A stretch of DNA of 64,000 bases from the NCBI RefSeq assembly GCF_900182705.1, contig NZ_FXTP01000002.1, positions 248,001 through 312,000 on the forward strand, written 5' to 3'. Under the pieces are notes generated by a model, which ran no database searches, was not told the origin of the DNA, and saw nothing but the letters and a program-made list of their open reading frames with translations. The translations under genes and the position numbers were made by a program. Shown here piece by piece: positions 1 to 64,000 of this stretch (position 1 is the stretch's first letter; every line of letters begins with the position of its first letter). This DNA comes from Gracilimonas mengyeensis. Its GTDB lineage: Bacteria > Bacteroidota > Rhodothermia > Balneolales > Balneolaceae.

Positions 1-2561
1 TTGCCGACGACGCCCAACTGATCAGTAAGGAACTGGGCATCACCCTTACCAAACGAAATAACGGGGGCGACCAAACCCCGCTGGCCGGATTTCCCTACCA
101 CGCGCTGGATAATTACCTCCCCAAGCTGGTTAAAAAAGGGCACAAAGTAGCGGTTTGCGATCAAACCGAAGATCCCGAAGAAGCCAAGAAAGCCGGCCGT
201 AAAATTGTGAAACGTGAGGTGACGGAAATCACCACACCCGGCGTGACGATGTCTGAAAAGCTGCTGGATCATAAACGTAATAATTACATTGCTTCCCTGC
301 ATTGGGAGGGCAATACGGTTGGAGTAGCTTTTTCGGATATTTCGACCGGGGAATTTGCGCTGAGTCATGTGCATGAGGATAACCTGGACAGCCTGCTGGC
401 GGCCATTCAGCCTTCGGAAATTTTGGTTCAGCAGAAAAAGAAAAACAAGCTGGATGAGTCGCTGACCCATCACAATATCTCTTACATCGAGGATTGGGTG
501 TACGATGGTGATTACGGATATAATCTGCTCACCGATCATTTTGAAACGCATTCCCTGAAAGGATTTGGAGTGGAAGAGCTGGAGGTGGCTCACGTGGCAG
601 CCGGTTCGCTGATGCATTACATGCAGGCGACGCAAAAAGCGTATTTGCGTCACCTGCGGCGCTTGTATGCTTATGAAAGCAATGAGTATATGAGCCTGGA
701 TGCCTCCACCAAGCGCAACCTGGAGTTGGCGGCCAGCATTCAGGAAGGTGGGACGGAAGGTACCCTGATTTCAATCCTGGATGATACTTGCACGGCTATG
801 GGAGGACGTCTGCTCCGCCGCTGGGTGATGCGCCCCCTGAAGCGACTCAAGCCAATACAGCAGCGACTGGATGCGGTGGAGAAACTATACGACGCCAACG
901 ATATTCGGACGACCCTTCGGGATGAACTGGAGCAAATCGGCGATATGGAGCGGTTGATATCCCGCATTTGTGTGGGGCGAACGAACGCCCGGGATGTGGT
1001 TCAGCTAAAATTGTCGCTGGCACAGATTCCAAGGCTGAAAAGCCAGATTTCTTCTATAGATGATCCGCTGCTACAGGATATTTTGAAACGACTGAAACTG
1101 CTGATTGAAGTACAGGAACGTATAAATTCTGCGCTGCAGGATGATCCGCCGGCCAGTGTTCGCGACGGCGGTATGATTGAAGAAGGTTTTAACGACGAGT
1201 TGGATGAACTGCGTGATGTGGCCAAAAACGGTAAGAAATACATCGCCCAGATCAAAGATGAGCTGGCGCAGGAACACAATATCCCTTCGCTGAAAATCGG
1301 CTATAACAAGGTGTTTGGCTACTACATTGAAGTGACCAACACGCACAAAGATAAAGTTCCAGAAAGCTTCATCCGTAAGCAGACGCTGGTGAATTCCGAG
1401 CGGTACATCACCCCGGAATTGAAGGAGGTGGAAGAGAAGGTGCTGTCGGCAGAGGAGCGGAGTAAAACGCTGGAATATGAGCTGTTTGAAGAACTTCGAC
1501 TGTATGTGGCTGAGTTTGCCGAGGAGATTCAGCAGGTATCTCAGGCTATCGCTGAGTTGGATTGCCTGCAGGGCTTTGCCGAAGTGGCTTTCCGAAACAA
1601 TTACGCCAAGCCGGAAGTGGGCGATCATGAAGAAGTGGATATCAAAAAAGGACGACACCCGGTGGTGGAGAAATCGCTGCCTATGGGCGAGCCGTTTATT
1701 CCCAACGACATCAAGCTGAATAACGAAGATCAACAGATTCTGATTATTACCGGTCCCAATATGGCGGGTAAGAGTATCATCCTGCGCCAAACGGGACTGA
1801 TTGTGCTGTTGGCCCAAATCGGTAGTTTTGTGCCGGCTAAATCGGCAAATATTGGATTGGTGGATAAGATTTTTACCCGCGTGGGCGCTTCGGATAACCT
1901 GGCGGCCGGCGAAAGTACCTTTTTGGTGGAGATGAACGAAGCCGCCAACATCCTGAACAACGCTACTCCGCGTTCTTTGATTTTACTGGATGAAGTGGGG
2001 CGTGGAACCAGCACTTTTGACGGCTTGAGTATCGCTTGGTCGCTGGCGGAATACCTGCATAATCATGCTCCTGTAGCGGCCAAGACCTTATTTGCCACCC
2101 ACTATCACGAGCTGAATGAGTTGGAGCAGATGTATGATCGTGTCAGGAATTTCAACGTTCAGGTGAAAGAGCACGATGGCAAGGTGGTGTTTATGCGGAA
2201 GCTGGTGGCCGGTGGAACCGATCACAGTTACGGGATTCAGGTGGCGGATATGGCCGGATTGCCGCAAGTGGTGATTGAGCGCGCCAAGGAAATCCTCAAG
2301 AACCTGGAAAGCCATAGCCTCGACATTACCAATAAAAACGGAGAGATTGAAAAAGAGGCTTCCTCCAAGAAAGCGGCGTCTAAGAACCTATCCGAAAAAG
2401 TAGAGAAGCAGCCGGAAACCAGCCAGATGTCTATGTTCCAGACGCACGTAGATCCCCGCATTGAAACCGTGCTAAACAAGCTGGAAGCTACCGATCCAAA
2501 CCGGATGACGCCCATTGAAGCGCTGATGTTGGTCTCAGAATTGAAGCGGTTGACAGAGTAG
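1..2561 (+). CDS. mutS: DNA mismatch repair protein MutS (5' end outside window)
   Basis: MutS recognises base mismatches and small loops in newly replicated DNA and recruits MutL using ATP. The reading frame is open from base 3, so the start codon lies upstream of the window; 852 codons are visible. The visible N-terminus belongs to the mismatch-binding domain I (motif GDQTPLAGFPYH near bases 78-115). The ATPase domain has Walker A GPNMAGKS near base 1752, the LILLDEVGRGTSTFDG Walker B/signature region near 1975-2025 and ATHYHEL near 2090. The C-terminus has a lysine/serine-rich linker and a MutS C-terminal dimer region. The GTG at 207 is internal and is not the start. No oddities are seen apart from the window truncation. 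The identification is secure. Confidence 0.97.
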   Translation, partial: ADDAQLISKELGITLTKRNNGGDQTPLAGFPYHALDNYLPKLVKKGHKVAVCDQTEDPEEAKKAGRKIVKREVTEITTPGVTMSEKLLDHKRNNYIASLHWEGNTVGVAFSDISTGEFALSHVHEDNLDSLLAAIQPSEILVQQKKKNKLDESLTHHNISYIEDWVYDGDYGYNLLTDHFETHSLKGFGVEELEVAHVAAGSLMHYMQATQKAYLRHLRRLYAYESNEYMSLDASTKRNLELAASIQEGGTEGTLISILDDTCTAMGGRLLRRWVMRPLKRLKPIQQRLDAVEKLYDANDIRTTLRDELEQIGDMERLISRICVGRTNARDVVQLKLSLAQIPRLKSQISSIDDPLLQDILKRLKLLIEVQERINSALQDDPPASVRDGGMIEEGFNDELDELRDVAKNGKKYIAQIKDELAQEHNIPSLKIGYNKVFGYYIEVTNTHKDKVPESFIRKQTLVNSERYITPELKEVEEKVLSAEERSKTLEYELFEELRLYVAEFAEEIQQVSQAIAELDCLQGFAEVAFRNNYAKPEVGDHEEVDIKKGRHPVVEKSLPMGEPFIPNDIKLNNEDQQILIITGPNMAGKSIILRQTGLIVLLAQIGSFVPAKSANIGLVDKIFTRVGASDNLAAGESTFLVEMNEAANILNNATPRSLILLDEVGRGTSTFDGLSIAWSLAEYLHNHAPVAAKTLFATHYHELNELEQMYDRVRNFNVQVKEHDGKVVFMRKLVAGGTDHSYGIQVADMAGLPQVVIERAKEILKNLESHSLDITNKNGEIEKEASSKKAASKNLSEKVEKQPETSQMSMFQTHVDPRIETVLNKLEATDPNRMTPIEALMLVSELKRLTE

Positions 2562-2564
2562 TGA

Positions 2565-2636
2565 AATTTTAAATTTTGAATGTTGAATTTTGAATTATAA
2601 TCCTATTCAAAATTCAACATTCAGTATTCAACATTC
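2565..2636. repeat. AT-rich hairpin-forming intergenic repeat (GAATGTTGAATTTTGAATT family)
   Basis: Imperfect palindrome between mutS and the helicase gene. The left arm has words of the type gaatgttgaattttgaatt and the right arm the complement aaaattcaacattcag. Similar text recurs at 58282-58372 and 60826-60865, and in weaker form near 30020-30065. No T-run follows, so a simple terminator is less likely. Confidence 0.6.
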
Positions 2637-2638
2637 CC

Positions 2639-4564
2639 TTGATAAAGAAAGTATTAAAACAGGCTGTAGAGGCCATTGAAAAAGAGATTTTGGCCGTTCG
2701 GGAGACCCCTTCAACGGATGTGCTGTTCAACGGCGAGCTGGAAAAGATTTCGGGCGAGTTTATCTACACCTTTGAAACACAGAACAAGGGACTCCGTTTT
2801 GCCGAGGAAATCAAGGCGAAGATTGACGATAAGGAATACACCGTACACCCGGTAGAATTCAAGGAGAAAAAAGTGCGGCTGGAATTTCCCAAGAATGTGG
2901 GCAATAAAATCGGGGAGGTATTCCTGGAGTGGGAGAATGATTATGTGCTGAAAAAGATGGAGGAGCATCTGCTGAAGTTGCAGGAAAAAGCGGATGATAT
3001 TCCTCAGCTTAAAGCCCTGCTGCAGCCCGATAAATATTTCAAGGAGCGGTCCGAATCACCCCAGGTAAAAACCGATGAATGGCGCAATGAAGCACAAACC
3101 GAAGCCATCGAGAAATCCCTGAAAAACAACATACTGTATGTATGGGGGCCGCCGGGAACCGGAAAGACGGCTACGCTGGGTTACATCATCGCGAACCATT
3201 TGCGCCAGAATAAACGCGTGCTGTTTGTATCGAATACCAACCGCGCGGTTGATGTAGGATTGCTAAGTGCCATGGATGCGCTATATGAAGTAGCTCCGGA
3301 TTTCGATCTACAGAAAACCACCAGATTTGGAGAGGCCGCGCTGGATGATCCGCGATTGGAAGACATTCTGTTTGAGCACCAGGTAAAAACCAAGCTGGAC
3401 AGCCGGAAGTCAGATGCCGTTTCGCTGTCGAATTTGTTGGCCAATTATGAGAGCCTGCAGGAGAAGGTGGACGACATGATGCGTAATGGCGAAGAAATTC
3501 CGCAGAAGCTGGAAATGGAAACGCAGATGGCTGGTAACAAAGTCGATGAATATGGCGGTCCGCGCGAGCTGGAGGAGAAGGTAGAAAAGCTGATGAGCGT
3601 GAATGAGCGCAGTGAGCTCAAGAAGAAACAGCTGGTGGCCACCACACTTGCTAAAGTGTGTACTTCCGAGCTGTTCTATCATCTCAGTTACGATGCCGTA
3701 GTAGTGGATGAGGGGTCGATGGCGGGCATCCCTTACATGTTGCTGATGGCGGCCAAGAGCAAAAATCATTTGGTGGTAGCCGGCGATCCGATGCAGCTGC
3801 CGCCCATAGCCATCACCAATCATCCCAAATCGCGGGAGTTTTTGGAGCACGATATTTTTACCTATGTCTCCAAATCGGAAAGCACCGAAGATCTATTCAA
3901 CTGGCACGATTTTAACCCGGAGTTTACCTGCTTTTTTGATGTGCAGTACCGTATGAAAGACGATCTGGCCGGGGTGATTAGCTCGGTGTTTTATGAAGGG
4001 CGGTTGAAATCAGGCAAGCCGGCCGATGGGCGTCAGTTAGAGTCGGGTAATGCGGCTTCTGTAGCGCTCATTGATACCGCCAAGTACAATCCAGCTCTGG
4101 AGCAAGAAACCGGTGAGCGGGGCTTTAAGCCCATCAACGAAGTGCACCACCGGCTGATTGAGGAAAGCGTGAAGCGTCTCACTAAAAATCATGCCCCGGA
4201 TGACATTGGTATCATTGTGCCGTTCCGCAACAGCGTGTATAAAGTGCGCAGTCATCTGTGGAAAAAAGGTTTTGCCGATATTGAAGTGGGCACCATTCAC
4301 ACCTTCCAGGGACGGGAAAAACCGGTCATTATTTTTGACACGGTGATGAGCGGCGAGTGGCAAAGCGGGGGCAAGCGTCACTATTCGGTGCGTCCCTTTG
4401 ATGAAGATAAAAATGGTCTCAGCGTTCCCCGATTGCTGAATGTAGCTTTTTCCCGAAGCAAGGAATTACTGGTGATCATCGCTGATATGGAACACATCGG
4501 GAAAGTATATGGCAGCAAGTTTTTGGGGAGATTGCTGGGTTCGGTGAAGGAGATATCGCTGTGA
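2639..4564 (+). CDS. Superfamily 1 (UPF1/DNA2-like) DNA/RNA helicase
   Basis: A 641-residue ATP-dependent helicase of the UPF1/DNA2/SMUBP2-like SF1 group. Visible motifs in order: Walker A GPPGTGKT near residue 169, Walker B variant VVVDEGS near 355, motif III GDPMQLPP near 382, motif IV QYRM near 435, motif V TIHTFQGREK near 553 and motif VI NVAFSRSK near 600. The N-terminal 150 residues are charged and resemble the beta-barrel and stalk region of SMUBP2-type proteins. The start is TTG at 2639; no upstream in-frame ATG fits better. It follows mutS on the same strand after a hairpin repeat, so co-transcription is possible. The substrate cannot be told from sequence. Confidence 0.85.
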   Translation: MIKKVLKQAVEAIEKEILAVRETPSTDVLFNGELEKISGEFIYTFETQNKGLRFAEEIKAKIDDKEYTVHPVEFKEKKVRLEFPKNVGNKIGEVFLEWENDYVLKKMEEHLLKLQEKADDIPQLKALLQPDKYFKERSESPQVKTDEWRNEAQTEAIEKSLKNNILYVWGPPGTGKTATLGYIIANHLRQNKRVLFVSNTNRAVDVGLLSAMDALYEVAPDFDLQKTTRFGEAALDDPRLEDILFEHQVKTKLDSRKSDAVSLSNLLANYESLQEKVDDMMRNGEEIPQKLEMETQMAGNKVDEYGGPRELEEKVEKLMSVNERSELKKKQLVATTLAKVCTSELFYHLSYDAVVVDEGSMAGIPYMLLMAAKSKNHLVVAGDPMQLPPIAITNHPKSREFLEHDIFTYVSKSESTEDLFNWHDFNPEFTCFFDVQYRMKDDLAGVISSVFYEGRLKSGKPADGRQLESGNAASVALIDTAKYNPALEQETGERGFKPINEVHHRLIEESVKRLTKNHAPDDIGIIVPFRNSVYKVRSHLWKKGFADIEVGTIHTFQGREKPVIIFDTVMSGEWQSGGKRHYSVRPFDEDKNGLSVPRLLNVAFSRSKELLVIIADMEHIGKVYGSKFLGRLLGSVKEISL

Positions 4565-4589
4565 CATTTTGCAGTGACCAGTGAGCAAT

Positions 4590-4700
4590 ATAATTACAAA
4601 TTTTAGATTACAAATTGAAGATTAAAGATTGAAAGATTATTTGTATCACATGCTGAATCTTCCATAGCAAAGCGTTTTAATCTTTAATCTTCAATTAAAA
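4590..4700. repeat. AT-rich intergenic repeat (GAAGATTAAAGATTGAA family)
   Basis: Degenerate inverted repeat: the left part reads attgaagattaaagattg and the right part has aatctttaatcttcaatt words. Relatives lie at 6995-7095 (both arms) and 21490-21520 (one arm). The remaining bases to 4800 show no convincing gene; a 52-codon frame at 4705-4863 runs across the tRNA promoter. Confidence 0.55.
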
Positions 4701-4803
4701 AAAGATGTCCAACCACATAAACTATCGGAATGACAAGTATACAGGGATTAAAAGCAACATCTGGCAGGGCGGAAAAATTAAAGTGAGAATTTTTAAAAAA
4801 AAG

Positions 4804-4835
4804 TTGAATAGTATCCTTCATCGCCCTTATATTTG
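4804..4835 (+). promoter_or_regulatory. Bacteroidota-type promoter for tRNA-Gly
   Basis: TTG at 4804-4806 and TATATTTG (TAnnTTTG -7 consensus) at 4828-4835 are separated by 21 bases. This is the spacing known for the principal sigma factor of Bacteroidota. The tRNA begins 35 bases downstream. Confidence 0.6.
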
Positions 4836-4870
4836 TTGCCCTTTCAAAAGGGAAATTTATTGATACTTAA

Positions 4871-4942
4871 GCGGGAATAGCTCAGTGGTAGAGCACAACC
4901 TTGCCAAGGTTGGGGTCGCGAGTTCGAATCTCGTTTCCCGCT
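4871..4942 (+). tRNA. tRNA-Gly (anticodon GCC)
   Basis: A 72-base cloverleaf. The acceptor stem GCGGGAA pairs with TTCCCGC and the discriminator is T. The D arm is GCTC/GAGC, the anticodon stem CAACC/GGTTG with loop TTGCCAA gives anticodon GCC at 4903-4905, and the T arm is GCGAG/CTCGT with loop TTCGAAT. The CCA end is not encoded. It is a single tRNA with its own promoter and terminator. Confidence 0.97.
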
Positions 4943-4945
4943 CAC

Positions 4946-4982
4946 AAAGGACAGTCAGGTAATACTTGGCTGTCCTTTTTTT
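4946..4982 (+). terminator. Rho-independent terminator of tRNA-Gly
   Basis: AAAGGACAG and CTGTCCTTT form a 9-bp stem followed by a run of T, starting four bases after the tRNA. Confidence 0.85.
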
Positions 4983-4987
4983 GTTTA

Positions 4988-5052
4988 GTTAAACCGCAAA
5001 GGCGCAAAGAGCGCTAAGGAAAATCTAAACTTTGCGCCTTTACGGTTAATAA
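4988..5052. repeat. Intergenic inverted repeat (AACCGCAAAGGCGCAAAG family)
   Basis: The left arm accgcaaaggcgcaaag is repeated in inverse as ctttgcgcctttacggt. One-armed relatives occur at 6536-6568 and 27626-27650. The position between the tRNA and a convergent gene suggests an intergenic mobile palindrome or a two-way terminator; the function is unknown. Confidence 0.55.
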
Positions 5053-5061
5053 AACTATTCC

Positions 5062-6384
5062 TTAATCATCCACCGCCTGACGTGCCAGTACTCTGAATTT
5101 CCAGCCGGTTTCATCGCCGGTATCTCCGCGGGTTTGTTTCATGATGATTCCGATGAGTTGTTCATCCGGTTCAGCCCAATATTGAGTGTTAAAATAGCCG
5201 CCCCAGTCGAAGGTGCCCGGGCTGCCGTATTCACCATTTCTAAATCCATCCATGTTGGTGAGGCCAAAAGCCAGTCCGTAGTCGGTAGGTTCTCCTTCCA
5301 GTAAATCTCCTACCTGATTAGCCATTATTAAATTAACCGTGGTTCGACTAAGCAGTCGTACCCCTCCGTATTCTCCGCCATTCAGGTACATTTGTAAAAA
5401 CTTGGCATAATCCTCGGCCGTGCTACTCAATCCCGCGCCGCCTGAAAAAAACGTTTTAGCGCCTTTAATGGGATAGGAGGCATCGTAATATTCCGTGCCG
5501 GTGTAGGGAATCCATTCTCCATCTTCATTTTTTTGCTGCACCTGTACCAGGCGACCTTCTTTTTGTTCAGGCAGGTAAAACCAGGTGTCATCCATTTGAA
5601 GAGGGTTGAAAATATGCTCCCTAAGGTAATCGTCGAAAGGCTGTCCTGATATGACTTCCACGAAGTAACCCAGCACGTCAAGCCCCTCACTGTAGGTAAA
5701 TTTTTCTCCGGGATGATGATGCAGCGGCAGTGCAGCCAGTTTCTTTATGTTTTCTTCTATGGTGATGTTTTCCAGGGTAAACAAATCTACGATGCCCGCT
5801 TTTTGGTAGATCTTGCGCATGCGGGGATCTCCATCAATAATACCATAGCCAATTCCGGAAGTATGCGTAATCAGGTGACGAATGGTGATGGGTTTATTGG
5901 CCGGAATGGTAGTGTAGGTGGAATCTTCTTCATTAAAGGTGTCCAGTACCTGTGCATCCGCAAACTCGGGAATGTATTCGGAGATGGGATCATCCAGCTG
6001 GAATTTACCCTGTTCCCACAGCATCATCACTGCGGTGGAAGTGATGGCTTTAGACTGGGAAGCTATACGAAAAATATCATCCTTTCTGAGCGGCCGTGTT
6101 CTTTCAGCATCCGCAAAGCCAAATGTTTTGTGATAGATGATCTTTCCATCTCTTGCCACCAGTGCTACAATGCCCGGTACCTTATCATCTCTCAGAGCTT
6201 CAATGGCCATAGAGTCGATACGCGCAAGGCGTTCTGCCGACATGCCTGTGCTCCGTGGCGTTCCCTCGGTTAATGGCGGTGTAACCTGTATGGAAGTGGT
6301 TTGAGCAAATGAGAAAGTAACGGAGAGGAAGAGGAGAAGGGCAGTAAAAAGAGAAGATTTCATAGTTAAAAAGATGAGTTTCAT
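5062..6384 (-). CDS. Secreted serine hydrolase, beta-lactamase class C/PBP-like
   Basis: A 440-residue protein of the beta-lactamase/transpeptidase-like fold (PF00144 type). A signal peptide covers about residues 1-28 and ends FSFAQ. The nucleophile motif S-x-x-K is seen as SQSK near residue 113. A Tyr motif (FTYSEG) lies near 230 and a Gly-rich WGGYFNT segment near 395 takes the place of the KTG/HxG box. Family members include D-aminopeptidases, esterases and penicillin-binding-like proteins, so substrate and exact reaction are open. The start at 6384 has a GGA-rich leader; an ATG at 6363 would also give a good signal peptide. It is probably periplasmic. Confidence 0.85.
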   Translation of the reverse strand: MKLIFLTMKSSLFTALLLFLSVTFSFAQTTSIQVTPPLTEGTPRSTGMSAERLARIDSMAIEALRDDKVPGIVALVARDGKIIYHKTFGFADAERTRPLRKDDIFRIASQSKAITSTAVMMLWEQGKFQLDDPISEYIPEFADAQVLDTFNEEDSTYTTIPANKPITIRHLITHTSGIGYGIIDGDPRMRKIYQKAGIVDLFTLENITIEENIKKLAALPLHHHPGEKFTYSEGLDVLGYFVEVISGQPFDDYLREHIFNPLQMDDTWFYLPEQKEGRLVQVQQKNEDGEWIPYTGTEYYDASYPIKGAKTFFSGGAGLSSTAEDYAKFLQMYLNGGEYGGVRLLSRTTVNLIMANQVGDLLEGEPTDYGLAFGLTNMDGFRNGEYGSPGTFDWGGYFNTQYWAEPDEQLIGIIMKQTRGDTGDETGWKFRVLARQAVDD

Positions 6385-6570
6385 TATTCCATATTGACAG
6401 AAAATAATGAACTAAAAGTAGAGGTGGGAATCAATGCACATCCATAGAAAAAACGGGTAGTTGTAGTAGCTGCAAACTTTGTAGGACCGCTGCAGTTAAG
6501 AGACAGATAAAATCTAATTCTATAGCGGTCTGATAAACTTTGCGTCCATCGCGTCTTCGCGGTTAAAAAA

Positions 6571-6987
6571 CTATTCACCAATCAAAGTCACTGTAACCGT
6601 ACGATTACGGGGCTTGTTATCACATTCCAAATGGAAGATTTGCTGCCAGGTACCGTTCTTGAGCCGGCTCTGTTCAAAAGGTACGGTGATGGAAGGTCCC
6701 ATCGTAGTAGCCTGCAAGTGAGAGTGCCCGTTGCCATCATGCCATTGCTTTTCGTGGCCGTATTCGGTGCTGGGTGGAATGTATTTATTAAGCAATTCGG
6801 GGAGATCTTGTTCAAGCCCCGGTTCAAACTCAATGGTGCCGATGGTGGCGGTAGACCCCACGTTAAATACGGTGCATATGCCGGTAGAAAGTTTGGAATC
6901 TTCTATAATCTGACTCACTTGACTTGTGAGATTATGCATGTGCCCGTTACCGGTGGTATCAAGCGGGATGGAATGATGTTCAACCAT
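6571..6987 (-). CDS. YjbQ/UPF0047 family protein (secondary thiamine-phosphate synthase-like)
   Basis: A 138-residue protein of the UPF0047/YjbQ family. The E. coli member has weak thiamine-phosphate synthase activity, but the true role of the family is unsettled. Conserved features are FNVGSTATIGTIEFEPG in the first half, the His-rich WHDGNGHSHLQA segment and GTWQQIFHLECDNKPRNR near the C-terminus. The ATG at 6987 is preferred over a TTG five codons upstream. Upstream lies an AT-rich hairpin repeat, so its promoter is not obvious. Confidence 0.88.
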   Translation of the reverse strand: MVEHHSIPLDTTGNGHMHNLTSQVSQIIEDSKLSTGICTVFNVGSTATIGTIEFEPGLEQDLPELLNKYIPPSTEYGHEKQWHDGNGHSHLQATTMGPSITVPFEQSRLKNGTWQQIFHLECDNKPRNRTVTVTLIGE

Positions 6988-6994
6988 GGTTTTA

Positions 6995-7095
6995 TAATTC
7001 AAAATTTAAAATTGAAGATGGAAGATTAAAGATGGATTGTGTCCAAAATAACCAAGAAATAATCTTTAATTTTTAATCTTGAATCTTAAATTAAA
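6995..7095. repeat. AT-rich intergenic repeat (GAAGATTAAAGATTGAA family)
   Basis: Inverted words attgaagatggaagattaaag and aatctttaatttttaatcttg fill the space between udk and the YjbQ gene. Same vocabulary as 4590-4700. Confidence 0.55.
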
Positions 7096-7096
7096 A

Positions 7097-7720
7097 CTAA
7101 TTGCCTTCCATTTTACCGCGGATGAGGGCGGTGACCATTTCCAGGGCTACTTTGTTTTTTCCTCCTCTTGGGATGATAACATCGGCGTAGCGCTTGCTGG
7201 GTTCTACAAATTCCAGGTGCATGGGGCGTACAAATTTTTGGTATTGGTCGAGTACGCTGTCAACCGATCGCCCCCGTTCCTGAATATCACGCTGCAGGCG
7301 GCGTAAAAGCCGGACGTCGTCATCAGTATCCACGAAAATCTTGACGTCCATGAGATCCAGTAAATCGGGCTCAGAAAAGATGAGAATGCCGTCAATCAGG
7401 ATTACATCGGAGGGGGTAGCTGTGATGGTTTCCTCTTTACGCGTGTGTTGCTCAAAATCGTACACGGGAACTTCTACGGGATATCCTTCCATCAGCGCCT
7501 TAATGTGGCGGATCATCAATTCTGTTTCCAGGGAAGCAGGATGGTCAAAATTTTGGTTTACCCGTTTTTCGAAGGGGAGGTGTCCCAGTTCGCGATAGTA
7601 AGAGTCGTGTTCAATGCGAAGGATGTTATCACTGGAAAATTCTTTACAGAGGTAATTTACAACGGTGGTTTTACCAGAGCCGCTTCCGCCGGCAACTCCG
7701 ATAACTAATGGGTTAGACAT
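7097..7720 (-). CDS. udk: Uridine kinase
   Basis: Phosphorylates uridine and cytidine to UMP and CMP in pyrimidine salvage. The 207-residue length matches the family. The P-loop GGSGSGKTT is at residues 11-19, followed by the substrate-binding HDSYYRELGHLP region near 40 and NFDHPASLETE near 58. VILIDGILIFSEPDL (near 105) carries the Walker B region, and the lid has RRLQRDIQERGRS near 140. It lies 9 bases downstream of the amidase gene on the same strand, so the two are probably co-transcribed. Confidence 0.95.
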   Translation of the reverse strand: MSNPLVIGVAGGSGSGKTTVVNYLCKEFSSDNILRIEHDSYYRELGHLPFEKRVNQNFDHPASLETELMIRHIKALMEGYPVEVPVYDFEQHTRKEETITATPSDVILIDGILIFSEPDLLDLMDVKIFVDTDDDVRLLRRLQRDIQERGRSVDSVLDQYQKFVRPMHLEFVEPSKRYADVIIPRGGKNKVALEMVTALIRGKMEGN

Positions 7721-7729
7721 GCAGGGTAG

Positions 7730-8983
7730 TTATTTAGCAGGCTTATTGTAGGCCTGTTTTTCTTCGTATTCTACTTTATAATTTCGGATGGCCCTGAAAA
7801 GAGCCGAGGCCATAATGCTTTGGCCGTAGTCGCTGGTTAAAAAGCGTTGTTCGGCAGGATTACTGATGAATCCAAGTTCTACCAATACAGCTGGCATGGA
7901 AGCTTCAAAAAGCACCTGGAATCCGGCTTGTTTTACGCCACGGGATTTGCGCTGGGCCCGGTTTTTGAACTGGTCTTCAATCATGTAAGCAATTTTCTCG
8001 CTGGTGGCAATGTAGCCGCTGTGGGCCAGCTCGTATACCAAAAGATCTTCTTCGGTCAGCTCTTCATCCACTTCATTTTTAAACACACTGTTCTCTCTTT
8101 TCATCACCTCAAAAGAAGCATCACTTTTGTGGAGTCCTAAAAAATACACTTCCGAGCCGTGTACCCGTGGATTGGAAAAAGCGTTGCAGTGGATAGACAC
8201 ATATAAATCACCCTCGGCGAGATTGGCAAAGTGCCCTAATTCGGCCAGCCCCAGGTAGCTGTCATCATCGCGGGTATACACTACTTCTACATCAGGCAGG
8301 TGTTCTTCAATATAAGCGCCCAGTTTTTTTGCTACGGCCAAAGTGATGTGCTTCTCTTTCACTCCTTTGTAACCAATAGATCCCGGGTCCCAGCCACCAT
8401 GACCGGGATCAATCACTACTTTATCAAAACGGAGTTTATCTTTTACATTGTTGTAGCCTTCGCTGTAAGGACTTCCCGTGTTGGATGATGATGGTGGCGG
8501 TGATACTTCAAGGGCATCGTCGGCAATCTCTTCGTACCAGTTTCGTGCTAAAAATTGATGGGAATAGCGTTCTACTTCCTGCTGAGGCGTTTCGGTAAGA
8601 GCCACCAGCACATCTTTTTTATTTTGATCGAGATAGGCGTTGGCTTTAAAGTAATCATCTTGGTTCAGGTAGATGTCCACACCATAGCCGTAGCCGAGAT
8701 CATACAGCCGTACATCCTTCAGTACCTGGCTTTGATCGGGCATTGAAATACCGGTGGTATCCATGTCATCTTTATACAACACCATTTGGATGAGATCAGG
8801 CGCTGGTTGCAACACATCAAAAGAATCTACCGGTGCACTCAGGTGATAGCGCACTACGTATCCTTTTCCGTCACTGCGTGCTGCGTTAGATATTCGTTCC
8901 AGCTGAGACTGCGCAACGGCATTAGAAACGAAGAAAAGACAGAACAGTACAGGTAGAAATCTGAGCACAAAATGATTGCGCAT
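7730..8983 (-). CDS. N-acetylmuramoyl-L-alanine amidase (AmiC type, Amidase_3)
   Basis: A periplasmic zinc amidase that cleaves the amide bond between N-acetylmuramic acid and the peptide stem of peptidoglycan, normally for daughter-cell separation. The start at 8983 gives a clean signal peptide (MRNHFVLRFLPVLFCLFF...AVAQ); an upstream ATG at 9016 adds 11 residues and is less likely. An AMIN-like beta domain covers about residues 25-140. The catalytic domain from about 185 has the zinc ligands in DPGHGG, the Glu of GVKEKHI, the His of VSIHCNA and the catalytic Glu of VLVELGFISN. Downstream is udk. Confidence 0.92.
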   Translation of the reverse strand: MRNHFVLRFLPVLFCLFFVSNAVAQSQLERISNAARSDGKGYVVRYHLSAPVDSFDVLQPAPDLIQMVLYKDDMDTTGISMPDQSQVLKDVRLYDLGYGYGVDIYLNQDDYFKANAYLDQNKKDVLVALTETPQQEVERYSHQFLARNWYEEIADDALEVSPPPSSSNTGSPYSEGYNNVKDKLRFDKVVIDPGHGGWDPGSIGYKGVKEKHITLAVAKKLGAYIEEHLPDVEVVYTRDDDSYLGLAELGHFANLAEGDLYVSIHCNAFSNPRVHGSEVYFLGLHKSDASFEVMKRENSVFKNEVDEELTEEDLLVYELAHSGYIATSEKIAYMIEDQFKNRAQRKSRGVKQAGFQVLFEASMPAVLVELGFISNPAEQRFLTSDYGQSIMASALFRAIRNYKVEYEEKQAYNKPAK

Positions 8984-9191
8984 GATGAGACCTTTATGAT
9001 ATTTTCTGAAAGTCATTTGCCTAAGTAGATGATGCTCTTAATGTAAGATATTATCCTTCCCATTGAAAGAGTCCCCAAAAAACGATAATGTGCCCGCAAT
9101 GTTTTTTAGAATCATGGTTTTATTCAAAAAATGATTGATGTTGGTAGCGATAGACGAGATTTTCCTGCAGCCCTAAATTAAGATTCAACAC

Positions 9192-12164
9192 ATGCAAAGC
9201 GATATTTCCCGAGAGGATATAAAAGCCCGTCTAAAGGATCAGTGGTTACCTGATCTGCAAAGGGATCTTAAAGAATTGTTGCTTAAAGATATCGGGGCCG
9301 ATAAAGATAAAATTGAAAGGGTTGCTGCAGAACTTCGTTCGGGAGATACACTCAGGGCTTTCCGCCTTTTAGCTGAAGGATGGCAGAAATCAGGTAATCA
9401 AAAAGAAGACGGAAGCAACGAAAAACCAAAACTTTTACCCTGGCAGGCTGAAATATATAAGATAGCCGCAGACATCCCCGAAGAAGCAGAGCTTGTGCAG
9501 GAAGAAGCCCGTTTTAAGGCTTCCGGGGATGACAGTATGTACATCCAATTGGCCAAAGGCACTAAAAGATTATGGCGGGTTGTTTCGAATGGATCGCAAT
9601 GGAGGCAACATATCCCGCTTCGAAATTTGGTTCTCTCCCATATGTCAATGTATGGATCGTGGGTAACCGAATACCGCCATGAGTTGCTTAAAATCCGGGG
9701 CGAATTGCTGTTGCAAATTGATGCCTGGTGTATCGCCTATGGAAGTTCCTGGAATCAAGAAGAGTCCTCTAAGGCTGTAGCTTCGGGGGCAGATACCCCG
9801 AAAGGTCCCGAAGCTGGTGTGCCCAAAGATGAATTGCAGCATATTTTTGATGAGATATTAAAACGTCTGGATGTACTGGAAGCTACCTATGCCGGAAAAC
9901 TGCAAGAAAAAAAGATCCGGGTTGAAGAAGAAATTGACAGAGGGCTGGATGTAACGGGTACGGTGGAAAGATCCTCTCGTAAATACGAAAAGGTTAAAGT
10001 TGAGGATAATCTTCGATCGCTGGCAAGTCAACACCAGAAACAGGAAGAACACTGGCAGCAACTGATGGCAAAACTGGCCGACAAGTTACTGCTGAGTGTT
10101 AATTTCATAAATCTGCACTTGCAGGCCAGTGAGCGGATTGAAGGCTTTAGCAGTTCGATAGCCGAGTTTTTTGAGATCAATTTGCAGCAGCCACTGGAAG
10201 AAATTAAAGAGGGGCTGGCTGCCACCATGGTGACCTTTGAGTCTTCTGATAAGCAGACCATGGATGAGATTAAGCAACTTAGCAGCCGGTATCGCAAAAG
10301 TTTATCAGAACAAACAGAAAAACATTTATTGAAGCCGCTGCGAGAGCTAACCACAGAAGCGGTAATGAGTACCCGGTTTGATCGGTTCACTTCTGCCATG
10401 CCGGATTGGGTGAATCAGCAGCCGGAAAAAGCCATCCTTGTAGATCATATCAACCTGGATATGAAGCCACCGCATTATGAAGTGCAGCAAGTAAACTGGC
10501 AGGCTTTGGTGCGCAGAGTGGTCAATAATCAGCTGGTGACGAACCTGGCCCCGGGAAAAGTGCGTTTTGAACAGTTCCTGGAGGAGCTAAGCAGTGGGCT
10601 CCGGGAATTTCTGCAAATCATCAATACCAATCTTGAGTTAATCAACGAGGTTAAGGAATCGGATGAGGAGGAACCCTTTGAAGTAGCACTGGAAGGTTTG
10701 CAACGGGGTGCCCAGCAGCTGGATGAACTGATTAAAAAAGTAGAAGCAAGGAAAAGTGCTTTGCTTGGATTGATTAAGGAAAAAGAAGAAGAGACCTTTG
10801 CCAAGCTTGGGCGGCTGTTAGAGGAGCAAGATGCCAATGACATGCGCATGGCGGGGGCTGAATTTAAAGCTCGCGAAACCGCCGTGGACTGGAATACTAA
10901 AGTAAAGGCGATCTGGGCACGCTGGTTGGAGAAAGGTGAATTGATGGTCCGCTTCATCTGGAAGAAACTCAAAGATTTTTATACCCGTGCGGAAGAGTTG
11001 TTGGGTTTTAGCAGTGAGAAGAATCTCGATAGTAGTAGCACCGATTTAGCAACCTTTCTGGCAGAGACTGATGAAAAGATTGAATCCCTGCCTTTCATTT
11101 ACCGCCGTTTGTTTGATTTCCAGAAAAAAGTGGATGACCGTTTTTATATACGTCAGACCGAGCAGCTTGAGCGCCTGAAAAAGGGGTATGAGTTATGGCA
11201 AAATAATTTTCCGTCCGTATTTGCTGTGGTGGGAGAGAAAGGCAGCGGTAAAAGTCTGTTTTTGCATATGCTTGAAGAAGAGGTGCTAAAACGGGAAGAG
11301 GTAGTGGAGATAAATTTTGAAGCCACTTTGTTTGAAGCAGAAGAGGTGATGGAGAAAGTAGCCAAAGATCTGGGGCTGGCGGAGATAGATAGTACGGAAG
11401 GTCTGATTGAAGCCATTAATGAACGTGAATCACGTTCAGTGGTTATGCTGGAGAATATCCAGAATTGCTTCATCCGGAATCTGGCCGGTTATGAAGCAAT
11501 AGAACAGTTACTCTACCTGATTTCTGAAACCAATAAACAGGTATTATGGATTGCGAGTAGTACCCGTTACGGATGGAGCTTTTTAGATAAAGTGACCAGT
11601 ATTGCGGACTATTTTACTCATGCAGTAGAAAGCGATAAGCTTGGCCCAGAACAAATACAGGAGTTAATTCTAAGGCGACATCGTGCAACCGGTTATCAAC
11701 TGGTTTTTTTGCCGGAAGAGGCCACCAAGAAAAGCCGAACCTATCGCAAGCTGCTGGATGATGAAGAGAAAAAACAAGAATACCTTCAGCAACAATTTTT
11801 TGAGAAGTTATCCAAACTGGCCGAAGGCAATTCTTCTATTGCTATGATATACTGGATTCGGTCCATCAAAGAATACGATGATTCCTATTTTTACATCAAT
11901 CCCTTTCAGTTTAGTAATGTAAATCGAATAAGCGATCTGGATAATGAAGAGCTATTTGTACTGGCTTCTTTTGTATTACATGATACGCTTACCCCGGAAG
12001 AACTGCATAACGTAATGCACCATTCATTACGGCATAGCAGGTTGATGGTGTCAAGGCTCACATCCCGGTCAATATTGCTTAAAACTGATCACGGCTATAC
12101 CTTAAATCACCTTATTTACAGGCAGGTAATCCGTGTTTTAAAAGAGGCAAATATCCTACATTGA
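9192..12164 (+). CDS. Large P-loop ATPase with coiled coils and C-terminal helical domain, function unknown
   Basis: A 990-residue protein with no signal peptide. Residues 1-660 are mostly charged alpha-helix, with likely coiled coils around 220-330 and 460-560 rich in E, K, Q and L. An NTPase domain starts near 665: Walker A GEKGSGKS near 680 and a probable Walker B SVVMLENIQNC near 748, followed by a sensor-like VLWIASSTRYGW near 785. The C-terminal 200 residues look like a lid plus winged-helix region (LDNEELFVLASFVLHDTLTPEEL). This layout suggests a STAND or ORC/Cdc6-like AAA+ protein, which is inference. The gene ends 7 bases before an MscS channel gene on the same strand, so the two are almost surely co-transcribed. 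I do not recognise a named family. Confidence 0.75.
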   Translation: MQSDISREDIKARLKDQWLPDLQRDLKELLLKDIGADKDKIERVAAELRSGDTLRAFRLLAEGWQKSGNQKEDGSNEKPKLLPWQAEIYKIAADIPEEAELVQEEARFKASGDDSMYIQLAKGTKRLWRVVSNGSQWRQHIPLRNLVLSHMSMYGSWVTEYRHELLKIRGELLLQIDAWCIAYGSSWNQEESSKAVASGADTPKGPEAGVPKDELQHIFDEILKRLDVLEATYAGKLQEKKIRVEEEIDRGLDVTGTVERSSRKYEKVKVEDNLRSLASQHQKQEEHWQQLMAKLADKLLLSVNFINLHLQASERIEGFSSSIAEFFEINLQQPLEEIKEGLAATMVTFESSDKQTMDEIKQLSSRYRKSLSEQTEKHLLKPLRELTTEAVMSTRFDRFTSAMPDWVNQQPEKAILVDHINLDMKPPHYEVQQVNWQALVRRVVNNQLVTNLAPGKVRFEQFLEELSSGLREFLQIINTNLELINEVKESDEEEPFEVALEGLQRGAQQLDELIKKVEARKSALLGLIKEKEEETFAKLGRLLEEQDANDMRMAGAEFKARETAVDWNTKVKAIWARWLEKGELMVRFIWKKLKDFYTRAEELLGFSSEKNLDSSSTDLATFLAETDEKIESLPFIYRRLFDFQKKVDDRFYIRQTEQLERLKKGYELWQNNFPSVFAVVGEKGSGKSLFLHMLEEEVLKREEVVEINFEATLFEAEEVMEKVAKDLGLAEIDSTEGLIEAINERESRSVVMLENIQNCFIRNLAGYEAIEQLLYLISETNKQVLWIASSTRYGWSFLDKVTSIADYFTHAVESDKLGPEQIQELILRRHRATGYQLVFLPEEATKKSRTYRKLLDDEEKKQEYLQQQFFEKLSKLAEGNSSIAMIYWIRSIKEYDDSYFYINPFQFSNVNRISDLDNEELFVLASFVLHDTLTPEELHNVMHHSLRHSRLMVSRLTSRSILLKTDHGYTLNHLIYRQVIRVLKEANILH

Positions 12165-12171
12165 GGTTCTC

Positions 12172-13251
12172 ATGAAAGCTATTCAATACTTACTTGTGAT
12201 CTTGTTTAGTAGCTTGATGCTGCTAACTCCAGCACGTTCGGGTTTTGGACAGAGCCAGGTTCAGGATACCGTAGTGGTTGATACGGCCAGTGGACAAAGC
12301 TTTTCTCAACCAGATTCCTTGTACTCCCGCCTGGATTCTACGCTTGATCAACGCTTTCAACGGGTAGATTCTTTACTTAAGGCTTTAGAGGGAAAGGGAG
12401 GCGAAGTGGCTGACTCAGTAGCAGCAGAAGGGGAAGAGACCCTTGCCCAGCTCGAAGAGATTATTTCCTGGCAGAAGATCGTATTTATCATACTGTTCTT
12501 TATTGCAGTCTATTACCTGTCCAGATTTATCACCATTCTGCTGGATAATTTTTCGGAAAAAGTATCCAAGTATCGCCTGCGCATAAAAAGGATGGTGCCT
12601 GTTATGCGGGTCATCATTTGGGTAGTGGCTATTTATGTGGCTATCGCAGGTATTGTTCAGCCCCCTTATGCTACCGTTATTACCGTATTGGCTTCAGTAG
12701 GTATTGCGGTGGGTTTGGCTGCCCAGGACATGCTCAAAAACCTGTTTGGCGGTATTATGCTGATTTTAGACCGACCTTTCCAGGTGGGCGACAAAATTCA
12801 ATTTGAAGATCATTACGGGGAAGTGCAGCAGATTGGACTGCGTTCCAGCCGTATTGTAACACCTGGAGATTCCGTGGTTACCATTCCCAACGGCGAACTG
12901 ATTCGTACGGCCGTGTCTAACGCCAATACCGGTGCTTTGGATTGCCTGGTGGTAACGGAAATCTTTTTGCCGGCTAATGCACCCGTAGAAGAAGTAAAAG
13001 AAGTGGCCTATAAGGCTGTGGTATCCTCTCGCTTTGTATTTTTGGCAAAGCCGGTAAGCATCATGACCCAAAATGAGATGCATGAACGCCGGTTTATCCT
13101 GAAGTTGAAGGTAAAAGCCTACGTGCTGGATATCCGTTATGAATTTCCTTTTCAAAGTGATGTAACTGAACTCATTTTAACCGAGTTGAGCCGGAGGGGC
13201 ATAATCAAAGATGAAGCCCTATCTTCAGGGAAACCGGCAGAAACCGAATAA
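12172..13251 (+). CDS. MscS-family mechanosensitive ion channel
   Basis: A 359-residue inner-membrane channel that opens on membrane tension and releases solutes. A signal-like segment covers residues 1-25, followed by a variable periplasmic stretch to about 95. Membrane helices lie near 103-125 and 142-163, and a pore-lining helix near 165-195 contains the Gly/Ala-rich VGIAVGLAAQDMLKNLFGG signature. The soluble beta domain has DRPFQVGDKI and VTIPNGELI motifs. It follows the large ATPase gene by 7 bases, and the spacing implies joint expression. The next gene starts 25 bases after its stop. The extended N-terminus is longer than in E. coli MscS (286 residues). Confidence 0.92.
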   Translation: MKAIQYLLVILFSSLMLLTPARSGFGQSQVQDTVVVDTASGQSFSQPDSLYSRLDSTLDQRFQRVDSLLKALEGKGGEVADSVAAEGEETLAQLEEIISWQKIVFIILFFIAVYYLSRFITILLDNFSEKVSKYRLRIKRMVPVMRVIIWVVAIYVAIAGIVQPPYATVITVLASVGIAVGLAAQDMLKNLFGGIMLILDRPFQVGDKIQFEDHYGEVQQIGLRSSRIVTPGDSVVTIPNGELIRTAVSNANTGALDCLVVTEIFLPANAPVEEVKEVAYKAVVSSRFVFLAKPVSIMTQNEMHERRFILKLKVKAYVLDIRYEFPFQSDVTELILTELSRRGIIKDEALSSGKPAETE

Positions 13252-13276
13252 TCATCCAAAATTATCTAATCCAATT

Positions 13277-14977
13277 ATGAAAAACTTTATGGTAAGTAGA
13301 ACACTTGTTTTATGTGTGATAACCCTCGTAATGGGTGCCTGCTCGGGACAAAATCAGCCCGAACAAAACAGCGATGCAAGTATGAGCATTGACGAGCGCC
13401 TGGATCAATACACCCCTTTCACCTTGACGGCCGATGTATCGGAATTGTCGGAAAATCAGAAAAAAATGATCCCTCTTCTGATTGATGCTGCCAAGGAAAT
13501 GGAAAAAGTATTCTGGAAGCAGGCCTATGGTGACCGTGAGGAATTAATGAGTAACCTGAGTAGAGAAGAACAACAGTTTGCCGCTATCAATTATGGTCCC
13601 TGGGACCGCCTGAACGGCAACGAGCCTTTTGTAGAAGGCGTAGGGCCAAAACCGGCCGGCGCAAATTTTTATCCGGTCAATATGACTAAAGACGAATTCG
13701 AAGCCTGGGATGCCGAAGACAAAGCAAGCCTCTACACGATGATTCGCAGAGATGAGGATGGAAACCTGGTAAGTATTCCTTACAGCATGGCTTTTCAGGC
13801 AGAACATCAGGCCGCCGCAGAGAAACTTCGTGAAGCAGCAAAATTGGCGGAAGATTCGGGATTTAAAGAATACCTGGAACTCCGCGCCGATGCGCTTATG
13901 TCGGATGAATACCAGGAAAGCGACTTGGCCTGGATGGATATGAAAAACAATAAAATTGAATTGGTGGTCGGCCCGATCGAAAATTATGAAGACCAGCTGT
14001 ATGGCTACAAAGCAGCCAATGAAGCTTTTGTATTGATTAAAGATATGGAGTGGAGTGATCGTCTCTCAAAATATGCCGAAGTGCTGCCCGAGTTGCAGGA
14101 AGGTCTGCCTGTTCCCGAAGAATACAAATCGGAGACACCCGGTCGGGATTCAGACCTGAATGCCTATGATGCCGTGTATTATGCCGGTGATGCCAATGCG
14201 GGTTCCAAAACCATTGCCATCAACCTGCCCAATGACGAAGAGGTACAGCTACAAAAAGGAACACGGCGCTTGCAGCTCAAAAATGCCATGCGCGCCAAGT
14301 ACGACAAAATCCTGATTCCCATTTCTGAAGTTTTGATTGCGGATGATCAACAGCAATACATCAGTTTTGATGCCTTTTTTGGAAACACCATGTTTCATGA
14401 AGTGGCGCATGGGTTAGGAATCAAGAATACCATCACCGGGCAGGGAACAGTTAGGGAGGCGCTACAAAACCATGCTTCTGCTTTGGAAGAAGGTAAAGCC
14501 GATGTGCTTGGATTGTACATGGTGCAGTCGTTGCGTGAGAAAGGAATGATTGAAGAGGGTAGCCTGGAAGAAAACTACGTGACCTTCCTGGCCAGTATAT
14601 TTCGTTCAATCCGTTTTGGATCTTCCAGTGCGCACGGTCGAGCTAACCTGATCCGATTCAATTATTTCCAGGAAATGGGAGCTTTTGATTATGATGAGGA
14701 GTCTCGAAGCTACAGCATCAATTTCGACAAAATTGGTCCTGCCGTAGATGCGCTCTCTGAAAAAATCCTGACCTTACAAGGAGACGGCGACTACCAGGCA
14801 GTGGATGAATTCGTACAGAAATATGCCGTAGAAACTCCGCAACTAAAAGAATCACTTCAACGGCTTACTGAACAGAATATACCGGTAGATATCACTTTTG
14901 AGCAAGGCATAGAAGTACTTGGGTTGCGAGAAGTAAAAGTGGATTCGTTAAATCAACAGAAGAATTCTGAAGAATAG
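13277..14977 (+). CDS. Dipeptidyl-peptidase III-like zinc metallopeptidase, lipoprotein
   Basis: A 566-residue protein starting at ATG 13277, which gives a lipoprotein signal peptide with Cys near residue 22 (LVMGAC). A frame-open extension upstream overlaps mscS and is not needed. The zinc motif is HEVAHGLG near residue 375, and EEGKAD about 35 residues later supplies the third ligand, as in peptidase family M49. Classical DPP III has HExxGH, one residue longer; this protein has plain HExxH, a known but unusual variant group in Bacteroidota. The likely location is the periplasm, anchored to a membrane. Substrate is unknown. It probably belongs to the same operon as the ATPase and channel genes and is closed by a strong terminator. 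Confidence 0.8.
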   Translation: MKNFMVSRTLVLCVITLVMGACSGQNQPEQNSDASMSIDERLDQYTPFTLTADVSELSENQKKMIPLLIDAAKEMEKVFWKQAYGDREELMSNLSREEQQFAAINYGPWDRLNGNEPFVEGVGPKPAGANFYPVNMTKDEFEAWDAEDKASLYTMIRRDEDGNLVSIPYSMAFQAEHQAAAEKLREAAKLAEDSGFKEYLELRADALMSDEYQESDLAWMDMKNNKIELVVGPIENYEDQLYGYKAANEAFVLIKDMEWSDRLSKYAEVLPELQEGLPVPEEYKSETPGRDSDLNAYDAVYYAGDANAGSKTIAINLPNDEEVQLQKGTRRLQLKNAMRAKYDKILIPISEVLIADDQQQYISFDAFFGNTMFHEVAHGLGIKNTITGQGTVREALQNHASALEEGKADVLGLYMVQSLREKGMIEEGSLEENYVTFLASIFRSIRFGSSSAHGRANLIRFNYFQEMGAFDYDEESRSYSINFDKIGPAVDALSEKILTLQGDGDYQAVDEFVQKYAVETPQLKESLQRLTEQNIPVDITFEQGIEVLGLREVKVDSLNQQKNSEE

Positions 14978-15012
14978 ATCTTTCTGACTCTATCTTAAAA
15001 GATGATCAATTT

Positions 15013-15045
15013 GGCCGCAAGCATTTAGTTTGCGGCCTTTTTTTT
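15013..15045 (+). terminator. Rho-independent terminator after the M49-like peptidase gene
   Basis: GGCCGCAA and TTGCGGCC form an 8-bp GC-rich stem followed by eight T. It closes the ATPase-mscS-peptidase unit. Confidence 0.9.
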
Positions 15046-15599
15046 ATAGTGAAAAAACCATCTCATGATTTCGACAAGTTTCTCAGGTGACTAACAACCT
15101 GGAAAACTCTTTCCTTGCCTGTCCCGTACCGATAGGTCGGGGAGGAGAGTACGGCTTTAGCCGGGAGTGGTGTTGGTGCCAGAGTATCCCAAAGTCAGGA
15201 TCGGATAATCCGCCGATCTCTTAAGTCTTGAGCGAGGCAGGATGTAGCAAAAGAAGTGAAAATTTATCGAGTGGTGACTTAAGAGTTACAGCATAAAAAA
15301 TTATACAATTGAGGGATGCATACTATTCTGCAACCGCCCCCCCGCACGAACACCCTCCGCGTGTTTTGTCAAGCCAAAACCCTGCACCTCCCTCCCCGAC
15401 CTATCGGTACGGGACAGGCAAGGGAGGACTTTACCAAGCTTGAATTCAATCTCCCAAAATCGAATTCAACATCAGCTGCTTCATACTACCCCAGAAAGTC
15501 TCTCCTTGAGGAGAGATCAAACAAAACAGTGGTTCCTGTTTTGTTTGTGAGAGGTGTTGGTACCAAGGTATACCAGAGTTAGCATCCAATAAACAGCAA
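15046..15599. repeat. Gene-free region made of mosaic hairpin repeats
   Basis: About 550 bases without a credible gene. A perfect 33-bp inverted repeat pairs 15113-15145 with 15391-15423 (core GTCCCGTACCGATAGGTCGG). The module acggctttagccgggag at about 15151-15167 recurs at 30005-30020 as cagctttagccgggag. A small hairpin tctctccttgaggagaga near 15498 resembles modules at 61158 and 62314. An open 88-codon frame at 15316-15582 is made of this repeat text and is not annotated as a gene. Confidence 0.6.
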
Positions 15600-16304
15600 T
15601 TAATCCACCCCAAGCGCCTCTAACAACTCCTCAAAATCATCAAAAATAAGATGGGCCAGTTTGTGTCCCTGTTCGATAGGAGTTTTGGTGTACCAGGCGA
15701 CCTGCCAGTTGGCTTTGGAGCCGCCTACTACATCAGAAGTAAAGGAATCGCCCACATAAAGAATATCTTCCCGGTTAACGCCGGCCAGTTCGGTAGCGTG
15801 ATCAAAAACTTTGGGGTGTGGTTTCATCTCTCCCACTTCTTCCGAAATGACAATATGGCGGGCCGTATCTTTAAAATTAAAGCGATCTATTTTCAGCCAC
15901 TGCGTTTCTGCAAAACCGTTGGTGATGATACCCACATCAAATGTATCCGCAATTTTATGGTATGCGTCACGGGCTCCGTCCATCCACTCCCAATGGTTGC
16001 GATAGTATTGCATGTACTGCTTGCCGGTGGCCTCATGCTGTTCAGGATCGAGTTTTAATGCCTGCAAAGTTTCTTCAAAACGCCGGCGCTGTAATTCTTC
16101 GCGGCCGATTTCTGCCCGGCTATAGGCTTCCCAAAGTCCTTTGTTGATGTGATGATAGGTATCCAATAATTGATTCTCGGATACGCCATCAAAAAAATCA
16201 AAATGCCCCAGGATATCCCGAAGCCCGCCCCGTTCTGCCTTTTTGTGATCAAGAAGGGTGTCGTCTAAGTCAAAATAAATGAATTTGGGATTGAGCTGTG
16301 ACAA
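15600..16304 (-). CDS. HAD-family hydrolase, YjjG-type nucleotidase
   Basis: A 234-residue haloacid dehalogenase-like phosphatase. Motif I is FDLDDTLLDH near residue 10 (nucleophile Asp and acid/base Asp), motif II ITNG near 125, motif III Lys in MKPHPKVF near 160 and motif IV YVGDSFTSDVVGG near 183. Length and the helical cap resemble YjjG, which hydrolyses non-canonical pyrimidine nucleotides. That specific activity is inferred from family resemblance. It stands alone on the minus strand between a repeat region and lemA. Confidence 0.85.
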   Translation of the reverse strand: MSQLNPKFIYFDLDDTLLDHKKAERGGLRDILGHFDFFDGVSENQLLDTYHHINKGLWEAYSRAEIGREELQRRRFEETLQALKLDPEQHEATGKQYMQYYRNHWEWMDGARDAYHKIADTFDVGIITNGFAETQWLKIDRFNFKDTARHIVISEEVGEMKPHPKVFDHATELAGVNREDILYVGDSFTSDVVGGSKANWQVAWYTKTPIEQGHKLAHLIFDDFEELLEALGVD

Positions 16305-16396
16305 TGGAACGGTTTTTGATTATTGTTGAAGTGTTTCTAAACAAAAGAACATTACGCTCGTAAGCGGGCACCAAATAAACCACAAAAACTCTACTC

Positions 16397-16987
16397 ATGA
16401 AAGCTAAATTTTTGATTATCATCGGAGTGTTAGCGCTCCTTGTTTTTTACGGCATCAGCGTTAATAATAGTTTGATTTCAGCGGAGGAGGAAGTGAACAG
16501 CGCCTGGGCACAGGTTGAAAACCAATACCAGCGCCGGGCTGATCTCATCCCCAATTTGGTGAATACCGTTCGCGGTGCAGCCGATTTTGAATCCGAAACG
16601 CTGCAGGAGGTAATTGAAGCCCGAAGCCGTGCTACTTCTGTAAACATTGACGCCAATGACCTTAGTAATCCACAGGCCTTTCAACAATTTCAGGAAGCTC
16701 AGGGGCAGTTAAGTGGTGCCCTTTCCCGTTTATTGGTAACGGTTGAACGCTATCCACAGCTGCAGGCCAACCAAAACTTTCGTGATTTGCAGGCTCAGCT
16801 TGAAGGTACAGAAAACCGTATCTCAACCGAGCGTATGCGCTTTAACGAAGCCGCTCAGGCATACAATACCCGAATACGACGATTTCCTGCCAGCATAATT
16901 GCTTCAATCGGTGGCTTTGAGCAGAAGGAGTACTTCCAGGCTGAACAAGGCGCCGAGCAAGCTCCGGAAGTTGATTTCAGTAATTAA
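16397..16987 (+). CDS. LemA family protein
   Basis: A 196-residue membrane-anchored protein with one N-terminal membrane helix (residues 4-22) and a long helical bundle outside the membrane. Typical LemA features are the NSLISAEEEVNSAWAQVENQYQRRADLIPNLV block and FNEAAQAYNTRIRRFP near the C-terminus. Its biochemical role is unknown. It is commonly found next to TPM-domain proteins, as here (two follow on the same strand), which suggests a shared envelope function. A terminator hairpin lies between lemA and the first TPM gene, so the downstream genes may be expressed partly on their own. Confidence 0.93.
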   Translation: MKAKFLIIIGVLALLVFYGISVNNSLISAEEEVNSAWAQVENQYQRRADLIPNLVNTVRGAADFESETLQEVIEARSRATSVNIDANDLSNPQAFQQFQEAQGQLSGALSRLLVTVERYPQLQANQNFRDLQAQLEGTENRISTERMRFNEAAQAYNTRIRRFPASIIASIGGFEQKEYFQAEQGAEQAPEVDFSN

Positions 16988-17001
16988 TTTGTATTAGCTG
17001 G

Positions 17002-17035
17002 CCTGTCAGTTTCAAAAACTGACAGGTCTTTTTTT
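17002..17035 (+). terminator. Terminator after lemA
   Basis: CCTGTCAGTTT pairs with AAACTGACAGG, followed by TC and seven T. Confidence 0.85.
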
Positions 17036-17059
17036 ATTTAGTTTTAGCCCCTGAAAATT

Positions 17060-17518
17060 ATGGCAAAATTTCTTACACAGGAACAAGAAGAACGCATTGT
17101 GGAAGCAATCAGTCAGGCTGAGGAAGCTACTTCTGGCGAGATACGCATCCATATAGAAAAAAACTGTAAAGCAGAATCACCCATCGAGCGGGCCAAAGAA
17201 GTTTTTGCCGAGCTGAACATGCATGAAACCGAATTCCGAAATGGGGTGATCGTCTATATTGCATGGAAGGATAAGAAAGTAGCCATTTGGGGTGATGAAG
17301 GGATTCACACCAAAGTAGGCCAACAGTTTTGGGAAGAAGAGTTAAAGCTGATACTGAAATACTTTAAAGCCGGAGATTATGAAACCGGTCTGTCTGAAGT
17401 AGCCCTTCAAATCGGGCAAAAACTAAAAGAGAACTTCCCATACGAGCAAAAAGGAGCAACCAATGAGCTATCCGATGACATCAGCTACAACCCCGAAGAC
17501 AAGGAGAGTGATGCGTAG
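17060..17518 (+). CDS. TPM-domain (TLP18.3/Psb32-like) protein, soluble
   Basis: A 152-residue TPM-domain protein. Most of the length is the alpha/beta domain (EERIVEAISQAEEATSGEIRIHIE, then VAIWGDEGIHTKVGQQFWEEEL). No signal peptide or membrane helix is seen, so it probably acts in the cytoplasm or at the inner face of the membrane. It follows lemA and overlaps the next TPM gene by 8 bases, which indicates translational coupling. TPM domains have been linked to phosphatase activity and photosystem repair in plants; the bacterial role is unclear. Confidence 0.88.
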   Translation: MAKFLTQEQEERIVEAISQAEEATSGEIRIHIEKNCKAESPIERAKEVFAELNMHETEFRNGVIVYIAWKDKKVAIWGDEGIHTKVGQQFWEEELKLILKYFKAGDYETGLSEVALQIGQKLKENFPYEQKGATNELSDDISYNPEDKESDA

Positions 17519-18263
17519 ATTTTTAAGCCTGATATTTTTTCTGTGCATTAGTGTAGCGGGTTTTTCCCAGGATTTCTTGCCAGAAAAGCCTGTGGGAATG
17601 GTCAATGATTTTGCCGATATGCTCTCCTCCTCAGAAGAGCAACGGCTGGAAAGCAAACTGAGAGGATATCGGGATACTACCACCAATGTAATAGCTATCG
17701 CAACCCTGGAAAGTCTTGAAGGTTATAGCGAAGAAGAAATTGCTACTACGCTTTTCAGTAAATGGCGCATGTGGGAGGGGGAAAGGGATAACGGCGTATT
17801 GATCCTGGTATCAGAACAGGACCGCAGAATGCAAATTGAGGTGGGTTATGGCTTGGAAGGCGCGATCCCTGATGCTATGGCAAACCGGGTGTATGCGGAT
17901 ATTTTGGTGCCCAACTTTAGACAAGGCGACTTTTATGGAGGCTTAGATCAGGCCACCGATGTACTGATGCAGCTGGCGGCAGGAGAATATGAAGGCATGC
18001 CCAGTGAATCAGTAAGTGAAGGAGGTATTCCCATTGATGTGATCATAATCTTTATAATCCTGGTCATTTTTCTGATATCAAAAGGCAAGGGCGGTAAAGG
18101 CGGTCGACGGCATTCGCTTGGTTCCAGCGGCATCATCTTTTTTGGTGGTGGCTTTGGAGGCGGCGGAGGCGGTTCCTTCGGTGGAGGGGGAAGTGGTTTT
18201 GGCGGCTTCTCCGGTGGTGGCGGTTTTGGCTCCGGCGGCGGTGGTGCCGGCGGGGGCTGGTAA
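17511..18263 (+). CDS. TPM-domain membrane protein with glycine-rich tail (YgcG-like)
   Basis: A 250-residue protein. The start at ATG 17511 follows an AAGGAG ribosome site and gives a signal peptide (MRRFLSLIFFLCISVAGFSQ); an upstream in-frame ATG at 17463 would hide it. The TPM domain spans about residues 25-155, one membrane helix lies near 180-197 (IDVIIIFIILVIFLI), and the tail from about 215 is almost all Gly, Ser and Phe. This is the usual YgcG architecture. The start overlaps the previous gene. Together with lemA it forms the common LemA-TPM gene set. Confidence 0.9.
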   Translation: MRRFLSLIFFLCISVAGFSQDFLPEKPVGMVNDFADMLSSSEEQRLESKLRGYRDTTTNVIAIATLESLEGYSEEEIATTLFSKWRMWEGERDNGVLILVSEQDRRMQIEVGYGLEGAIPDAMANRVYADILVPNFRQGDFYGGLDQATDVLMQLAAGEYEGMPSESVSEGGIPIDVIIIFIILVIFLISKGKGGKGGRRHSLGSSGIIFFGGGFGGGGGGSFGGGGSGFGGFSGGGGFGSGGGGAGGGW

Positions 18264-18467
18264 ACCATGATTTTATGCCAGTAGGACGGGTAGATTTACA
18301 CGTCCCTGCAAAAAAAAGCCACGGTGAGTGATAGAAACTTTGGTCGGGCAAACTAGCCCAACCTACGCAAAAGTTGGCATTAGCAAATTTTCTATAGATC
18401 GATAGACCGATATGTGATGGACGATTTATTCCGGATTCACTCTATTACCATATTACTATATCATCGA

Positions 18468-18878
18468 TCATTCCTCTCCAACCGGCAGTAGCTGTACCTT
18501 ACTCTCAGTAGGATCGTACTGAATCATCATGTTCCTTCCTTCATCTTCGTCAAAGAATTTGATAGAAACCTCTTGATTGAACTCGATTTCATCAATCTCT
18601 GAGGGTTTTATCATCAGGGGTTCCAGTAGTTTTTGATCCAGGCCATACATGGTTTTGAGTTCTTCATTTAAGAAGTCCATGTATTCCAGCTTCAAACTTC
18701 CTTCACGTAGATAAGTTATGATGAGCGAGTAGGCTACCTGGCCGGCGTACTTAAAGCGCTCCTGTAATTGTGAATTAAGTTTACGGACATCTTGTTGTCT
18801 AGCATAGAAGTAAAACTTCAATGCTTTCTCAAACAAAATTTTGTCCCTTTCATTCAATATCTTTGTGGTTGTATCCAT
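18468..18878 (-). CDS. Conserved-looking hypothetical protein, 136 residues
   Basis: A mainly helical, charged protein without signal peptide or membrane helix. The first half is rich in K, R, Y and F (FEKALKFYFYARQQDVRKL), the second half is acidic with FFDEDEGRNMMIQYDP near the end. I do not recognise a family. It is transcribed away from the thioredoxin-fold gene; the 43-base gap must hold both leaders. Codon use resembles its neighbours, which supports a real gene. Confidence 0.65.
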   Translation of the reverse strand: MDTTTKILNERDKILFEKALKFYFYARQQDVRKLNSQLQERFKYAGQVAYSLIITYLREGSLKLEYMDFLNEELKTMYGLDQKLLEPLMIKPSEIDEIEFNQEVSIKFFDEDEGRNMMIQYDPTESKVQLLPVGEE

Positions 18879-18921
18879 GCATTGAAGTTAACATCTTAAA
18901 AAACAAAATATCAGGAGCATT

Positions 18922-19491
18922 ATGTCAGCAACACCTTCAACCATGTTGGAATTAGGTACTCAGGCCCCGGATTTCAAATTGCCCAGCGTAAATGGTGGCG
19001 AATTGTCGCTTAATTACGCAAGCCAAAGCAAGGGTTTTGTAGTGATGTTTATCTGCAATCATTGCCCCTATGTACTTCATATAGAAGACGAACTGGTAAA
19101 CGTAGCCAACGAATATATAGCTAAGGGAATAGGTTTTATAGCCATTAGTTCAAACGATGTGGAAAATTACCCTGAAGACAGTCCGGAAAAAATGGCTCAA
19201 AAAAATTATCCATTTCCATATTTATTTGATGAATCGCAGGAAGTAGCCAAAGATTATAACGCTGCTTGTACACCAGACATTTTTGTGTTTAACAAAGACA
19301 GGGAGTTGGTTTATCGCGGACAGTTTGACGACAGCCGGCCCAAAAACGATAAGCCGGTAACCGGCAAGGATCTCAGAACAGCGCTGGATGCTGTGCTGGA
19401 AGGGAAAACCATCCCCGAAGAAAAACAAATACCCAGCATAGGGTGCAACATTAAATGGAAACCCGGCAACGAACCGGATTATTTTGGCTGA
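18922..19491 (+). CDS. Thioredoxin-fold protein, AhpC/TSA redoxin family
   Basis: A 189-residue redoxin-type protein. APDFKLPSVNGGELSL opens the fold, and the active-site region is FICNHCPYV with a single catalytic-type Cys preceded by another Cys four residues upstream (C-N-H-C). ACTPDIFVFNKDRELVYRGQFDDSRP is typical of a family often annotated simply as thioredoxin family protein. A good AGGAGC ribosome site precedes ATG 18922. There is no signal peptide, so it is cytoplasmic. It ends two bases before pdxH, which suggests an operon. The electron partner is unknown. Confidence 0.88.
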   Translation: MSATPSTMLELGTQAPDFKLPSVNGGELSLNYASQSKGFVVMFICNHCPYVLHIEDELVNVANEYIAKGIGFIAISSNDVENYPEDSPEKMAQKNYPFPYLFDESQEVAKDYNAACTPDIFVFNKDRELVYRGQFDDSRPKNDKPVTGKDLRTALDAVLEGKTIPEEKQIPSIGCNIKWKPGNEPDYFG

Positions 19492-19493
19492 TT

Positions 19494-20138
19494 ATGACCA
19501 CTAAAAATCTGCAAGCACTGCGTCAGGAATATTCGAAGCATGCCCTGGATGAATCAGATGTCGACGCTAATCCCATTCATCAATTTGAATCATGGCTAAC
19601 CGAGGCGCTGGAGTCTCAAGTGCCAGAACCTAACGCCATGACCTTGGCCACCGTTGATGCTAAAAGCAAGCCGCATGCCCGCATCATGCTATTAAAAGGC
19701 GTGGATGAAAGGGGATTCATTTTTTACACCAATTACGGGAGTGACAAAGGCAGTGATTTGGAAAGTAATCCCAATGCAGCTCTTTGTTTCTTATGGCTGG
19801 AATTGGAACGCCAGGTGCGTGTAGAAGGACTAATCGAAAAGCTTCCTCGTGAAGAAAGTAAAGAATATTTTCATTCGCGGCCTCATGCCAGTCAGTTAGG
19901 CGCGCTGGCTTCTAATCAGAGTGAGGTGGTTGAAAACCGTGAATATCTTGAAAAGAAAATAGAAAGCTTAGAAGGTGAATACGCGGAAGGAGAAGTCCCC
20001 ATGCCAGATACATGGGGCGGGTATGTGCTCAAACCCACGGCTGTTGAATTCTGGCAGGGGCGCCGAAGTCGTTTGCATGACCGTGTAAAATATGAGCGGG
20101 CCGGAGATGATTGGATCATTAAGCGGCTGTCTCCGTGA
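19494..20138 (+). CDS. pdxH: Pyridoxamine 5'-phosphate oxidase
   Basis: FMN-dependent oxidation of pyridoxine or pyridoxamine 5'-phosphate to the cofactor pyridoxal 5'-phosphate. The 214 residues match the family length. Seen are AMTLATVDAKSKPHARIMLLKG (FMN site), GFIFYTNYGSDKG, CFLWLELERQVRVEG, the SRPHASQLGALAS signature and the C-terminal WQGRRSRLHDRVKYER motif. The ATG at 19494 lies two bases after the previous stop; an upstream start inside that gene is not required. Confidence 0.96.
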   Translation: MTTKNLQALRQEYSKHALDESDVDANPIHQFESWLTEALESQVPEPNAMTLATVDAKSKPHARIMLLKGVDERGFIFYTNYGSDKGSDLESNPNAALCFLWLELERQVRVEGLIEKLPREESKEYFHSRPHASQLGALASNQSEVVENREYLEKKIESLEGEYAEGEVPMPDTWGGYVLKPTAVEFWQGRRSRLHDRVKYERAGDDWIIKRLSP

Positions 20139-20222
20139 GCTATCCCTCATGATGGTGTGAATTGAAAAGGTATTTTATTACTTTTGTTTTATAGCAGATA
20201 AAACTGACTCAATTGTACCGAT

Positions 20223-20438
20223 ATGGAAAAAATAATTGTAGAAATAACGGATAAGAGGGCATACAAGATCCTTCGAGAACTTGAAGAGCTAAAGATTTTG
20301 AAGGTTGGTAAAAAAACTAAGGATAAGAAACAGAGACTCTCCAAAAAGTATGCCGGTATATTACCCTCAAAGCTTGCTGAAGATATGAGTAGAGATATAG
20401 AGAATAGTAGGAAAGAATGGGAGAATCGGGATTCTTAA
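20223..20438 (+). CDS. Putative antitoxin of a VapBC-like pair
   Basis: A 71-residue Lys-rich protein without clear homology that I can name. Its first 25 residues (KIIVEITDKRAYKILRELEE) resemble a short strand-helix DNA-binding unit, and the tail (SRDIENSRKEWENRDS) is of the type that wraps a PIN toxin. It overlaps the PIN gene by 22 bases. The pair is AT-rich compared with pdxH and trmB on either side, which suggests acquisition. A TACTTTTG box at 20179-20186 may be its promoter. Confidence 0.65.
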   Translation: MEKIIVEITDKRAYKILRELEELKILKVGKKTKDKKQRLSKKYAGILPSKLAEDMSRDIENSRKEWENRDS

Positions 20439-20809
20439 TAGATAGTAATGCAGTTATAGATTATTTGGGAAATAATCTTCCCAACTATGGGATGAACTTT
20501 ATGAATGAAGTAATCGATCAAATTCCCAATTTATCTGTAATTACCAAGATTGAGGTGCTAGGGTATAACGCTCCTCCGAAACACTATAGCATTTTATCTG
20601 AATTTATGAACGATTCAAATATTTTAGAGCTATCTGAAGAAGTTGTAAATCACTGTATAGAAATTAGAAAAACGTATTCTATTAAGTTACCAGATGCTAT
20701 TATTGCCGCTACAGCTTTGACACATGATTTAAGTTTGATTACAAGGAATATGCAGGATTTTGAAAAAATACCTGAGTTAAATATTCTGAATCCCCATTTG
20801 AATTTGTAA
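20417..20809 (+). CDS. PIN-domain toxin (VapC-like ribonuclease)
   Basis: A 130-residue PIN-domain protein. Acidic active-site candidates are Asp in FLIDSNAVIDYL, Glu in VITKIEVLGY, and Asp in KLPDAIIAATAL with a further Asp in LITRNMQDFEKIP. This pattern fits VapC-type Mg-dependent endoribonucleases. The gene begins inside the upstream antitoxin frame, as usual in type II toxin-antitoxin operons. Target RNA is unknown. All expected acidic residues are present, so it is probably active. Confidence 0.85.
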   Translation: MGESGFLIDSNAVIDYLGNNLPNYGMNFMNEVIDQIPNLSVITKIEVLGYNAPPKHYSILSEFMNDSNILELSEEVVNHCIEIRKTYSIKLPDAIIAATALTHDLSLITRNMQDFEKIPELNILNPHLNL

Positions 20810-20824
20810 GTATTGTTAGTTTAA

Positions 20825-21484
20825 ATGCCCAAGATAAAAAAAGAACGTATGGAAGAGCTGCCGAAGCTCAACAATACGTTGGTGTACACACAGTTTGATG
20901 AAGATAATCCTGCTCCAAAAGGAGAATGGAGCGAAAAGGTGTTTGATAATGAGAATCCAATTTTTCTCGAGTTGGCTTGCGGCAAAGGAGAGTATTCTAT
21001 TGGACTTGGAAAATTGCATCCTGAGAACAATTACATTGGTTTAGATATTAAAGGAAACCGATTGTGGAAAGGGGCCAAGAGAGCTTTAAAGCAGGAATTA
21101 GATAATGTTCGCTATTTTCGTTGCTTCATAGATCACCTTCCGCAGTTTTTTGGAAAAGAAGAAATAGCTGGTGCCTGGATTGTCTTTCCTGATCCCTACC
21201 TAAAGAAAGAACGAAAACGGCTTACCTCTCCTAAATTTCTCAAAACCTACCGAAAAGTGATGAAGCCGGATGCTGTACTCAACCTAAAAACCGACAGCAC
21301 CGAACTCTACGAATATACCAAAGAAGTAATACAGCAAGAAGGACTGGAGTTATTGGATGACGAGCCTAATGTGCACAAAAACCGTCCGGATGATCCCCGT
21401 TTATCCATCAAAACCTATTACGAGAAAATGCACCTCGAAAAGGGCAAAACCATCAAATTCCTTTCTTTTCGGTTGAATCCCTGA
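20825..21484 (+). CDS. trmB: tRNA (guanine-N7-)-methyltransferase
   Basis: Methylates N7 of G46 in the variable loop of tRNA using S-adenosylmethionine. The 219 residues include the SAM site FLELACGKGEYSIGL near residue 45, YIGLDIKGNRLWKGAKRAL near 67, and the catalytic-substrate motif VFPDPYLKKERKRLTSPKF near 120 (family: FPDPWPKKRH). KTDSTELYEY and IKTYYEKMHL complete the C-terminal part. It starts 15 bases after the PIN toxin gene. Confidence 0.93.
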   Translation: MPKIKKERMEELPKLNNTLVYTQFDEDNPAPKGEWSEKVFDNENPIFLELACGKGEYSIGLGKLHPENNYIGLDIKGNRLWKGAKRALKQELDNVRYFRCFIDHLPQFFGKEEIAGAWIVFPDPYLKKERKRLTSPKFLKTYRKVMKPDAVLNLKTDSTELYEYTKEVIQQEGLELLDDEPNVHKNRPDDPRLSIKTYYEKMHLEKGKTIKFLSFRLNP

Positions 21485-21600
21485 TATCTATTCCAGATTA
21501 CAAATTGAAGATTCCAGATTTCTGCATCTTCAGAGTATCGCTTGCCTATCAAATGCATAAAACACTATATCACCATATCAACTCATCACTATATCCCATC
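21485..21600. repeat. AT-rich degenerate repeat words downstream of trmB
   Basis: Contains ttacaaattgaagattccag (kin to 4590-4700) and tandem-like cactatatcaccatatcaac text that resembles 18440-18470 and 30280-30296. No gene and no clear terminator is seen. Confidence 0.4.
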
Positions 21601-21649
21601 TTGACTTTCCCATTTTAATGATTAAATTAGGAGCAGTTAACACTGTTAA
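21601..21649 (+). promoter_or_regulatory. Putative promoter and TetR operator for the TetR-fadE unit
   Basis: TTGACT at 21601-21606 and an AT-rich -10-like TTAAAT at 21622-21627 are followed by the perfect palindrome TTAACACTGTTAA within 21636-21649. Placement just after the expected transcription start and 15 bases before the TetR start codon fits autorepression. The assignment is inferred from position and symmetry. Confidence 0.5.
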
Positions 21650-21663
21650 CCTAATTATGAAGA

Positions 21664-22266
21664 ATGAGTGAAGTTGAAATTCCGCTGCGAGACAAAATCC
21701 TGGATATCAGCCGGGATTTGTTGTTTGAGGAAGGTTATAAAGCCCTGTCAATGCGGAAAATTGCACGAAAAGCCAATGTTACGGCTACTAGTATTTACTT
21801 GTATTTCGAGAATAAAGACCACCTGCTACATACATTGATTGAGGAATCGGTTGAGGAGTTGAGTGTTTTTATTGAGGAAAGGGCACTCCCCCAAAAAGAG
21901 CCTCTGGCTCGCTTTGAAGCTATCATTGATGGTTATGTGGACTTTGCCGTACACTTTCCTGAAAAATATGAAGTAATCTACATGGTGCGTCCCGATGCGA
22001 TGGCGCGGTATCCCAAAGAAAAATTTCGCAAAGCACGGCGTTGCTATGAACTGTTGGTAGAAACCATTCAGGATGGTATCAGCCATGGAGTGATGGACGT
22101 CGATAAACCAGTAACGGCGGCCTATTCAATATGGGCACAATTACACGGCATCGTATCGGTTGTACACAACAAGCGCCTGGATAGTCGCGTCGACAGCGAA
22201 CAATTCATTCAGGATTCAGTTGAACATGTTATACAAGGTTTCTTAACGCGTGCCAGTGTTACATAA
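21664..22266 (+). CDS. TetR/AcrR-family regulator, probably of fatty-acid oxidation
   Basis: A 200-residue repressor with an N-terminal helix-turn-helix (ILDISRDLLFEEGYKALSMRKIARKANVTATSIYLYFENKDHLL) and a ligand-binding helical domain (TetR_C type, with FAVHFPEKYEVIYMV). It is followed after 24 bases by the acyl-CoA dehydrogenase gene, and a palindrome upstream is a likely operator. By analogy with TetR-type regulators of fad genes, an acyl-CoA may be the inducer; this is inference. It is cytoplasmic. Confidence 0.9.
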   Translation: MSEVEIPLRDKILDISRDLLFEEGYKALSMRKIARKANVTATSIYLYFENKDHLLHTLIEESVEELSVFIEERALPQKEPLARFEAIIDGYVDFAVHFPEKYEVIYMVRPDAMARYPKEKFRKARRCYELLVETIQDGISHGVMDVDKPVTAAYSIWAQLHGIVSVVHNKRLDSRVDSEQFIQDSVEHVIQGFLTRASVT

Positions 22267-22290
22267 CTCTTTACCCTAACGGAGATTATT

Positions 22291-24783
22291 ATGGAGACAA
22301 TAATGGAATATCTTGGATTTTTTAGTGATATCCCGCTCTGGGCTTCTATTGGCTCAGCGGTAGTTTTAATGTTGATACTTGGCTACACCGGTGCACCACT
22401 TTGGCTCTGGGCCATTGCAGGTTATGCGGGTTTGGTTGGTTTAAATGCCCCTGGTTGGCTGTTTATAGCATATACTGTATTGGTGGTGGTATTTAATATA
22501 AAACCCATTCGTCGTGCAGTGGTTAGTAGCCCAATCATGAAGCTGCTGGATGCTATAAACTTTCTCCCCAAAATTTCTGAAACCGAGCAAACCGCCATCG
22601 AAGCCGGGAATGTATGGGTGGAAGGAGAACTGTTTTCTGGTCATCCGGATATGAAGCGCATCCTCAACGAATCTTATCCTGAGTTGAATGAGGAAGAACA
22701 AGCTTTTTTAGATGGTCCCGTGGAAGCGCTTTGCAACATGGTAACTGACTGGGATGTGATGGTACGCAAAGGCTTCACCGACGAGGTGTGGGAGTTTATG
22801 CGGGATAAAAAATTCTTTGGGTTGATCATCCCGAAAAAATATGGCGGACTTGAATTTTCCGCCACGGCACACAGCGCGATTGTGGCTAAACTGGCCTCCC
22901 GTTGTGGTCCGTTGGCCACTACGGTGATGGTGCCCAATTCTCTGGGACCGGCTGAACTTTTGCTCCACTATGGGACGGACGAACAAAAAGACCATTATTT
23001 ACCAAAATTGGCCACCGGGGAAGAAATGCCCTGTTTCGGTCTCACAGAACCTAATGCCGGTTCAGATGCAGGTAGCATGCGTTCAGAAGGCGTGGTGTTT
23101 AAAGGAGGTGACGGGGAGCTATATCTCCGCCTGAATTTTGAGAAACGATACATCACCCTTGCGGCTATTTCTACGGTGATAGGGTTGGCTTTCAATCTAA
23201 AAGATCCCGAGCACCTGATTGGGGAAGAAGAAAACCGGGGCATTACCTGTGCATTGATTCCTTCTGAAACCGAAGGCGTAGAGCTGGGCCGCCGCCATGA
23301 TCCGCTTGGAATTCCATTTTACAATTGCCCGATTAACGGGAAAGATGTAGTGGTTCCGCTGGATGCTATCATAGGCGGAAAAGATGGGGCCGGAAACGGA
23401 TGGCGCATGTTGATGGAATCGCTGGCTGTGGGACGTGGTATTTCTCTGCCGGCCCAAAGCGTGGGTGGAGCCAAAGTGGCAACACGGGCCATTGGCGCCT
23501 ACACGGCTATCCGCAAACAGTTCGGCTTGAATATCGGGAAGTTTGAAGGTATTGAAGAGCCTATGGCTCGTATCGGCGGCTACACCTACCTGATGGAGGC
23601 CGCCCGGCGCTATACCACGGGCGGATTAGACAGCGGTCAAAAACCGGCTGTGGTGACCGCTATCGCCAAATATAACTTCACCGAGCTGGGCCGCGAAATT
23701 GTAAATGATGCGATGGATGTTGTTGGCGGGGCAGGTATTTCCCGCGGTCCGCGAAATATTTTTTCAAGCAGCTATACCGCCATGCCCATCGCTATAACGG
23801 TGGAGGGTGCTAATATCCTTACAAGAACATTGATGATATTTGGGCAGGGAGCTATACGCTGTCATCCCTATGCATACAATGAAATTGATGCCCTGATGAA
23901 CAAGGACGCAAAGAAGTTTGATGATAACTTCTGGAGTCACATCGGGCATATCATCAACAACAAAGTACGTGCTTTTCTATTGAGTATTACCCGTGGAAGG
24001 CTGGCAAGCTCCCCGGTCAGTGGTCCGGCTGCCAAGTATTTTCGGAAACTGGCCTGGGCTTCGGCTTCTTTTGCATTCTTCACAGATATCGCGCTGGGCT
24101 CTTATGGTGGTGCGCTCAAAATGAAGGAAAAGATAGCCGGACGTTATGCCGATGTACTTAGTCATTTATACCTGGCTTCCAGTACACTAAAACGCTTTGA
24201 AGCGGAAGGTCGCCGGGAAGCTGATCGTCCCTATTTTGAGTGGGCGATGGAGTATAATTTCTGGAGAATACAGCAGGCCTTTGAAGGCATCTTGCGGGAA
24301 ATCAAAGTGCCCGGCCTTTCCTGGGCTTTCCGCCTGGCAGGTCTTTGGGGAAGATTGAATCCTATTGGTACCTACCCATCCGACAAGCTTGGACATAAAG
24401 TAGCACAGGCCATGCAAACCCGCGGCGAAGATCGCGATCATATCACGGCCGGTATGTTTCATCCTCAGGATAAAGAATCAGCTATTGGTCGCTACGAGCA
24501 TACGATGGAACTGGTTGAAAAGGCTTGGCCTGCATTTAAGAAGCTGTATAAAGCTATCAAAGCGAAAGAGCTGCCCAAAGAGCCTTACCTGGAAATCGCA
24601 GACCTGGCAGTAGAAAAAGGCATTCTCTCCAAAGAAGAGGGAGAGCTGGTGAAAGAAACAGAAGAAGCCCGCAACGATGCCATCCAGGTAGATGAATTTA
24701 CGCTGGAGGAGTATTTGCACGAAACGCCCAAGGCTCCTCTTGGTGATGGAAAGCGCAAAGCTCCCAAGGCTGCGTTAACCTAA
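22291..24783 (+). CDS. fadE: Acyl-CoA dehydrogenase, FadE type
   Basis: An FAD enzyme catalysing the first step of fatty-acid beta-oxidation, acyl-CoA to trans-2-enoyl-CoA. The 830 residues are close to E. coli FadE (814). Two N-terminal membrane segments (about 17-35 and 38-70) anchor it to the inner membrane. The acyl-CoA dehydrogenase core spans about 90-520, with FGLTEPNAGSDAGSM (FAD/substrate loop) near 249 and a catalytic-region segment ITVEGANILTRTLMIFGQGAIRCHP near 505. The rest matches the extra C-terminal domain of FadE (DUF1974). It is probably co-transcribed with the upstream TetR gene and ends in a strong terminator. Confidence 0.93.
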   Translation: METIMEYLGFFSDIPLWASIGSAVVLMLILGYTGAPLWLWAIAGYAGLVGLNAPGWLFIAYTVLVVVFNIKPIRRAVVSSPIMKLLDAINFLPKISETEQTAIEAGNVWVEGELFSGHPDMKRILNESYPELNEEEQAFLDGPVEALCNMVTDWDVMVRKGFTDEVWEFMRDKKFFGLIIPKKYGGLEFSATAHSAIVAKLASRCGPLATTVMVPNSLGPAELLLHYGTDEQKDHYLPKLATGEEMPCFGLTEPNAGSDAGSMRSEGVVFKGGDGELYLRLNFEKRYITLAAISTVIGLAFNLKDPEHLIGEEENRGITCALIPSETEGVELGRRHDPLGIPFYNCPINGKDVVVPLDAIIGGKDGAGNGWRMLMESLAVGRGISLPAQSVGGAKVATRAIGAYTAIRKQFGLNIGKFEGIEEPMARIGGYTYLMEAARRYTTGGLDSGQKPAVVTAIAKYNFTELGREIVNDAMDVVGGAGISRGPRNIFSSSYTAMPIAITVEGANILTRTLMIFGQGAIRCHPYAYNEIDALMNKDAKKFDDNFWSHIGHIINNKVRAFLLSITRGRLASSPVSGPAAKYFRKLAWASASFAFFTDIALGSYGGALKMKEKIAGRYADVLSHLYLASSTLKRFEAEGRREADRPYFEWAMEYNFWRIQQAFEGILREIKVPGLSWAFRLAGLWGRLNPIGTYPSDKLGHKVAQAMQTRGEDRDHITAGMFHPQDKESAIGRYEHTMELVEKAWPAFKKLYKAIKAKELPKEPYLEIADLAVEKGILSKEEGELVKETEEARNDAIQVDEFTLEEYLHETPKAPLGDGKRKAPKAALT

Positions 24784-24821
24784 GTCTGATGTAACATCAG
24801 GATTAGTTTGGTATATGTCCA

Positions 24822-24860
24822 AACCCCGTGAATGGATAGTTCACGGGGTTTTTTGTTTTT
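24822..24860 (+). terminator. Terminator after fadE
   Basis: AACCCCGTGAA and TTCACGGGGTT form an 11-bp perfect stem followed by TTTTGTTTTT. Confidence 0.92.
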
Positions 24861-25153
24861 GGGGTGATAAGAGGTCTGCTTTGTGATGGTTACTCGCACA
24901 ATCCAATCAAGAAAAACTCAAAGTTCTGTGTACTCTATGTCAATATTAGACTACCTACATATTTGATATTAGAACAAAACTCTAAATGAGTTCGATGAAA
25001 CTAACCGGTTTGGTTTATTCGTCTACAAAAACATCTTATGTAGAATATTATTCTTTTAATAACATAAAAAGTAATATTAAGGTCTGTAATATTTAAATTC
25101 ACAGCATATTTAGTTATAATAATTATAGCCTTTCAGATTTGGGTGGATACAAA
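24861..25153 (+). promoter_or_regulatory. AT-rich leader of the Lrp-lyase operon
   Basis: No gene is seen in these 290 bases. A perfect 13-bp palindrome TATAATAATTATA at 25115-25127 lies about 26 bases before the Lrp start and could be a promoter or an Lrp site. GGGTGGA at 25141-25147 may serve as ribosome site for ATG 25154. Confidence 0.4.
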
Positions 25154-25627
25154 ATGCTTGATAGAACCGATCGAAAAATAATTCAGTTGCTTCAAAAAGA
25201 AGGCCGTCTCTCTAACAAAGAGCTGGCAGAACGCATTGGTTTGACCACAACACCGACACTGGAACGTGTCCGCCGTTTAGAGAGGGAAGGCATCATTGAG
25301 GGCTACGGAGCGCGTGTAAATAAAGAAGCCATCGGCAGGGGGTTTGTAGCTATGGTGAGTGTAACCTTAAAAGTGCACCAGCTGAACCTGCTGGAAGAGT
25401 TTACTTCTGCTATTCAGGAAATCCCAGAAATACTGGCTTGCTACCATACTACCGGTGAGGGCGATTTTTTGCTGCATGTAGTAGCAAAAGATACCAAAGA
25501 CTACGAGCAACTGATGCGCAACAAGCTTACTACGCTGCCCGATGTTGAGCGCTTGCATACCAGCATTGTGCTAAACACCATTAAAGAACAATCTCCAATT
25601 CCCGTTTATCATGAAGACGAAAACTAA
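25154..25627 (+). CDS. Lrp/AsnC-family transcriptional regulator
   Basis: A 157-residue regulator with an N-terminal winged helix-turn-helix (LDRTDRKIIQLLQKEGRLSN..LAERIGLTTTPTLERVRRLEREGII) and a C-terminal RAM ligand domain (VAMVSVTLKVH.., CYHTTGEGDFLLHVVAKDTKDYE). The ATG at 25154 is preferred to a TTG five codons upstream. It overlaps the following PLP-enzyme gene by 17 bases, so they are translated together. In Pseudomonas the Lrp-type MdeR activates the methionine gamma-lyase gene mdeA; the same logic is likely here. Confidence 0.93.
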   Translation: MLDRTDRKIIQLLQKEGRLSNKELAERIGLTTTPTLERVRRLEREGIIEGYGARVNKEAIGRGFVAMVSVTLKVHQLNLLEEFTSAIQEIPEILACYHTTGEGDFLLHVVAKDTKDYEQLMRNKLTTLPDVERLHTSIVLNTIKEQSPIPVYHEDEN

Positions 25628-26825
25628 ACCTACCTTCGCATCAGCCGCCATTCACGGCGGAAAAGGAAAACCGGATCAGTATGGAGCTCATACTTCGCCG
25701 ATTTACCAGACCTCCACCTTTGTGTTTAAGGATGTAGAGTCTGGAGCCAAGGCTTTTCAACATGAAGAGGGCGGGGCGAGTCATATTTATTCACGCATCG
25801 GGAATCCAACGGTGGAAGAGTTGGAACGGGCAATTTGTGCATTAGAAACCTATTACGTAGATGAACCGGAGGCATATACCGGCATGGCTTTTGGTAGCGG
25901 GATGGCCGCTATTTCTACAGGCATCATCAGCTTAGCCAAAGAAGGACATATCATTGCCCAAAATGATTTGTATGGATGTACCTCGCAATTTTTAAAGGAA
26001 GAAGCTCCGGGTATGGGCATGTCGGTTTCTTTTGTGGATACATCGGATGTTTTCTTGGTGGAGCTGGAGCTAAAAAAGCATCCAGAAACCAAGTTAATTT
26101 ATTTGGAAAGCGTGGCCAATCCTACCCTGAAAATATCAGATATCCGCGCTATTGCACAGCTGGCTGAAAACCACGGCGCTTTGCTAATGGTGGATAACAC
26201 TTTTGCTACGCCCTATCACATCCAGCCGTTGGAGCTGGGTGCCCATGTGGTGGTACACTCTACTACCAAGTATTTGGGTGGACACGGAAGTATCGTGGGT
26301 GGAGCATTGGTTGCCAGGAAGGAGTTATTGGAAGAAAAGGGGACATTTCTATATCGCAAGAACCTCGGGGGCATTGCCGGGCCTATGGATGCATGGCTGA
26401 CTACCAATGGGATTAAAACCCTGCCGTTGCGTATGAAACAGCATAACGAAAATGCTATGGAAATTGCCCGTTGGCTTGAAAATCATCCTAAAGTAGATCA
26501 TGTATTTTATCCGGGACTGGATTCTCATCCGCAGCATAAATTGGCTTCATCCGTAATGCGCAATGGGTTTGGAGGGATGATTTCTTTTGAGCTCACCGGT
26601 GGGTATCAGGCCGGGGTATCACTGATGAATAAAGTAGAGTTGTGCACCCTGGCAGTAAGTCTTGGCTCGGTAGATACGCTGATTCAGCATCCTGCATCCA
26701 TGACGCATGCCGTTGTGGATGAGGAAATCAAAAAAGCAGCGGGAATTACAGAAGGACTTGTTCGCCTGTCAGTAGGTATTGAAGGGGTAGAAGACATCAT
26801 CACCGATCTGGAACAGGCATTGTAG
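25611..26825 (+). CDS. PLP-dependent Cys/Met metabolism enzyme, probably methionine gamma-lyase
   Basis: A 404-residue member of the Cys/Met metabolism PLP family. SHIYSRIGNPTVEELE is typical, the PLP Lys lies in STTKYLGGHG near residue 220, and ESVANPTLKISD with MVDNTFATPY precede it. The C-terminal SLGSVDTLIQHPASMTH and VRLSVGIEGVEDI are intact. Family members include cystathionine gamma-synthase, cystathionine gamma-lyase and methionine gamma-lyase. The overlap with an Lrp gene favours methionine gamma-lyase (methionine to 2-oxobutyrate, methanethiol and ammonia), but sequence alone does not settle it. Confidence 0.85.
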   Translation: MKTKTKPTFASAAIHGGKGKPDQYGAHTSPIYQTSTFVFKDVESGAKAFQHEEGGASHIYSRIGNPTVEELERAICALETYYVDEPEAYTGMAFGSGMAAISTGIISLAKEGHIIAQNDLYGCTSQFLKEEAPGMGMSVSFVDTSDVFLVELELKKHPETKLIYLESVANPTLKISDIRAIAQLAENHGALLMVDNTFATPYHIQPLELGAHVVVHSTTKYLGGHGSIVGGALVARKELLEEKGTFLYRKNLGGIAGPMDAWLTTNGIKTLPLRMKQHNENAMEIARWLENHPKVDHVFYPGLDSHPQHKLASSVMRNGFGGMISFELTGGYQAGVSLMNKVELCTLAVSLGSVDTLIQHPASMTHAVVDEEIKKAAGITEGLVRLSVGIEGVEDIITDLEQAL

Positions 26826-26955
26826 TTGAATTAACGGATAGTTCAAAAAGCTACATTTCTGACATACGGCTATCTCTGCACAGGCAGGGATCTCGTTGTT
26901 ACTGAAGAGTGAGCTGTAGATAGTTGGAAAATTTTTTACATCGAACAGATCTTAT

Positions 26956-27618
26956 TTACCCGTGATGCATACCGCCGCCGGTCATCATCACCCCGCGCCA
27001 GATCAATAGCAGGCCGATTACAATGGCGAAGTAAGTGGTAAAGGGGCGGAGTCTGGATCTCAATTTGGGAGATATGAAGCCTGGTGCCATATTCATGAGA
27101 AGCATGACGGGGAGGGTGCCCAAACCAAACAAAGCCATATAGATGCTACTGTGTAATGCGGTATCAGTGACCAAGGCAACAGCCAGAGCGGTTACTACCA
27201 AGCCGCAGGGAAGAAAGCCATTCAACAAACCAATCAGGAATGATGAAGAAAGTGAACGTTCTTTAAAAAGAGTTGATATCCCTGAACTGATGAGAGACTG
27301 AAACTTGGCATAGGTGTCTCTGAGTTTGCCGGGAAGTTTGATATTTGGGAAGATGGCAAAAAACACAATGAGTATCCCTAAAATAATAGAAAGAACATTT
27401 TGATACCCGGCTACAGCGGCTCCCATGCCCAGTATTCCCAAGCCAAAGCCCAAAAATGCGTAGGTAAAAATGCGCCCTGTGTTATACAACAAGCCTCTTG
27501 TAAACATGGCCGTGGGCGAGTGATCATCCCCCGGGATACTGAGTGCAATGGGGCCACACATGCCAATGCAGTGCAAGCTGCCCAACAATCCTAAGGTAAA
27601 TCCAGTCCAAAGTTCCAT
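26956..27618 (-). CDS. DsbD/UreH-like membrane protein of the cbb3 locus (TauE/SafE-annotated type)
   Basis: A 220-residue membrane protein with about six helices. GSLHCIGMCGPIALS at residues 14-28 and NGFLPCGLV near 140 are the two Cys/Pro-rich halves of the DsbD_2 (PF13386) family, which is often mislabelled as sulfite exporter. The C-terminus ends in Gly, Met and His (GGGMHHG), which may bind copper. It is the last gene of the cbb3 locus, after fixH. Members beside cbb3 genes are thought to help copper delivery or cytochrome maturation; this is inference from context. Confidence 0.8.
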   Translation of the reverse strand: MELWTGFTLGLLGSLHCIGMCGPIALSIPGDDHSPTAMFTRGLLYNTGRIFTYAFLGFGLGILGMGAAVAGYQNVLSIILGILIVFFAIFPNIKLPGKLRDTYAKFQSLISSGISTLFKERSLSSSFLIGLLNGFLPCGLVVTALAVALVTDTALHSSIYMALFGLGTLPVMLLMNMAPGFISPKLRSRLRPFTTYFAIVIGLLLIWRGVMMTGGGMHHG

Positions 27619-27767
27619 AATTTTCTAACCGCTAAGGGCGCAAAGAGCACAATGGCTTTGCAGGTTTAGATTTAAAACGATGCCTTGTGCAAGCGTCTCG
27701 CTTGTACCAGTAGTTGGTTCCAGATCCGTACATCATTTAGGAGTAAGTACCAGAACCTTTGTTTCCA

Positions 27768-28226
27768 TTATATAAAAATGTTCTTTTGGTCGATGTAGGT
27801 CAGCGAATCCTGTTTCCATTCTAGCGTAAGCTTCCACCGGCCTTCTTCAAAATCGCCTACAGGGATAAACTGCTGTCCATTTTCATCTAGTTGTAACTTA
27901 AAGCGTTTATCCAAGCCGGAATCATTGGGGCGATAGAAAGTAACGGAGCCGTCTAATGAATCGGCACGAAGTTCTTCCGGGAAGGTGATTTTGATGGACA
28001 CTGATGGCTCATCAAATAAAATCAGAACCTGTTTTTCCAGGTTTCGCGCATTTTGAATGCCATCGATGGTTTCCTGGTATTCTACTCCTTCCTCGTAATG
28101 GTTCTCGGAAACGAGGTAAAATTCCAGGCTAATGAGATAACTCACCGTACTTAAGGTTGCCAATACAAATACCACAATGGCCAGCGTAATGCCGGTTCCC
28201 CAGTTAAATTTATCTTTGATACTCAT
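27768..28226 (-). CDS. FixH/CcoH-like cbb3 oxidase assembly protein
   Basis: A 152-residue protein with one N-terminal membrane helix (about 11-33) and a periplasmic beta domain with VTFYRPNDSGLDKRFKL and FEEGRWKLTLEW, typical for FixH. FixH/CcoH takes part in cbb3 oxidase assembly or stability. It lies 71 bases after ccoG. The gap to the next gene (149 bases) contains an AACCGC-type repeat arm at 27626-27650. Confidence 0.87.
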   Translation of the reverse strand: MSIKDKFNWGTGITLAIVVFVLATLSTVSYLISLEFYLVSENHYEEGVEYQETIDGIQNARNLEKQVLILFDEPSVSIKITFPEELRADSLDGSVTFYRPNDSGLDKRFKLQLDENGQQFIPVGDFEEGRWKLTLEWKQDSLTYIDQKNIFI

Positions 28227-28297
28227 GATCTAATGGTCGATGTTTTTTGAAAATATTTGTTTTGATTTGAAACAACTAAGCTTCTATGACAAAATGA

Positions 28298-29764
28298 TTA
28301 CTGATTACTGGTTGCAGGACCCAAAAATCCGGATGTTACTGTCTCAAGCTTTTCATCCCCGGAATAAATGCCGAAGCTGAGCGCTGTTTGAGATCCTTCC
28401 AATACCGAATCGGCTAACTGAACCATAAAGCGTCCTTCTGCCGAGTTTTGCGCCTGTATGCTGGTAATGCTTCCAAGCGATACGATCTCTCCACGCGGAC
28501 TTTCCAGCCGAATATCAACCGGCATTTCCTTAAAGGTTTTGTTGAGCATTTTGATGTTATAAATATTGCTATAGCGATTATCGGGAAGCTCCTGATACAA
28601 GGTGCCGGGTTCGCGTAAAATAGTGGTTTCGGTATCGGGACGTAGTGTTAACAGGGTGACAAAGGTTGTAAACAGTATTAACAGAATACCGGAGTAACCA
28701 GCTACGCGTGGCGTCAATACCTTTTGTTTACCTTCGCGAATAGCCTCTTCTGATGAATACCGAATAAGGCCGCGCGGTTTGTCAATTTTATCCATGACGG
28801 AATCACAGGCATCAATGCAGGCGGTACAGTGTATACATTCCAGCTGGGTGCCGTTGCGGATGTCAATTCCCATAGGACATACTTTAACGCATTGGTAACA
28901 GTCGATACAATCCCCGAACTCGGTGTCGGAGCTAAAACCAAGATCTTCAAGGGTAGCCTTTCGGTTTTCAAGTTTAAAGCGGTCTTTTACACTGGCCCGT
29001 TCTTCCCCCCGCACATAGTCATACATTACGTTGATGGAGTTATTATCAAGCATCACAGACTGCATACGGCCATAAGGGCAAACAAAGTGGCACACCTGTT
29101 CTCTCATAAAAGCAAACACGCCGTAAAACACGCCGCTAAACACGATCATGGCACTAAGCCCGCCAATGTGTTCGGATGGAGGATCGGTGATGATTTCAAA
29201 CAACTGATTTTTGCCAATAATGTAGGCCAGAAACAGGTTGGAGATCAGGAAGGCCATGCCATAGAAGATGGCATGTTTACTCACTTTTTTGGTGATTTTT
29301 TCCAGGTTCCAGTCTTGTTTGTTGAGCCGGATTTGTGCCGCGGCATCACCTTCTATCCAATATTCAACCCGCCTGAATACCATTTCCATGAAGATGGTTT
29401 GTGGGCAAGCCCAGCCACACCAAAGCCGGCCAAATACGACGGTAAACAGCACCACAAAGATGATGAAGGTCAACATCCCAAACAAAAGCAGATGCAGGTC
29501 TTGCGGCCAAAAAGCGACCCCAAAAATCACAAACTTTCGTTCAATGATATTCAGTAGCAAAAGCGGGTTTCCGTTGATGGTTATAAACGGGCCACTAAAA
29601 AAGAATGCCAGCAATAGCACAGCCACAACATTACGGGCTTTGTAATGTCTGCCGCTGGGTTTTTTAGGATAAATCCAGTTGCGTTTTCCTTCTTCGTTGA
29701 CCGTAGACAGGTGGTCGCGAAAGCTCTGTTGGTCGATGCGTCGTTCTTCTTCTAAATTTGCCAT
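28298..29764 (-). CDS. ccoG: Cytochrome c oxidase accessory protein CcoG (FixG/RdxA)
   Basis: A 488-residue inner-membrane iron-sulfur protein thought to reduce copper for the cbb3 oxidase. Membrane helices lie near 45-65, 90-115, 160-185 and 205-225. CGWACPQTIFMEMVFRR near 125 and VCHFVCPYGR near 235 are conserved. Two 4Fe-4S motifs, CIDCYQCVKVCP near 287 and CIHCTACIDAC near 310, are intact, followed by another helix near 355 and a C-terminal periplasmic immunoglobulin-like domain. It starts 530 bases downstream of ccoP, across a repeat-rich gap. Confidence 0.95.
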   Translation of the reverse strand: MANLEEERRIDQQSFRDHLSTVNEEGKRNWIYPKKPSGRHYKARNVVAVLLLAFFFSGPFITINGNPLLLLNIIERKFVIFGVAFWPQDLHLLLFGMLTFIIFVVLFTVVFGRLWCGWACPQTIFMEMVFRRVEYWIEGDAAAQIRLNKQDWNLEKITKKVSKHAIFYGMAFLISNLFLAYIIGKNQLFEIITDPPSEHIGGLSAMIVFSGVFYGVFAFMREQVCHFVCPYGRMQSVMLDNNSINVMYDYVRGEERASVKDRFKLENRKATLEDLGFSSDTEFGDCIDCYQCVKVCPMGIDIRNGTQLECIHCTACIDACDSVMDKIDKPRGLIRYSSEEAIREGKQKVLTPRVAGYSGILLILFTTFVTLLTLRPDTETTILREPGTLYQELPDNRYSNIYNIKMLNKTFKEMPVDIRLESPRGEIVSLGSITSIQAQNSAEGRFMVQLADSVLEGSQTALSFGIYSGDEKLETVTSGFLGPATSNQ

Positions 29765-30150
29765 TTTACTCTAATTGGCTGACGGAAGCTTTAGTTATGG
29801 ACCAAAGTATCCTGTGTTAATAAAAAATATCTCTTGATTGCTTTGTGCGTTCTTTCTGGTGTTGAACGGAACCATACAGGATCGCCGTTTTCAGCAGGAC
29901 CCTTTCTCTGTCTCTTTCCCTAACGCCCAAGGGCGCCAGGGCAAGAGGACTTTTTACTTAATTACGATGTAGCTAAAGAACATTCTCCCTTTGAAGGGAG
30001 TACAGCTTTAGCCGGGAGAGGTGTTGGATGTTGAATTTGCAATATCAATGAATCCAACATTTAACCACCCCTCAATCCCCTCCGGGGAGGGAAAGCTTGC
30101 GGTAGTGATGACCGAGGTACTTGTTAAAGTGCTGAGTTCTTTATCCTTTC
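29765..30150. other. Gene-free gap upstream of ccoG with repeat modules
   Basis: No gene is seen. The module gggagtacagctttagccgggagaggtgttgg near 29996-30027 is kin to 15145-15175. Words gttgaatttgcaatatcaat and atccaacattta resemble the 2565 repeat family, and cccctccggggaggg near 30074 is a small GC-rich hairpin. The ccoG promoter presumably lies in the first 100 bases but is not obvious. Confidence 0.45.
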
Positions 30151-30276
30151 AAAGCACAAAGCACAAAGCACAAAGCACAAAGCACAAAGCACAAAGCACA
30201 AAGCACAAAGCACAAAGCACAAAGCACAAAGCACAAAGCACAAAGCACAAAGCACAAAGCACAAAGCACAAAGCAC
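30151..30276. repeat. Tandem array: 18 perfect copies of 7-bp AAAGCAC
   Basis: 126 bases of AAAGCAC repeated 18 times without a single change, then a partial ACAC. It sits between the ends of ccoP (stop at 30295) and the start of ccoG (29764). Because 7 is not a multiple of 3, three units make 21 bases, giving a spurious STKHKAQ heptapeptide frame. The perfect copy identity implies recent slippage expansion. Confidence 0.97.
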
Positions 30277-30294
30277 ACTAAATCACCATATCAC

Positions 30295-30897
30295 CTACAA
30301 GCTACAGGGTTCCGCTCGCGGATCGGGAGCTTTGGCTCCGGCCGGATTTGTGCCCTGAACCGAAGCAATGTAGCTGATCAGGCTTTGCACTTTCTCATCA
30401 GATAAACGGGCACCACTTCCGTAGGCGATCATGCCGCGGTCGGGATATCCGTTTATGATGCTGCTTGCCACGTCTTCAGGTGTACAACCATGAATCCAGA
30501 GGTCGTCCGTCAGGTTAGGGCCAACCATGCCTTCAGCGTTTTGGCCGTGGCAGGTGTAGCACAGATTGCCGTTACTCATATAGATTTCACGGCCTTCTTC
30601 AATGCGGGCCTGATCTTCAAGAAAAGCCCAGGTGAAGTCAGAGGCTTTGGTTTCGCCTCCCTCTCCACCTTCAGGCTGAAGGTTATATTGCTCGGCAGCG
30701 TCTGCCATTTCTTGCTCGTAGAGCTCTTCCTGCGTAGGTCCGCCGAGCATGTAATAATACACCATATACCCTACGCCCCAGGCAATGGTGAAGTAAAACA
30801 GCCACAGCCACCATACCGGCATATGGTTGTCTAATTCCTTGATGCCGTCATAATCGTGATCCAGCAACAGATCTTTTTCGTCGTCAAATACTTTCAT
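30295..30897 (-). CDS. ccoP: cbb3 cytochrome c oxidase subunit III, CcoP (single haem)
   Basis: A 200-residue subunit bringing electrons to the oxidase. An FixP_N-like N-terminus has DHDYDGIKELDNHMPVWWLW and one membrane helix (about 27-50). The periplasmic cytochrome c domain has a single haem site CYTCH near residue 112, with the likely Met ligand in GMIAYGSG near 155. Proteobacterial CcoP carries two haems in about 300 residues; this one is short with one. It overlaps ccoQ by 4 bases. Confidence 0.93.
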   Translation of the reverse strand: MKVFDDEKDLLLDHDYDGIKELDNHMPVWWLWLFYFTIAWGVGYMVYYYMLGGPTQEELYEQEMADAAEQYNLQPEGGEGGETKASDFTWAFLEDQARIEEGREIYMSNGNLCYTCHGQNAEGMVGPNLTDDLWIHGCTPEDVASSIINGYPDRGMIAYGSGARLSDEKVQSLISYIASVQGTNPAGAKAPDPRAEPCSL

Positions 30898-31085
30898 TGG
30901 TTTGAATGTTTGAAATTCATGTTGTCATCGTCTTCAAGGGGAAGGTGAGCAGCATCGTCCCAGTGGTGTTTTCCTTTCACCATCAGGTAAATGATCAATC
31001 CCACAAAAAATCCAAAAAACAGGATCAATGAGATGCTTGGGTAGATGCCGATGTCTTCCATGGCGCGTAAAACGTATTTATACAT
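30894..31085 (-). CDS. ccoQ: Small cbb3 oxidase subunit CcoQ-like
   Basis: A 63-residue one-helix protein (ISLILFFGFFVGLIIYLMV, about 17-37) with an acidic tail. Size, helix and position between ccoNO and ccoP identify it as CcoQ, a subunit that stabilises the complex. It starts 2 bases after ccoNO and overlaps ccoP by 4 bases. Confidence 0.85.
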   Translation of the reverse strand: MYKYVLRAMEDIGIYPSISLILFFGFFVGLIIYLMVKGKHHWDDAAHLPLEDDDNMNFKHSNQ

Positions 31086-31087
31086 GG

Positions 31088-33298
31088 TTATTCAGCCTCC
31101 GCTTGCTGTGGTTTAAAGTTGGCCTGAATGCGATCGCTGGATGGCAATGCTTCCCAGGGGTTTTCATTCCCTTTGATGTCGATACCCAGACGTTGCATGT
31201 AGGCAATGATGGCAATAATCTTTTTGTCGGAGGTGATTTGGATGCCTTCGATTTCATCAAAACCATTTTGTCGAAGTCCGGCCACAATGTCGTCGGCCTG
31301 GGCTTCCAGGTCACGTAGTGCAATCTCTTCGTAACCTTCCACATACGGTACACCCACAGATCGCAGTGCATTGATGCGGTTCGGGATGGTTTCCTTGTCC
31401 ATATCCTGGGTAAACAGCCATGGATACGCAGGCATGATAGACCCGGGCGAAGTGGAAGTAGGATCGTACATGTGGCGCACGTGCCAGCTATCCGGATACT
31501 TCCCGCCAATGCGGTGTAAATCAGGACCGGTACGTTTGGAGCCCCAGAGGAAGGGGTGATCGTACACAAATTCACCGGCCTTGGAGTATTCGCCGTAGCG
31601 CTCGGTTTCAGAGCGGAACGGCCGAATCATCTGCGAGTGACAGTTATTACAGCCCTCAGCGATGTAAATATCACGCCCTTCAACTTCTAATGGCGTATAT
31701 GGCTTCACACTGGCAATGGTTGGTACGTTAGAATCAACCAGTGCGGTGGGCACGTACTCAATCACCCCGCCAATAAGAATTACGACCAGGGTAAGAGCAG
31801 TAAATTGCAGGGGACGAGATTCCAGGCGTCGGTGCCATTTTTCTTTGGTTCCGGCTGCCGGATCGATAATAGCTTGTGCTTCGTCTTCTTCATCCTTGAC
31901 AAAGGATCCTTGTCGAGCCGTGTAAATCAGGTTAATAGCACCAATTACGGCACCAATGATGAACAAGGTTCCGCCGATGGCACGCAGTCCATACATGGGG
32001 ATGATCTGTGTCACTGTTTCCAGGAAGTTGGGATACTGAAGCAGACCTTCAGAAGTAAATTCTTTCCACATCAGGCTTTGCGTGATGCCGCCCCAGTACA
32101 TGGGAATGACGTAGAAAATAGCCCCCATGGTAGCAAACCAAAAGTGTACGTTGGCCAGCTTCACGGAATAAAGTTTGGTTTTGTAAATGCGTGGAGTGAT
32201 GTAATACAGCATCGCAAAGGTTAAACCGCCGTTCCACAGTAGCGCACCGTTGTGTACGTGACCGATAATGTAATCGGAGTAGTGGGCAATGGCGTTTACG
32301 TTAGCGATGGAGAGCATCGGCCCCTCAAAGGTTACCATACCGTAGGCGGTAACACCAACCACCAGGAATTTCAGCACGGGATCTTCGCGCACACGGTCCC
32401 AGGCTCCACGAAGCGTGAGTAAGCCGTTGAGCATACCGCCCCAACTCGGAGCAATCAGCATAATACTGAACACGGTACCCAGGGCTTGTGCCCATCCGGG
32501 AAGTGCAGTATACAGCAAGTGGTGAGGTCCGGCCCAAATGTAGATGAAAATCAATGACCAAAAGTGAACAATAGACAGCCGGTAAGAGAAAATAGGCCGG
32601 TTAGCGGCCTTCGGGATGAAGTAGTACATAATCCCCAAAAACGGTGTGGTAAGGAAAAAAGCCACCGCATTGTGTCCGTACCACCACTGTACCAGGGCAT
32701 CCTGAATACCCGCATAAATGGGATAACTTTTCAGGAGGGTGGCTGGTACCTCAAAGGAGTTTACCACGTGTAAAACGGCCACGGTCACAAAAGTAGCAAT
32801 GTAGAACCAGATGGCTACATACAGGTGTTTTTCCCGGCGCTTCAGGATGGTCATAATCATATTCAACCCAAAAACCACCCAAATAATAGTGATGGCAATA
32901 TCAATAGGCCATTCCAGTTCGGCATATTCTTTACTGGTGTTGATGCCAAAAGGCAGTGTCAAAACTGCCGATACGATGATGGCTTGCCACCCCCAAAAGT
33001 GCAGTTGGCTTAATTTTTGGCTCCACATAGGGGTTTTACATAGCCGGGGCAGCGAGTAATACACGCCGTAGAAAATGGCATTCCCTGCAAAAGCGAAAAT
33101 AACCGCGTTGGTGTGCAGAGGACGCAAGCGCCCGTAGCTGAGTTCTGGTATGAAGCCGAGAAAATCCGGCCAGATAAGTTTTAGGGCAATAGTAAGCCCA
33201 ACGATAAAGCCGATGAGACCCCACAAGACCGTGGCCACCCCGAATTTCCGGACAATATCGTTATCGTAATGAAAGGTTTCTAAAGTTGATGAAGACAT
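31088..33298 (-). CDS. ccoNO: Fused cbb3 cytochrome c oxidase subunits I and II (CcoN-CcoO)
   Basis: A 736-residue fusion. Residues 1-480 are CcoN, the haem-copper catalytic subunit with about 12 membrane helices: RPLHTNAVIFAF (low-spin haem His) near 60, WWYGHNAVAF (CuB His) near 205, HFWSLIFIYIWAGPHHLLY near 245 with the His pair, and IIGHVHNGALLWN near 343. Residues 500-736 are CcoO: a membrane helix then a monohaem cytochrome c domain with CNNCHSQMIRPFRSE near 555 and a Met ligand in GSIMPAYPW near 621. It reduces oxygen to water and pumps protons at low oxygen. Fusion of N and O is common in Bacteroidota. Confidence 0.96.
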   Translation of the reverse strand: MSSSTLETFHYDNDIVRKFGVATVLWGLIGFIVGLTIALKLIWPDFLGFIPELSYGRLRPLHTNAVIFAFAGNAIFYGVYYSLPRLCKTPMWSQKLSQLHFWGWQAIIVSAVLTLPFGINTSKEYAELEWPIDIAITIIWVVFGLNMIMTILKRREKHLYVAIWFYIATFVTVAVLHVVNSFEVPATLLKSYPIYAGIQDALVQWWYGHNAVAFFLTTPFLGIMYYFIPKAANRPIFSYRLSIVHFWSLIFIYIWAGPHHLLYTALPGWAQALGTVFSIMLIAPSWGGMLNGLLTLRGAWDRVREDPVLKFLVVGVTAYGMVTFEGPMLSIANVNAIAHYSDYIIGHVHNGALLWNGGLTFAMLYYITPRIYKTKLYSVKLANVHFWFATMGAIFYVIPMYWGGITQSLMWKEFTSEGLLQYPNFLETVTQIIPMYGLRAIGGTLFIIGAVIGAINLIYTARQGSFVKDEEDEAQAIIDPAAGTKEKWHRRLESRPLQFTALTLVVILIGGVIEYVPTALVDSNVPTIASVKPYTPLEVEGRDIYIAEGCNNCHSQMIRPFRSETERYGEYSKAGEFVYDHPFLWGSKRTGPDLHRIGGKYPDSWHVRHMYDPTSTSPGSIMPAYPWLFTQDMDKETIPNRINALRSVGVPYVEGYEEIALRDLEAQADDIVAGLRQNGFDEIEGIQITSDKKIIAIIAYMQRLGIDIKGNENPWEALPSSDRIQANFKPQQAEAE

Positions 33299-33487
33299 TT
33301 ATTCATCCCGATGTTTTTGGTTGTTGTTTGATTCTTTTTTTGAAGCTTTTTTGTCGTCGAACAGCACGCGCATAGAGGGAGTGTATTGATCGTCAAACTG
33401 ACCGGATTTAACCGCCCAGAAAAACAGTCCCAAGAAAATGAGGGCTACCATCAGGCTGAAGCCAATAAGCAGGTACATCACTTCCAT
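33299..33487 (-). CDS. ccoS: cbb3 oxidase assembly protein CcoS
   Basis: A 62-residue protein with one membrane helix (MYLLIGFSLMVALIFLGLFFW) followed by the conserved AVKSGQFDD motif and a Lys/Ser-rich tail. CcoS is needed for cofactor insertion into cbb3 oxidase. It overlaps ccoI by 10 bases and abuts ccoNO. Confidence 0.93.
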   Translation of the reverse strand: MEVMYLLIGFSLMVALIFLGLFFWAVKSGQFDDQYTPSMRVLFDDKKASKKESNNNQKHRDE

Positions 33488-36069
33488 ATAGCGAGTCCTC
33501 CTTTGCGTGCAAAAAATCGTGTGGTAACAAATGTAAACACCATCACACTGATGGAACTTAGCGGCATCAATATGGCGGCTACCAGAGGCGAAAGTTGTCC
33601 CGTGATGGCAAAGCCTAAACCGATGGTGTTATACAACAGAGAAAGCACAAAACTTGCCATGATGATTTTCATAGAGGCTTTGCTGAAATCAATAAAATCG
33701 TTGAGTTTAGAAAGGGAATCTCCTTCCAGTATGGCATCACAAGCCGGGGCAAAAGAGCTCACATCATCGGCCAGGGCAATCCCAAAATCCGCTTTTTTTA
33801 AGGCTCCCGCATCATTCAGTCCGTCGCCTACCATAATAACCTGCTCGCCATTTTTTTGTAATTGAGTAATAAAAGCCAGCTTCTCCTCCGGTTTCTGATT
33901 GAACAGAAGGGAACCATTAGATCCAAAATAATCACTGAAGGCCGACTTCTGCGCTTCGTTATCCCCGGAAAGCAGGTACGTGTTAAATGTTTCTTTGATG
34001 GAAGCCAGAAGATTATGAATTCCGTCACGAATACCTGCTTCAATCCCAAAAAATCCGCGATACTCTCCGTTGATCGAAAGATGTACCGTGGAGCCGTTGA
34101 ATTCGTTTTGGGGAATATTCTCTAAGCTGAGAGCGGCTTGATCCACAAGAAATGCTTTGGAGCCCAGGCAAATAAGTGTTCCTTCTACTTCTGCAAAAAT
34201 GCCCTTGCCGGGAATTTCCTCAAAAGAAGATATTTCTGCCCGGTCATTGCGAGGAGCATCATTATTTGAAGCAGGACTCGAAAGGCTTTCGACGAAGCAA
34301 TCTCCCTGATTACGCCCGGCTGCCATTGCAGGCAGATTGCCATGTGATTTGCTCGTTTCACTCGCTGAATCCCTCGCAATGACGGTCGTTAGGTAGTTTG
34401 CCACTTTCCGGCTCAAGGGATGTATGGAGTTCTTACAGGCCGATTTGACCCATATTTGTTCCTGGGCCGACAATTCTCCTCCAATAAATTTCACTTCGGC
34501 GGCCTCATTTTCGGTAAGGGTACCGGTTTTATCAAATACAATAGAGGAAGCTTTGGAGAGATTTTCCAGCAGCAGGTGATTCTTGACAAACAGTCCGTTT
34601 AGCGAAAGCACATTAAGGGCCGAACCCAATGTAAACGGGGTAGAAAGCGCCAGGGCACAAGGGCAGGCTATAATTAATACCGCCGTAAAAACGGAGAGAG
34701 CCGTTTCCATGCCGGCCGTTTCCAGCCAGTACAAGCCAGAGAAAAAGGCAATGCCCAAAACCGAAATCGTAAAGTAAGGACTGATTTTATCGGCAAAAGT
34801 GGTCAGCTTCAGCTCCTTGTCATTGTTTTGGAAAGCTTCATGGTTCCATAACTTAGTGAGGTAGCTGTTGGTAACTTTCTCTTCTGTTTTAAGCAGGGCT
34901 GCATTTCCGATTAAGCGTCCACCCGCAAAAACCCGTTCTCCTTTTTTCACCGTAACGGGCTCAGATTCTCCGGTGATAAAACTGTAATCCAAAAAGGCCT
35001 CGTCGGAAATCAGAGTAGAATCACAAGGAACGAGTTCCTGATTTCGTAAACGCATTTGCTTGCCGGGCTCCAGCTTATCCAGTGAAACGGAATATTCCTC
35101 GCCGTTATCATTCAAAACATTAACCGCAATCGGGAGGTATGAGCGGTAATCCCTGTCAAAAGAAAGTCGGTTAAAGGTTTTTTGCTGTACCAGTTTCCCG
35201 ATCAACAAAAAGAAAATGAGCCCGGTGAAAGAATCCATGTAGCCGGTGCCGGTCAGGGTCACAATCTCGTACACGCTTTGGCTAAAAAGGGCCACGATGC
35301 CAATGGAAATAGGGACATCAAGGTTTACCCCGCGCTGACTCAAAGCCGCAAAGGCTGATTTCAAATAATCACTGCTGCTGTACACCAACACGGGAATAGC
35401 CAGGATGATATTCAAAGCGCCAAAAAGGAGATGAAAATTGCCCCCCAGTCCGCTGCCGGTGGTATCCAGGTAATCCGGAAAGCTAAATAGCATGATGTTG
35501 CCAAAGGCAAAACCGGCCACACCCATTTTAAGCCACAGCGAGCGGTTTCGGTGCGCTTTTTCCGATTTGGCATCCAACTTATCCATCCGGATTTCTGGCT
35601 CGTAGCCAATCGTAACCAGCTGCTCTACTACATCCCGCAACGTGGTTTTATCGCTATCAATCAACAGCGAAAGTTCACGTTTTAAGAAGTTGACCGAGCT
35701 TTGGAGTACACCTGGATCTAATTTCTGAAGGTTTTCAAGCAACCACACGCAGGATGTACAATGAATATTGGGGATGTATAAAGTAAGAGAGAGTTTATTG
35801 GCGTCACGGAAGTCCGTGATTCGGTTAATGACTTCCTCATCCTCCAGGTAATCGAAACGCGCCCGGTGTTTGGTATTTTTCAGGTTGATGCCCGGATTGG
35901 CGTCAAGGTCATAATAGGAACAGAGTCCGCTTTTATCCAGAATTTGATAGGCGGCCTTGCATCCGCTGCAACAAAAAGCTTTGTCGTCAAAAAACACGGA
36001 TTCTTCTGCACACTCCTCCCCACAGTGATAGCAAACATGAGATGATATGGCTGCTTTCGTGGTTTTCAT
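33478..36069 (-). CDS. ccoI: Copper-translocating P-type ATPase CcoI with in-frame repeat insertion
   Basis: An 863-residue P1B ATPase that moves copper for cbb3 assembly. The N-terminus has a zinc-finger-like Cys cluster (CYHCGEEC near 13, CCSGCKAAY near 33) and an HMA-like domain with CTSC near 103. Eight or so membrane helices follow; CPCAL near 470 is the ion-binding motif, FITGESEPVT near 362 the actuator, DKTGTLTENE near 513 the phosphorylation site and MVGDGLNDAGAL near 765 the hinge. Residues about 563-609, in the nucleotide-binding domain between HPLSRKVANYL and FEEIPGKGIF, come from a 141-bp palindromic element. The other motifs are intact, so the enzyme may still work. It overlaps the Rrf2 gene by 4 bases. 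Confidence 0.94.
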   Translation of the reverse strand: MKTTKAAISSHVCYHCGEECAEESVFFDDKAFCCSGCKAAYQILDKSGLCSYYDLDANPGINLKNTKHRARFDYLEDEEVINRITDFRDANKLSLTLYIPNIHCTSCVWLLENLQKLDPGVLQSSVNFLKRELSLLIDSDKTTLRDVVEQLVTIGYEPEIRMDKLDAKSEKAHRNRSLWLKMGVAGFAFGNIMLFSFPDYLDTTGSGLGGNFHLLFGALNIILAIPVLVYSSSDYLKSAFAALSQRGVNLDVPISIGIVALFSQSVYEIVTLTGTGYMDSFTGLIFFLLIGKLVQQKTFNRLSFDRDYRSYLPIAVNVLNDNGEEYSVSLDKLEPGKQMRLRNQELVPCDSTLISDEAFLDYSFITGESEPVTVKKGERVFAGGRLIGNAALLKTEEKVTNSYLTKLWNHEAFQNNDKELKLTTFADKISPYFTISVLGIAFFSGLYWLETAGMETALSVFTAVLIIACPCALALSTPFTLGSALNVLSLNGLFVKNHLLLENLSKASSIVFDKTGTLTENEAAEVKFIGGELSAQEQIWVKSACKNSIHPLSRKVANYLTTVIARDSASETSKSHGNLPAMAAGRNQGDCFVESLSSPASNNDAPRNDRAEISSFEEIPGKGIFAEVEGTLICLGSKAFLVDQAALSLENIPQNEFNGSTVHLSINGEYRGFFGIEAGIRDGIHNLLASIKETFNTYLLSGDNEAQKSAFSDYFGSNGSLLFNQKPEEKLAFITQLQKNGEQVIMVGDGLNDAGALKKADFGIALADDVSSFAPACDAILEGDSLSKLNDFIDFSKASMKIIMASFVLSLLYNTIGLGFAITGQLSPLVAAILMPLSSISVMVFTFVTTRFFARKGGLAIWK
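34243..34383. repeat. Palindromic REP-like element inserted in ccoI
   Basis: The ends GTCATTGCGAGG (34243-34254) and CCTCGCAATGAC (34372-34383) are perfect 12-bp inverted repeats. The interior has gaagcaatctccctg and ggcagattgccatg arms, typical of the GTCATTGCGAGG palindromes known from many intergenic sites in Bacteroidota and relatives. Length 141 is divisible by three and no stop is read on the coding strand. Confidence 0.85.
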
Positions 36070-36533
36070 GAGTTAAATGAAGGGGCTCCGTTGGAAAATT
36101 GCAAACGCAGATCAAACCATTTCTGGGTCATATTCTCATCAACTTGGGCAAAGGTTGTCTCCTGTAGCCATTTTTCGATTTTCTTGCGCTCTACAGACCA
36201 AAAGGCATGAAAGGGGCAAGGCTCAATGTGTCCGCAGCCTTCGATCCCCATAAAACATTTATCAAAAAACTCGGTGCCATCGATGGCGGCAATTACATCC
36301 ATCATGGTTATTTGGTCGATTGACTTGGCCAGATATACTCCGCCATTCAGTCCGCGCTGAGACTTCAGGATGCCAGGCTCTTTCAATTTCGCCAATACCT
36401 GAGAGAGATATGCCGTCGGGCAATTCAATGACTTAGACAGATGCGAAGCCGAAACGGCACCATCTTCAGTATGCTTGGAAATGGCAATAATCGCCGATAT
36501 GGCGTACTGCGCACCTTGTGATATCAACCTCAT
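36066..36533 (-). CDS. Rrf2-family transcriptional regulator with Cys cluster
   Basis: A 155-residue Rrf2 regulator. The winged helix covers about residues 1-65 (MRLISQGAQYAISAIIAIS, then LNCPTAYLSQVLAKLKEPGILKSQRGLNGGVYLA). The cluster C-x6-C-x5-C (KCFMGIEGCGHIEPCPF) near residues 92-105 is of the type that binds an iron-sulfur cluster in IscR and NsrR. Leading the cbb3 operon, it probably adjusts oxidase expression to oxygen, NO or Fe-S status; this is inference. It overlaps ccoI by 4 bases. Confidence 0.9.
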   Translation of the reverse strand: MRLISQGAQYAISAIIAISKHTEDGAVSASHLSKSLNCPTAYLSQVLAKLKEPGILKSQRGLNGGVYLAKSIDQITMMDVIAAIDGTEFFDKCFMGIEGCGHIEPCPFHAFWSVERKKIEKWLQETTFAQVDENMTQKWFDLRLQFSNGAPSFNS

Positions 36534-36562
36534 AGCCTGGTTTTTAATCAGATATTCATATT

Positions 36563-36578
36563 CTAATATAGATATTAG
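36563..36578 (-). promoter_or_regulatory. Candidate operator upstream of the Rrf2-cbb3 operon
   Basis: CTAATAT-AG-ATATTAG is a palindrome with perfect 7-bp arms, 30 bases before the Rrf2 start. Position suits autoregulation. No further evidence. Confidence 0.4.
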
Positions 36579-36781
36579 ATTTTAAGGAGAATTATAAGCA
36601 GAAGCAATGAAATGGCAGAATTTTTATGCATTTGGGAGAGATTAATATTACCCATTAGCCCTCAATTAATTAGGCAAGTATATAGAAAGGATAGTTGGTG
36701 TACTTCTCACACCCTAAGAGCATGATTTATCTTCTGAAGGGATAAGGCGGTGCGGAGAAATTATAAACCAATTTTTTACCG

Positions 36782-37690
36782 CTAAGGAATTACTTCAAAG
36801 GATGCAGAGCTCGAGAATTCTGGGGTAACAGGAAGTATACACGCTCCAAACCGATCTTTTCCCATACAGAGTAAATAATTAAAGCGATACGTGCCTGGGG
36901 TTTCACTTAACCATGAAACCGGTAGAAAAGGAGCTCTATCTTCAGCAATACTTTCACCTGGGTCTAATCTTAGAGAGGAAGGAAAACCATCAAAGACAAA
37001 CCACCTGCCCGAAATACCATTAACCCCGGAAATCCATCCTCTATCAACCGTGTAACGCTGAAATTCTACAATGGATGATGACATTTCTATGGGGAAATCT
37101 GAATGATTGGTAATATTTGTCCCAATACCCTCGCTGGAACTTAATTCTACAAGCGTATCAGTAATTGAAATTTCAAGATCGATATTTTCATATTTAGGGC
37201 TGATATCTGTAAGAGGTATATCAAGTGGTTTGATCTGAAATTCATTGGACAGAATATCCACTTTATCAACAGAGGGGCACTCATCGGATACGTTTTCCAA
37301 ACAGGCATTTACTTTAATGCGATAGGTGCCTGCACCTTGTAATCCATTTATGCGAGAGAAAATTCGTGAAGCAATTATAGAATCACCGGGTTGAACGGGA
37401 TTTACGTAATAATATTCGCTGGGTTCTACCTCGTTCCAGTTATCATCAATTTTCTTTTCTATCAGGGTTTCGTCTGAAGAATTTGTGTAAATAGGCTTAT
37501 CACTGTTATTGACCAACGAATAAAAAACTCCGGAGTCGAAATCCAGGTAGTAAACTTCTTGGTTTAAGGTAATAGAAATCTGATCACTTAATTTGTTATC
37601 TCCATTATTGCTGTTACCAGAAATAATATTGCATGAATAAAAAGACAGGGAACTCAATAAAGCTAAGATGAACACGCATATTTTTTTCAT
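36782..37690 (-). CDS. Hypothetical lipoprotein, 302 residues
   Basis: The start at ATG 37690 gives a lipoprotein signal peptide (MKKICVFILALLSSLSFYSC) with Cys at 20. The rest is beta-rich, with two similar halves: QISITLNQEVYYLDFDSGVFYSLVNN near 37-62 and DLEISITDTLVELSSSEGIGTNITN near 165-190. This suggests two immunoglobulin-like repeats. Segments GDSIIASRIFS and GESIAEDRAPF, followed by GTYRIKVNAC and GTYRFNYLLC, strengthen the internal duplication. Function is unknown. It may sit in a periplasmic or outer-membrane location. Confidence 0.7.
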   Translation of the reverse strand: MKKICVFILALLSSLSFYSCNIISGNSNNGDNKLSDQISITLNQEVYYLDFDSGVFYSLVNNSDKPIYTNSSDETLIEKKIDDNWNEVEPSEYYYVNPVQPGDSIIASRIFSRINGLQGAGTYRIKVNACLENVSDECPSVDKVDILSNEFQIKPLDIPLTDISPKYENIDLEISITDTLVELSSSEGIGTNITNHSDFPIEMSSSIVEFQRYTVDRGWISGVNGISGRWFVFDGFPSSLRLDPGESIAEDRAPFLPVSWLSETPGTYRFNYLLCMGKDRFGACILPVTPEFSSSASFEVIP

Positions 37691-37779
37691 ATCTGACCTA
37701 CCGACCTGTTTGAAGTATACATTCAAAATATATTTTCTTCATTTACAGTCAATCGCAAATTATACCAACTGCCGGGCTT

Positions 37780-37787
37780 TAGTTTTG
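37780..37787 (+). promoter_or_regulatory. Possible -7 promoter box (TAGTTTTG)
   Basis: TAGTTTTG matches TAnnTTTG, about 85 bases before the CoA-transferase start. No good -33 box is visible. Confidence 0.3.
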
Positions 37788-37872
37788 GGGGATGTTAAAA
37801 GATTGGCACGCTTAAAAAAATATTCACAATGGATAGCTATCATCCATCAACCAAACATTTAATGAGAGTATA

Positions 37873-39144
37873 ATGAGCAAATATAAAACGGCAGAAGAAG
37901 CAGTAAAGGTCATTAAATCGGGTGACCGTGTGTATGTACACGGGATATCGGCAAACCCGGTTCAATTATTAAACGCGATGGTTGACCGGCACAGCGAACT
38001 TAAAAATGTAGAACTCATTCACCTGCATACTGAAGGCCCTGCGCCTTATGCTGATGAAAAATATCGGGACAGCTTTTTTGTAAACGCAATGTTTGTTGGG
38101 GCCAATGTTCGCAAGGCAGTGAACGAAGGGCGTGGTGATTATATCCCGATTTTCTTAAGTGAAACGCCCCGTTTATTTAGAAACGGAATTCTGCCGCTGG
38201 ATGTGGCATTGGTCAACGTATCTCCCCCGGACATGCATGGCTATTGCTCGCTTGGAGTATCTGTAGATAATGCGGCGGCAGCCGTTCAATCGGCCAAGCA
38301 TGTGATTGCCCAGGTAAACCCGCATATGCCCCGAACCCATGGAGATGGCTTGGTTCATGTAGACCAAATAGATTCTCTGGTAAAAGTAGATGATCCCCTG
38401 CCGGAACAGTTTGCTCCAGAACCAGACGATGCTGAGCTGCAAATCGGGAAATATTGCGCCAGTTTGATTGAAGACGGAGCTACCATGCAGATGGGTATTG
38501 GCGCCATCCCCAATGCCGTTTTAGCCAGCCTGACCAATCATAAAAACCTTGGCGTACATACCGAAATGTTTTCTGACGGTGTGATTGAACTGGTTGAAAA
38601 AGGAATAATTAACGGTCTGAATAAAAAAATTCACCCTGGTAAAGTAGTGAGCGGTTTTGTGATGGGGACCCGAAAAACCTACGATTATATAGATGATAAC
38701 CCCTCCGTAGCTATGCTGGATATTGGTTATATCAACGATACGGCGGTGATTCGAAGAAATCCCAAAGTAACCGCTATTAACAGTGCGGTAGAGATTGATA
38801 TTACCGGTCAGGTTTGTGCCGATTCCATTGGTACTTATCATTACTCAGGAGTGGGTGGGCAAATGGACTTCATCCGTGGTGCAGCTCTTTCAGAAGGCGG
38901 AAAGCCCATTATCGCTCTGCCTTCCACCACCCGAAAAGGCATTAGCCGAATTGTACCCTTCCTGAAACAGGGAGCCGGCGTAGTGACTACCCGTGCACAC
39001 GTTCATTATATAGTAACGGAATTTGGTATTGCCAACTTGTACGGCAAAAACCTGAGCCAGCGTGCCAAAGCCCTGGTAGAAATTGCACACCCCGATCACC
39101 GGGAAGAATTGGACAAAGCCGTATTCGAACGCTTTGGAAAATAG
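37873..39144 (+). CDS. Acetyl-CoA hydrolase/CoA-transferase family protein
   Basis: A 423-residue protein of the acetyl-CoA hydrolase/transferase family (family I CoA-transferase fold), which includes acetyl-CoA hydrolase, acetate or succinate CoA-transferases and 4-hydroxybutyrate CoA-transferase. The N-terminal half has VYVHGISANPVQLL and VNVSPPDMHGYCSLGVSVD. The catalytic Glu is probably in VHTEMFSDGVIEL near 232, and GVGGQMDFIRGAALSEGGKP near 328 is the C-terminal signature. It moves CoA between short acyl groups; the exact donor is unknown. It is monocistronic with its own terminator. Confidence 0.9.
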   Translation: MSKYKTAEEAVKVIKSGDRVYVHGISANPVQLLNAMVDRHSELKNVELIHLHTEGPAPYADEKYRDSFFVNAMFVGANVRKAVNEGRGDYIPIFLSETPRLFRNGILPLDVALVNVSPPDMHGYCSLGVSVDNAAAAVQSAKHVIAQVNPHMPRTHGDGLVHVDQIDSLVKVDDPLPEQFAPEPDDAELQIGKYCASLIEDGATMQMGIGAIPNAVLASLTNHKNLGVHTEMFSDGVIELVEKGIINGLNKKIHPGKVVSGFVMGTRKTYDYIDDNPSVAMLDIGYINDTAVIRRNPKVTAINSAVEIDITGQVCADSIGTYHYSGVGGQMDFIRGAALSEGGKPIIALPSTTRKGISRIVPFLKQGAGVVTTRAHVHYIVTEFGIANLYGKNLSQRAKALVEIAHPDHREELDKAVFERFGK

Positions 39145-39185
39145 CTAAGCAGTTTATAGTACTTGGTTGTACAACATAGAGTGAG

Positions 39186-39215
39186 AGCACGGTTCATTTG
39201 GGCCGTGCTTTTTTT
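39186..39215 (+). terminator. Terminator after the CoA-transferase gene
   Basis: AGCACGG and CCGTGCT form a 7-bp stem followed by seven T. Confidence 0.87.
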
Positions 39216-39535
39216 ATGGCGATTTCTGAGTAGAACTATATAGCATTGATTCTAAAATAGGTTGCTAACTGCTCGTTCCACACGCTCCGCGTTGTAACGT
39301 ATGGTTACAATAGCGATAGGTGAAGATATAGCCTGCATTCTGTGCTCATTGTCCTCCGGTCCGCATGGCCAATTGGAAATCCCGAATCGTTGCAAGTTAT
39401 CTGACCATATTATGCGGATTTCAAAAAATCCAAATCCGTATAACATTGGGAAAACAGGGGTTTACTTGGTTTTTAGGGGCATTTGGAATATTATGCGTCT
39501 TGTTATTGCAGATTAGTAAATCTGCTTAATACTAT
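39216..39535. other. Gene-free DNA left of the cassette array
   Basis: No convincing gene. It holds small hairpins, TTGTAACGTATGGTTACAA near 39290-39310 and GCAGATT/AATCTGC at 39508-39525, plus an AT-rich 71-codon frame at 39301-39516 that has no ribosome site. It could contain a degraded attachment site or remnant cassette, but I could not pair its parts with confidence. Confidence 0.4.
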
Positions 39536-39542
39536 GTTAGGG

Positions 39543-40325
39543 TTACTTTTCAATCATTTCAATAGCTGATAATAAATGGCCCGCAAAACTAGAGAAGAGT
39601 GACTTAGGGCTGATGCTTTTATTAACAACTTTATAATATCCATCTTTAATTCCATCATCTTCTTTAGATAGAATAAGGCACGCAGAATTATATAGCTTTT
39701 CAGTTATGAGCCTTTGCATAAGAATTGAATACCTAGTTGCATAAGATGCATCTTCAAATTCTGGAAAAACTTTATAGTACTCTTCATCAACGCGTACTGA
39801 GGTTGTAGATCCGTCACTTTCTTCTAATAACATTAAATAACCAAGAAAAGGTTGTATTGTAATATCTGAGTCTTTCTTTTCTTTCAATAATTTTTTGGAT
39901 GCGAGATTTTTGACATTAAATGCTTTCTCTCTATGGGCAGTCCAAAAATCTGATGCCGAACCGATTGATTCCTCTGATCTATTGTTAAAATTGTTCCCAA
40001 ATGAACCCACTTGAGATTTTAATTCAAAAACGGCTAATAAATGCCCCTCATGAAAAACAATCGCATCCCATGACTTAGTAGGCCTGAAGTATCCGGGAAT
40101 CGTTAAAGTTTTTCTGCCAGTAATTACTACCGATGATTCAGGAAGTCCACAATGGACTGCCACATTTTTAATTATTTGAGTAAATCCGTCTAAATTTTTC
40201 CCTCCAATTACAGCACCCCTACTTCCTTCTTGAGAGCTTGTTTTACCATTAGACCGTGTTTGCCAAAATACTTTTATTGATTCCTTGATATCCTCTTCAA
40301 GAGTTTTAGGTAAGAGATCACTCAT
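39543..40325 (-). CDS. PaeR7I/XhoI-like type II restriction endonuclease
   Basis: A 260-residue nuclease resembling PaeR7I, which cuts CTCGAG. Conserved text includes PTKSWDAIVFHEGHLLAVFELKSQ, whose Asp and the E-L-K triad form the PD-(D/E)xK active site near residues 88-108, and SFGNNFNNRSEESIGSASDFWTA directly after. The C-terminal half contains RYSILMQRLITEKLYNSACLI. The ATG at 40325 overlaps the methyltransferase stop by 8 bases, so the pair is translationally coupled. The recognition site is inferred from family resemblance. The gene is AT-rich compared with its chromosomal neighbours and lies in reverse orientation within its cassette. Confidence 0.87.
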   Translation of the reverse strand: MSDLLPKTLEEDIKESIKVFWQTRSNGKTSSQEGSRGAVIGGKNLDGFTQIIKNVAVHCGLPESSVVITGRKTLTIPGYFRPTKSWDAIVFHEGHLLAVFELKSQVGSFGNNFNNRSEESIGSASDFWTAHREKAFNVKNLASKKLLKEKKDSDITIQPFLGYLMLLEESDGSTTSVRVDEEYYKVFPEFEDASYATRYSILMQRLITEKLYNSACLILSKEDDGIKDGYYKVVNKSISPKSLFSSFAGHLLSAIEMIEK

Positions 40326-41256
40326 CAATCCTAAGTTCTATGTTAATATTTTCATTGTTTAGTAAATCTAAGTGCCCTCTAACTCTTTTGTAAGCTTTCC
40401 TCAAATAACCTGCATTTATGTCAAAGCCCATAGAATTACGACCATAATCACAACAAGACATTATAGTAGTACCGCTTCCTACAAAAGGATCGATAACAGT
40501 ATCTCCTACAAAGCTAAACATCTGTACTAGCCTATCAGTAACTTTTTTGGGATATGGCGCAGGGTGAAATTTCGATGAAGTACCAGTTACATTCCAAATT
40601 TGTGTGTACCATTTATTAAAATTCTCTTCACTAATTATAGAAAGTTTTCGTTGGGTTTTTGATGGACTTCTATAACCCCCTGGTTTTCGAAGCATTAAGA
40701 TATACTCGATATCGTGCTTAATTATGCCATTTGGCTCATATGGTTTTCCCAAAAATTTTGAGTTACCGTTTACCTCAAAAGATGCATTAGAAATTTTATG
40801 CCAAAAAATAGGGGCTAAATTATCAAAACCTATTTTTTCGCAATTTACCTGAATATCAGCGTGAAGAGGTACAACTTTATGTCTTCCAAACTTTCTTCTG
40901 GAAAGTAAAACATCTCCAACAATGACTATCAATCTACCACCAGGCTCAAGTACTCTTAGTGTTTCTGACCAAACCTTATTTAACTCTGTATGGAAATCTT
41001 GATAATGATCAATGTTGCCAAGCTGATTATCAAAATCATCATACTTTTTGAGATTCCAGTACGGAGGTGAAGTTATTGCAAGCTGTATTGATTCATCTTC
41101 TAGAAAGCTAAGATCTCTCGCATCTTTTTTTGCAAGCACATGGTTGGTTTCAAGTTGTGAAACTTTCTGTCTTAGTTTTTCAATTTTTACTTTGTCTTTA
41201 GCAATCGCAGGAATTGCTTTATCTAATTCTTTTACTGTTAATACTTTTTCAGCCAT
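40318..41256 (-). CDS. Site-specific DNA methyltransferase (beta class, SPPY)
   Basis: A 312-residue modification enzyme. The catalytic motif IV is AITSPPYWNLKKYDDF near residue 57, and the SAM motif I VIDPFVGSGTT lies near 266. The order IV before I marks the beta group; SPPY is usual for N4-cytosine methylation. The first 40 residues are helical with many Lys. It protects DNA from the downstream PaeR7I-like nuclease. ATG 41256 follows an AAAGAA leader; the upstream frame extension is not needed. The start lies only 30 bases from the attC site, so the promoter must overlap the attachment site or the reverse strand of the next cassette. Confidence 0.87.
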   Translation of the reverse strand: MAEKVLTVKELDKAIPAIAKDKVKIEKLRQKVSQLETNHVLAKKDARDLSFLEDESIQLAITSPPYWNLKKYDDFDNQLGNIDHYQDFHTELNKVWSETLRVLEPGGRLIVIVGDVLLSRRKFGRHKVVPLHADIQVNCEKIGFDNLAPIFWHKISNASFEVNGNSKFLGKPYEPNGIIKHDIEYILMLRKPGGYRSPSKTQRKLSIISEENFNKWYTQIWNVTGTSSKFHPAPYPKKVTDRLVQMFSFVGDTVIDPFVGSGTTIMSCCDYGRNSMGFDINAGYLRKAYKRVRGHLDLLNNENINIELRIDE

Positions 41257-41285
41257 TTCTTTTTTTACCAAAATACAATAGTTCA

Positions 41286-41413
41286 GTAACCCTAACAAGC
41301 GTTTCAAGTCGGACGCAGGTAGGGTTCGTTGGAAAACTTGTGGGCAATAAAATAAATCAGTTACTTCAACAAAAACCGAAAACCCGCGCCGCTTAAACGC
41401 CGGGCCGTTATAT
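41286..41413 (+). repeat. attC-like site 1 (end of the restriction-modification cassette)
   Basis: R'' end CCCTAAC at 41290-41296 and R' end GTTATAT at 41407-41413. Inner arms GCGTTTCAAGTCGGACGC (left) and GCGCCGCTTAAACGC (right) pair fully except for C, T and A, single unpaired bases each three pairs apart, the extrahelical-base pattern of folded attC sites. The loop is about 67 bases long. Confidence 0.75.
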
Positions 41414-41436
41414 GGCTTTACTTTAATCCAATCATT

Positions 41437-42117
41437 ATGCCATTTAGAATTAACAGTTCTGAGGAATTTGAAAGACTTTTGGAAGGAATAGCAGATGATC
41501 TAGTCCATGCCAAGATTCATTTTCGTTTACATCAGGATCTTTCTAAATCAATAAAAGAATATGAACGCGAGTTTAATGAATCACGCACATTTTGGTTTCT
41601 CACTTTTCGTGCTCAATATGATGCCTGTGTATTTAGACTGTGCCGAGCATATGATCAGAATGATTCAGCTCTACATCTAAACAACTGGTTAAAAATTATA
41701 AGCCGAAATATAAAACTTTTTGAAGTTGATGAGTTTAGAACCAGACTCAAAGATAATACATTTGTAGAAAGTCTGGCCGTGAATGTAAAAAAGCCCAACA
41801 TTGAACAACTTAAAAAAGATATCAAGGCTACAAGTAACAAGAACTCACTTGTTAAGAAACTTACTATACTTCGGAATAACATTTTCGCACATCGAAATGC
41901 AAAGCTTACTATGGATAACCGCAATATTCTAGAAGAAAGACCTATAAAAACTGGTGAAATAGAAAAGCTTTTAGATCAAGGTATTGAAATCTTAAATAGG
42001 TATAGCAAACTATTCAAAGCTTTATCCTATTCGACACAGATTGTTGGACATGATGATTACAAATATGTATTGGAAGCAATAAAGAAAGATATCAAAAGGT
42101 TTGAAACTCGAAGTTAG
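41437..42117 (+). CDS. HEPN-domain protein, AbiU2-like
   Basis: A 226-residue helical protein and the sole gene of cassette 2. The motif LRNNIFAHRNAK near residues 148-159 is R-N-x4-H, the catalytic pattern of HEPN ribonucleases, and SRTFWFLTFRAQYDACVFRLCRAYDQ near 50-75 fits the AbiU2-type HEPN family. AbiU was described as a phage abortive-infection factor in Lactococcus; a defence role here is inferred from family and context. The gene starts 30 bases inside the cassette and has the same orientation as the attC sites, the normal arrangement. It is strongly AT-rich. Confidence 0.75.
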   Translation: MPFRINSSEEFERLLEGIADDLVHAKIHFRLHQDLSKSIKEYEREFNESRTFWFLTFRAQYDACVFRLCRAYDQNDSALHLNNWLKIISRNIKLFEVDEFRTRLKDNTFVESLAVNVKKPNIEQLKKDIKATSNKNSLVKKLTILRNNIFAHRNAKLTMDNRNILEERPIKTGEIEKLLDQGIEILNRYSKLFKALSYSTQIVGHDDYKYVLEAIKKDIKRFETRS

Positions 42118-42134
42118 GTACCATAAAAACAAAG

Positions 42135-42320
42135 AGCCATATAACAAGGCGTTACTCTTGGTTGAGAGTCAAGAAATAGTACAAAATATCCCTCATCAGC
42201 CATACCTTCTCTGGATTTAAATCGGACGGGGTGCGATGGAAACTTGTTTGCAAGCAATTAATTTCGCTACTTCAAAAGAAATCCTAATCCCCGCGCAGTT
42301 TAAACGCTGGTCCGTATTTG
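42135..42320 (+). repeat. attC-like site 2 (end of the HEPN cassette), apparently interrupted
   Basis: Starts with AGCCATATAAC (42135-42145), the exact complement of the cassette 2 left end. Body TTTAAATCGGACGGGG (near 42216-42231) pairs with CCCCGCGCAGTTTAAACGC (near 42289-42307) as in site 1. AAGGCGTT at 42146-42153 is separated from TTTAAATCGG by about 64 extra bases. The right end GTATTTG (42314-42320) is off-consensus. The bases 42321-42413 before cassette 3 hold no gene. Confidence 0.6.
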
Positions 42321-42421
42321 CCTAAACTCTACTTCGATATCTACCCAGGTAAGCGTTCTCATTCATTAGTTGCGAATTGTGCGTCATTGGCGTACTTTTC
42401 TGAGCAACACAGCGTTAGCTA

Positions 42422-42739
42422 ATGGAATTTTTTGAAACGTCCATTTTTACTAAACTAATTCAAAAACTTCTCAGGGATAAGGAATATCACCTGCTTCAAT
42501 TACAGTTATCTGTGCGACCAGAATCTGGTGACATTATTAAGGGAAGTGGTGGCATCCGAAAGCTGAGATGGGCTGGATCAGGACGTGGAAAACGAGGTGG
42601 CATCCGGGTGATTTATTACTACATCACCGAGGATGAAAAAATTTATATGCTTTATGCATATCCAAAGAGTAAACAGGATGATCTCACTGCAGATCAACTC
42701 AAGCAATTGAAACAACTAGTTGAGGACCAATTGTCATGA
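42422..42739 (+). CDS. RelE/HigB-like toxin
   Basis: A 105-residue RelE/ParE-superfamily toxin, probably a ribosome-dependent mRNA endonuclease. GSGGIRKLRWAGSGRGKRGGIRVIYYYI near residues 40-67 is the core sheet with the usual basic residues, and YMLYAYPKSKQDDLT follows. The start codon lies two bases after the cassette boundary core GTTAGCT, so its ribosome site would belong to the attachment junction. It overlaps the antitoxin gene by 4 bases. Toxin-first order is typical for HigBA. Confidence 0.88.
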   Translation: MEFFETSIFTKLIQKLLRDKEYHLLQLQLSVRPESGDIIKGSGGIRKLRWAGSGRGKRGGIRVIYYYITEDEKIYMLYAYPKSKQDDLTADQLKQLKQLVEDQLS

Positions 42740-43023
42740 AAGATGAAATGTTTAATGAACTGCTCGAAAGTGTAAAGCAAGCCGGAGATATTCGGAAAGG
42801 TAAACGTGAACCATCCAGGTATTCAATAATTGAAGAACCTGATGTTGTAGCGATCCGCGAAAAGTACGATATGACCCAGCAAGAATTTTCTTCACTTCTT
42901 GGAATCAGTGTGGGTACACTCAGAAATTGGGAACAAGGAAGGCGAAAGCCACAGGGTCCGGCAAAAGTGCTATTGAAAATTGCGGAAAAGAGACCCAAAG
43001 CAATTTTAGATTCTTTGTCGTAA
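42736..43023 (+). CDS. HigA/NadS-like antitoxin with helix-turn-helix
   Basis: A 95-residue Xre-type regulator. The helix-turn-helix is IREKYDMTQQEFSSLLGISVGTLRNWEQGRRKPQGPA near residues 40-76. It neutralises the upstream toxin and represses the operon. The start overlaps the toxin gene by 4 bases (ATGA). Such pairs are common stabilising cargo of chromosomal integron arrays. Confidence 0.9.
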   Translation: MKDEMFNELLESVKQAGDIRKGKREPSRYSIIEEPDVVAIREKYDMTQQEFSSLLGISVGTLRNWEQGRRKPQGPAKVLLKIAEKRPKAILDSLS

Positions 43024-43042
43024 GACAATCGTCAAATAATCA

Positions 43043-43106
43043 GCGGCTCAACCGGAGGGTATTTTAATTTCAGTCATTGGAGAGCTGTTTGATCCGCCGG
43101 TTAGCC
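43043..43106 (+). repeat. attC-like site 3 (end of the toxin-antitoxin cassette)
   Basis: GCGGCTCAACCGGAGG and CCGCCGGTTAGCCGC pair with single unpaired bases. The right end GTTAGCC fits the R' core. At 64 bases it is a short site. R'' agrees only partly with the cassette 3 left end, so this is the weakest of the three. There is no T-run, which speaks against a plain terminator. Confidence 0.5.
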
Positions 43107-43197
43107 GCCACACGGTTATATCCTCCATTTCTTCCCTCAAGATTTTCTTTTAGAGCCTTTTCTCAAATAATCGTACCTTCTGTTCCGTCTTAACTCG

Positions 43198-43217
43198 TCC
43201 GGCTGTTTTGAGCCGGA
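43198..43217 (+). promoter_or_regulatory. Small hairpin in the purL leader
   Basis: TCCGGCT and AGCCGGA form a 7-bp perfect stem 28 bases before the purL start. It may act as attenuator or may only be local structure. No purine riboswitch core was recognised. Confidence 0.3.
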
Positions 43218-43245
43218 TCAATCCAATTCCAACCAAATATCCACA

Positions 43246-45483
43246 ATGTCTAACACTGCCATTCAGGAACCGGAAGTAAACCTGGAACTCGCCCTCGAAC
43301 ACGGTCTTAACGAAGAAGAATATGAGATGATAAAGTCCCGGTTGGGACGTACCCCCACTTTTACCGAGTTGGGTGTGTATTCCGTGATGTGGAGCGAACA
43401 CTGTTCCTACAAAAACTCCATCGTTGAGTTAAAGAAATTACCCTCCGAAGGAGAAAACCTGTTGGTGGGAGCCGGTGAAGAAAATGCCGGCCTGGTAGAT
43501 TTAGGCGATGGACTCGGTTGCGCCTTCAAGATCGAAAGCCACAATCACCCCTCAGCTATTGAACCTTACCAGGGAGCTGCAACGGGGGTAGGTGGTATTC
43601 ACCGCGATATTTTTACCATGGGCGCACGTCCCGTAGCCAGCCTCAATTCGCTTCGTTTTGGTTCGATGGAAAATCCACGGGTGCGCTACCTGCTGGATGG
43701 CGTGGTACGCGGCATCGGTGATTACGGAAACTCGTTTGGCGTGCCTGTGATTGCCGGGGAAGTTTGTTTTGATGAAAGTTACGAAGGCAACCCGCTGGTA
43801 AATGCCATGAGTATCGGATTGGTGAAAGAGGGCGAAACCGCCTCTGCTATTGCAAAAGGCATTGGCAATCCTGTGATTATCGTAGGTGCCAGTACGGGAA
43901 GGGATGGTATCCACGGGGCGACCTTTGCATCCGAAGAAATTAGTGAGGAAAGCGAAGCCAAACGTCCCAGTGTGCAGGTAGGCGACCCTTTCACTGAAAA
44001 ACTGTTGCTGGAAGCCAGCCTTGAAGTCCTCAAAACCGGTGCCGTTGTGGGAATGCAGGATATGGGTGCGGCAGGTATTGCCTGTTCTTCTTCTGAGATG
44101 ACAGCCAAAGGTGGTCAGGGTATGAACGTTGATCTCGATAAAGTACCCGCCCGCGAAGATGGCATGACGGCTTACGAACTGCTGCTTTCCGAAAGTCAGG
44201 AGCGTATGCTGATTGTAGCCGAAAAAGGCCGTGAGCAGGAAGTAATTGATGTATATGAAAAATGGGATCTCCACGGTGTGGTGATTGGTGAAGTAGTGGA
44301 AGGCGACAAAGTAATCTATTGGAAAGAAGGCGAGATTAAAGCTGAAATCCCGGCCGACCACCTGGTGTTAGGCGGCGGTGCTCCGCAATATGTACGCGAA
44401 ACCAAAAAGCCTGCCTATTTGGATGAGGTGCAAGCTTTTGATTCCAACTCGCTGGAGCATCCCGAAGATCACACCGAAACCCTGAAGAAATTATTGAGCT
44501 CGCCCAATATCGCCTCCAAGCGATGGGTACACGAGCAGTACGACACTACGGTACGAACCAACACGGTAACGCCTCCCGGTGCTTCCGATTCTGGTGTGAT
44601 TCGCATCAAAGACAGCAAAAAAGGCTTGGTAGCCAAAACCGATTGCAACGGCCGGTATGTATATCTGAATCCACGGAAAGGCGGACAGATTGCCGTAGCA
44701 GAATCAGCTCGTAATGTAGTTTGTTCTGGTGCCAAGCCGATGGCTATCACCAACTGCCTGAACTTTGGAAATCCCTATAAGCCGGAAGTGTACTGGACGT
44801 TCAAAGAAGCGCTCGGCGGAATGAGCGATGCCTGTAAAGCATTGAATACCCCCGTAACCGGCGGTAACGTGAGTTTCTATAATGAAAATCCAAATGGCGC
44901 TATTTTCCCTTCACCGATCATCGGTATGCTTGGGGTGATGGAGGATGTGGAAAAACATACCACCACCCCAGCTTTCAAAAACGATGGCGACCTGGTGCTT
45001 TACATCGGAGCTGAACGTAAAGGTTTGGGCGGCAGCGAATATCTGAAAGTGCTGCATGGCCTTACCTCTGGTGATGCTCCCGAGATTGATCTCGACTTTG
45101 AAGTGAAGTTGCAGGAAGCACTGCTAACAGCTATTAAATTGGGTCTGATTACCGCCGCCCATGACATCTCTGACGGCGGCCTGGCAACTACCCTTGCAGA
45201 AATGGCCATTTTTGGCAAGAAGGGAGCAAAAATATCGGTAGATACCCTAACAGGCACTCCGCATGAAGTGCTGTTTAGCGAGGCACAATCAGGCGTAGTG
45301 ATTACGATCCCAGCTGCAAAATTGCACACTGTAAAGCATCACTTTGATGAAGCCGGTGTTCCGGTTTTTGAATTGGGAGAAGTTGGCAAAGATCAGCTTA
45401 TCATCAAAGATATGCTTACACTGGATGTGGCTGAATCTGAAGAGCTGTATGAAAATGTGATTCCTAAAGCGATGGAAGTGTAG
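43246..45483 (+). CDS. purL: Phosphoribosylformylglycinamidine synthase subunit PurL
   Basis: ATP-dependent step four of purine synthesis: FGAR plus glutamine-derived ammonia gives FGAM. The 745-residue length is the small PurL type, which works with separate PurQ and PurS (not in this window). [10 protein letters not shown] near residue 45, [24 protein letters not shown] near 92 and [13 protein letters not shown] near 165 form the first ATP-grasp-like half. [16 protein letters not shown] near 435 and [12 protein letters not shown] near 538 belong to the second half. The start is ATG 43246. It is the first chromosomal gene right of the cassette array. Confidence 0.97.
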
Positions 45484-45582
45484 TTTAGCTTTAAATCTTG
45501 TCTGAATTCCGTTAGACAGGAACGAAAAAACGGGCGTTCTGCTTGTATGATGTGACTATTCATAAAGAGAAAAAATCACATC

Positions 45583-46302
45583 ATGGAAGATACAACAGTA
45601 CTAATTGTAGGCGGTTCTGGCGGTATAGGTCGGGAAAGCGCCAAGCTATTCGCAAAATCCGGAGCTAAAGTAATTATAGCAGCTCGCAATAAGGAAAAAC
45701 TGGACGAAACAGTCAAAAGCATAAACACCAACCGTGGAAAAGTCTATGCCATTGAGGTAGACGCCACGGATCAGGAATCGGTGCAGAGCATGGCCAATAC
45801 CATCAAAGAGAAATACGGTGAAATAGACGTGCTGGTGAATGCATTTGGCCAGGGACTCATCCAGCCGTTCATGGATATTGATCCCAAAGATGCTAAAGAA
45901 ATCATTGATGTAAATGTATATGGTACATTTTTGGTCACCCAAACCGTGATGGGGATCATGAGTGAAGATGGCCCGAATAATGTGATCATGTTTCCGGGTA
46001 CGATGGGGAAATACGTGATGAAAAATGCATCGGTTTATGCAGCCTCCAAATTTGCTATTCAGGGTTTCACGAAATCGTTGGTGGAAGAACAGCGTCGTGG
46101 TAATACCAAGTTCTCACTCTTATATCTCGGAGGAGTGAATACTGCTTTTTGGGATGATGAACGAGTAAAAATGAAAGTAAAGAAAGAAGCGATGCTTGAT
46201 CCCGAGGAAATTGCCAAAGTGGTGTTTTATGCCGTAAGCCAGCCTTCAGCTTCGGTAATGAATGAAGTGGTGATACAGCCGGAAAGCCACCAGCTGGTTT
46301 AG
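45583..46302 (+). CDS. Short-chain dehydrogenase/reductase (SDR)
   Basis: A 239-residue classical SDR oxidoreductase. The nucleotide-binding loop is VGGSGGIGRESA at residues 9-20 (family TGxxxGIG), NAFGQG near 88 replaces the usual NNAG, and YAASKFAIQG near 150 holds the catalytic Tyr and Lys. NAD(P) specificity and substrate are unknown; the Arg in AARNKEKL near 36 favours NADP. Monocistronic, with its own terminator. Confidence 0.88.
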   Translation: MEDTTVLIVGGSGGIGRESAKLFAKSGAKVIIAARNKEKLDETVKSINTNRGKVYAIEVDATDQESVQSMANTIKEKYGEIDVLVNAFGQGLIQPFMDIDPKDAKEIIDVNVYGTFLVTQTVMGIMSEDGPNNVIMFPGTMGKYVMKNASVYAASKFAIQGFTKSLVEEQRRGNTKFSLLYLGGVNTAFWDDERVKMKVKKEAMLDPEEIAKVVFYAVSQPSASVMNEVVIQPESHQLV

Positions 46303-46335
46303 TAGCTATTGATAAAATTCCGTTAAGATGACGTA

Positions 46336-46365
46336 GGTCGGACAGTTTTGTCCGACCTTTTTTTT
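46336..46365 (+). terminator. Terminator after the SDR gene
   Basis: GGTCGGA and TCCGACC form a 7-bp stem with loop CAGTTTTG followed by eight T. Confidence 0.9.
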
Positions 46366-46429
46366 GATCCCATTTATTGCCTGTAGTTCTTCAGTTTATT
46401 ACGAACTTTCCAATCTCCCAAATCACCCC

Positions 46430-46437
46430 TACCTTTG
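46430..46437 (+). promoter_or_regulatory. Candidate -7 box for the PIG-L gene
   Basis: TACCTTTG matches TAnnTTTG exactly, 33 bases before ATG 46470. The -33 region is weak. Confidence 0.4.
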
Positions 46438-46469
46438 GGAGGTTCGAATATCAATCAAGAAGACCTTCC

Positions 46470-47360
46470 ATGAAGAGACTATTTTTGCTATCTGTTTTTC
46501 TTATTTCTGCATCCGTAGCTTTTGCGCAGGATTCCCTCCTTAACTATCAACCCAAAGTACTGCTGGTAACGGCTCATCCCGATGATGACGCCTTATTTTC
46601 AGCTACCATTTTCAAAACCACGAAGTTGCTGAATGGTAAAGTAGATCTGGCGCTGATGACCAACGGCGAAGGTGGCTACACCTATTCTACCCTGGGGAAC
46701 TACATCTACAACAAAGAGCTGGATAAAGAAGAAATCGGACGGCAGTATTTACCCGGTATCCGCAAGCAGGAACTGATGGCAGGGGGTGAAATTGTGGGCA
46801 TCCGGAATTACTTCTTTTTTGATCAGCCCGATTTTTATTACACTGAGGATGTGGAAGAAACCCTGGAGAAGTGGAATACAGATTGGGTACACGAGCGCAT
46901 GGTGCAGATTTTGGAAGAAGGCGACTATGATTTCATGTTCCTGATGTTGCCCTTTGAAGAGTTTCATGGCCATCACAAAGCATCGGCAGTATTGGGACTT
47001 CGGGCTATGCAGGAGCTTCCTGAAGAAGACCGTCCTATTGTATTGCAAGGCATTATCAGAAGAGGGGACGGACCGGGCATGTCGTTTACGCAAATGCCGG
47101 GTTATCCTGAGACCAAAGTGATGGAAGGAGAAATCTTTGAATTTGACCGCAGCCAAACCTTTGGCGCCAACGACCGCATGAATTATAACATCATTTCTAA
47201 CTGGGTGATTGCTGAACATAAATCACAAGGCACTATGCAGTTACTGATGCAAACCGGCGATAAGGTGGTAGAGCAATACTGGTACAATGCCATCAACGGA
47301 GAGGGAAACCTGAAGAAAACGGCTGAGTATTTTGAAGCGGTAAATGCGGCCCAGCCGTAA
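46470..47360 (+). CDS. Secreted PIG-L family deacetylase
   Basis: A 296-residue zinc-dependent N-deacetylase of the PIG-L/LmbE family, which removes acetyl groups from GlcNAc-type substrates. ATG 46470 gives a signal peptide (MKRLFLLSVFLISASVAFAQ); the longer open frame upstream lacks one and overlaps the promoter. VTAHPDDDALF near residue 33 holds the first zinc ligands and the catalytic Asp, and EEFHGHHKASAVLG near 165 has the further His ligand. TNGEGG near 63 is conserved. It probably acts in the periplasm or outside the cell. Natural substrate unknown. Confidence 0.87.
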   Translation: MKRLFLLSVFLISASVAFAQDSLLNYQPKVLLVTAHPDDDALFSATIFKTTKLLNGKVDLALMTNGEGGYTYSTLGNYIYNKELDKEEIGRQYLPGIRKQELMAGGEIVGIRNYFFFDQPDFYYTEDVEETLEKWNTDWVHERMVQILEEGDYDFMFLMLPFEEFHGHHKASAVLGLRAMQELPEEDRPIVLQGIIRRGDGPGMSFTQMPGYPETKVMEGEIFEFDRSQTFGANDRMNYNIISNWVIAEHKSQGTMQLLMQTGDKVVEQYWYNAINGEGNLKKTAEYFEAVNAAQP

Positions 47361-47437
47361 GTTGGTTATTAGTTATTAGTGTAATGAAAAATGGTGAGAA
47401 TACGATTAACAATTTACCATTACACCATTAACCAACC

Positions 47438-48172
47438 TCACTCGATAAAATAGCTGATGTTTACGCTGGCTTGTATCTCTACTTTTTGAGAAAAGTCCAT
47501 CATTGAAGCATCTGAAGAGGCTCTTGACATCATTTCCATGGCTTGGGCTTTGCGCGGAACTCCAATTTGATGGTCCGAATAGTGAATGGTTGAAACGTTA
47601 CCCAATTCTACACCTGAAGTTTTAGCAATCAGCTCAGCCCGTTGCTTAGCAGCCTCAATAGCTGAAATCAATGCTTTTTCTTTGCCCTCATCAATTTTGG
47701 TAGAAGAAAACTGGCCGTTAAAAGAATCAAACTCATTTTCAATGAGGGTAAGCTGAATTTTTTCGTACAGGCTGAAATCTTCAAAAGTGATACTCACCGA
47801 TTGGTTGGTGGCTGTAACATACTCGGGCTTTTCATTACTGGCATACCGGTTGCCGCTTACTTGACGTCGGTTCATGCGCACGGGCTCGTAATCAATATTT
47901 TCATCCTTGATATTCAAATCTTTTAAAAGGCTGGCTAAAAGGGATTCTCTTTTCTTGTGCAGCTCAAAAGCTTCTTCGGGTGTTTTGCCTTCCGCATTTA
48001 CATTCACATTAAAAATAATCAGGTCGGCCGGCAGCAATTCAGAGGCTCCCATGTTAATGGTGATGGTGCGCTTTTCTACCGGTTGCTGAGCCAAAGTAGT
48101 ACAGCTTATCCCAAAAAAGAGAAGACTAACGGTTAAAGTGATTTTGCCAAGCTTACTTCCAGTCGAGGCCAT
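47438..48172 (-). CDS. SIMPL-domain (DUF541) envelope protein
   Basis: A 244-residue protein. The start ATG 48172 overlaps the end of the upstream gene by 20 bases and gives an N-terminal hydrophobic signal (KITLTVSLLFFGISC..LAQ), which could be cut by signal peptidase I or used as lipoprotein signal at Cys 23. The SIMPL domain spans about residues 35-235, with NVNAEGKTPEEAFELHKKRE near 62 and EKALISAIEAAKQRAELIAKTSG near 165. Function of the family is poorly known; relatives are linked to stress. Last gene of a three-gene minus-strand operon. Confidence 0.82.
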   Translation of the reverse strand: MASTGSKLGKITLTVSLLFFGISCTTLAQQPVEKRTITINMGASELLPADLIIFNVNVNAEGKTPEEAFELHKKRESLLASLLKDLNIKDENIDYEPVRMNRRQVSGNRYASNEKPEYVTATNQSVSITFEDFSLYEKIQLTLIENEFDSFNGQFSSTKIDEGKEKALISAIEAAKQRAELIAKTSGVELGNVSTIHYSDHQIGVPRKAQAMEMMSRASSDASMMDFSQKVEIQASVNISYFIE

Positions 48173-48776
48173 ATTCTTTCTTGATTTTTTGTACATCTTC
48201 ATAGCTTTTTCCTTGGTTGATTTTAAACACCCGGTTGCCAAACTGATCATGTTCTTCAACTTTGTAACCGGCTCTGTACCAACTCTCTAAGACCTCCAAA
48301 TATTGTTGTTTTTTTTGTTTGTTTTTGATCATGAATCCAAAGCGATCTTCACTGCCATCCGGATGGGTAATCAACACAAACAATAGAACCCTGCTGGAAA
48401 ACCATTGAAATGATTGCATGGTGTTAATCCTTATTTTTGTTTGCTGATGGAGATGAATTGGGGAGCCTGGAAACTGATCCGGATTTCTTTTAGGGGTGAT
48501 TTCAATCTGATTTTCCTTAAAAGTTACGATGCCTGCATTTCGGCTAAAAAAGTAGGCAAAAAATGCCAGTATGTATCCAACGATTAGTGCGATAAGAGAA
48601 AGCAGTTCGGTCCATTCGGGTAGTCCCAGTTCAAAAAAATCCAGAACAAAAAATGAGATTATAAGAACGGCTGTAATCCCCATAATCACCCTGAATGATT
48701 TGCTTTCGGTAAAAGTAACTTTCCCGGTTAAAGGGTCTTCTTTGTTTTGTACATCAACTAAACTGAATTCAGCCAT
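48153..48776 (-). CDS. Hypothetical membrane protein with two helices
   Basis: A 207-residue protein. Two membrane helices (about 30-50 and 58-78, VIMGITAVLIISFFVLDFF and LLSLIALIVGYILAFFAYFF) precede a beta-rich cytoplasmic domain starting VTFKENQIEITP, which resembles a PH-like fold. The C-terminus (QGKSYEDVQKIKKEYGLDWK) is charged. I do not recognise a family. It is linked by 1-base overlap to the GDSL gene upstream and by 20-base overlap to the SIMPL gene downstream. Confidence 0.7.
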   Translation of the reverse strand: MAEFSLVDVQNKEDPLTGKVTFTESKSFRVIMGITAVLIISFFVLDFFELGLPEWTELLSLIALIVGYILAFFAYFFSRNAGIVTFKENQIEITPKRNPDQFPGSPIHLHQQTKIRINTMQSFQWFSSRVLLFVLITHPDGSEDRFGFMIKNKQKKQQYLEVLESWYRAGYKVEEHDQFGNRVFKINQGKSYEDVQKIKKEYGLDWK

Positions 48777-49498
48777 TACTCTCTGAGAATTTTAGTTACA
48801 GTAGGAAGCATTTCTTCTACCCACATGGCATACATACTGGCAGAAGGATGCAAATTATCGGAAGCCAATAAACCCCGGTCATTGGCAGCAAGCTCCGATA
48901 TTGGGGTGATATCAACGAAAGAAACCCCATACTCTTGGCTTATATTATGGGCAATGTTATTATAAATCTCAATCTCTTCTGCAATACGGGCCGTGTCTCT
49001 GGATTGGGCAAAGGGGGTAACGCCATAGTTGGGGATGGAAAGCACCCACACATTTTGGATATTTCCTCCCGCAAAGGCAATGGCTTGTTCCAGTAAAACG
49101 CGAAATTCCTCTTCGTAAAGTTCGATTTCCAGCCCCTGATATTGATTATTCACTCCAATCAAAAGAGATACCATGTCATAGCTGGAGTCAGGTTGGGCAT
49201 CTTCAATTCCAAGCAGCAAATCGGTAGTGGTCCAGCCATTGGTAGCAATAATGGCCGTGGTATCTATCGGGAAGTTTCTTTGAGCCAGTGAGTCGGTTAA
49301 CTGATGGGGATAGTTATTAACAGGGTCAATACCCGTACCGATAGTGTAAGAATCTCCCAGGGCAAGGTACCGGAATGACTCTGTTGATGAAGCAGGGGGT
49401 ACTTCAGGTTCTGTGTTAGTACACTGTATAAGGCTAAAAGTGGTTAAAAAAGTCAGGATGAGTTTTACCGTAAGCTGCAGGGCAGGAGTGAAGTTCAT
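48776..49498 (-). CDS. SGNH/GDSL hydrolase, probable lipoprotein
   Basis: A 240-residue esterase/lipase-type enzyme. LALGDSYTIGTG near residue 46 holds the Ser nucleophile (block I), VSLLIGVNNQY near 110 the oxyanion Asn (block III), and ASDNLHPSASMY near 220 the catalytic Asp and His (block V). The N-terminus has a hydrophobic signal with TFSLIQC, a fair lipobox at Cys 26. The full catalytic set is present. Substrate unknown. First gene of the operon with the membrane and SIMPL proteins. Confidence 0.87.
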   Translation of the reverse strand: MNFTPALQLTVKLILTFLTTFSLIQCTNTEPEVPPASSTESFRYLALGDSYTIGTGIDPVNNYPHQLTDSLAQRNFPIDTTAIIATNGWTTTDLLLGIEDAQPDSSYDMVSLLIGVNNQYQGLEIELYEEEFRVLLEQAIAFAGGNIQNVWVLSIPNYGVTPFAQSRDTARIAEEIEIYNNIAHNISQEYGVSFVDITPISELAANDRGLLASDNLHPSASMYAMWVEEMLPTVTKILRE

Positions 49499-49574
49499 AA
49501 AATGTTATTTTAAATATGCTAAGGGTTTGCGCAGGGATAAGTTCTGTAAGATAGTAATGCCTCAATAAAAGTTA

Positions 49575-49615
49575 TGGAAGCGCTTGCATTTATACCAAAA
49601 ACACACGTTTATTTG
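49575..49615 (+). promoter_or_regulatory. Putative LacI-type operator overlapping a promoter
   Basis: TGGAAGCGCTTGCA at 49575-49588 has the AAGCGCTT core of LacI/CcpA-family operators. It overlaps a TTG -33 box (49584-49586), which is 21 bases from TTTATTTG (49608-49615), a near match to TAnnTTTG. The TonB receptor starts at 49730. Confidence 0.45.
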
Positions 49616-49729
49616 AATATGAAGAAACTATGAAGATAAAAGCAATAAGGACGCTTCAATTTATCAAACCAGCCAATAAATAGTTTCGTGTGAAAAGGCG
49701 GAAAACAAAAATAAAATAGGATCAACAAA

Positions 49730-52642
49730 ATGAGGAATAAACTACGATTAGTTTTTATACAATTTTTGGTGCTTATACTCGTAGGCGCTGCTTCAACAGA
49801 GATTCAGGCCAATAGCCTGGATCAAACCCAAATTTCTGGAATGGTGACCGATTCCAGCGGAGAGCCACTGGCCGGGGTAAACATCAGGGTAGAAGGAAAG
49901 GTAATTGGTACGGCCACCGGGGTAGATGGAACATTCAGCCTGAATGTTACCCAGGATCCGCCTCTAACACTTATTGTCTCTATTGTAGGGTTCAAAACTC
50001 AAAGAGTTGAAATTACGGAGGCGGTTGTGGAAGATCTGATCATAGAACTTCAGGAGGAAACGGTTTCCGGAGGCGATTTTGTGATATCAGCTTCACGGGT
50101 GGAGGAAAGCATACTGGAAGCCCCGGTAAGTATTGAGCGGCAGGATGTAATTCAAATTCGAACTACTGCTTCTGATGATTACTACAAAGCTCTTGCCAAC
50201 CTGAAAGGGGTAGATATGACCACCAGCAGTATCAACTTTCAGATTATTAATTCCAGAGGATTTAACTCAACCGGTAATACCCGGATGGTACAGCTTACCG
50301 ATGGGATGGACACGCAGGCACCGGCTCTCAATTTCCCAATTGGGAACCTGAATGGTCCTTCTCAACTTGATGTGGAAAGCATGGAATTTTTGCCAGGCGC
50401 TTCGTCGGCATTATATGGGCCCAATGCTTTTAACGGCATTCTTCTGGTAAACAGTAAAGATCCGTTTAGCTATCCTGGACTGAGTGTGATGGTTAAGTCT
50501 GGTGTGAATCATATAAACAGTCGCCCAGCCTTAGGTGAGCCGGAAGACCCACAACCGATGTATGAGACAGCCATCCGGTATGCGAAATCATTCAATAACA
50601 AGTTTGCCTTTAAAGTGAATTTCTCCTACTCACAGGCTGAAGACTGGAGAGGCATCAACTACGACGATAAAAATGCCTCATTGAATAGTGGCTTCCAAAG
50701 TAATCCAGCCTATGATGGCGTACACACTTATGGCGATGACGGTACTTTCAATATGGCATTACTGGGCCTCCCCGGACCAACACGTGCACAAATTGCAGCA
50801 GGAGTATCGCAGCAAACCGGTGTGCCACAGTCTGAAGTGGAGCAATATATGGCCGCTTTGCCATCTCAACCGGTATCACGCACAGGTTACCGTGAAGAGT
50901 ACCTGGTAGAAAGTGACGCCAAGAACCTGAAATTTGGAACATCACTGCACTATCGGATTACGGATGCCGTAGAAGCAAGCTATACTTTTAATTACGGGTA
51001 CGGAACCTCCGTATACAGTGGCGCGCAGCGCTATAGCCTGAAAGATTTCAATATCTCACAGCATAAAATTCAGTTTGACGGGGACAACTTCATGGTACGT
51101 GCCTATGGAACCTTTGAAAACTCCGGAGATTCTTACATCGCTGACTTTGTAGGCTTTTCGGTTAACGACCAATACATGAACACGCAGCAGTGGTTTGGTG
51201 CGTATGGAGGAACCTTTACCGGAGGTTTGATACAGGCCGCAGCTCAAGCACAAGGCGGTGACCCAACCTATAACCAGGCGACGGTGAATGCTATTCTAAG
51301 CAACACGGCTTTGGTGGGCCAATTCCACGCGGCCGCCCGAAATGCAGCCGATGCCAACCGTTATCAACCCGGAACCGAGGCATTCAATAATGCCAAAGAA
51401 GCAGCAACGCAAGCAGTAGTGCCTAACGGCGCCCTTTTTGATGATCAATCCCGCTTCCTGCATGCCGAAGGTCAGTATGATTTTAAAAACGAAATCGATT
51501 TTATGGACCTACAGGCTGGCTTGAGTTTCCGCCAGTACCAGCTGCGTTCTAACGGTACTATTTTTGATGATGAGGGAGGCGTAGATATCAACGAGTTTGG
51601 TGGATACCTGCAGGGCTCTAAATCTGTTTTAGATGACAGATTAAAGCTGACCGGGTCCGTTCGTTATGACAAAAACGAAAACTTCGACGGACAGTTTAAC
51701 CCCAGAATTTCAGCCGTGATTAACGTAACGGACAACCAAAATATCCGGGCTTCCTATCAAACGGGATTCCGAAATCCCACTACACAGGGGCAATATATCG
51801 ACCTGAACGTACTTACTGCGCGCTTGTTAGGAGGACTCCCTTACCTGGCTGAAAAATACAATATCACTGAGAATGCTTTTACGCTGGAGAGTGTAAACAA
51901 TTTTACCACTGAATTGTTGGCAGGTAATCCCGCTGCAGCGGCAGAATTGGTTCCTTACACCAGTTTTGAACCGGTTAAACCTGAGCAAATCCAGTCATTC
52001 GAGATTGGCTACAAAGGCTTGCTGGGCGATAAGCTGTTTTTTGATATGGCTTATTACTATAACATTTACAATGACTTCATTGCTCAGTTCCGCGTACGAA
52101 AAGCTGCTGGACCATTTACAGGTAATCCACAGACCGATCAACAAGTGGCTGCTTCCTTACTTTCAGGAGATGCTTCCAATACATTCCAGATTTATGGAAA
52201 CGTAGATGATGAAGTGGAATCACATGGTGCTGCCATCGGGTTTGATTACAGCTTGCCCGCAAACTTTAAACTGGGCGCCAACTATAACTGGAATAAGTTA
52301 ATTACCGAGCAAGGCGACGGAGCCTATGTGTTTGATTATAACACACCGGAGCACAAGTTCAACGTGAGTTTCAGTAACCGAAGTCTGCTTGATAACCTCG
52401 GCTTCAATGTTACCTATCGCTGGCAGGATGAATTCCAGTGGGTGTCCTCTTTTGCTGATGGTATGGTGCCTGCCGTATCCACGATTGATGCGCAGGTCTC
52501 CTATAAGATTCCAAACCTGAATTCTATTGTAAAAGTGGGCGGAAGCAATGTGACCAACAACCGTCACTACCTGAATTATGGCGGACCAAGCCTGGGTGCT
52601 ATCTATTACGTGTCGCTTACTTTCGACGAGTTCTTGAACTAA
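49730..52642 (+). CDS. TonB-dependent outer-membrane receptor
   Basis: A 970-residue receptor. Signal peptide about 1-27; a carboxypeptidase-regulatory-like domain (ISGMVTDSSGEPLAGVNIRVEG) about 35-115; a plug domain about 120-245 (VISASRVEESILEAPVSIERQDV, SALYGPNAFNGILLV); then a 22-strand barrel. No SusD partner gene lies nearby, and no classical TonB box is evident. It imports a substrate across the outer membrane with energy from TonB-ExbBD. The LacI-like operator upstream hints at a carbohydrate-linked ligand, but this is weak. It ends in a terminator. Confidence 0.94.
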   Translation: MRNKLRLVFIQFLVLILVGAASTEIQANSLDQTQISGMVTDSSGEPLAGVNIRVEGKVIGTATGVDGTFSLNVTQDPPLTLIVSIVGFKTQRVEITEAVVEDLIIELQEETVSGGDFVISASRVEESILEAPVSIERQDVIQIRTTASDDYYKALANLKGVDMTTSSINFQIINSRGFNSTGNTRMVQLTDGMDTQAPALNFPIGNLNGPSQLDVESMEFLPGASSALYGPNAFNGILLVNSKDPFSYPGLSVMVKSGVNHINSRPALGEPEDPQPMYETAIRYAKSFNNKFAFKVNFSYSQAEDWRGINYDDKNASLNSGFQSNPAYDGVHTYGDDGTFNMALLGLPGPTRAQIAAGVSQQTGVPQSEVEQYMAALPSQPVSRTGYREEYLVESDAKNLKFGTSLHYRITDAVEASYTFNYGYGTSVYSGAQRYSLKDFNISQHKIQFDGDNFMVRAYGTFENSGDSYIADFVGFSVNDQYMNTQQWFGAYGGTFTGGLIQAAAQAQGGDPTYNQATVNAILSNTALVGQFHAAARNAADANRYQPGTEAFNNAKEAATQAVVPNGALFDDQSRFLHAEGQYDFKNEIDFMDLQAGLSFRQYQLRSNGTIFDDEGGVDINEFGGYLQGSKSVLDDRLKLTGSVRYDKNENFDGQFNPRISAVINVTDNQNIRASYQTGFRNPTTQGQYIDLNVLTARLLGGLPYLAEKYNITENAFTLESVNNFTTELLAGNPAAAAELVPYTSFEPVKPEQIQSFEIGYKGLLGDKLFFDMAYYYNIYNDFIAQFRVRKAAGPFTGNPQTDQQVAASLLSGDASNTFQIYGNVDDEVESHGAAIGFDYSLPANFKLGANYNWNKLITEQGDGAYVFDYNTPEHKFNVSFSNRSLLDNLGFNVTYRWQDEFQWVSSFADGMVPAVSTIDAQVSYKIPNLNSIVKVGGSNVTNNRHYLNYGGPSLGAIYYVSLTFDEFLN

Positions 52643-52669
52643 GAACAGCTTAAAAATCTAAAAACTAAT

Positions 52670-52696
52670 AAGGAGGCCATTGTGCCTCCTTTTTTA
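52670..52696 (+). terminator. Terminator after the TonB receptor gene
   Basis: AGGAGGC and GCCTCCT form a 7-bp stem followed by T-rich sequence. Confidence 0.85.
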
Positions 52697-52737
52697 TTGG
52701 GATGATAACCCTGTAAGTCCGTCGGTTGGAAAATGCC

Positions 52738-52837
52738 TACCTTTGCAGCCGTGGCACGAGCATTGTGTGCATAATCTGAAATTCGTGACAATATTAGTCG
52801 TATTATCAAATTGGCAGAGCATGGCATACTATTTGCT
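52738..52837 (+). promoter_or_regulatory. Promoter region of grpE-dnaJ with sigma-54-like boxes
   Basis: TGGCAT-N5-TTGCT at 52822-52837 has the exact GG-N10-GC spacing of sigma-54 promoters, 48 bases before grpE. A second, TGGCACG-N4-TTGT at 52752-52766, is near consensus. TACCTTTG at 52738-52745 matches the -7 box of the main sigma factor but lacks a well-placed -33. No CIRCE element is seen. Confidence 0.4.
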
Positions 52838-52884
52838 CTGTATTTAGTGAAAAAAATTAAATCAATAATTCCGTTAAGAAGGAA

Positions 52885-53448
52885 ATGAGTAAAGAAGAAA
52901 TTTCGACAGAAGAAAAAGAGCAGGAGTTAGAATCCGCTCAAAATGGAGAAACTGCCGAAGAGCAAGCAGTTGAATCTGAAAAAGATGAAAAGGATGCTCG
53001 TATTGAAGAACTTGAAGAAGAATTGGCCTCTGCCAAAGACGGCATGCTCCGCAAAGCAGCTGAATTAGAGAATGTTCGTAAGCGTGTTAAGCGTGAACGG
53101 GTTCAGCTTTTTGAAGAAGCCAAAGCCGGTGCTCTGGAAGATTTTATGCCCATCGCCGATGACCTGATCCGGACCCTGAAGGCTGCTGAAGAATCAGAGA
53201 TTGAGAACAGCTTTCTGGAAGGTGTACAGATGGTGGCTGATAAATTCAAAAACGTGCTCGAAAAGCATGGCGTTGAGCGCATTGATGAAACCGGCGTTCC
53301 TTTCGATGTAAACCTTCACGATGCCATGATGAAACAAGCCGCACCCGACGGTGATACACCAAGCGACACGGTTTTGCAGGTGCTGGAAAGCGGCTATAAA
53401 ATCGGAGATCGCACCATACGTCATGCCAAAGTAATTGTAAGCGAATAA
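52885..53448 (+). CDS. grpE: Nucleotide exchange factor GrpE
   Basis: Releases ADP from DnaK in the DnaK-DnaJ chaperone cycle. The 187 residues comprise an acidic N-terminal tail (about 1-40), a long coiled coil (about 40-90, [31 protein letters not shown]) and a C-terminal beta domain with [20 protein letters not shown] and [23 protein letters not shown]. An AAGGA site precedes ATG 52885. It forms an operon with dnaJ 10 bases downstream. Confidence 0.95.
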
Positions 53449-53458
53449 ATTAGATTGT

Positions 53459-54649
53459 ATGTCTACCAACAGAGATTACTACGAAATTTTAGGAGTTGAT
53501 AAGAGCGCCTCAGAAGATGAAATCAAAAAGGCGTATCGGAAGAAAGCCATGAAATTTCACCCCGACCGCAACAAAGGGGATAGCGAGGCTGAAAAGAAAT
53601 TCAAAGAGGCCTCCGAGGCTTACGAAGTACTCCGAGATAAAGAGAAGAGAGCTAAGTATGATCAATTCGGCCATGCCGGTGTAAATGGTCAGGGAGCCGG
53701 TGGCTTTGGCGGCGGCGGAGCCGACTTTGATAACATGGGCTTCGAAGATATTTTCAGCCGCTTCGGAGATATTTTTGGCAGCGGCTTTTTCGGTGAAGAA
53801 GCTTTTGGCGGTGGTGGTCGCAGAGGCCGTTCCCGCAGAAGTAAGGAGCCTGGCCAGCCAGGTTCGGATATGAAAATCCGTATGTCCCTTAAACTTGAAG
53901 AAATTGCTTTTGGTGCCGAGAAAAAGCTCAAGATCAAAAAGCAGATTAAGTGTGACTCTTGCGGAGGAACCGGAGCTGAAACCAATTCCGATTTCGAAAC
54001 TTGCTCAACTTGTAATGGTATGGGCGAAGTCCGCCAGGTAACCCGCACCATGCTGGGACAAATGGTGAATGTACAAACATGCCCTACCTGTAATGGCGAC
54101 GGTCGTATCATCAAGAATAAATGTAAGAAATGTAGTGGCGAAGGCCGGGTTAAAGGGGAAGAAACCATTAAGGTGAATATCCCATCTGGTGTTTCTGAAG
54201 GAAATTATATTACGCTTCGAGGCCAGGGTAATGCCGGGCGACGAGGCGGACCTGCCGGTGACCTGATTGTCTTAATTCAGGAAAAAGAACATGAAAACTT
54301 TAGCCGCGAAGGGAATAACATTTACTACAATCTGACTTTAAGTATTCCTGAAGCAGTGTTGGGTACAGAAAAGCAGGTGCCCACCCTTAAAGGAAAAGCC
54401 AAACTGAAAATAGATCCCGGAACGCAACCAGGCAAAATGCTGCGTATGAGAGGCCGAGGTATAAAAGGATTGAATAATTCCGGTGAGGGCGATCAATATG
54501 TACGCCTGAATGTATATATGCCGGAAAATCTGTCTGATTCAGAGCGTAAGGCAATGGAGTCGTTCAAAAAGTCTGATAACTTTTCCGCTTCCAACGCCAA
54601 GGGCAACGAGAAGAACTTCTTTTCGAAGATGAAAGATATGTTTGGGTAA
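53459..54649 (+). CDS. dnaJ: Chaperone protein DnaJ
   Basis: Hsp40 co-chaperone that delivers substrates to DnaK and stimulates its ATPase. The 396 residues contain the J domain (1-72) with the HPD triad in KFHPDRNKG, a Gly/Phe-rich linker (about 77-125), and the zinc domain with four CxxCxGxG-type repeats ([32 protein letters not shown]) near 160-230. The C-terminal substrate-binding domains follow. All key residues are present. Confidence 0.97.
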
Positions 54650-54652
54650 GTT

Positions 54653-54745
54653 TTTAGGTGCAAGGTGTTTGGTGCTAGGTGTTAGGTTTTAGTTATATCG
54701 ATAACTAAAACCTAATCACTAACACCTAAAACCTATATCACTCAA
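54653..54745. repeat. Long palindrome between convergent dnaJ and ybjQ
   Basis: AGGTGTTAGGTTTTAGTTAT and its near-perfect complement ATAACTAAAACCTAATCAC..AACACCT enclose an ATCG loop. The flank is built of ggtgcaaggtgtttggtgctagg-type words. Between convergent genes it could stop transcription from both sides; no T-run is seen. Confidence 0.6.
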
Positions 54746-55058
54746 CCTGAACGGCCGTGCCACATACGGTAACCATCAGCATGCTGCCGTTGGCGCCGAT
54801 GGTTTCGTAGTCAATATCGATGCCGATGATGGCGTTGGCGCCTACACTGTTTGCTTTCAGTTCCATCTCTTCGAAAGCAATTTTGCGGGCTGACTGTAAT
54901 TCCTTTTCATAAGCCCCGGAACGTCCCCCCACGATATCACGGATGCCTGCAAACAAATCCCGAAAGATGTTGGCTCCAAGAATGGCTTCGCCCGTAACAA
55001 TGCCCAAGTATTTTTTGGTTTCTTTGTGTTCGATGTTATTCGAAGTGGTCATGATCAT
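54738..55058 (-). CDS. YbjQ/UPF0145 family protein
   Basis: A 106-residue protein of the YbjQ family (a putative heavy-metal-binding domain, PF01906). Conserved text: [39 protein letters not shown] in the first half, then [19 protein letters not shown]. An AGGAG site 8 bases upstream supports ATG 55058 over the ATG two codons later. It is cytoplasmic, and its function is unproven. Confidence 0.92.
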
Positions 55059-55145
55059 AATAAAAACTCCTGTTTAGGATTAAATGGCTTTCCAGCAAGT
55101 TTACTAAACAAGCGGCAAAAAGTTACCGGCTTTTTTGGGGTGATG

Positions 55146-56387
55146 TTATTTTAGCAGAATCATTTTTTCGGTAGCCCTGAACCCATCTCCCTGCAACACA
55201 TACAAATACATTCCTGAACCAATATTCTCTGCGTTAAATGGGGTTGTATGATAGCCGGCGGTAAAACGCTCATTGGAAAGCAAAGTAGCTACTTTTTGCC
55301 CGGTTATGGTATAAACTGAAAGGGAGACCTCCCCGGCTTTCTTCAGCTCAAAAGGAATAACGGTAGTGGGATTAAAGGGATTGGGATAATTCTGATGGAG
55401 CCGGAAATCCCTGGCCAGTTCTATTTCCTCTGCAATAGAAACGGGATCGGCATTTTCTATGACGTGAGAAAAAGCCAGGTAGTTAAATGCGGTAATTTTT
55501 TGAAAGGCTGATAGGTTTATACCGTGCGAGGTAAAACTGAATGTACCAAGAGAGAAATATCCGTGTTCAGCATCCTTAACAAAAAGAGAACTGCCACTTT
55601 GACCCGGCGTGCCTACGGTCGAAAGCAGAATTTTTTCAGGTCTGTTACTATCCAACCTGCCAAAGCCATGTCCTTCAATCATGGCTTCCCCATCGTAAAC
55701 AAGGGTAGTGTCCACAGGGTGAGTGGTTGCAGGATATCCATAGGTATAGGTCAATTGATTTTGCATCCAATCCGACTTGCTGAAGTAGCCAAGCCCCATC
55801 CAGCCACTTTGATCTCCAATGTTATAATCCAGTTCCAGTAAGGCTATATCATTTTGCGACCAAGACTGTTTTCGTACATCGTAGGTCGTATAATAGGTGG
55901 TTGCACGGCTGAGTAAAACCGTATTTTCAATGCCATTTTGATGATAGCCCGCAAAGGCATAAAGTGGGGACCTTAGTTCGTTATTCCTATAAACGCAGTG
56001 TCCCGCCGTAAGCACATGACGGGGCGAGACCATAATTCCAGAGCAGCTTGAGGTTGCCGTATCATTTCGAACCTGGAAAAGTTTAACTACTGCCGAGAGA
56101 GGATACATTTTTTCCTCTCCAGCTGCTATTGAAGTGAATGCACTGAAAAATAAATTATCCTCTTCGGGTACATCGCTAATGGATGGTAATATCTTTTCGG
56201 TCCGGTCCTCCGGAATAAAATGCCCGGTCGAAAGTAGCGGCTGACTTTGATCATAGCTTACCGTGATAGCCTTTGAAGAATAGACCGAATCAACCGCATT
56301 AAAAACATGAAGTGTGTCCGTAAAGGTAGTATCAGTTTGAGGAGTAAATAATCCAAACACCCCGGTTAGTAGTATTAAAAAACCCAT
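55146..56387 (-). CDS. Trypsin-like serine protease with Type IX sorting domain
   Basis: A 413-residue secreted protease. The N-terminus is a signal peptide (FLILLTGVFGLFTPQ). A propeptide-like region leads to the S1 domain: catalytic His in HVLTAGHCVY near 130, Asp in QNDIALLELD near 180 and Ser in TPGQSGSSLF near 258, close to glutamyl endopeptidases. The last 90 residues (RDFRLHQNYPNPFNPTTVI..., ending RATEKMILLK) are a Type IX secretion C-terminal domain, type A. The organism should therefore own a Type IX system, although none of its genes are in the window. Confidence 0.9.
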   Translation of the reverse strand: MGFLILLTGVFGLFTPQTDTTFTDTLHVFNAVDSVYSSKAITVSYDQSQPLLSTGHFIPEDRTEKILPSISDVPEEDNLFFSAFTSIAAGEEKMYPLSAVVKLFQVRNDTATSSCSGIMVSPRHVLTAGHCVYRNNELRSPLYAFAGYHQNGIENTVLLSRATTYYTTYDVRKQSWSQNDIALLELDYNIGDQSGWMGLGYFSKSDWMQNQLTYTYGYPATTHPVDTTLVYDGEAMIEGHGFGRLDSNRPEKILLSTVGTPGQSGSSLFVKDAEHGYFSLGTFSFTSHGINLSAFQKITAFNYLAFSHVIENADPVSIAEEIELARDFRLHQNYPNPFNPTTVIPFELKKAGEVSLSVYTITGQKVATLLSNERFTAGYHTTPFNAENIGSGMYLYVLQGDGFRATEKMILLK

Positions 56388-56426
56388 TCTCTTATCCTCT
56401 TGTTTTTGTGTTATGTGAGGATAATA

Positions 56427-56459
56427 ATAAAAAAGCCTTTTCCGGTAAAGAAAAAGGCT
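56427..56459 (-). terminator. Terminator downstream of the RRM gene
   Basis: On the minus strand AGCCTTTT and AAAAGGCT form an 8-bp stem followed by six T, 30 bases beyond the RRM stop. Confidence 0.8.
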
Positions 56460-56491
56460 GCATTTAATAAAACCGTAAAATGTCGAAACGC

Positions 56492-56737
56492 TTAGTTGCG
56501 AGGCTTGGCTTCATTTACTTTCACCGGACGGCCGTCAATTTCAGCCCCATCCAGTTGTTCAATGGCGGCTTCTGCTTCTGCTTTGCTATCCATTTCCACA
56601 AAGCCAAATCCTTTGGATCGTCCCGAATTACGATCGGTAATTACCTTGGCAGAACTAACGGTGCCAAAGGCTTCAAAAACTTCTCTTAGCTGGTCGCTGG
56701 AAACTCCATAACTCAGGTTTCCGATATAAATATTCAT
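56492..56737 (-). CDS. Small RNA-binding protein with one RRM domain
   Basis: An 81-residue single RRM protein. RNP2 is IYIGNLSY at residues 3-10 and RNP1 is KGFGFVEM at 43-50. The whole protein is the domain plus a short basic tail. Related small RRM proteins in Bacteroidota and cyanobacteria bind RNA and are often cold- or stress-regulated. Monocistronic, with its own terminator. Confidence 0.95.
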   Translation of the reverse strand: MNIYIGNLSYGVSSDQLREVFEAFGTVSSAKVITDRNSGRSKGFGFVEMDSKAEAEAAIEQLDGAEIDGRPVKVNEAKPRN

Positions 56738-56935
56738 AATGGTCAGTACTGGTTTAAATTAGAAATCAACATATGCAGTGTCATCAATACTCAAAGTCCG
56801 CATACCGTATCACAAAAGTACGGTATTTTCGAAGTTTCACAAAGCCTTTGGAAAATATATTTGAGGCTATCAAACCAACAAATAATTACTGGTACTAAAA
56901 GAGGTTGTAATTTGCATAAGAATAAAATACATTTT

Positions 56936-56953
56936 TGACTGAACGTTTAGTCA
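56936..56953 (+). promoter_or_regulatory. TetR operator upstream of the envelope-transport cluster
   Basis: TGACTGAACGTTTAGTCA is an 18-bp palindrome with a single mismatched pair (AACGTT core), ending 8 bases before the TetR start codon. Size and position are typical for TetR autorepression. Confidence 0.7.
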
Positions 56954-56961
56954 GTTAAAAA

Positions 56962-57540
56962 ATGAGCCCACGTACTGAAGCACAAAACGAAGAGATCAGG
57001 AAGCAAACACGGCAGCAGATTTTGGATGCCGCTTTTGAGTTGTTCGCCAACGATGGTTTCACCAAAACCAGCATTGCATCGGTAGCAAAAAAAGCGGGGG
57101 TATCTAAAGGACTTATCTACCATTACTTTGACAGCAAGGAAGCCATTCTGGAGGGAATCTTTGATCAGCTGGTACATCTTGCTGAAGAAATGCTGAGCTT
57201 TCCCGAAGACTATAGCAGCACAGATAAAATCAGGCAGGTGATAGAGCAAGCTTTTCAGTTTATCGAACACCAGACCGGTTTAGGGAGGTTGATTATTGGT
57301 CTGGCTTTGCAGCCTGATACCATTGAAACCTTACATCCTAAAATCGATCAGGTGAAGGAAAACCAGATGGTACTGTACATTGGTTTATTTAATGAGCTGG
57401 GCTACAAAAACCCGGAAACGGAAGCCTACAAATTTGAAGCCCTTATGGATGGAGTGCTATTGGGATATGCTTCTTTAGGAGAAGAATATCCTTTAGAAGA
57501 AATGAAAACAAAAATAATGGAGGAATATGTACCGTCTTAA
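56962..57540 (+). CDS. TetR/AcrR-family regulator of the envelope-transport cluster
   Basis: A 192-residue TetR repressor. The helix-turn-helix is QILDAAFELFANDGFTKTSIASVAKKAGVSKGLIYHYFDSKEAIL at about residues 17-62; the C-terminal helical domain binds an unknown ligand. A strong 18-bp palindrome lies just upstream. It overlaps the LolA-like gene by 14 bases, so regulator and transport genes form one transcript. Confidence 0.92.
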   Translation: MSPRTEAQNEEIRKQTRQQILDAAFELFANDGFTKTSIASVAKKAGVSKGLIYHYFDSKEAILEGIFDQLVHLAEEMLSFPEDYSSTDKIRQVIEQAFQFIEHQTGLGRLIIGLALQPDTIETLHPKIDQVKENQMVLYIGLFNELGYKNPETEAYKFEALMDGVLLGYASLGEEYPLEEMKTKIMEEYVPS

Positions 57541-58279
57541 AAAACTGGTTTTTCTTTTTTTGATGGGATTCGTTTCAATACCGGTTTTGGGGCAGGATGC
57601 CACTGAAATCATTAAAAAAATGGATGATAAAATGCGGGGAGAAACGCTGGAAGCGGAAATCACCATGACCATTGTACGGCCAAGCTGGGAGCGAAGCATC
57701 TCCATGAAAAGCTGGAGCAAGGGGACTGAATTTTCACTGATTTTAATTACAGCCCCCGCCCGGGACGAAGGCACCGCTTACCTGAAGCGTGGCAACGAAA
57801 TCTGGAACTGGGTGCCCAGTGTGGGACGTACCATCAAAATGCCCCCGTCTATGATGATGCAGTCCTGGATGGGCTCCGACTTCACTAATGATGATTTAGT
57901 GCGGGAGTCGTCTGTAGTGATCGATTACACGCATGAACTGGCCGGTGAAGAAACGGTTGAAGGCTACGAATGCTATAAAATCGAAATGACGCCGAAACCG
58001 GATGCCCCTGTAGTTTGGGACCGGGTTGATGTGTGGGTGACCAAAGAGGAATTCATGCAGATGAGAACCGAGTTTTTTGACGAAAGCGGGGAGCTGGTTA
58101 ATGTGATGCAGTCTTCGAATGTGCAGACTTTTGACGGACGCCAGATCCCTTCCAAAATGGAAATGATCCCACAGGATAAAGAAGGCCACAAAACGGTATT
58201 GGAGTATGAATCTATGGAGTTCAACGAAAAGATTCCCGATGGATTTTTCTCAGTACAAAACATGCGAAGGGTGGAATAA
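57527..58279 (+). CDS. LolA-like outer-membrane lipoprotein-sorting protein
   Basis: A 250-residue periplasmic protein with a signal peptide (MYRLKKLVFLFLMGFVSIPVLGQ) and the LolA/LolB-like open half-barrel, PF17131 type. AEITMTIVRPSWERSISMKSW near 45, NEIWNWVPSVGRTIKMPPSMM near 95 and YECYKIEMTPKPDAPVVWDRVDVWV near 145 are characteristic. A GGAGG site precedes ATG 57527. Such proteins accompany RND or FtsX-type transporters and are thought to carry lipids or lipoproteins across the periplasm. Cargo unknown. Confidence 0.87.
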   Translation: MYRLKKLVFLFLMGFVSIPVLGQDATEIIKKMDDKMRGETLEAEITMTIVRPSWERSISMKSWSKGTEFSLILITAPARDEGTAYLKRGNEIWNWVPSVGRTIKMPPSMMMQSWMGSDFTNDDLVRESSVVIDYTHELAGEETVEGYECYKIEMTPKPDAPVVWDRVDVWVTKEEFMQMRTEFFDESGELVNVMQSSNVQTFDGRQIPSKMEMIPQDKEGHKTVLEYESMEFNEKIPDGFFSVQNMRRVE

Positions 58280-58281
58280 GC

Positions 58282-58372
58282 AATTTTGAATTATGAATGC
58301 TAAATGATGAATTCAAATCGGAGATAAAAAATTCAACATTCATAATCCAACATTCAGAATTAAAAAGATTAC
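58282..58372. repeat. AT-rich hairpin repeat inside the transport operon
   Basis: aattttgaattatgaatgctaaatg and cattcataatccaacattcagaatt are inverted copies, same family as 2565-2636. It separates the LolA-like gene from the first permease gene and may affect readthrough or mRNA stability. Confidence 0.55.
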
Positions 58373-58376
58373 TGCA

Positions 58377-59597
58377 ATGCTGTATTTAAAACTTGCCTGG
58401 CGGAATATTTGGCGAAATAAGCGCCGATCGCTGATTACGATGGCATCGGTGGTGATGGCGGTGTTGCTATCGTCCGTAATGAGTTCGATGCAAGAGGGGC
58501 AGTATGATCAGATGATCGATAATACGGTGGGTTCGTTTACGGGGCATTTGCAAATTCAGCATCCCGATTATTTTGATGAATCTACCCTGGATAACAGTCT
58601 CGAGATTGATTCATCACTGATACAGAAAGTAGAGGCTCATCCCGAAGTACAAGGGGTAATACCCCGTATTGATTCGTATGCATTGGCTGCCGGAGATGAT
58701 CGCAGCAAAGCAGCCATGGTGGTGGGAATTGATCCTGAAGCAGAAAAAGCTCTAAGTACTCCCGACCAGAAAATTTCAAATGGGAAATATTTTGAATCAG
58801 CTGATGAGCGGGCGGTTTTGGTAGCGGAAGGACTGGCGGATTTCTTAAGCGTGAGCGTTGGGGATACGCTGGTGTTGCTGGGGCAAGGGTTCAGGGGCAT
58901 GAGCGCTGCCGGAGCTTATCCTATAACAGGCATCGTCAAATTTGGCCTGCCTGATATGAATAACAATGTGGTCTATTTGCCCATGCAAACTGCACAGGAT
59001 TTATATGCGGCCTACGGTCGGGTGACTGCTGCAGTCGTCATGTTGGAAAACCCCGAGCAAGTACAACAAGTAGTACCCGAGTTGCAAAAAGAACTTGGTG
59101 AAGAATATGCCGTGCTGGGATGGCAAACGTTGGTGCCGGAATTGGTACAAGCCATAGAAGCCGACCGGGGCAGTGGCATGATACTGCTGCTGATTTTATA
59201 CATGATCGTAGGCTTTGGCATTTTGGGCACGGTTTTGATGATGACGGCCGAACGAAAATTTGAGTTTGGGGTGATGGTGGCCATCGGTACCGCACGGCTG
59301 CGAATGAGTATCATGCTGATACTGGAGATGTTCTTCATTACCCTGATGGGCACGGGTGCAGGCATGGTATTCAGTTTGCCGGTGATGTACTATTTCAACT
59401 TTAATCCGTTGGAATTTACCGGGGAAACGGCAATGGCTATTGAGGAATATGGTATGGAGCCTTTTATTCGCTTTTCAACCGATCCGGGGATTTTATTTGA
59501 ACAGGGGTTGATCGTTCTGGTGATAACGCTGGTGATCAGCTTGTATCCCCTGGTGCATATGTACAAATTAAAACCGGTGGAGGCCATGCGACACTGA
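58377..59597 (+). CDS. ABC transporter permease, FtsX/LolC type (first)
   Basis: A 406-residue inner-membrane permease. An N-terminal helix follows LAWRNIWRNKRRSLIT (about 20-40), then a large periplasmic MacB_PCD-like domain (45-255) and three C-terminal helices near 268-290, 315-345 and 370-395. The FtsX domain has ILGTVLMMTAERKFEFGVMVAIG near 280, a coupling segment to the ATPase. It is one base from the second permease. The four-helix pattern matches LolC/LolE-like exporters that lift lipids or lipoproteins from the membrane. Confidence 0.9.
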   Translation: MLYLKLAWRNIWRNKRRSLITMASVVMAVLLSSVMSSMQEGQYDQMIDNTVGSFTGHLQIQHPDYFDESTLDNSLEIDSSLIQKVEAHPEVQGVIPRIDSYALAAGDDRSKAAMVVGIDPEAEKALSTPDQKISNGKYFESADERAVLVAEGLADFLSVSVGDTLVLLGQGFRGMSAAGAYPITGIVKFGLPDMNNNVVYLPMQTAQDLYAAYGRVTAAVVMLENPEQVQQVVPELQKELGEEYAVLGWQTLVPELVQAIEADRGSGMILLLILYMIVGFGILGTVLMMTAERKFEFGVMVAIGTARLRMSIMLILEMFFITLMGTGAGMVFSLPVMYYFNFNPLEFTGETAMAIEEYGMEPFIRFSTDPGILFEQGLIVLVITLVISLYPLVHMYKLKPVEAMRH

Positions 59598-59598
59598 T

Positions 59599-60822
59599 AT
59601 GAAATTCTGGGCCATTTTAAAACTGAGTTGGAAGAATGTGTGGCGAAATCCGCTGCGGAGCACCGTGGTGATTATGGCTGTGCTGTTAGGCACCTGGGCC
59701 GGTATTTTTTCTACGGCTTTGATGAGCGGACTGAGCATGCAATACATCAAAAACCAGCTGGATACCTCTATTGCCCATCTCCAAATCCATCACCCCAAAT
59801 ACCAGGAAGAAAACCTGCCACGCTACTATATCCCCAATCCTGATTCGTTGGTGGATGCTTTGCAGCAGTATGATTTTGTGCAATCTGTATCGCCGCGCAC
59901 GGTGGTGCAGGGACTGGCATCCAGCACAGCCAATTCGTACGGCGTAACAGTAAAAGGCATCGTTACAGAAATGGACACCCTGGTTTCCGATGTGCATGAA
60001 TATCTGAAGGAAGGCGAGGGACTGGCCGAGACTTCCAGAAATACGGTTTTGATTGGAGACAATCTGGCTAAACGATTAAAACTGGAGCTGCGGTCAAGGA
60101 TGGTCATCAACTTCCAGGATGTGGAAGGAAACCTGACAGCTGGCGCCTTTCGTGTTGCTGGTATTTTTGATACCCCGAACTCGGTATTTGATGAAACCCA
60201 TGTATTTGCAAAACAGGAAGATTTGGGACGATTACTCGGCCGCTCCCATACCATTCATGAAGTAGCCCTTCGGGTGGATGATTTCAAACAGGCCGATGCG
60301 TACCGGGATTCGCTGGCACAGACCTCCAGCTTACAGATTGAAAGCTGGGGTGATGTATCTCCCTCGCTGCGTTACACCGATTCCAGCCTTGATTTTGTGC
60401 TCTACATCATCATGGTGATCATTGCAATAGCACTCACCTTTGGCATCATCAATACCATGCTGATGGCGGTTTTAGAACGAACCCAAGAATTGGGAATGCT
60501 GATGGCGATTGGCGTAAACCGGCTGCGCACTTTTTCTATGGTGATGCTGGAAACGCTGTTTTTAACCATGGTAGGCGTTCCTTTTGGCATGCTTCTGAGC
60601 TGGGCTACTATCCAATGGGTGAGCAATGTCGGCATTGATTTAAGCGCCTTTGCCCAGGGACTTGAAGAATACGGAATGAGCACCGTGGTGTACCCGCAAT
60701 TACCGGAAGGTTACTTCCTGAACATCGGCCTGCTGATGCTTGTTGCCACCCTGCTGGCTGCCGTTTATCCATCTATAAAAGCCTTAAAACTAAATCCAGT
60801 TCAAGCAATCCGAAAAGTATAG
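59599..60822 (+). CDS. ABC transporter permease, FtsX/LolC type (second)
   Basis: A 407-residue paralogue of the preceding gene with the same architecture: LSWKNVWRNPLRSTVVIMAV at the N-terminus, a periplasmic domain to about 265, then FGIINTMLMAVLERTQELGMLMAIGVNRLR near 275-305 as the FtsX coupling region and two further helices. Together the two permeases form a heterodimer, in the manner of LolC and LolE. A gap of 467 bases containing a hairpin element follows before the ATPase gene. Confidence 0.9.
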   Translation: MKFWAILKLSWKNVWRNPLRSTVVIMAVLLGTWAGIFSTALMSGLSMQYIKNQLDTSIAHLQIHHPKYQEENLPRYYIPNPDSLVDALQQYDFVQSVSPRTVVQGLASSTANSYGVTVKGIVTEMDTLVSDVHEYLKEGEGLAETSRNTVLIGDNLAKRLKLELRSRMVINFQDVEGNLTAGAFRVAGIFDTPNSVFDETHVFAKQEDLGRLLGRSHTIHEVALRVDDFKQADAYRDSLAQTSSLQIESWGDVSPSLRYTDSSLDFVLYIIMVIIAIALTFGIINTMLMAVLERTQELGMLMAIGVNRLRTFSMVMLETLFLTMVGVPFGMLLSWATIQWVSNVGIDLSAFAQGLEEYGMSTVVYPQLPEGYFLNIGLLMLVATLLAAVYPSIKALKLNPVQAIRKV

Positions 60823-60883
60823 AATATCTAATGTTGGAATTTTGAATGATGAATGTTGAATTTTTTGACTGTGCCTTTTCAAA

Positions 60884-61115
60884 CCATAGCCCACGGATTC
60901 ATCTGTGGGGAAGAGAATTTTTGGCGAGCAAAATTTTCGCCCGTATTGTTTTGAAGGTACATTTAGAAATCGAAAATTGGGCGGGATGGTTTCTGGAGGT
61001 TCTGGCACCGCCCTCCCTGGTTTCAAAACAGCGCTGCGGCTATTTTGAAACCGGTCCCTCCTCCGAATGCTCGGAGCAGGCTAAAAGGACACAGGTTCTT
61101 GCCAAAGTAAACCGT
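60884..61115 (+). repeat. Hairpin-rich intergenic element, copy 1
   Basis: Starts with CCCACGGAT/ATCTGTGGG (60890-60909, 9-bp stem with one wobble), then GGTTTCAAAACAGC/GCTATTTTGAAACC (61019-61052) and CTCCGA/TCGGAG (near 61061-61076). About 230 bases align with 62041-62270. Up to 61289 no gene is seen; an open frame through the element is repeat text. A module ctctcttcggagagag lies near 61158-61173. Confidence 0.75.
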
Positions 61116-61289
61116 TTTGCCAAAAGAGTTGAAAGGTTTTCAATCGATTCGAACTATCTCTCTTCGGAGAGAGACCGATTTCAGCTTGTCCCGAATTGGT
61201 CGGGAAGAGAGGGCCGTGGTGTATTCAACATCAATCTACTCCAGCCCAAATCATAAATCGTCAATCATAAATCATAAATCAAAAATCCA

Positions 61290-61994
61290 ATGTCTATCAT
61301 TCAGGTTCGCGATGTCACCAAAGTGTATAACAAAGAACAGGTGCCGGTACATGCGCTAAACGGTGTAAGCCTGGATATTGAAGAAGGCGAGTTTACGGCC
61401 ATTGTAGGTCCTTCCGGCTCTGGTAAAACCACTTTGCTGAATATCATTGGCGGACTGGATGAGCCTACTGAAGGCACCGTAGAAATTCATGATACCAAGA
61501 TCTTTTCTATGAGCGAAAGTAAGCTCATCGACTTTCGGCTGCATCACATTGGTTTTGTGTTTCAGGCCTATAACCTGATTCCGGTATTGACGGCCAAGGA
61601 AAACATCGCGTTTATTTTGCAGATGCAGGGACGTCCCCAAAAAGAATGCACCCACCGCAGCATGGAGTTACTGAAGATGGTGGGGCTGGAAGATAAGGTA
61701 GATAAACGACCTTCAGAGCTTTCCGGCGGACAACAGCAGCGCGTAGCAGTAGCCAGGGCATTAGCCTCCAAGCCGGATTTTGTACTCGCCGATGAACCCA
61801 CCGCCAATCTCGACTCTGCCTCAACCGCCAATTTGCTGGATATGATGTTGAGGCTGAATGAAGAAGAAAGTATCACCTTCATCTTCTCCACTCACGACCA
61901 AAGGGTGGTAGAACGGGCCCGCCGTGTGGTTACGCTGGTAGATGGCAAAGTAGATACGGACGAGGAGAGAACGGAAAAGAATATCGAACATTGA
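61290..61994 (+). CDS. ABC transporter ATP-binding protein, LolD/MacB type
   Basis: A 234-residue ATPase powering the two permeases. Walker A GPSGSGKTT at about 39-47, Q-loop VFQAYNLIPVLTAKEN near 91, signature LSGGQQQR near 144, Walker B FVLADEPTANLDS near 163 and switch His in FSTHDQRVV near 200. It belongs to the LolD/FtsE/MacB ATPase family, which serves substrate extraction rather than classic transport. It is flanked on both sides by copies of the hairpin element. Confidence 0.95.
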   Translation: MSIIQVRDVTKVYNKEQVPVHALNGVSLDIEEGEFTAIVGPSGSGKTTLLNIIGGLDEPTEGTVEIHDTKIFSMSESKLIDFRLHHIGFVFQAYNLIPVLTAKENIAFILQMQGRPQKECTHRSMELLKMVGLEDKVDKRPSELSGGQQQRVAVARALASKPDFVLADEPTANLDSASTANLLDMMLRLNEEESITFIFSTHDQRVVERARRVVTLVDGKVDTDEERTEKNIEH

Positions 61995-62040
61995 ACAGAA
62001 GAATAATGAATATCGATTTTTCTGAAGAGACCGGTTTGAA

Positions 62041-62270
62041 CTATAGCCCACGGATTCATCCGTGGGAAAGGGGAGTACGTGATAGGAAAATTTTCGCCCG
62101 GGTGTTTTGTGGGTTGATGATGGGTATCGAAAATTGGGCGGGTTGGTTTATTAAGGCCTTGGCACGGCCCTCCCTGGTTTCAAAGCAGCGCTTCGGCTGT
62201 TTTGAAACCGGTCCCTCCTCCGAATGCTCGGAGCAGGCTAAAGGGACACAAGTATCAGCCAGTAGGAGTA
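62041..62270 (+). repeat. Hairpin-rich intergenic element, copy 2
   Basis: CCCACGGAT/ATCCGTGGG (62047-62066, perfect 9-bp stem), GGTTTCAAAGCAGC/GCTGTTTTGAAACC (62176-62209) and CTCCGA/TCGGAG (near 62219-62234) repeat the order of copy 1. Differences at paired positions often keep pairing as wobble. An open frame runs through it into the barrel gene. Confidence 0.75.
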
Positions 62271-62320
62271 AAACTGCCATTAAGATTCTATTTTTTCAAT
62301 GGCTAAAAACCTATCTCTCT

Positions 62321-63526
62321 TTGGAGAGAGACAGGATTTGGCTTGCCACAATCCAGAGAGAGGGGAGTGCTGGAATAAGGCTGTTACTTTTTTTGGGGCT
62401 TCTGCTACTCTTCATCCCCGCAAAAACATCCGCCCAAAATACTATTGAGGTAGATTTTCGGGGTTATGTGAAAGAACTGGGCAGCCTCAGTCTGAGCAAC
62501 GATTTCGAAACCCTGCGTTATGACAACATCCTGCATCACCGCATAGAAAGCCGGTTTGGATTGGGGGAGTATGTGGAATTTCGGGCAGATGTACGAACGC
62601 GGCTGTTCAACGGCTGGACGGTTCAGAACACGCCGGGATATGGAAAATATTTATCCAACGATCCCGGCTACGTGGATTTGAGTCATACCTGGATTGATGA
62701 GGAAAAAGTGGTGCTTAACTCAGCCATCGATCGCCTTCACTTTTCTTACATCAATGGCCCGTGGGAAGTACATGCCGGACGGCAGCGCATCAACTGGGGC
62801 AAGACGATGGTGTGGAATCCCAATGATTTGTTTAACGCCTACGCCTATTTGGACTTTGATTACGAGGAACGCCCTGGCACCGATGCTTTCTCGGCCTCTT
62901 ATTCCTGGAGTTATGCATCCAGTGTGGAGGCTGGTTATCGTTTGGGGGATTCTTTTGATGAGTCGGTGCTCGCCGGGATGTTTCGGGGCAGTGTGGGAGA
63001 GTATGATGTACAGCTAATCGCCGCTAACTATTTTGAGCAGCTGGCTCTCGGGGGCGGCTGGAGTGGATATATTAAGTCGGCAGGTTTTAAAGGAGAGATA
63101 ACGTACTTCCATCCCCGTAACGATTTTTGGGATGAAAGCGGGCATGTTACGGCTACGCTTGGCGGTGATTACATGTTTCCCAATGCGGTGTACGCCTCGG
63201 CAGAGTTGTTGTACAATGGCGGCTGGGATCGTTCGGTGAATCCCGTGGCGCAATTAACACGCCCGCCCAGTGCCGATGATTTGTTCATTGCGGAAACCGG
63301 TTATTTTGTAAATGCGGCCTACCAGTTAAACCCGCTTACCAGTTTAACCGGTGGGGTGATGGGAAGCTTCGATCGCAAAATGGTGATCCTGATACCGCAA
63401 TTCACGCGCTCGCTGAGCAATAACCTCGATTTATTGATTTTGGCACAATTGCTAAAAGGCTCTGCCTTGTCCGATCTGACTGAAACGCCGAATGTATTGT
63501 ATTTTAGATTGAAGTGGTCATATTAG
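62321..63526 (+). CDS. Outer-membrane beta-barrel protein (porin-like) of the transport cluster
   Basis: The start is uncertain. The mature protein begins near base 62440 after a signal core LLLFLGLLLLFIPAKTSAQ. The frame stays open upstream through repeat copy 2 to 61991, but that part is repeat text; TTG 62321 is a tentative start (401 residues). Sequence alternates polar and aromatic residues in strands (YVEFRADVRTRLFNGW, HFSYINGPWEVHAGRQRINWGKTMVWNPNDLFN), typical of a 16- to 18-strand barrel; the RQRINWGK segment resembles DUF1302-like or phosphate-porin-like families. It ends in an aromatic Tyr (LKWSY), the C-terminal barrel signal. It may be the outer-membrane exit or recipient of the ABC/LolA-like system. 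Confidence 0.75.
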   Translation: MERDRIWLATIQREGSAGIRLLLFLGLLLLFIPAKTSAQNTIEVDFRGYVKELGSLSLSNDFETLRYDNILHHRIESRFGLGEYVEFRADVRTRLFNGWTVQNTPGYGKYLSNDPGYVDLSHTWIDEEKVVLNSAIDRLHFSYINGPWEVHAGRQRINWGKTMVWNPNDLFNAYAYLDFDYEERPGTDAFSASYSWSYASSVEAGYRLGDSFDESVLAGMFRGSVGEYDVQLIAANYFEQLALGGGWSGYIKSAGFKGEITYFHPRNDFWDESGHVTATLGGDYMFPNAVYASAELLYNGGWDRSVNPVAQLTRPPSADDLFIAETGYFVNAAYQLNPLTSLTGGVMGSFDRKMVILIPQFTRSLSNNLDLLILAQLLKGSALSDLTETPNVLYFRLKWSY

Positions 63527-63549
63527 TTTTCAATGGGTACAAAGGAATA

Positions 63550-63693
63550 GAACGCGGATGACACAGATCGGGTGGATTTATTGTTTTTGTTTTGAGGCTC
63601 GTAACGAAGGCCCTCCTTCGTTACGCAGATGTGAAGCTCCTGCTTCACTTATCCTTTCTGTGATGATCCGCATAATCCGTGTTATCCGCGTTC
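63550..63693. repeat. GAACGCGGAT palindromic element, copy 1
   Basis: Ends GAACGCGGAT (63550-63559) and ATCCGCGTTC (63684-63693) are perfect inverted repeats. Inside are hairpins GTAACGAAGG/CCTTCGTTAC (63601-63624) and GTGAAGC/GCTTCAC (63631-63648). Confidence 0.8.
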
Positions 63694-63795
63694 CATACCG
63701 TAGCGTTACCTTTAGAACCTTTTGTTGCCCAACCTCCGGTAAGCAATTGAACTTTATAGCAACTCGGGCGAAGGTTCTGTGTGGCCTGCCTTATA

Positions 63796-63815
63796 CCCCG
63801 GGTTGAAACCCGGGG
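63796..63815. repeat. Short GC-rich hairpin module
   Basis: CCCCGGGTT-GA-AACCCGGGG has a perfect 9-bp stem. The layout (9-bp arms, 2-base loop) equals the CCCACGGAT-TC-ATCCGTGGG modules at 60890 and 62047. No gene is seen from 63527 to the end of the window. Confidence 0.7.
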
Positions 63816-63891
63816 CTATTGATGTGATCATCTCTTCGGGGTTTATATATTGTTAGAATTTCAGATTCCATGCCGTGGATATTAATGTATA

Positions 63892-63994
63892 GAACGCGGA
63901 TGACGCAGATGTGGCGGATTTGCGCTGTTTTTTTGATGACTCTATGATTACATCCTTTCAGCGATGATCCGCATAATCCGTTTCATCCGCGTTC
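63892..63994. repeat. GAACGCGGAT palindromic element, copy 2
   Basis: GAACGCGGAT (63892-63901) and ATCCGCGTTC (63985-63994) bound a shorter element that shares gatgatccgcataatccg with copy 1 but has a different centre. Confidence 0.8.
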
Positions 63995-64000
63995 CATACC

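Follow-up and report, generated by a model that had tools for sequence, protein, structure and literature searches.

A paired palindromic element in the coding frame of the copper ATPase gene ccoI of Gracilimonas, a candidate family of protein-coding palindromes in Balneolota

REPINs, which occur with RAYT transposases, consist of paired inverted REP units and are mostly intergenic. The protein-coding palindromes of Rickettsia (RPEs) are described in one review as palindromic repeats of about 150 bp with an open reading frame, nearly half of which lie in frame inside varied genes (PMC10969869). The same account presents RPEs as unusually frequent in genes, in-frame fusions by intragenic MITEs as not unusual, and a similar route of protein evolution as conceivable in other prokaryotes (PMC10969869). 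The CGTC-tagged REPs of Di Nocera et al. 2013, among them RPE-4, RPE-6 and Neisseria dRS3, are reported also in Bacteroidetes, and that description already includes intragenic REPs outside Rickettsia (PMC3733652). In enterobacteria, the intragenic repeat units RU-1, RU-2 and RU-3 are described as small and mobile, with open frames that are fused to genes, some involving signal peptides (PMC2759123).

Here we analyze a palindrome inside a copper ATPase gene of Gracilimonas mengyeensis, a member of a genus that NCBI taxonomy places within Balneolota. The window is the whole stretch of DNA that was analyzed, 64,000 nucleotides in length; we label its genome G000, and a second species of the genus, Gracilimonas sp., G028. 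It is highly probable, in our assessment, that the palindrome belongs to a paired REP-like (MITE-like) element which Gracilimonas carries in many copies, and that this copy was inserted in a loop of CcoI and is translated as a tolerated 47-residue segment.

A palindrome within the nucleotide-binding domain of CcoI

The gene and the parts of the element are as follows.

33478..36069, minus strand: ccoI-type P1B copper ATPase, 863 aa (open reading frame; PF00122, PF00702, PF12156, PF00403; motifs)
34243..34383, minus strand: palindromic element, 141 bp, reading as residues 563-609, VIARDSASETSKSHGNLPAMAAGRNQGDCFVESLSSPASNNDAPRND (sequence, repeats, fold, alignment)
34331..34383, minus strand: unit A of a head-to-head pair (short-loop type), GTCATTGCGAGGGATTC...GGCAATCTGCC (sequence against family alignment; inner limit by eye)
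34243..34306, plus strand: unit B of the pair (long-loop type), GTCATTGCGAGGAGC...CGACGAAGCAATCTCCC (sequence against family members; inner limit by eye)
34243..34254, plus strand: terminal inverted repeat GTCATTGCGAGG (exact motif match)
34372..34383, minus strand: terminal inverted repeat GTCATTGCGAGG (exact motif match)

The element is thus laid out as a shorter unit A, a spacer and a longer unit B, head to head, with limits drawn by eye. Its two ends, exact and inverted, are the only matches to GTCATTGCGAGG with at most one mismatch in the window, where 0.22 are expected, and two or more such matches arose in 2 of 100 shuffles of the window. Folded as RNA on the coding strand, the 141 nt give z = -3.35, and 0 of 200 shuffles were as stable. 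The preliminary description of a 141-bp palindrome with repeat ends at this position is therefore borne out. The element begins and ends at codon boundaries (GTC ATT GCG AGG ... CCT CGC AAT GAC) and, being 141 bp long and free of stops, reads as a 47-residue segment that leaves both flanks in register, again as described.

A motif scan places TGES at residue 366, CPC at 469, DKTGT at 513, HP at 550 and GDGLNDA at 748. D513 of DKTGT and H550-P551 precede the insert and GKG (621-623) follows it, which puts the insert within the nucleotide-binding domain, between the phosphorylation site and the rest of that domain, where it had first been located. In a sequence alignment of CcoI with the solved CopA (3j09), the aligned blocks end at query residue 554, just past HP, and resume at 617, before the G-x-G; this gap suggests that the insertion site lies in a length-variable loop of the domain. 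No target-site duplication at the ccoI insert is evident by eye in the alignment with empty-site relatives. As a separate observation, a 736-aa open reading frame near ccoI, at 31088-33298 of the window on the minus strand, looks by eye like an apparent fusion of ccoN and ccoO.

Relatives provide the empty sites. Some CcoI match was present in 89 of the 92 family genomes, and among the 30 best family CcoI loci aligned, the insert is absent from 28 and present in G000 and G028. When 75 named sequences are added to these loci, the 47 insert columns are filled in 2 of 105 sequences, again G000 and G028. Counted from H550 through E618, the stretch spans 69 residues in these two, and the remaining 103 sequences have 23-34 residues there (73 of these have 24), so that the alignment proposed earlier as a check does return a clean insertion into a short loop. 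It also refines one figure: the element encodes 47 residues, as was claimed, and yet the net gain is 45, since 69 residues are to be set against a commonest loop of 24. By a hand count on aligned DNA, the flank without the element measures 66 nt in G000 versus 72 nt in close relatives. The idea that the insert is confined to the G000 genome is wrong, as G028 also has it.

A repeat family and its copies in other genes

The 12-mer GTCATTGCGAGG has 31 exact occurrences in the 4.67-Mb G000 genome, against 1 for a backward control, so the search for further copies of the ends that had been suggested finds them. BLAST with the element in G000 returned 43 places at E <=10, with 15 at E <0.001, itself included. 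Across nine genus genomes, a frame-blind survey of regions fetched around motif and profile hits (G024 and loci lacking coordinates, among them the element-bearing L024, left out) yielded at least 179 distinct element hits, of which 7 lie in recognized genes, 10 overlap short open reading frames and 162 meet no open reading frame by the rule used. This agrees with the initial view of a type of element otherwise found between genes. Counted by open reading frame, 19 rows overlap surveyed elements: 7 recognized or conserved genes, and 12 rows (10 hits) that are frames of 102-161 aa. In G000, 26 of the 31 end-motif sites fall outside open reading frames of at least 100 aa, a count that omits frames running off the locus and so misses the GH31 copy described below. 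A search restricted to pairs found 65 distinct paired element sequences. At the level of the phylum, 12 of 394 genomes contain the strict full-pair pattern; as the interiors are in some cases quite unlike that of the element, the end motif is more widely spread than the element.

Several observations concern the form that the repeats take. At L413 (G360) and L406 (G093), the same end motif encloses different interiors, and in G093 the paired pattern has 79 matches per strand. Regular arrays of the end motif occur at L295 (G000:C5:216.7-218.3 kb), L293 (G026:C3:915-917 kb) and L294 (G029:C4:221-222 kb), with spacings of about 232, 184 and 212 bp; they resemble amplified pairs, unlike scattered insertions. 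In a high-copy G000 subfamily (L035, L036, L044, L048 and others), similarity extends beyond the 141-bp ends, for example gtgagttcgatataaaa, which suggests that the repeated unit of this subfamily is longer than the palindrome.

A RAYT was considered as the mobilizer and rejected, as the element shows no association with the Y1-transposase genes of G000. Within about 1.5 kb of the five Y1_Tnp genes of this genome there is no end motif with 0-1 mismatch; a single end-like sequence, differing at 2 positions, lies near L093. A Y1-type transposase gene situated just left of the window (G000:C2:247206-247550; L092, L297) has inverted repeats AAACCCCGAACGGGGTT, which are not the element.

Copies in frame were found in other genes of the genus. 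In G022, G026 and G029, a protein that is probably secreted and has a signal-like N-terminus carries an element there in the same frame; its G029 sequence gave no Pfam match, and the G023 orthologue begins MKTMKRILTTGLM, without the element. In G023, a TPM-domain protein carries a same-frame element at its N-terminus, after the corresponding start codon and before the signal peptide, and in five of the nine genus orthologues (G000, G022, G026, G029 and G024) MRR or MRK leads straight into the signal peptide with the element absent. At the far end of this G023 element (L288, G023:C16:19417-19556) there is an ATG that shares the frame of the TPM signal peptide and from which translation might start instead. 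At the N-terminal copies, translation could begin downstream of the element. The frame-blind survey added a GH31 protein of G000 with the element at its N-terminus, in a frame that differs from that of the other three genes. This copy is only probable because the genus offers only distant relatives (~26% identity) and the N-terminus lies partly in a longer repeat present on both sides. One frame is thus used in three of the four host genes (ccoI, secreted protein and TPM, with GH31 differing).

A peptide profile searched against the 92 family genomes recovered the G023 copy as residues 1-36, along with 5 full-length stop-free copies whose open reading frames measure 452-885 aa. With G023 added, a five-peptide profile searched against 244 class genomes gave eight full-length matches listed, six of them open (frames of 319-885 aa); these six are ccoI twice, the secreted protein three times and TPM once, and the other two matches listed contain stops. 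The profile was built from genic peptides and therefore favors their frame, for which the frame-blind survey serves as the check. Among 17 unit-A elements, the coding frame is open in 5, namely those of ccoI and the secreted-protein gene, and has 1-4 stops in the remaining 12, GH31 included. The same-frame copies in the ccoI, secreted-protein and TPM genes point to a protein-coding palindromic element family of Gracilimonas.

History of the insert shared by two species

The G028 insert occupies the identical site, is 141 bp long without any indel and is 73% identical to that of G000. Inside the insert, the two species differ with pS 0.186 and pN 0.296 (ratio 1.59, bootstrap 0.78-4.46), and pS outside it is 0.669. 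Four-fold sites of ccoI are identical at 124 of 290, and the insert has therefore changed less than silent sites. Because of this smaller difference, the insert probably spread or arose after the split of the G000 and G028 species, perhaps by short-tract recombination.

The trees bear on the same question. The CcoI tree groups G000 with G024 (support 97/94); the topology test rejects a clade of G000+G028 (p-AU 0.018) but not one of G000+G028+G025 (p-AU 0.114). The two ccoI inserts form a group in the element tree at 87/89, on a branch that was not starred. Beside the insert, G000 is closer to G028 than to G024, with identities of 0.73/0.40 over 15 nt on the left and 0.75/0.57 over 48 nt on the right; further out this reverses, to 0.56/0.76 for residues 526-550 and 0.53/0.69 for residues 623-647. 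This pattern is suggestive of one insertion event followed by transfer of the insert from one lineage to another on a short tract. Of 32 windows over ccoI, 10 favor G028 as nearest to G000, 5 are tied and 17 favor G024, and since G028 is favored in so many, the flank signal next to the insert is only suggestive.

That the insert was already present in the ancestor of the six-species clade, never moved between species and disappeared cleanly from the other lineages is a possibility that we take seriously while thinking it doubtful. The site and flank length, alike in G000 and G028, fit such an ancestry, as do the G000+G028+G025 clade that was not rejected and the several ccoI windows beyond the insert that favor G028 over G024. 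It would demand two or three clean losses by our count, and it is at odds with the G000+G024 grouping, with the rejection of G000+G028 and with an insert whose divergence is below that of silent sites. It is unlikely that two different element copies entered one ccoI site independently, as among 17 aligned elements the inter-unit spacer is alike, by eye, only in the two ccoI inserts.

The two inserts have fared differently. Matching end positions number 12 of 15 in G000 and 9 of 15 in G028. Of six copies folded, the G000 copy (z = -3.35) and three others (z = -3.10, -5.62 and -6.09) fold strongly, and z is +0.49 for the G028 copy and -1.01 for the G023 TPM copy. The coding frame is the sole open frame of six in the G028 and G023 copies, and the G000 copy has one more open. 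Judged from these sequences, the palindrome of the G028 ccoI copy has decayed and its coding frame has been kept. In a simple simulation, the chance of the frame staying open through 38 random changes was 40%, so that openness of the frame is supportive rather than decisive.

The translated segment and its relation to known palindromes

In the explanation that we favor, a copy of the element would have entered the CcoI nucleotide-binding domain at a loop of variable length that lies between the HP and GKG motifs, presumably by transposition-like movement. The peptide would actually be made and would sit as a tolerated surface loop, its exposure being suggested by the variation in loop length and the CopA alignment, and the frame would be held open mainly through the need for the downstream part of CcoI. 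This explanation draws on the repeat family, the empty sites, the frame, the purifying selection on ccoI, the homologous insert of G028 and the in-frame copies elsewhere.

The 47-residue peptide might also have been recruited, with a function of its own such as pump regulation or partner binding, and be selected as protein. We regard this as improbable. In its favor, two species retain the insert, five aligned peptides have K-S, G-N-L and Q-G-D in common, and at the secreted-protein locus G022 and G029 differ with pN 0.178, below pS 0.395. The conserved core of the peptide, however, falls by eye where the DNA of the element is itself conserved, and the CcoI inserts, with pN/pS near 1.6, give no sign of amino-acid selection between G000 and G028. 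At the secreted-protein locus, identity between G022 and G026 reaches 120 nt upstream of the insert and is therefore regional. We give similarly little weight to the bolder proposal of an active peptide cassette, in which a 140-141 bp subfamily, open in one fixed frame, would repeatedly enter coding regions in that frame (three unrelated genes), would even have moved between species within ccoI on a short tract, and would in some copies be selected as protein; were it true, the palindrome would supply Balneolota with material for building new protein segments.

Less probable still is that the palindrome is kept for its nucleic-acid structure, as a hairpin of the ccoI mRNA or as a DNA site, with translation incidental. 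Strong folds in 4 of the 6 copies folded, that of the window included, would fit this, as would the 73% identity of the insert set against 124 of 290 four-fold sites. The frame, however, is open where the fold is lost, in G028, or weak, in the G023 TPM copy, and Rfam gave no match to the element at E up to 1. We set constraint on RNA structure low because the G028 copy no longer folds.

Compared without the insert, CcoI of G000 and G028 gives dN 0.141 and dS 1.667 (near saturation), a ratio of 0.084, and pN/pS ranges from 0.035 to 0.614 in 47-codon windows outside the insert. Relative-rate counts set changes unique to G000 against those unique to its sister G024. Over all CcoI sites they are 38:33, 45:28 and 40:39 with G021, G025 and G028 as outgroups, and over residues 525-672 they are 6:6, 7:6 and 5:11. 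Selection on ccoI does not appear to have been clearly loosened by the insert, although one of the three whole-protein counts (45:28) leans to faster change. That ccoI is a dying pseudogene and the insert debris has no supporting point that we could find and merits hardly any credence against the full-length frame, the P-type motifs present and the strong purifying selection seen at the sequence level. By these signs ccoI is a living gene under purifying selection, and with empty sites in relatives and in-frame copies in other genus genes, the original proposal of an in-frame insertion into a living gene stands.

In its behavior the element is close to the RPEs. It is palindromic and multicopy, its 141 bp compare with about 150 bp, and it lies in frame within unrelated genes (ccoI, the secreted protein and TPM) whose relatives have empty sites. 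It differs in that its host belongs to another phylum and is free-living, unlike Rickettsia, and in that few of the many Gracilimonas copies are genic. NCBIfam holds RPE models, and the four insert peptides searched against it gave no match at E up to 10, which places them in none of the RPE peptide families modelled there; against Pfam none scored above the cut-off, and one match at E 0.11 fell below it. The likeness to Rickettsia first drawn is thus apt as an analogy of behavior; the searches of curated protein models found nothing related to the peptide.

With CGTC-tagged REPs, as characterized in their published description, the element shares the GTC-AT end, head-to-head pairs, the apparent lack of a dedicated transposase and occasional in-frame genic copies (PMC3733652). 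The units defined there have an 8-9 bp stem and a 4-5 nt loop (PMC3733652), unlike the Gracilimonas units, which by eye measure about 53 and 64 nt and have long loops. A C precedes GTCATYGCGAGG at 105 of 259 element ends, against a background C of 19%, and the window element has CGTC at one end and GGTC at the other. RU-1/2/3 are alike as small mobile repeats with open frames fused to genes, a likeness by published description (PMC2759123), and differ in their hosts. The paired inverted, mostly intergenic units recall REPINs, from which the Gracilimonas element is set apart by having no GTAG tag and by not flanking the G000 Y1-transposase genes. Because no NCBIfam or Pfam model matched above cut-off and the unit architecture departs from the CGTC stem-loop definition, we propose that this is a new family of protein-coding palindromes, RPE-like in its working and not to be filed as RPE. 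Our literature searches, which lay outside subscription journals and took only the top results of broad queries, returned no prior report of the Gracilimonas family; this fits the remark that such an element is rarely noted in this phylum, two of the searches being very broad and covering only the top of long lists.

The habit best known from Rickettsia thus also occurs in a distant phylum, Balneolota. In the family found there, several genes serve as hosts, relatives show unoccupied sites, a single frame prevails and one decayed copy is still open; the existence of named Gracilimonas strains makes tolerance and function directly testable. The finding bears on the reach of protein-coding palindromes, beyond Rickettsia, as a source of new protein segments.
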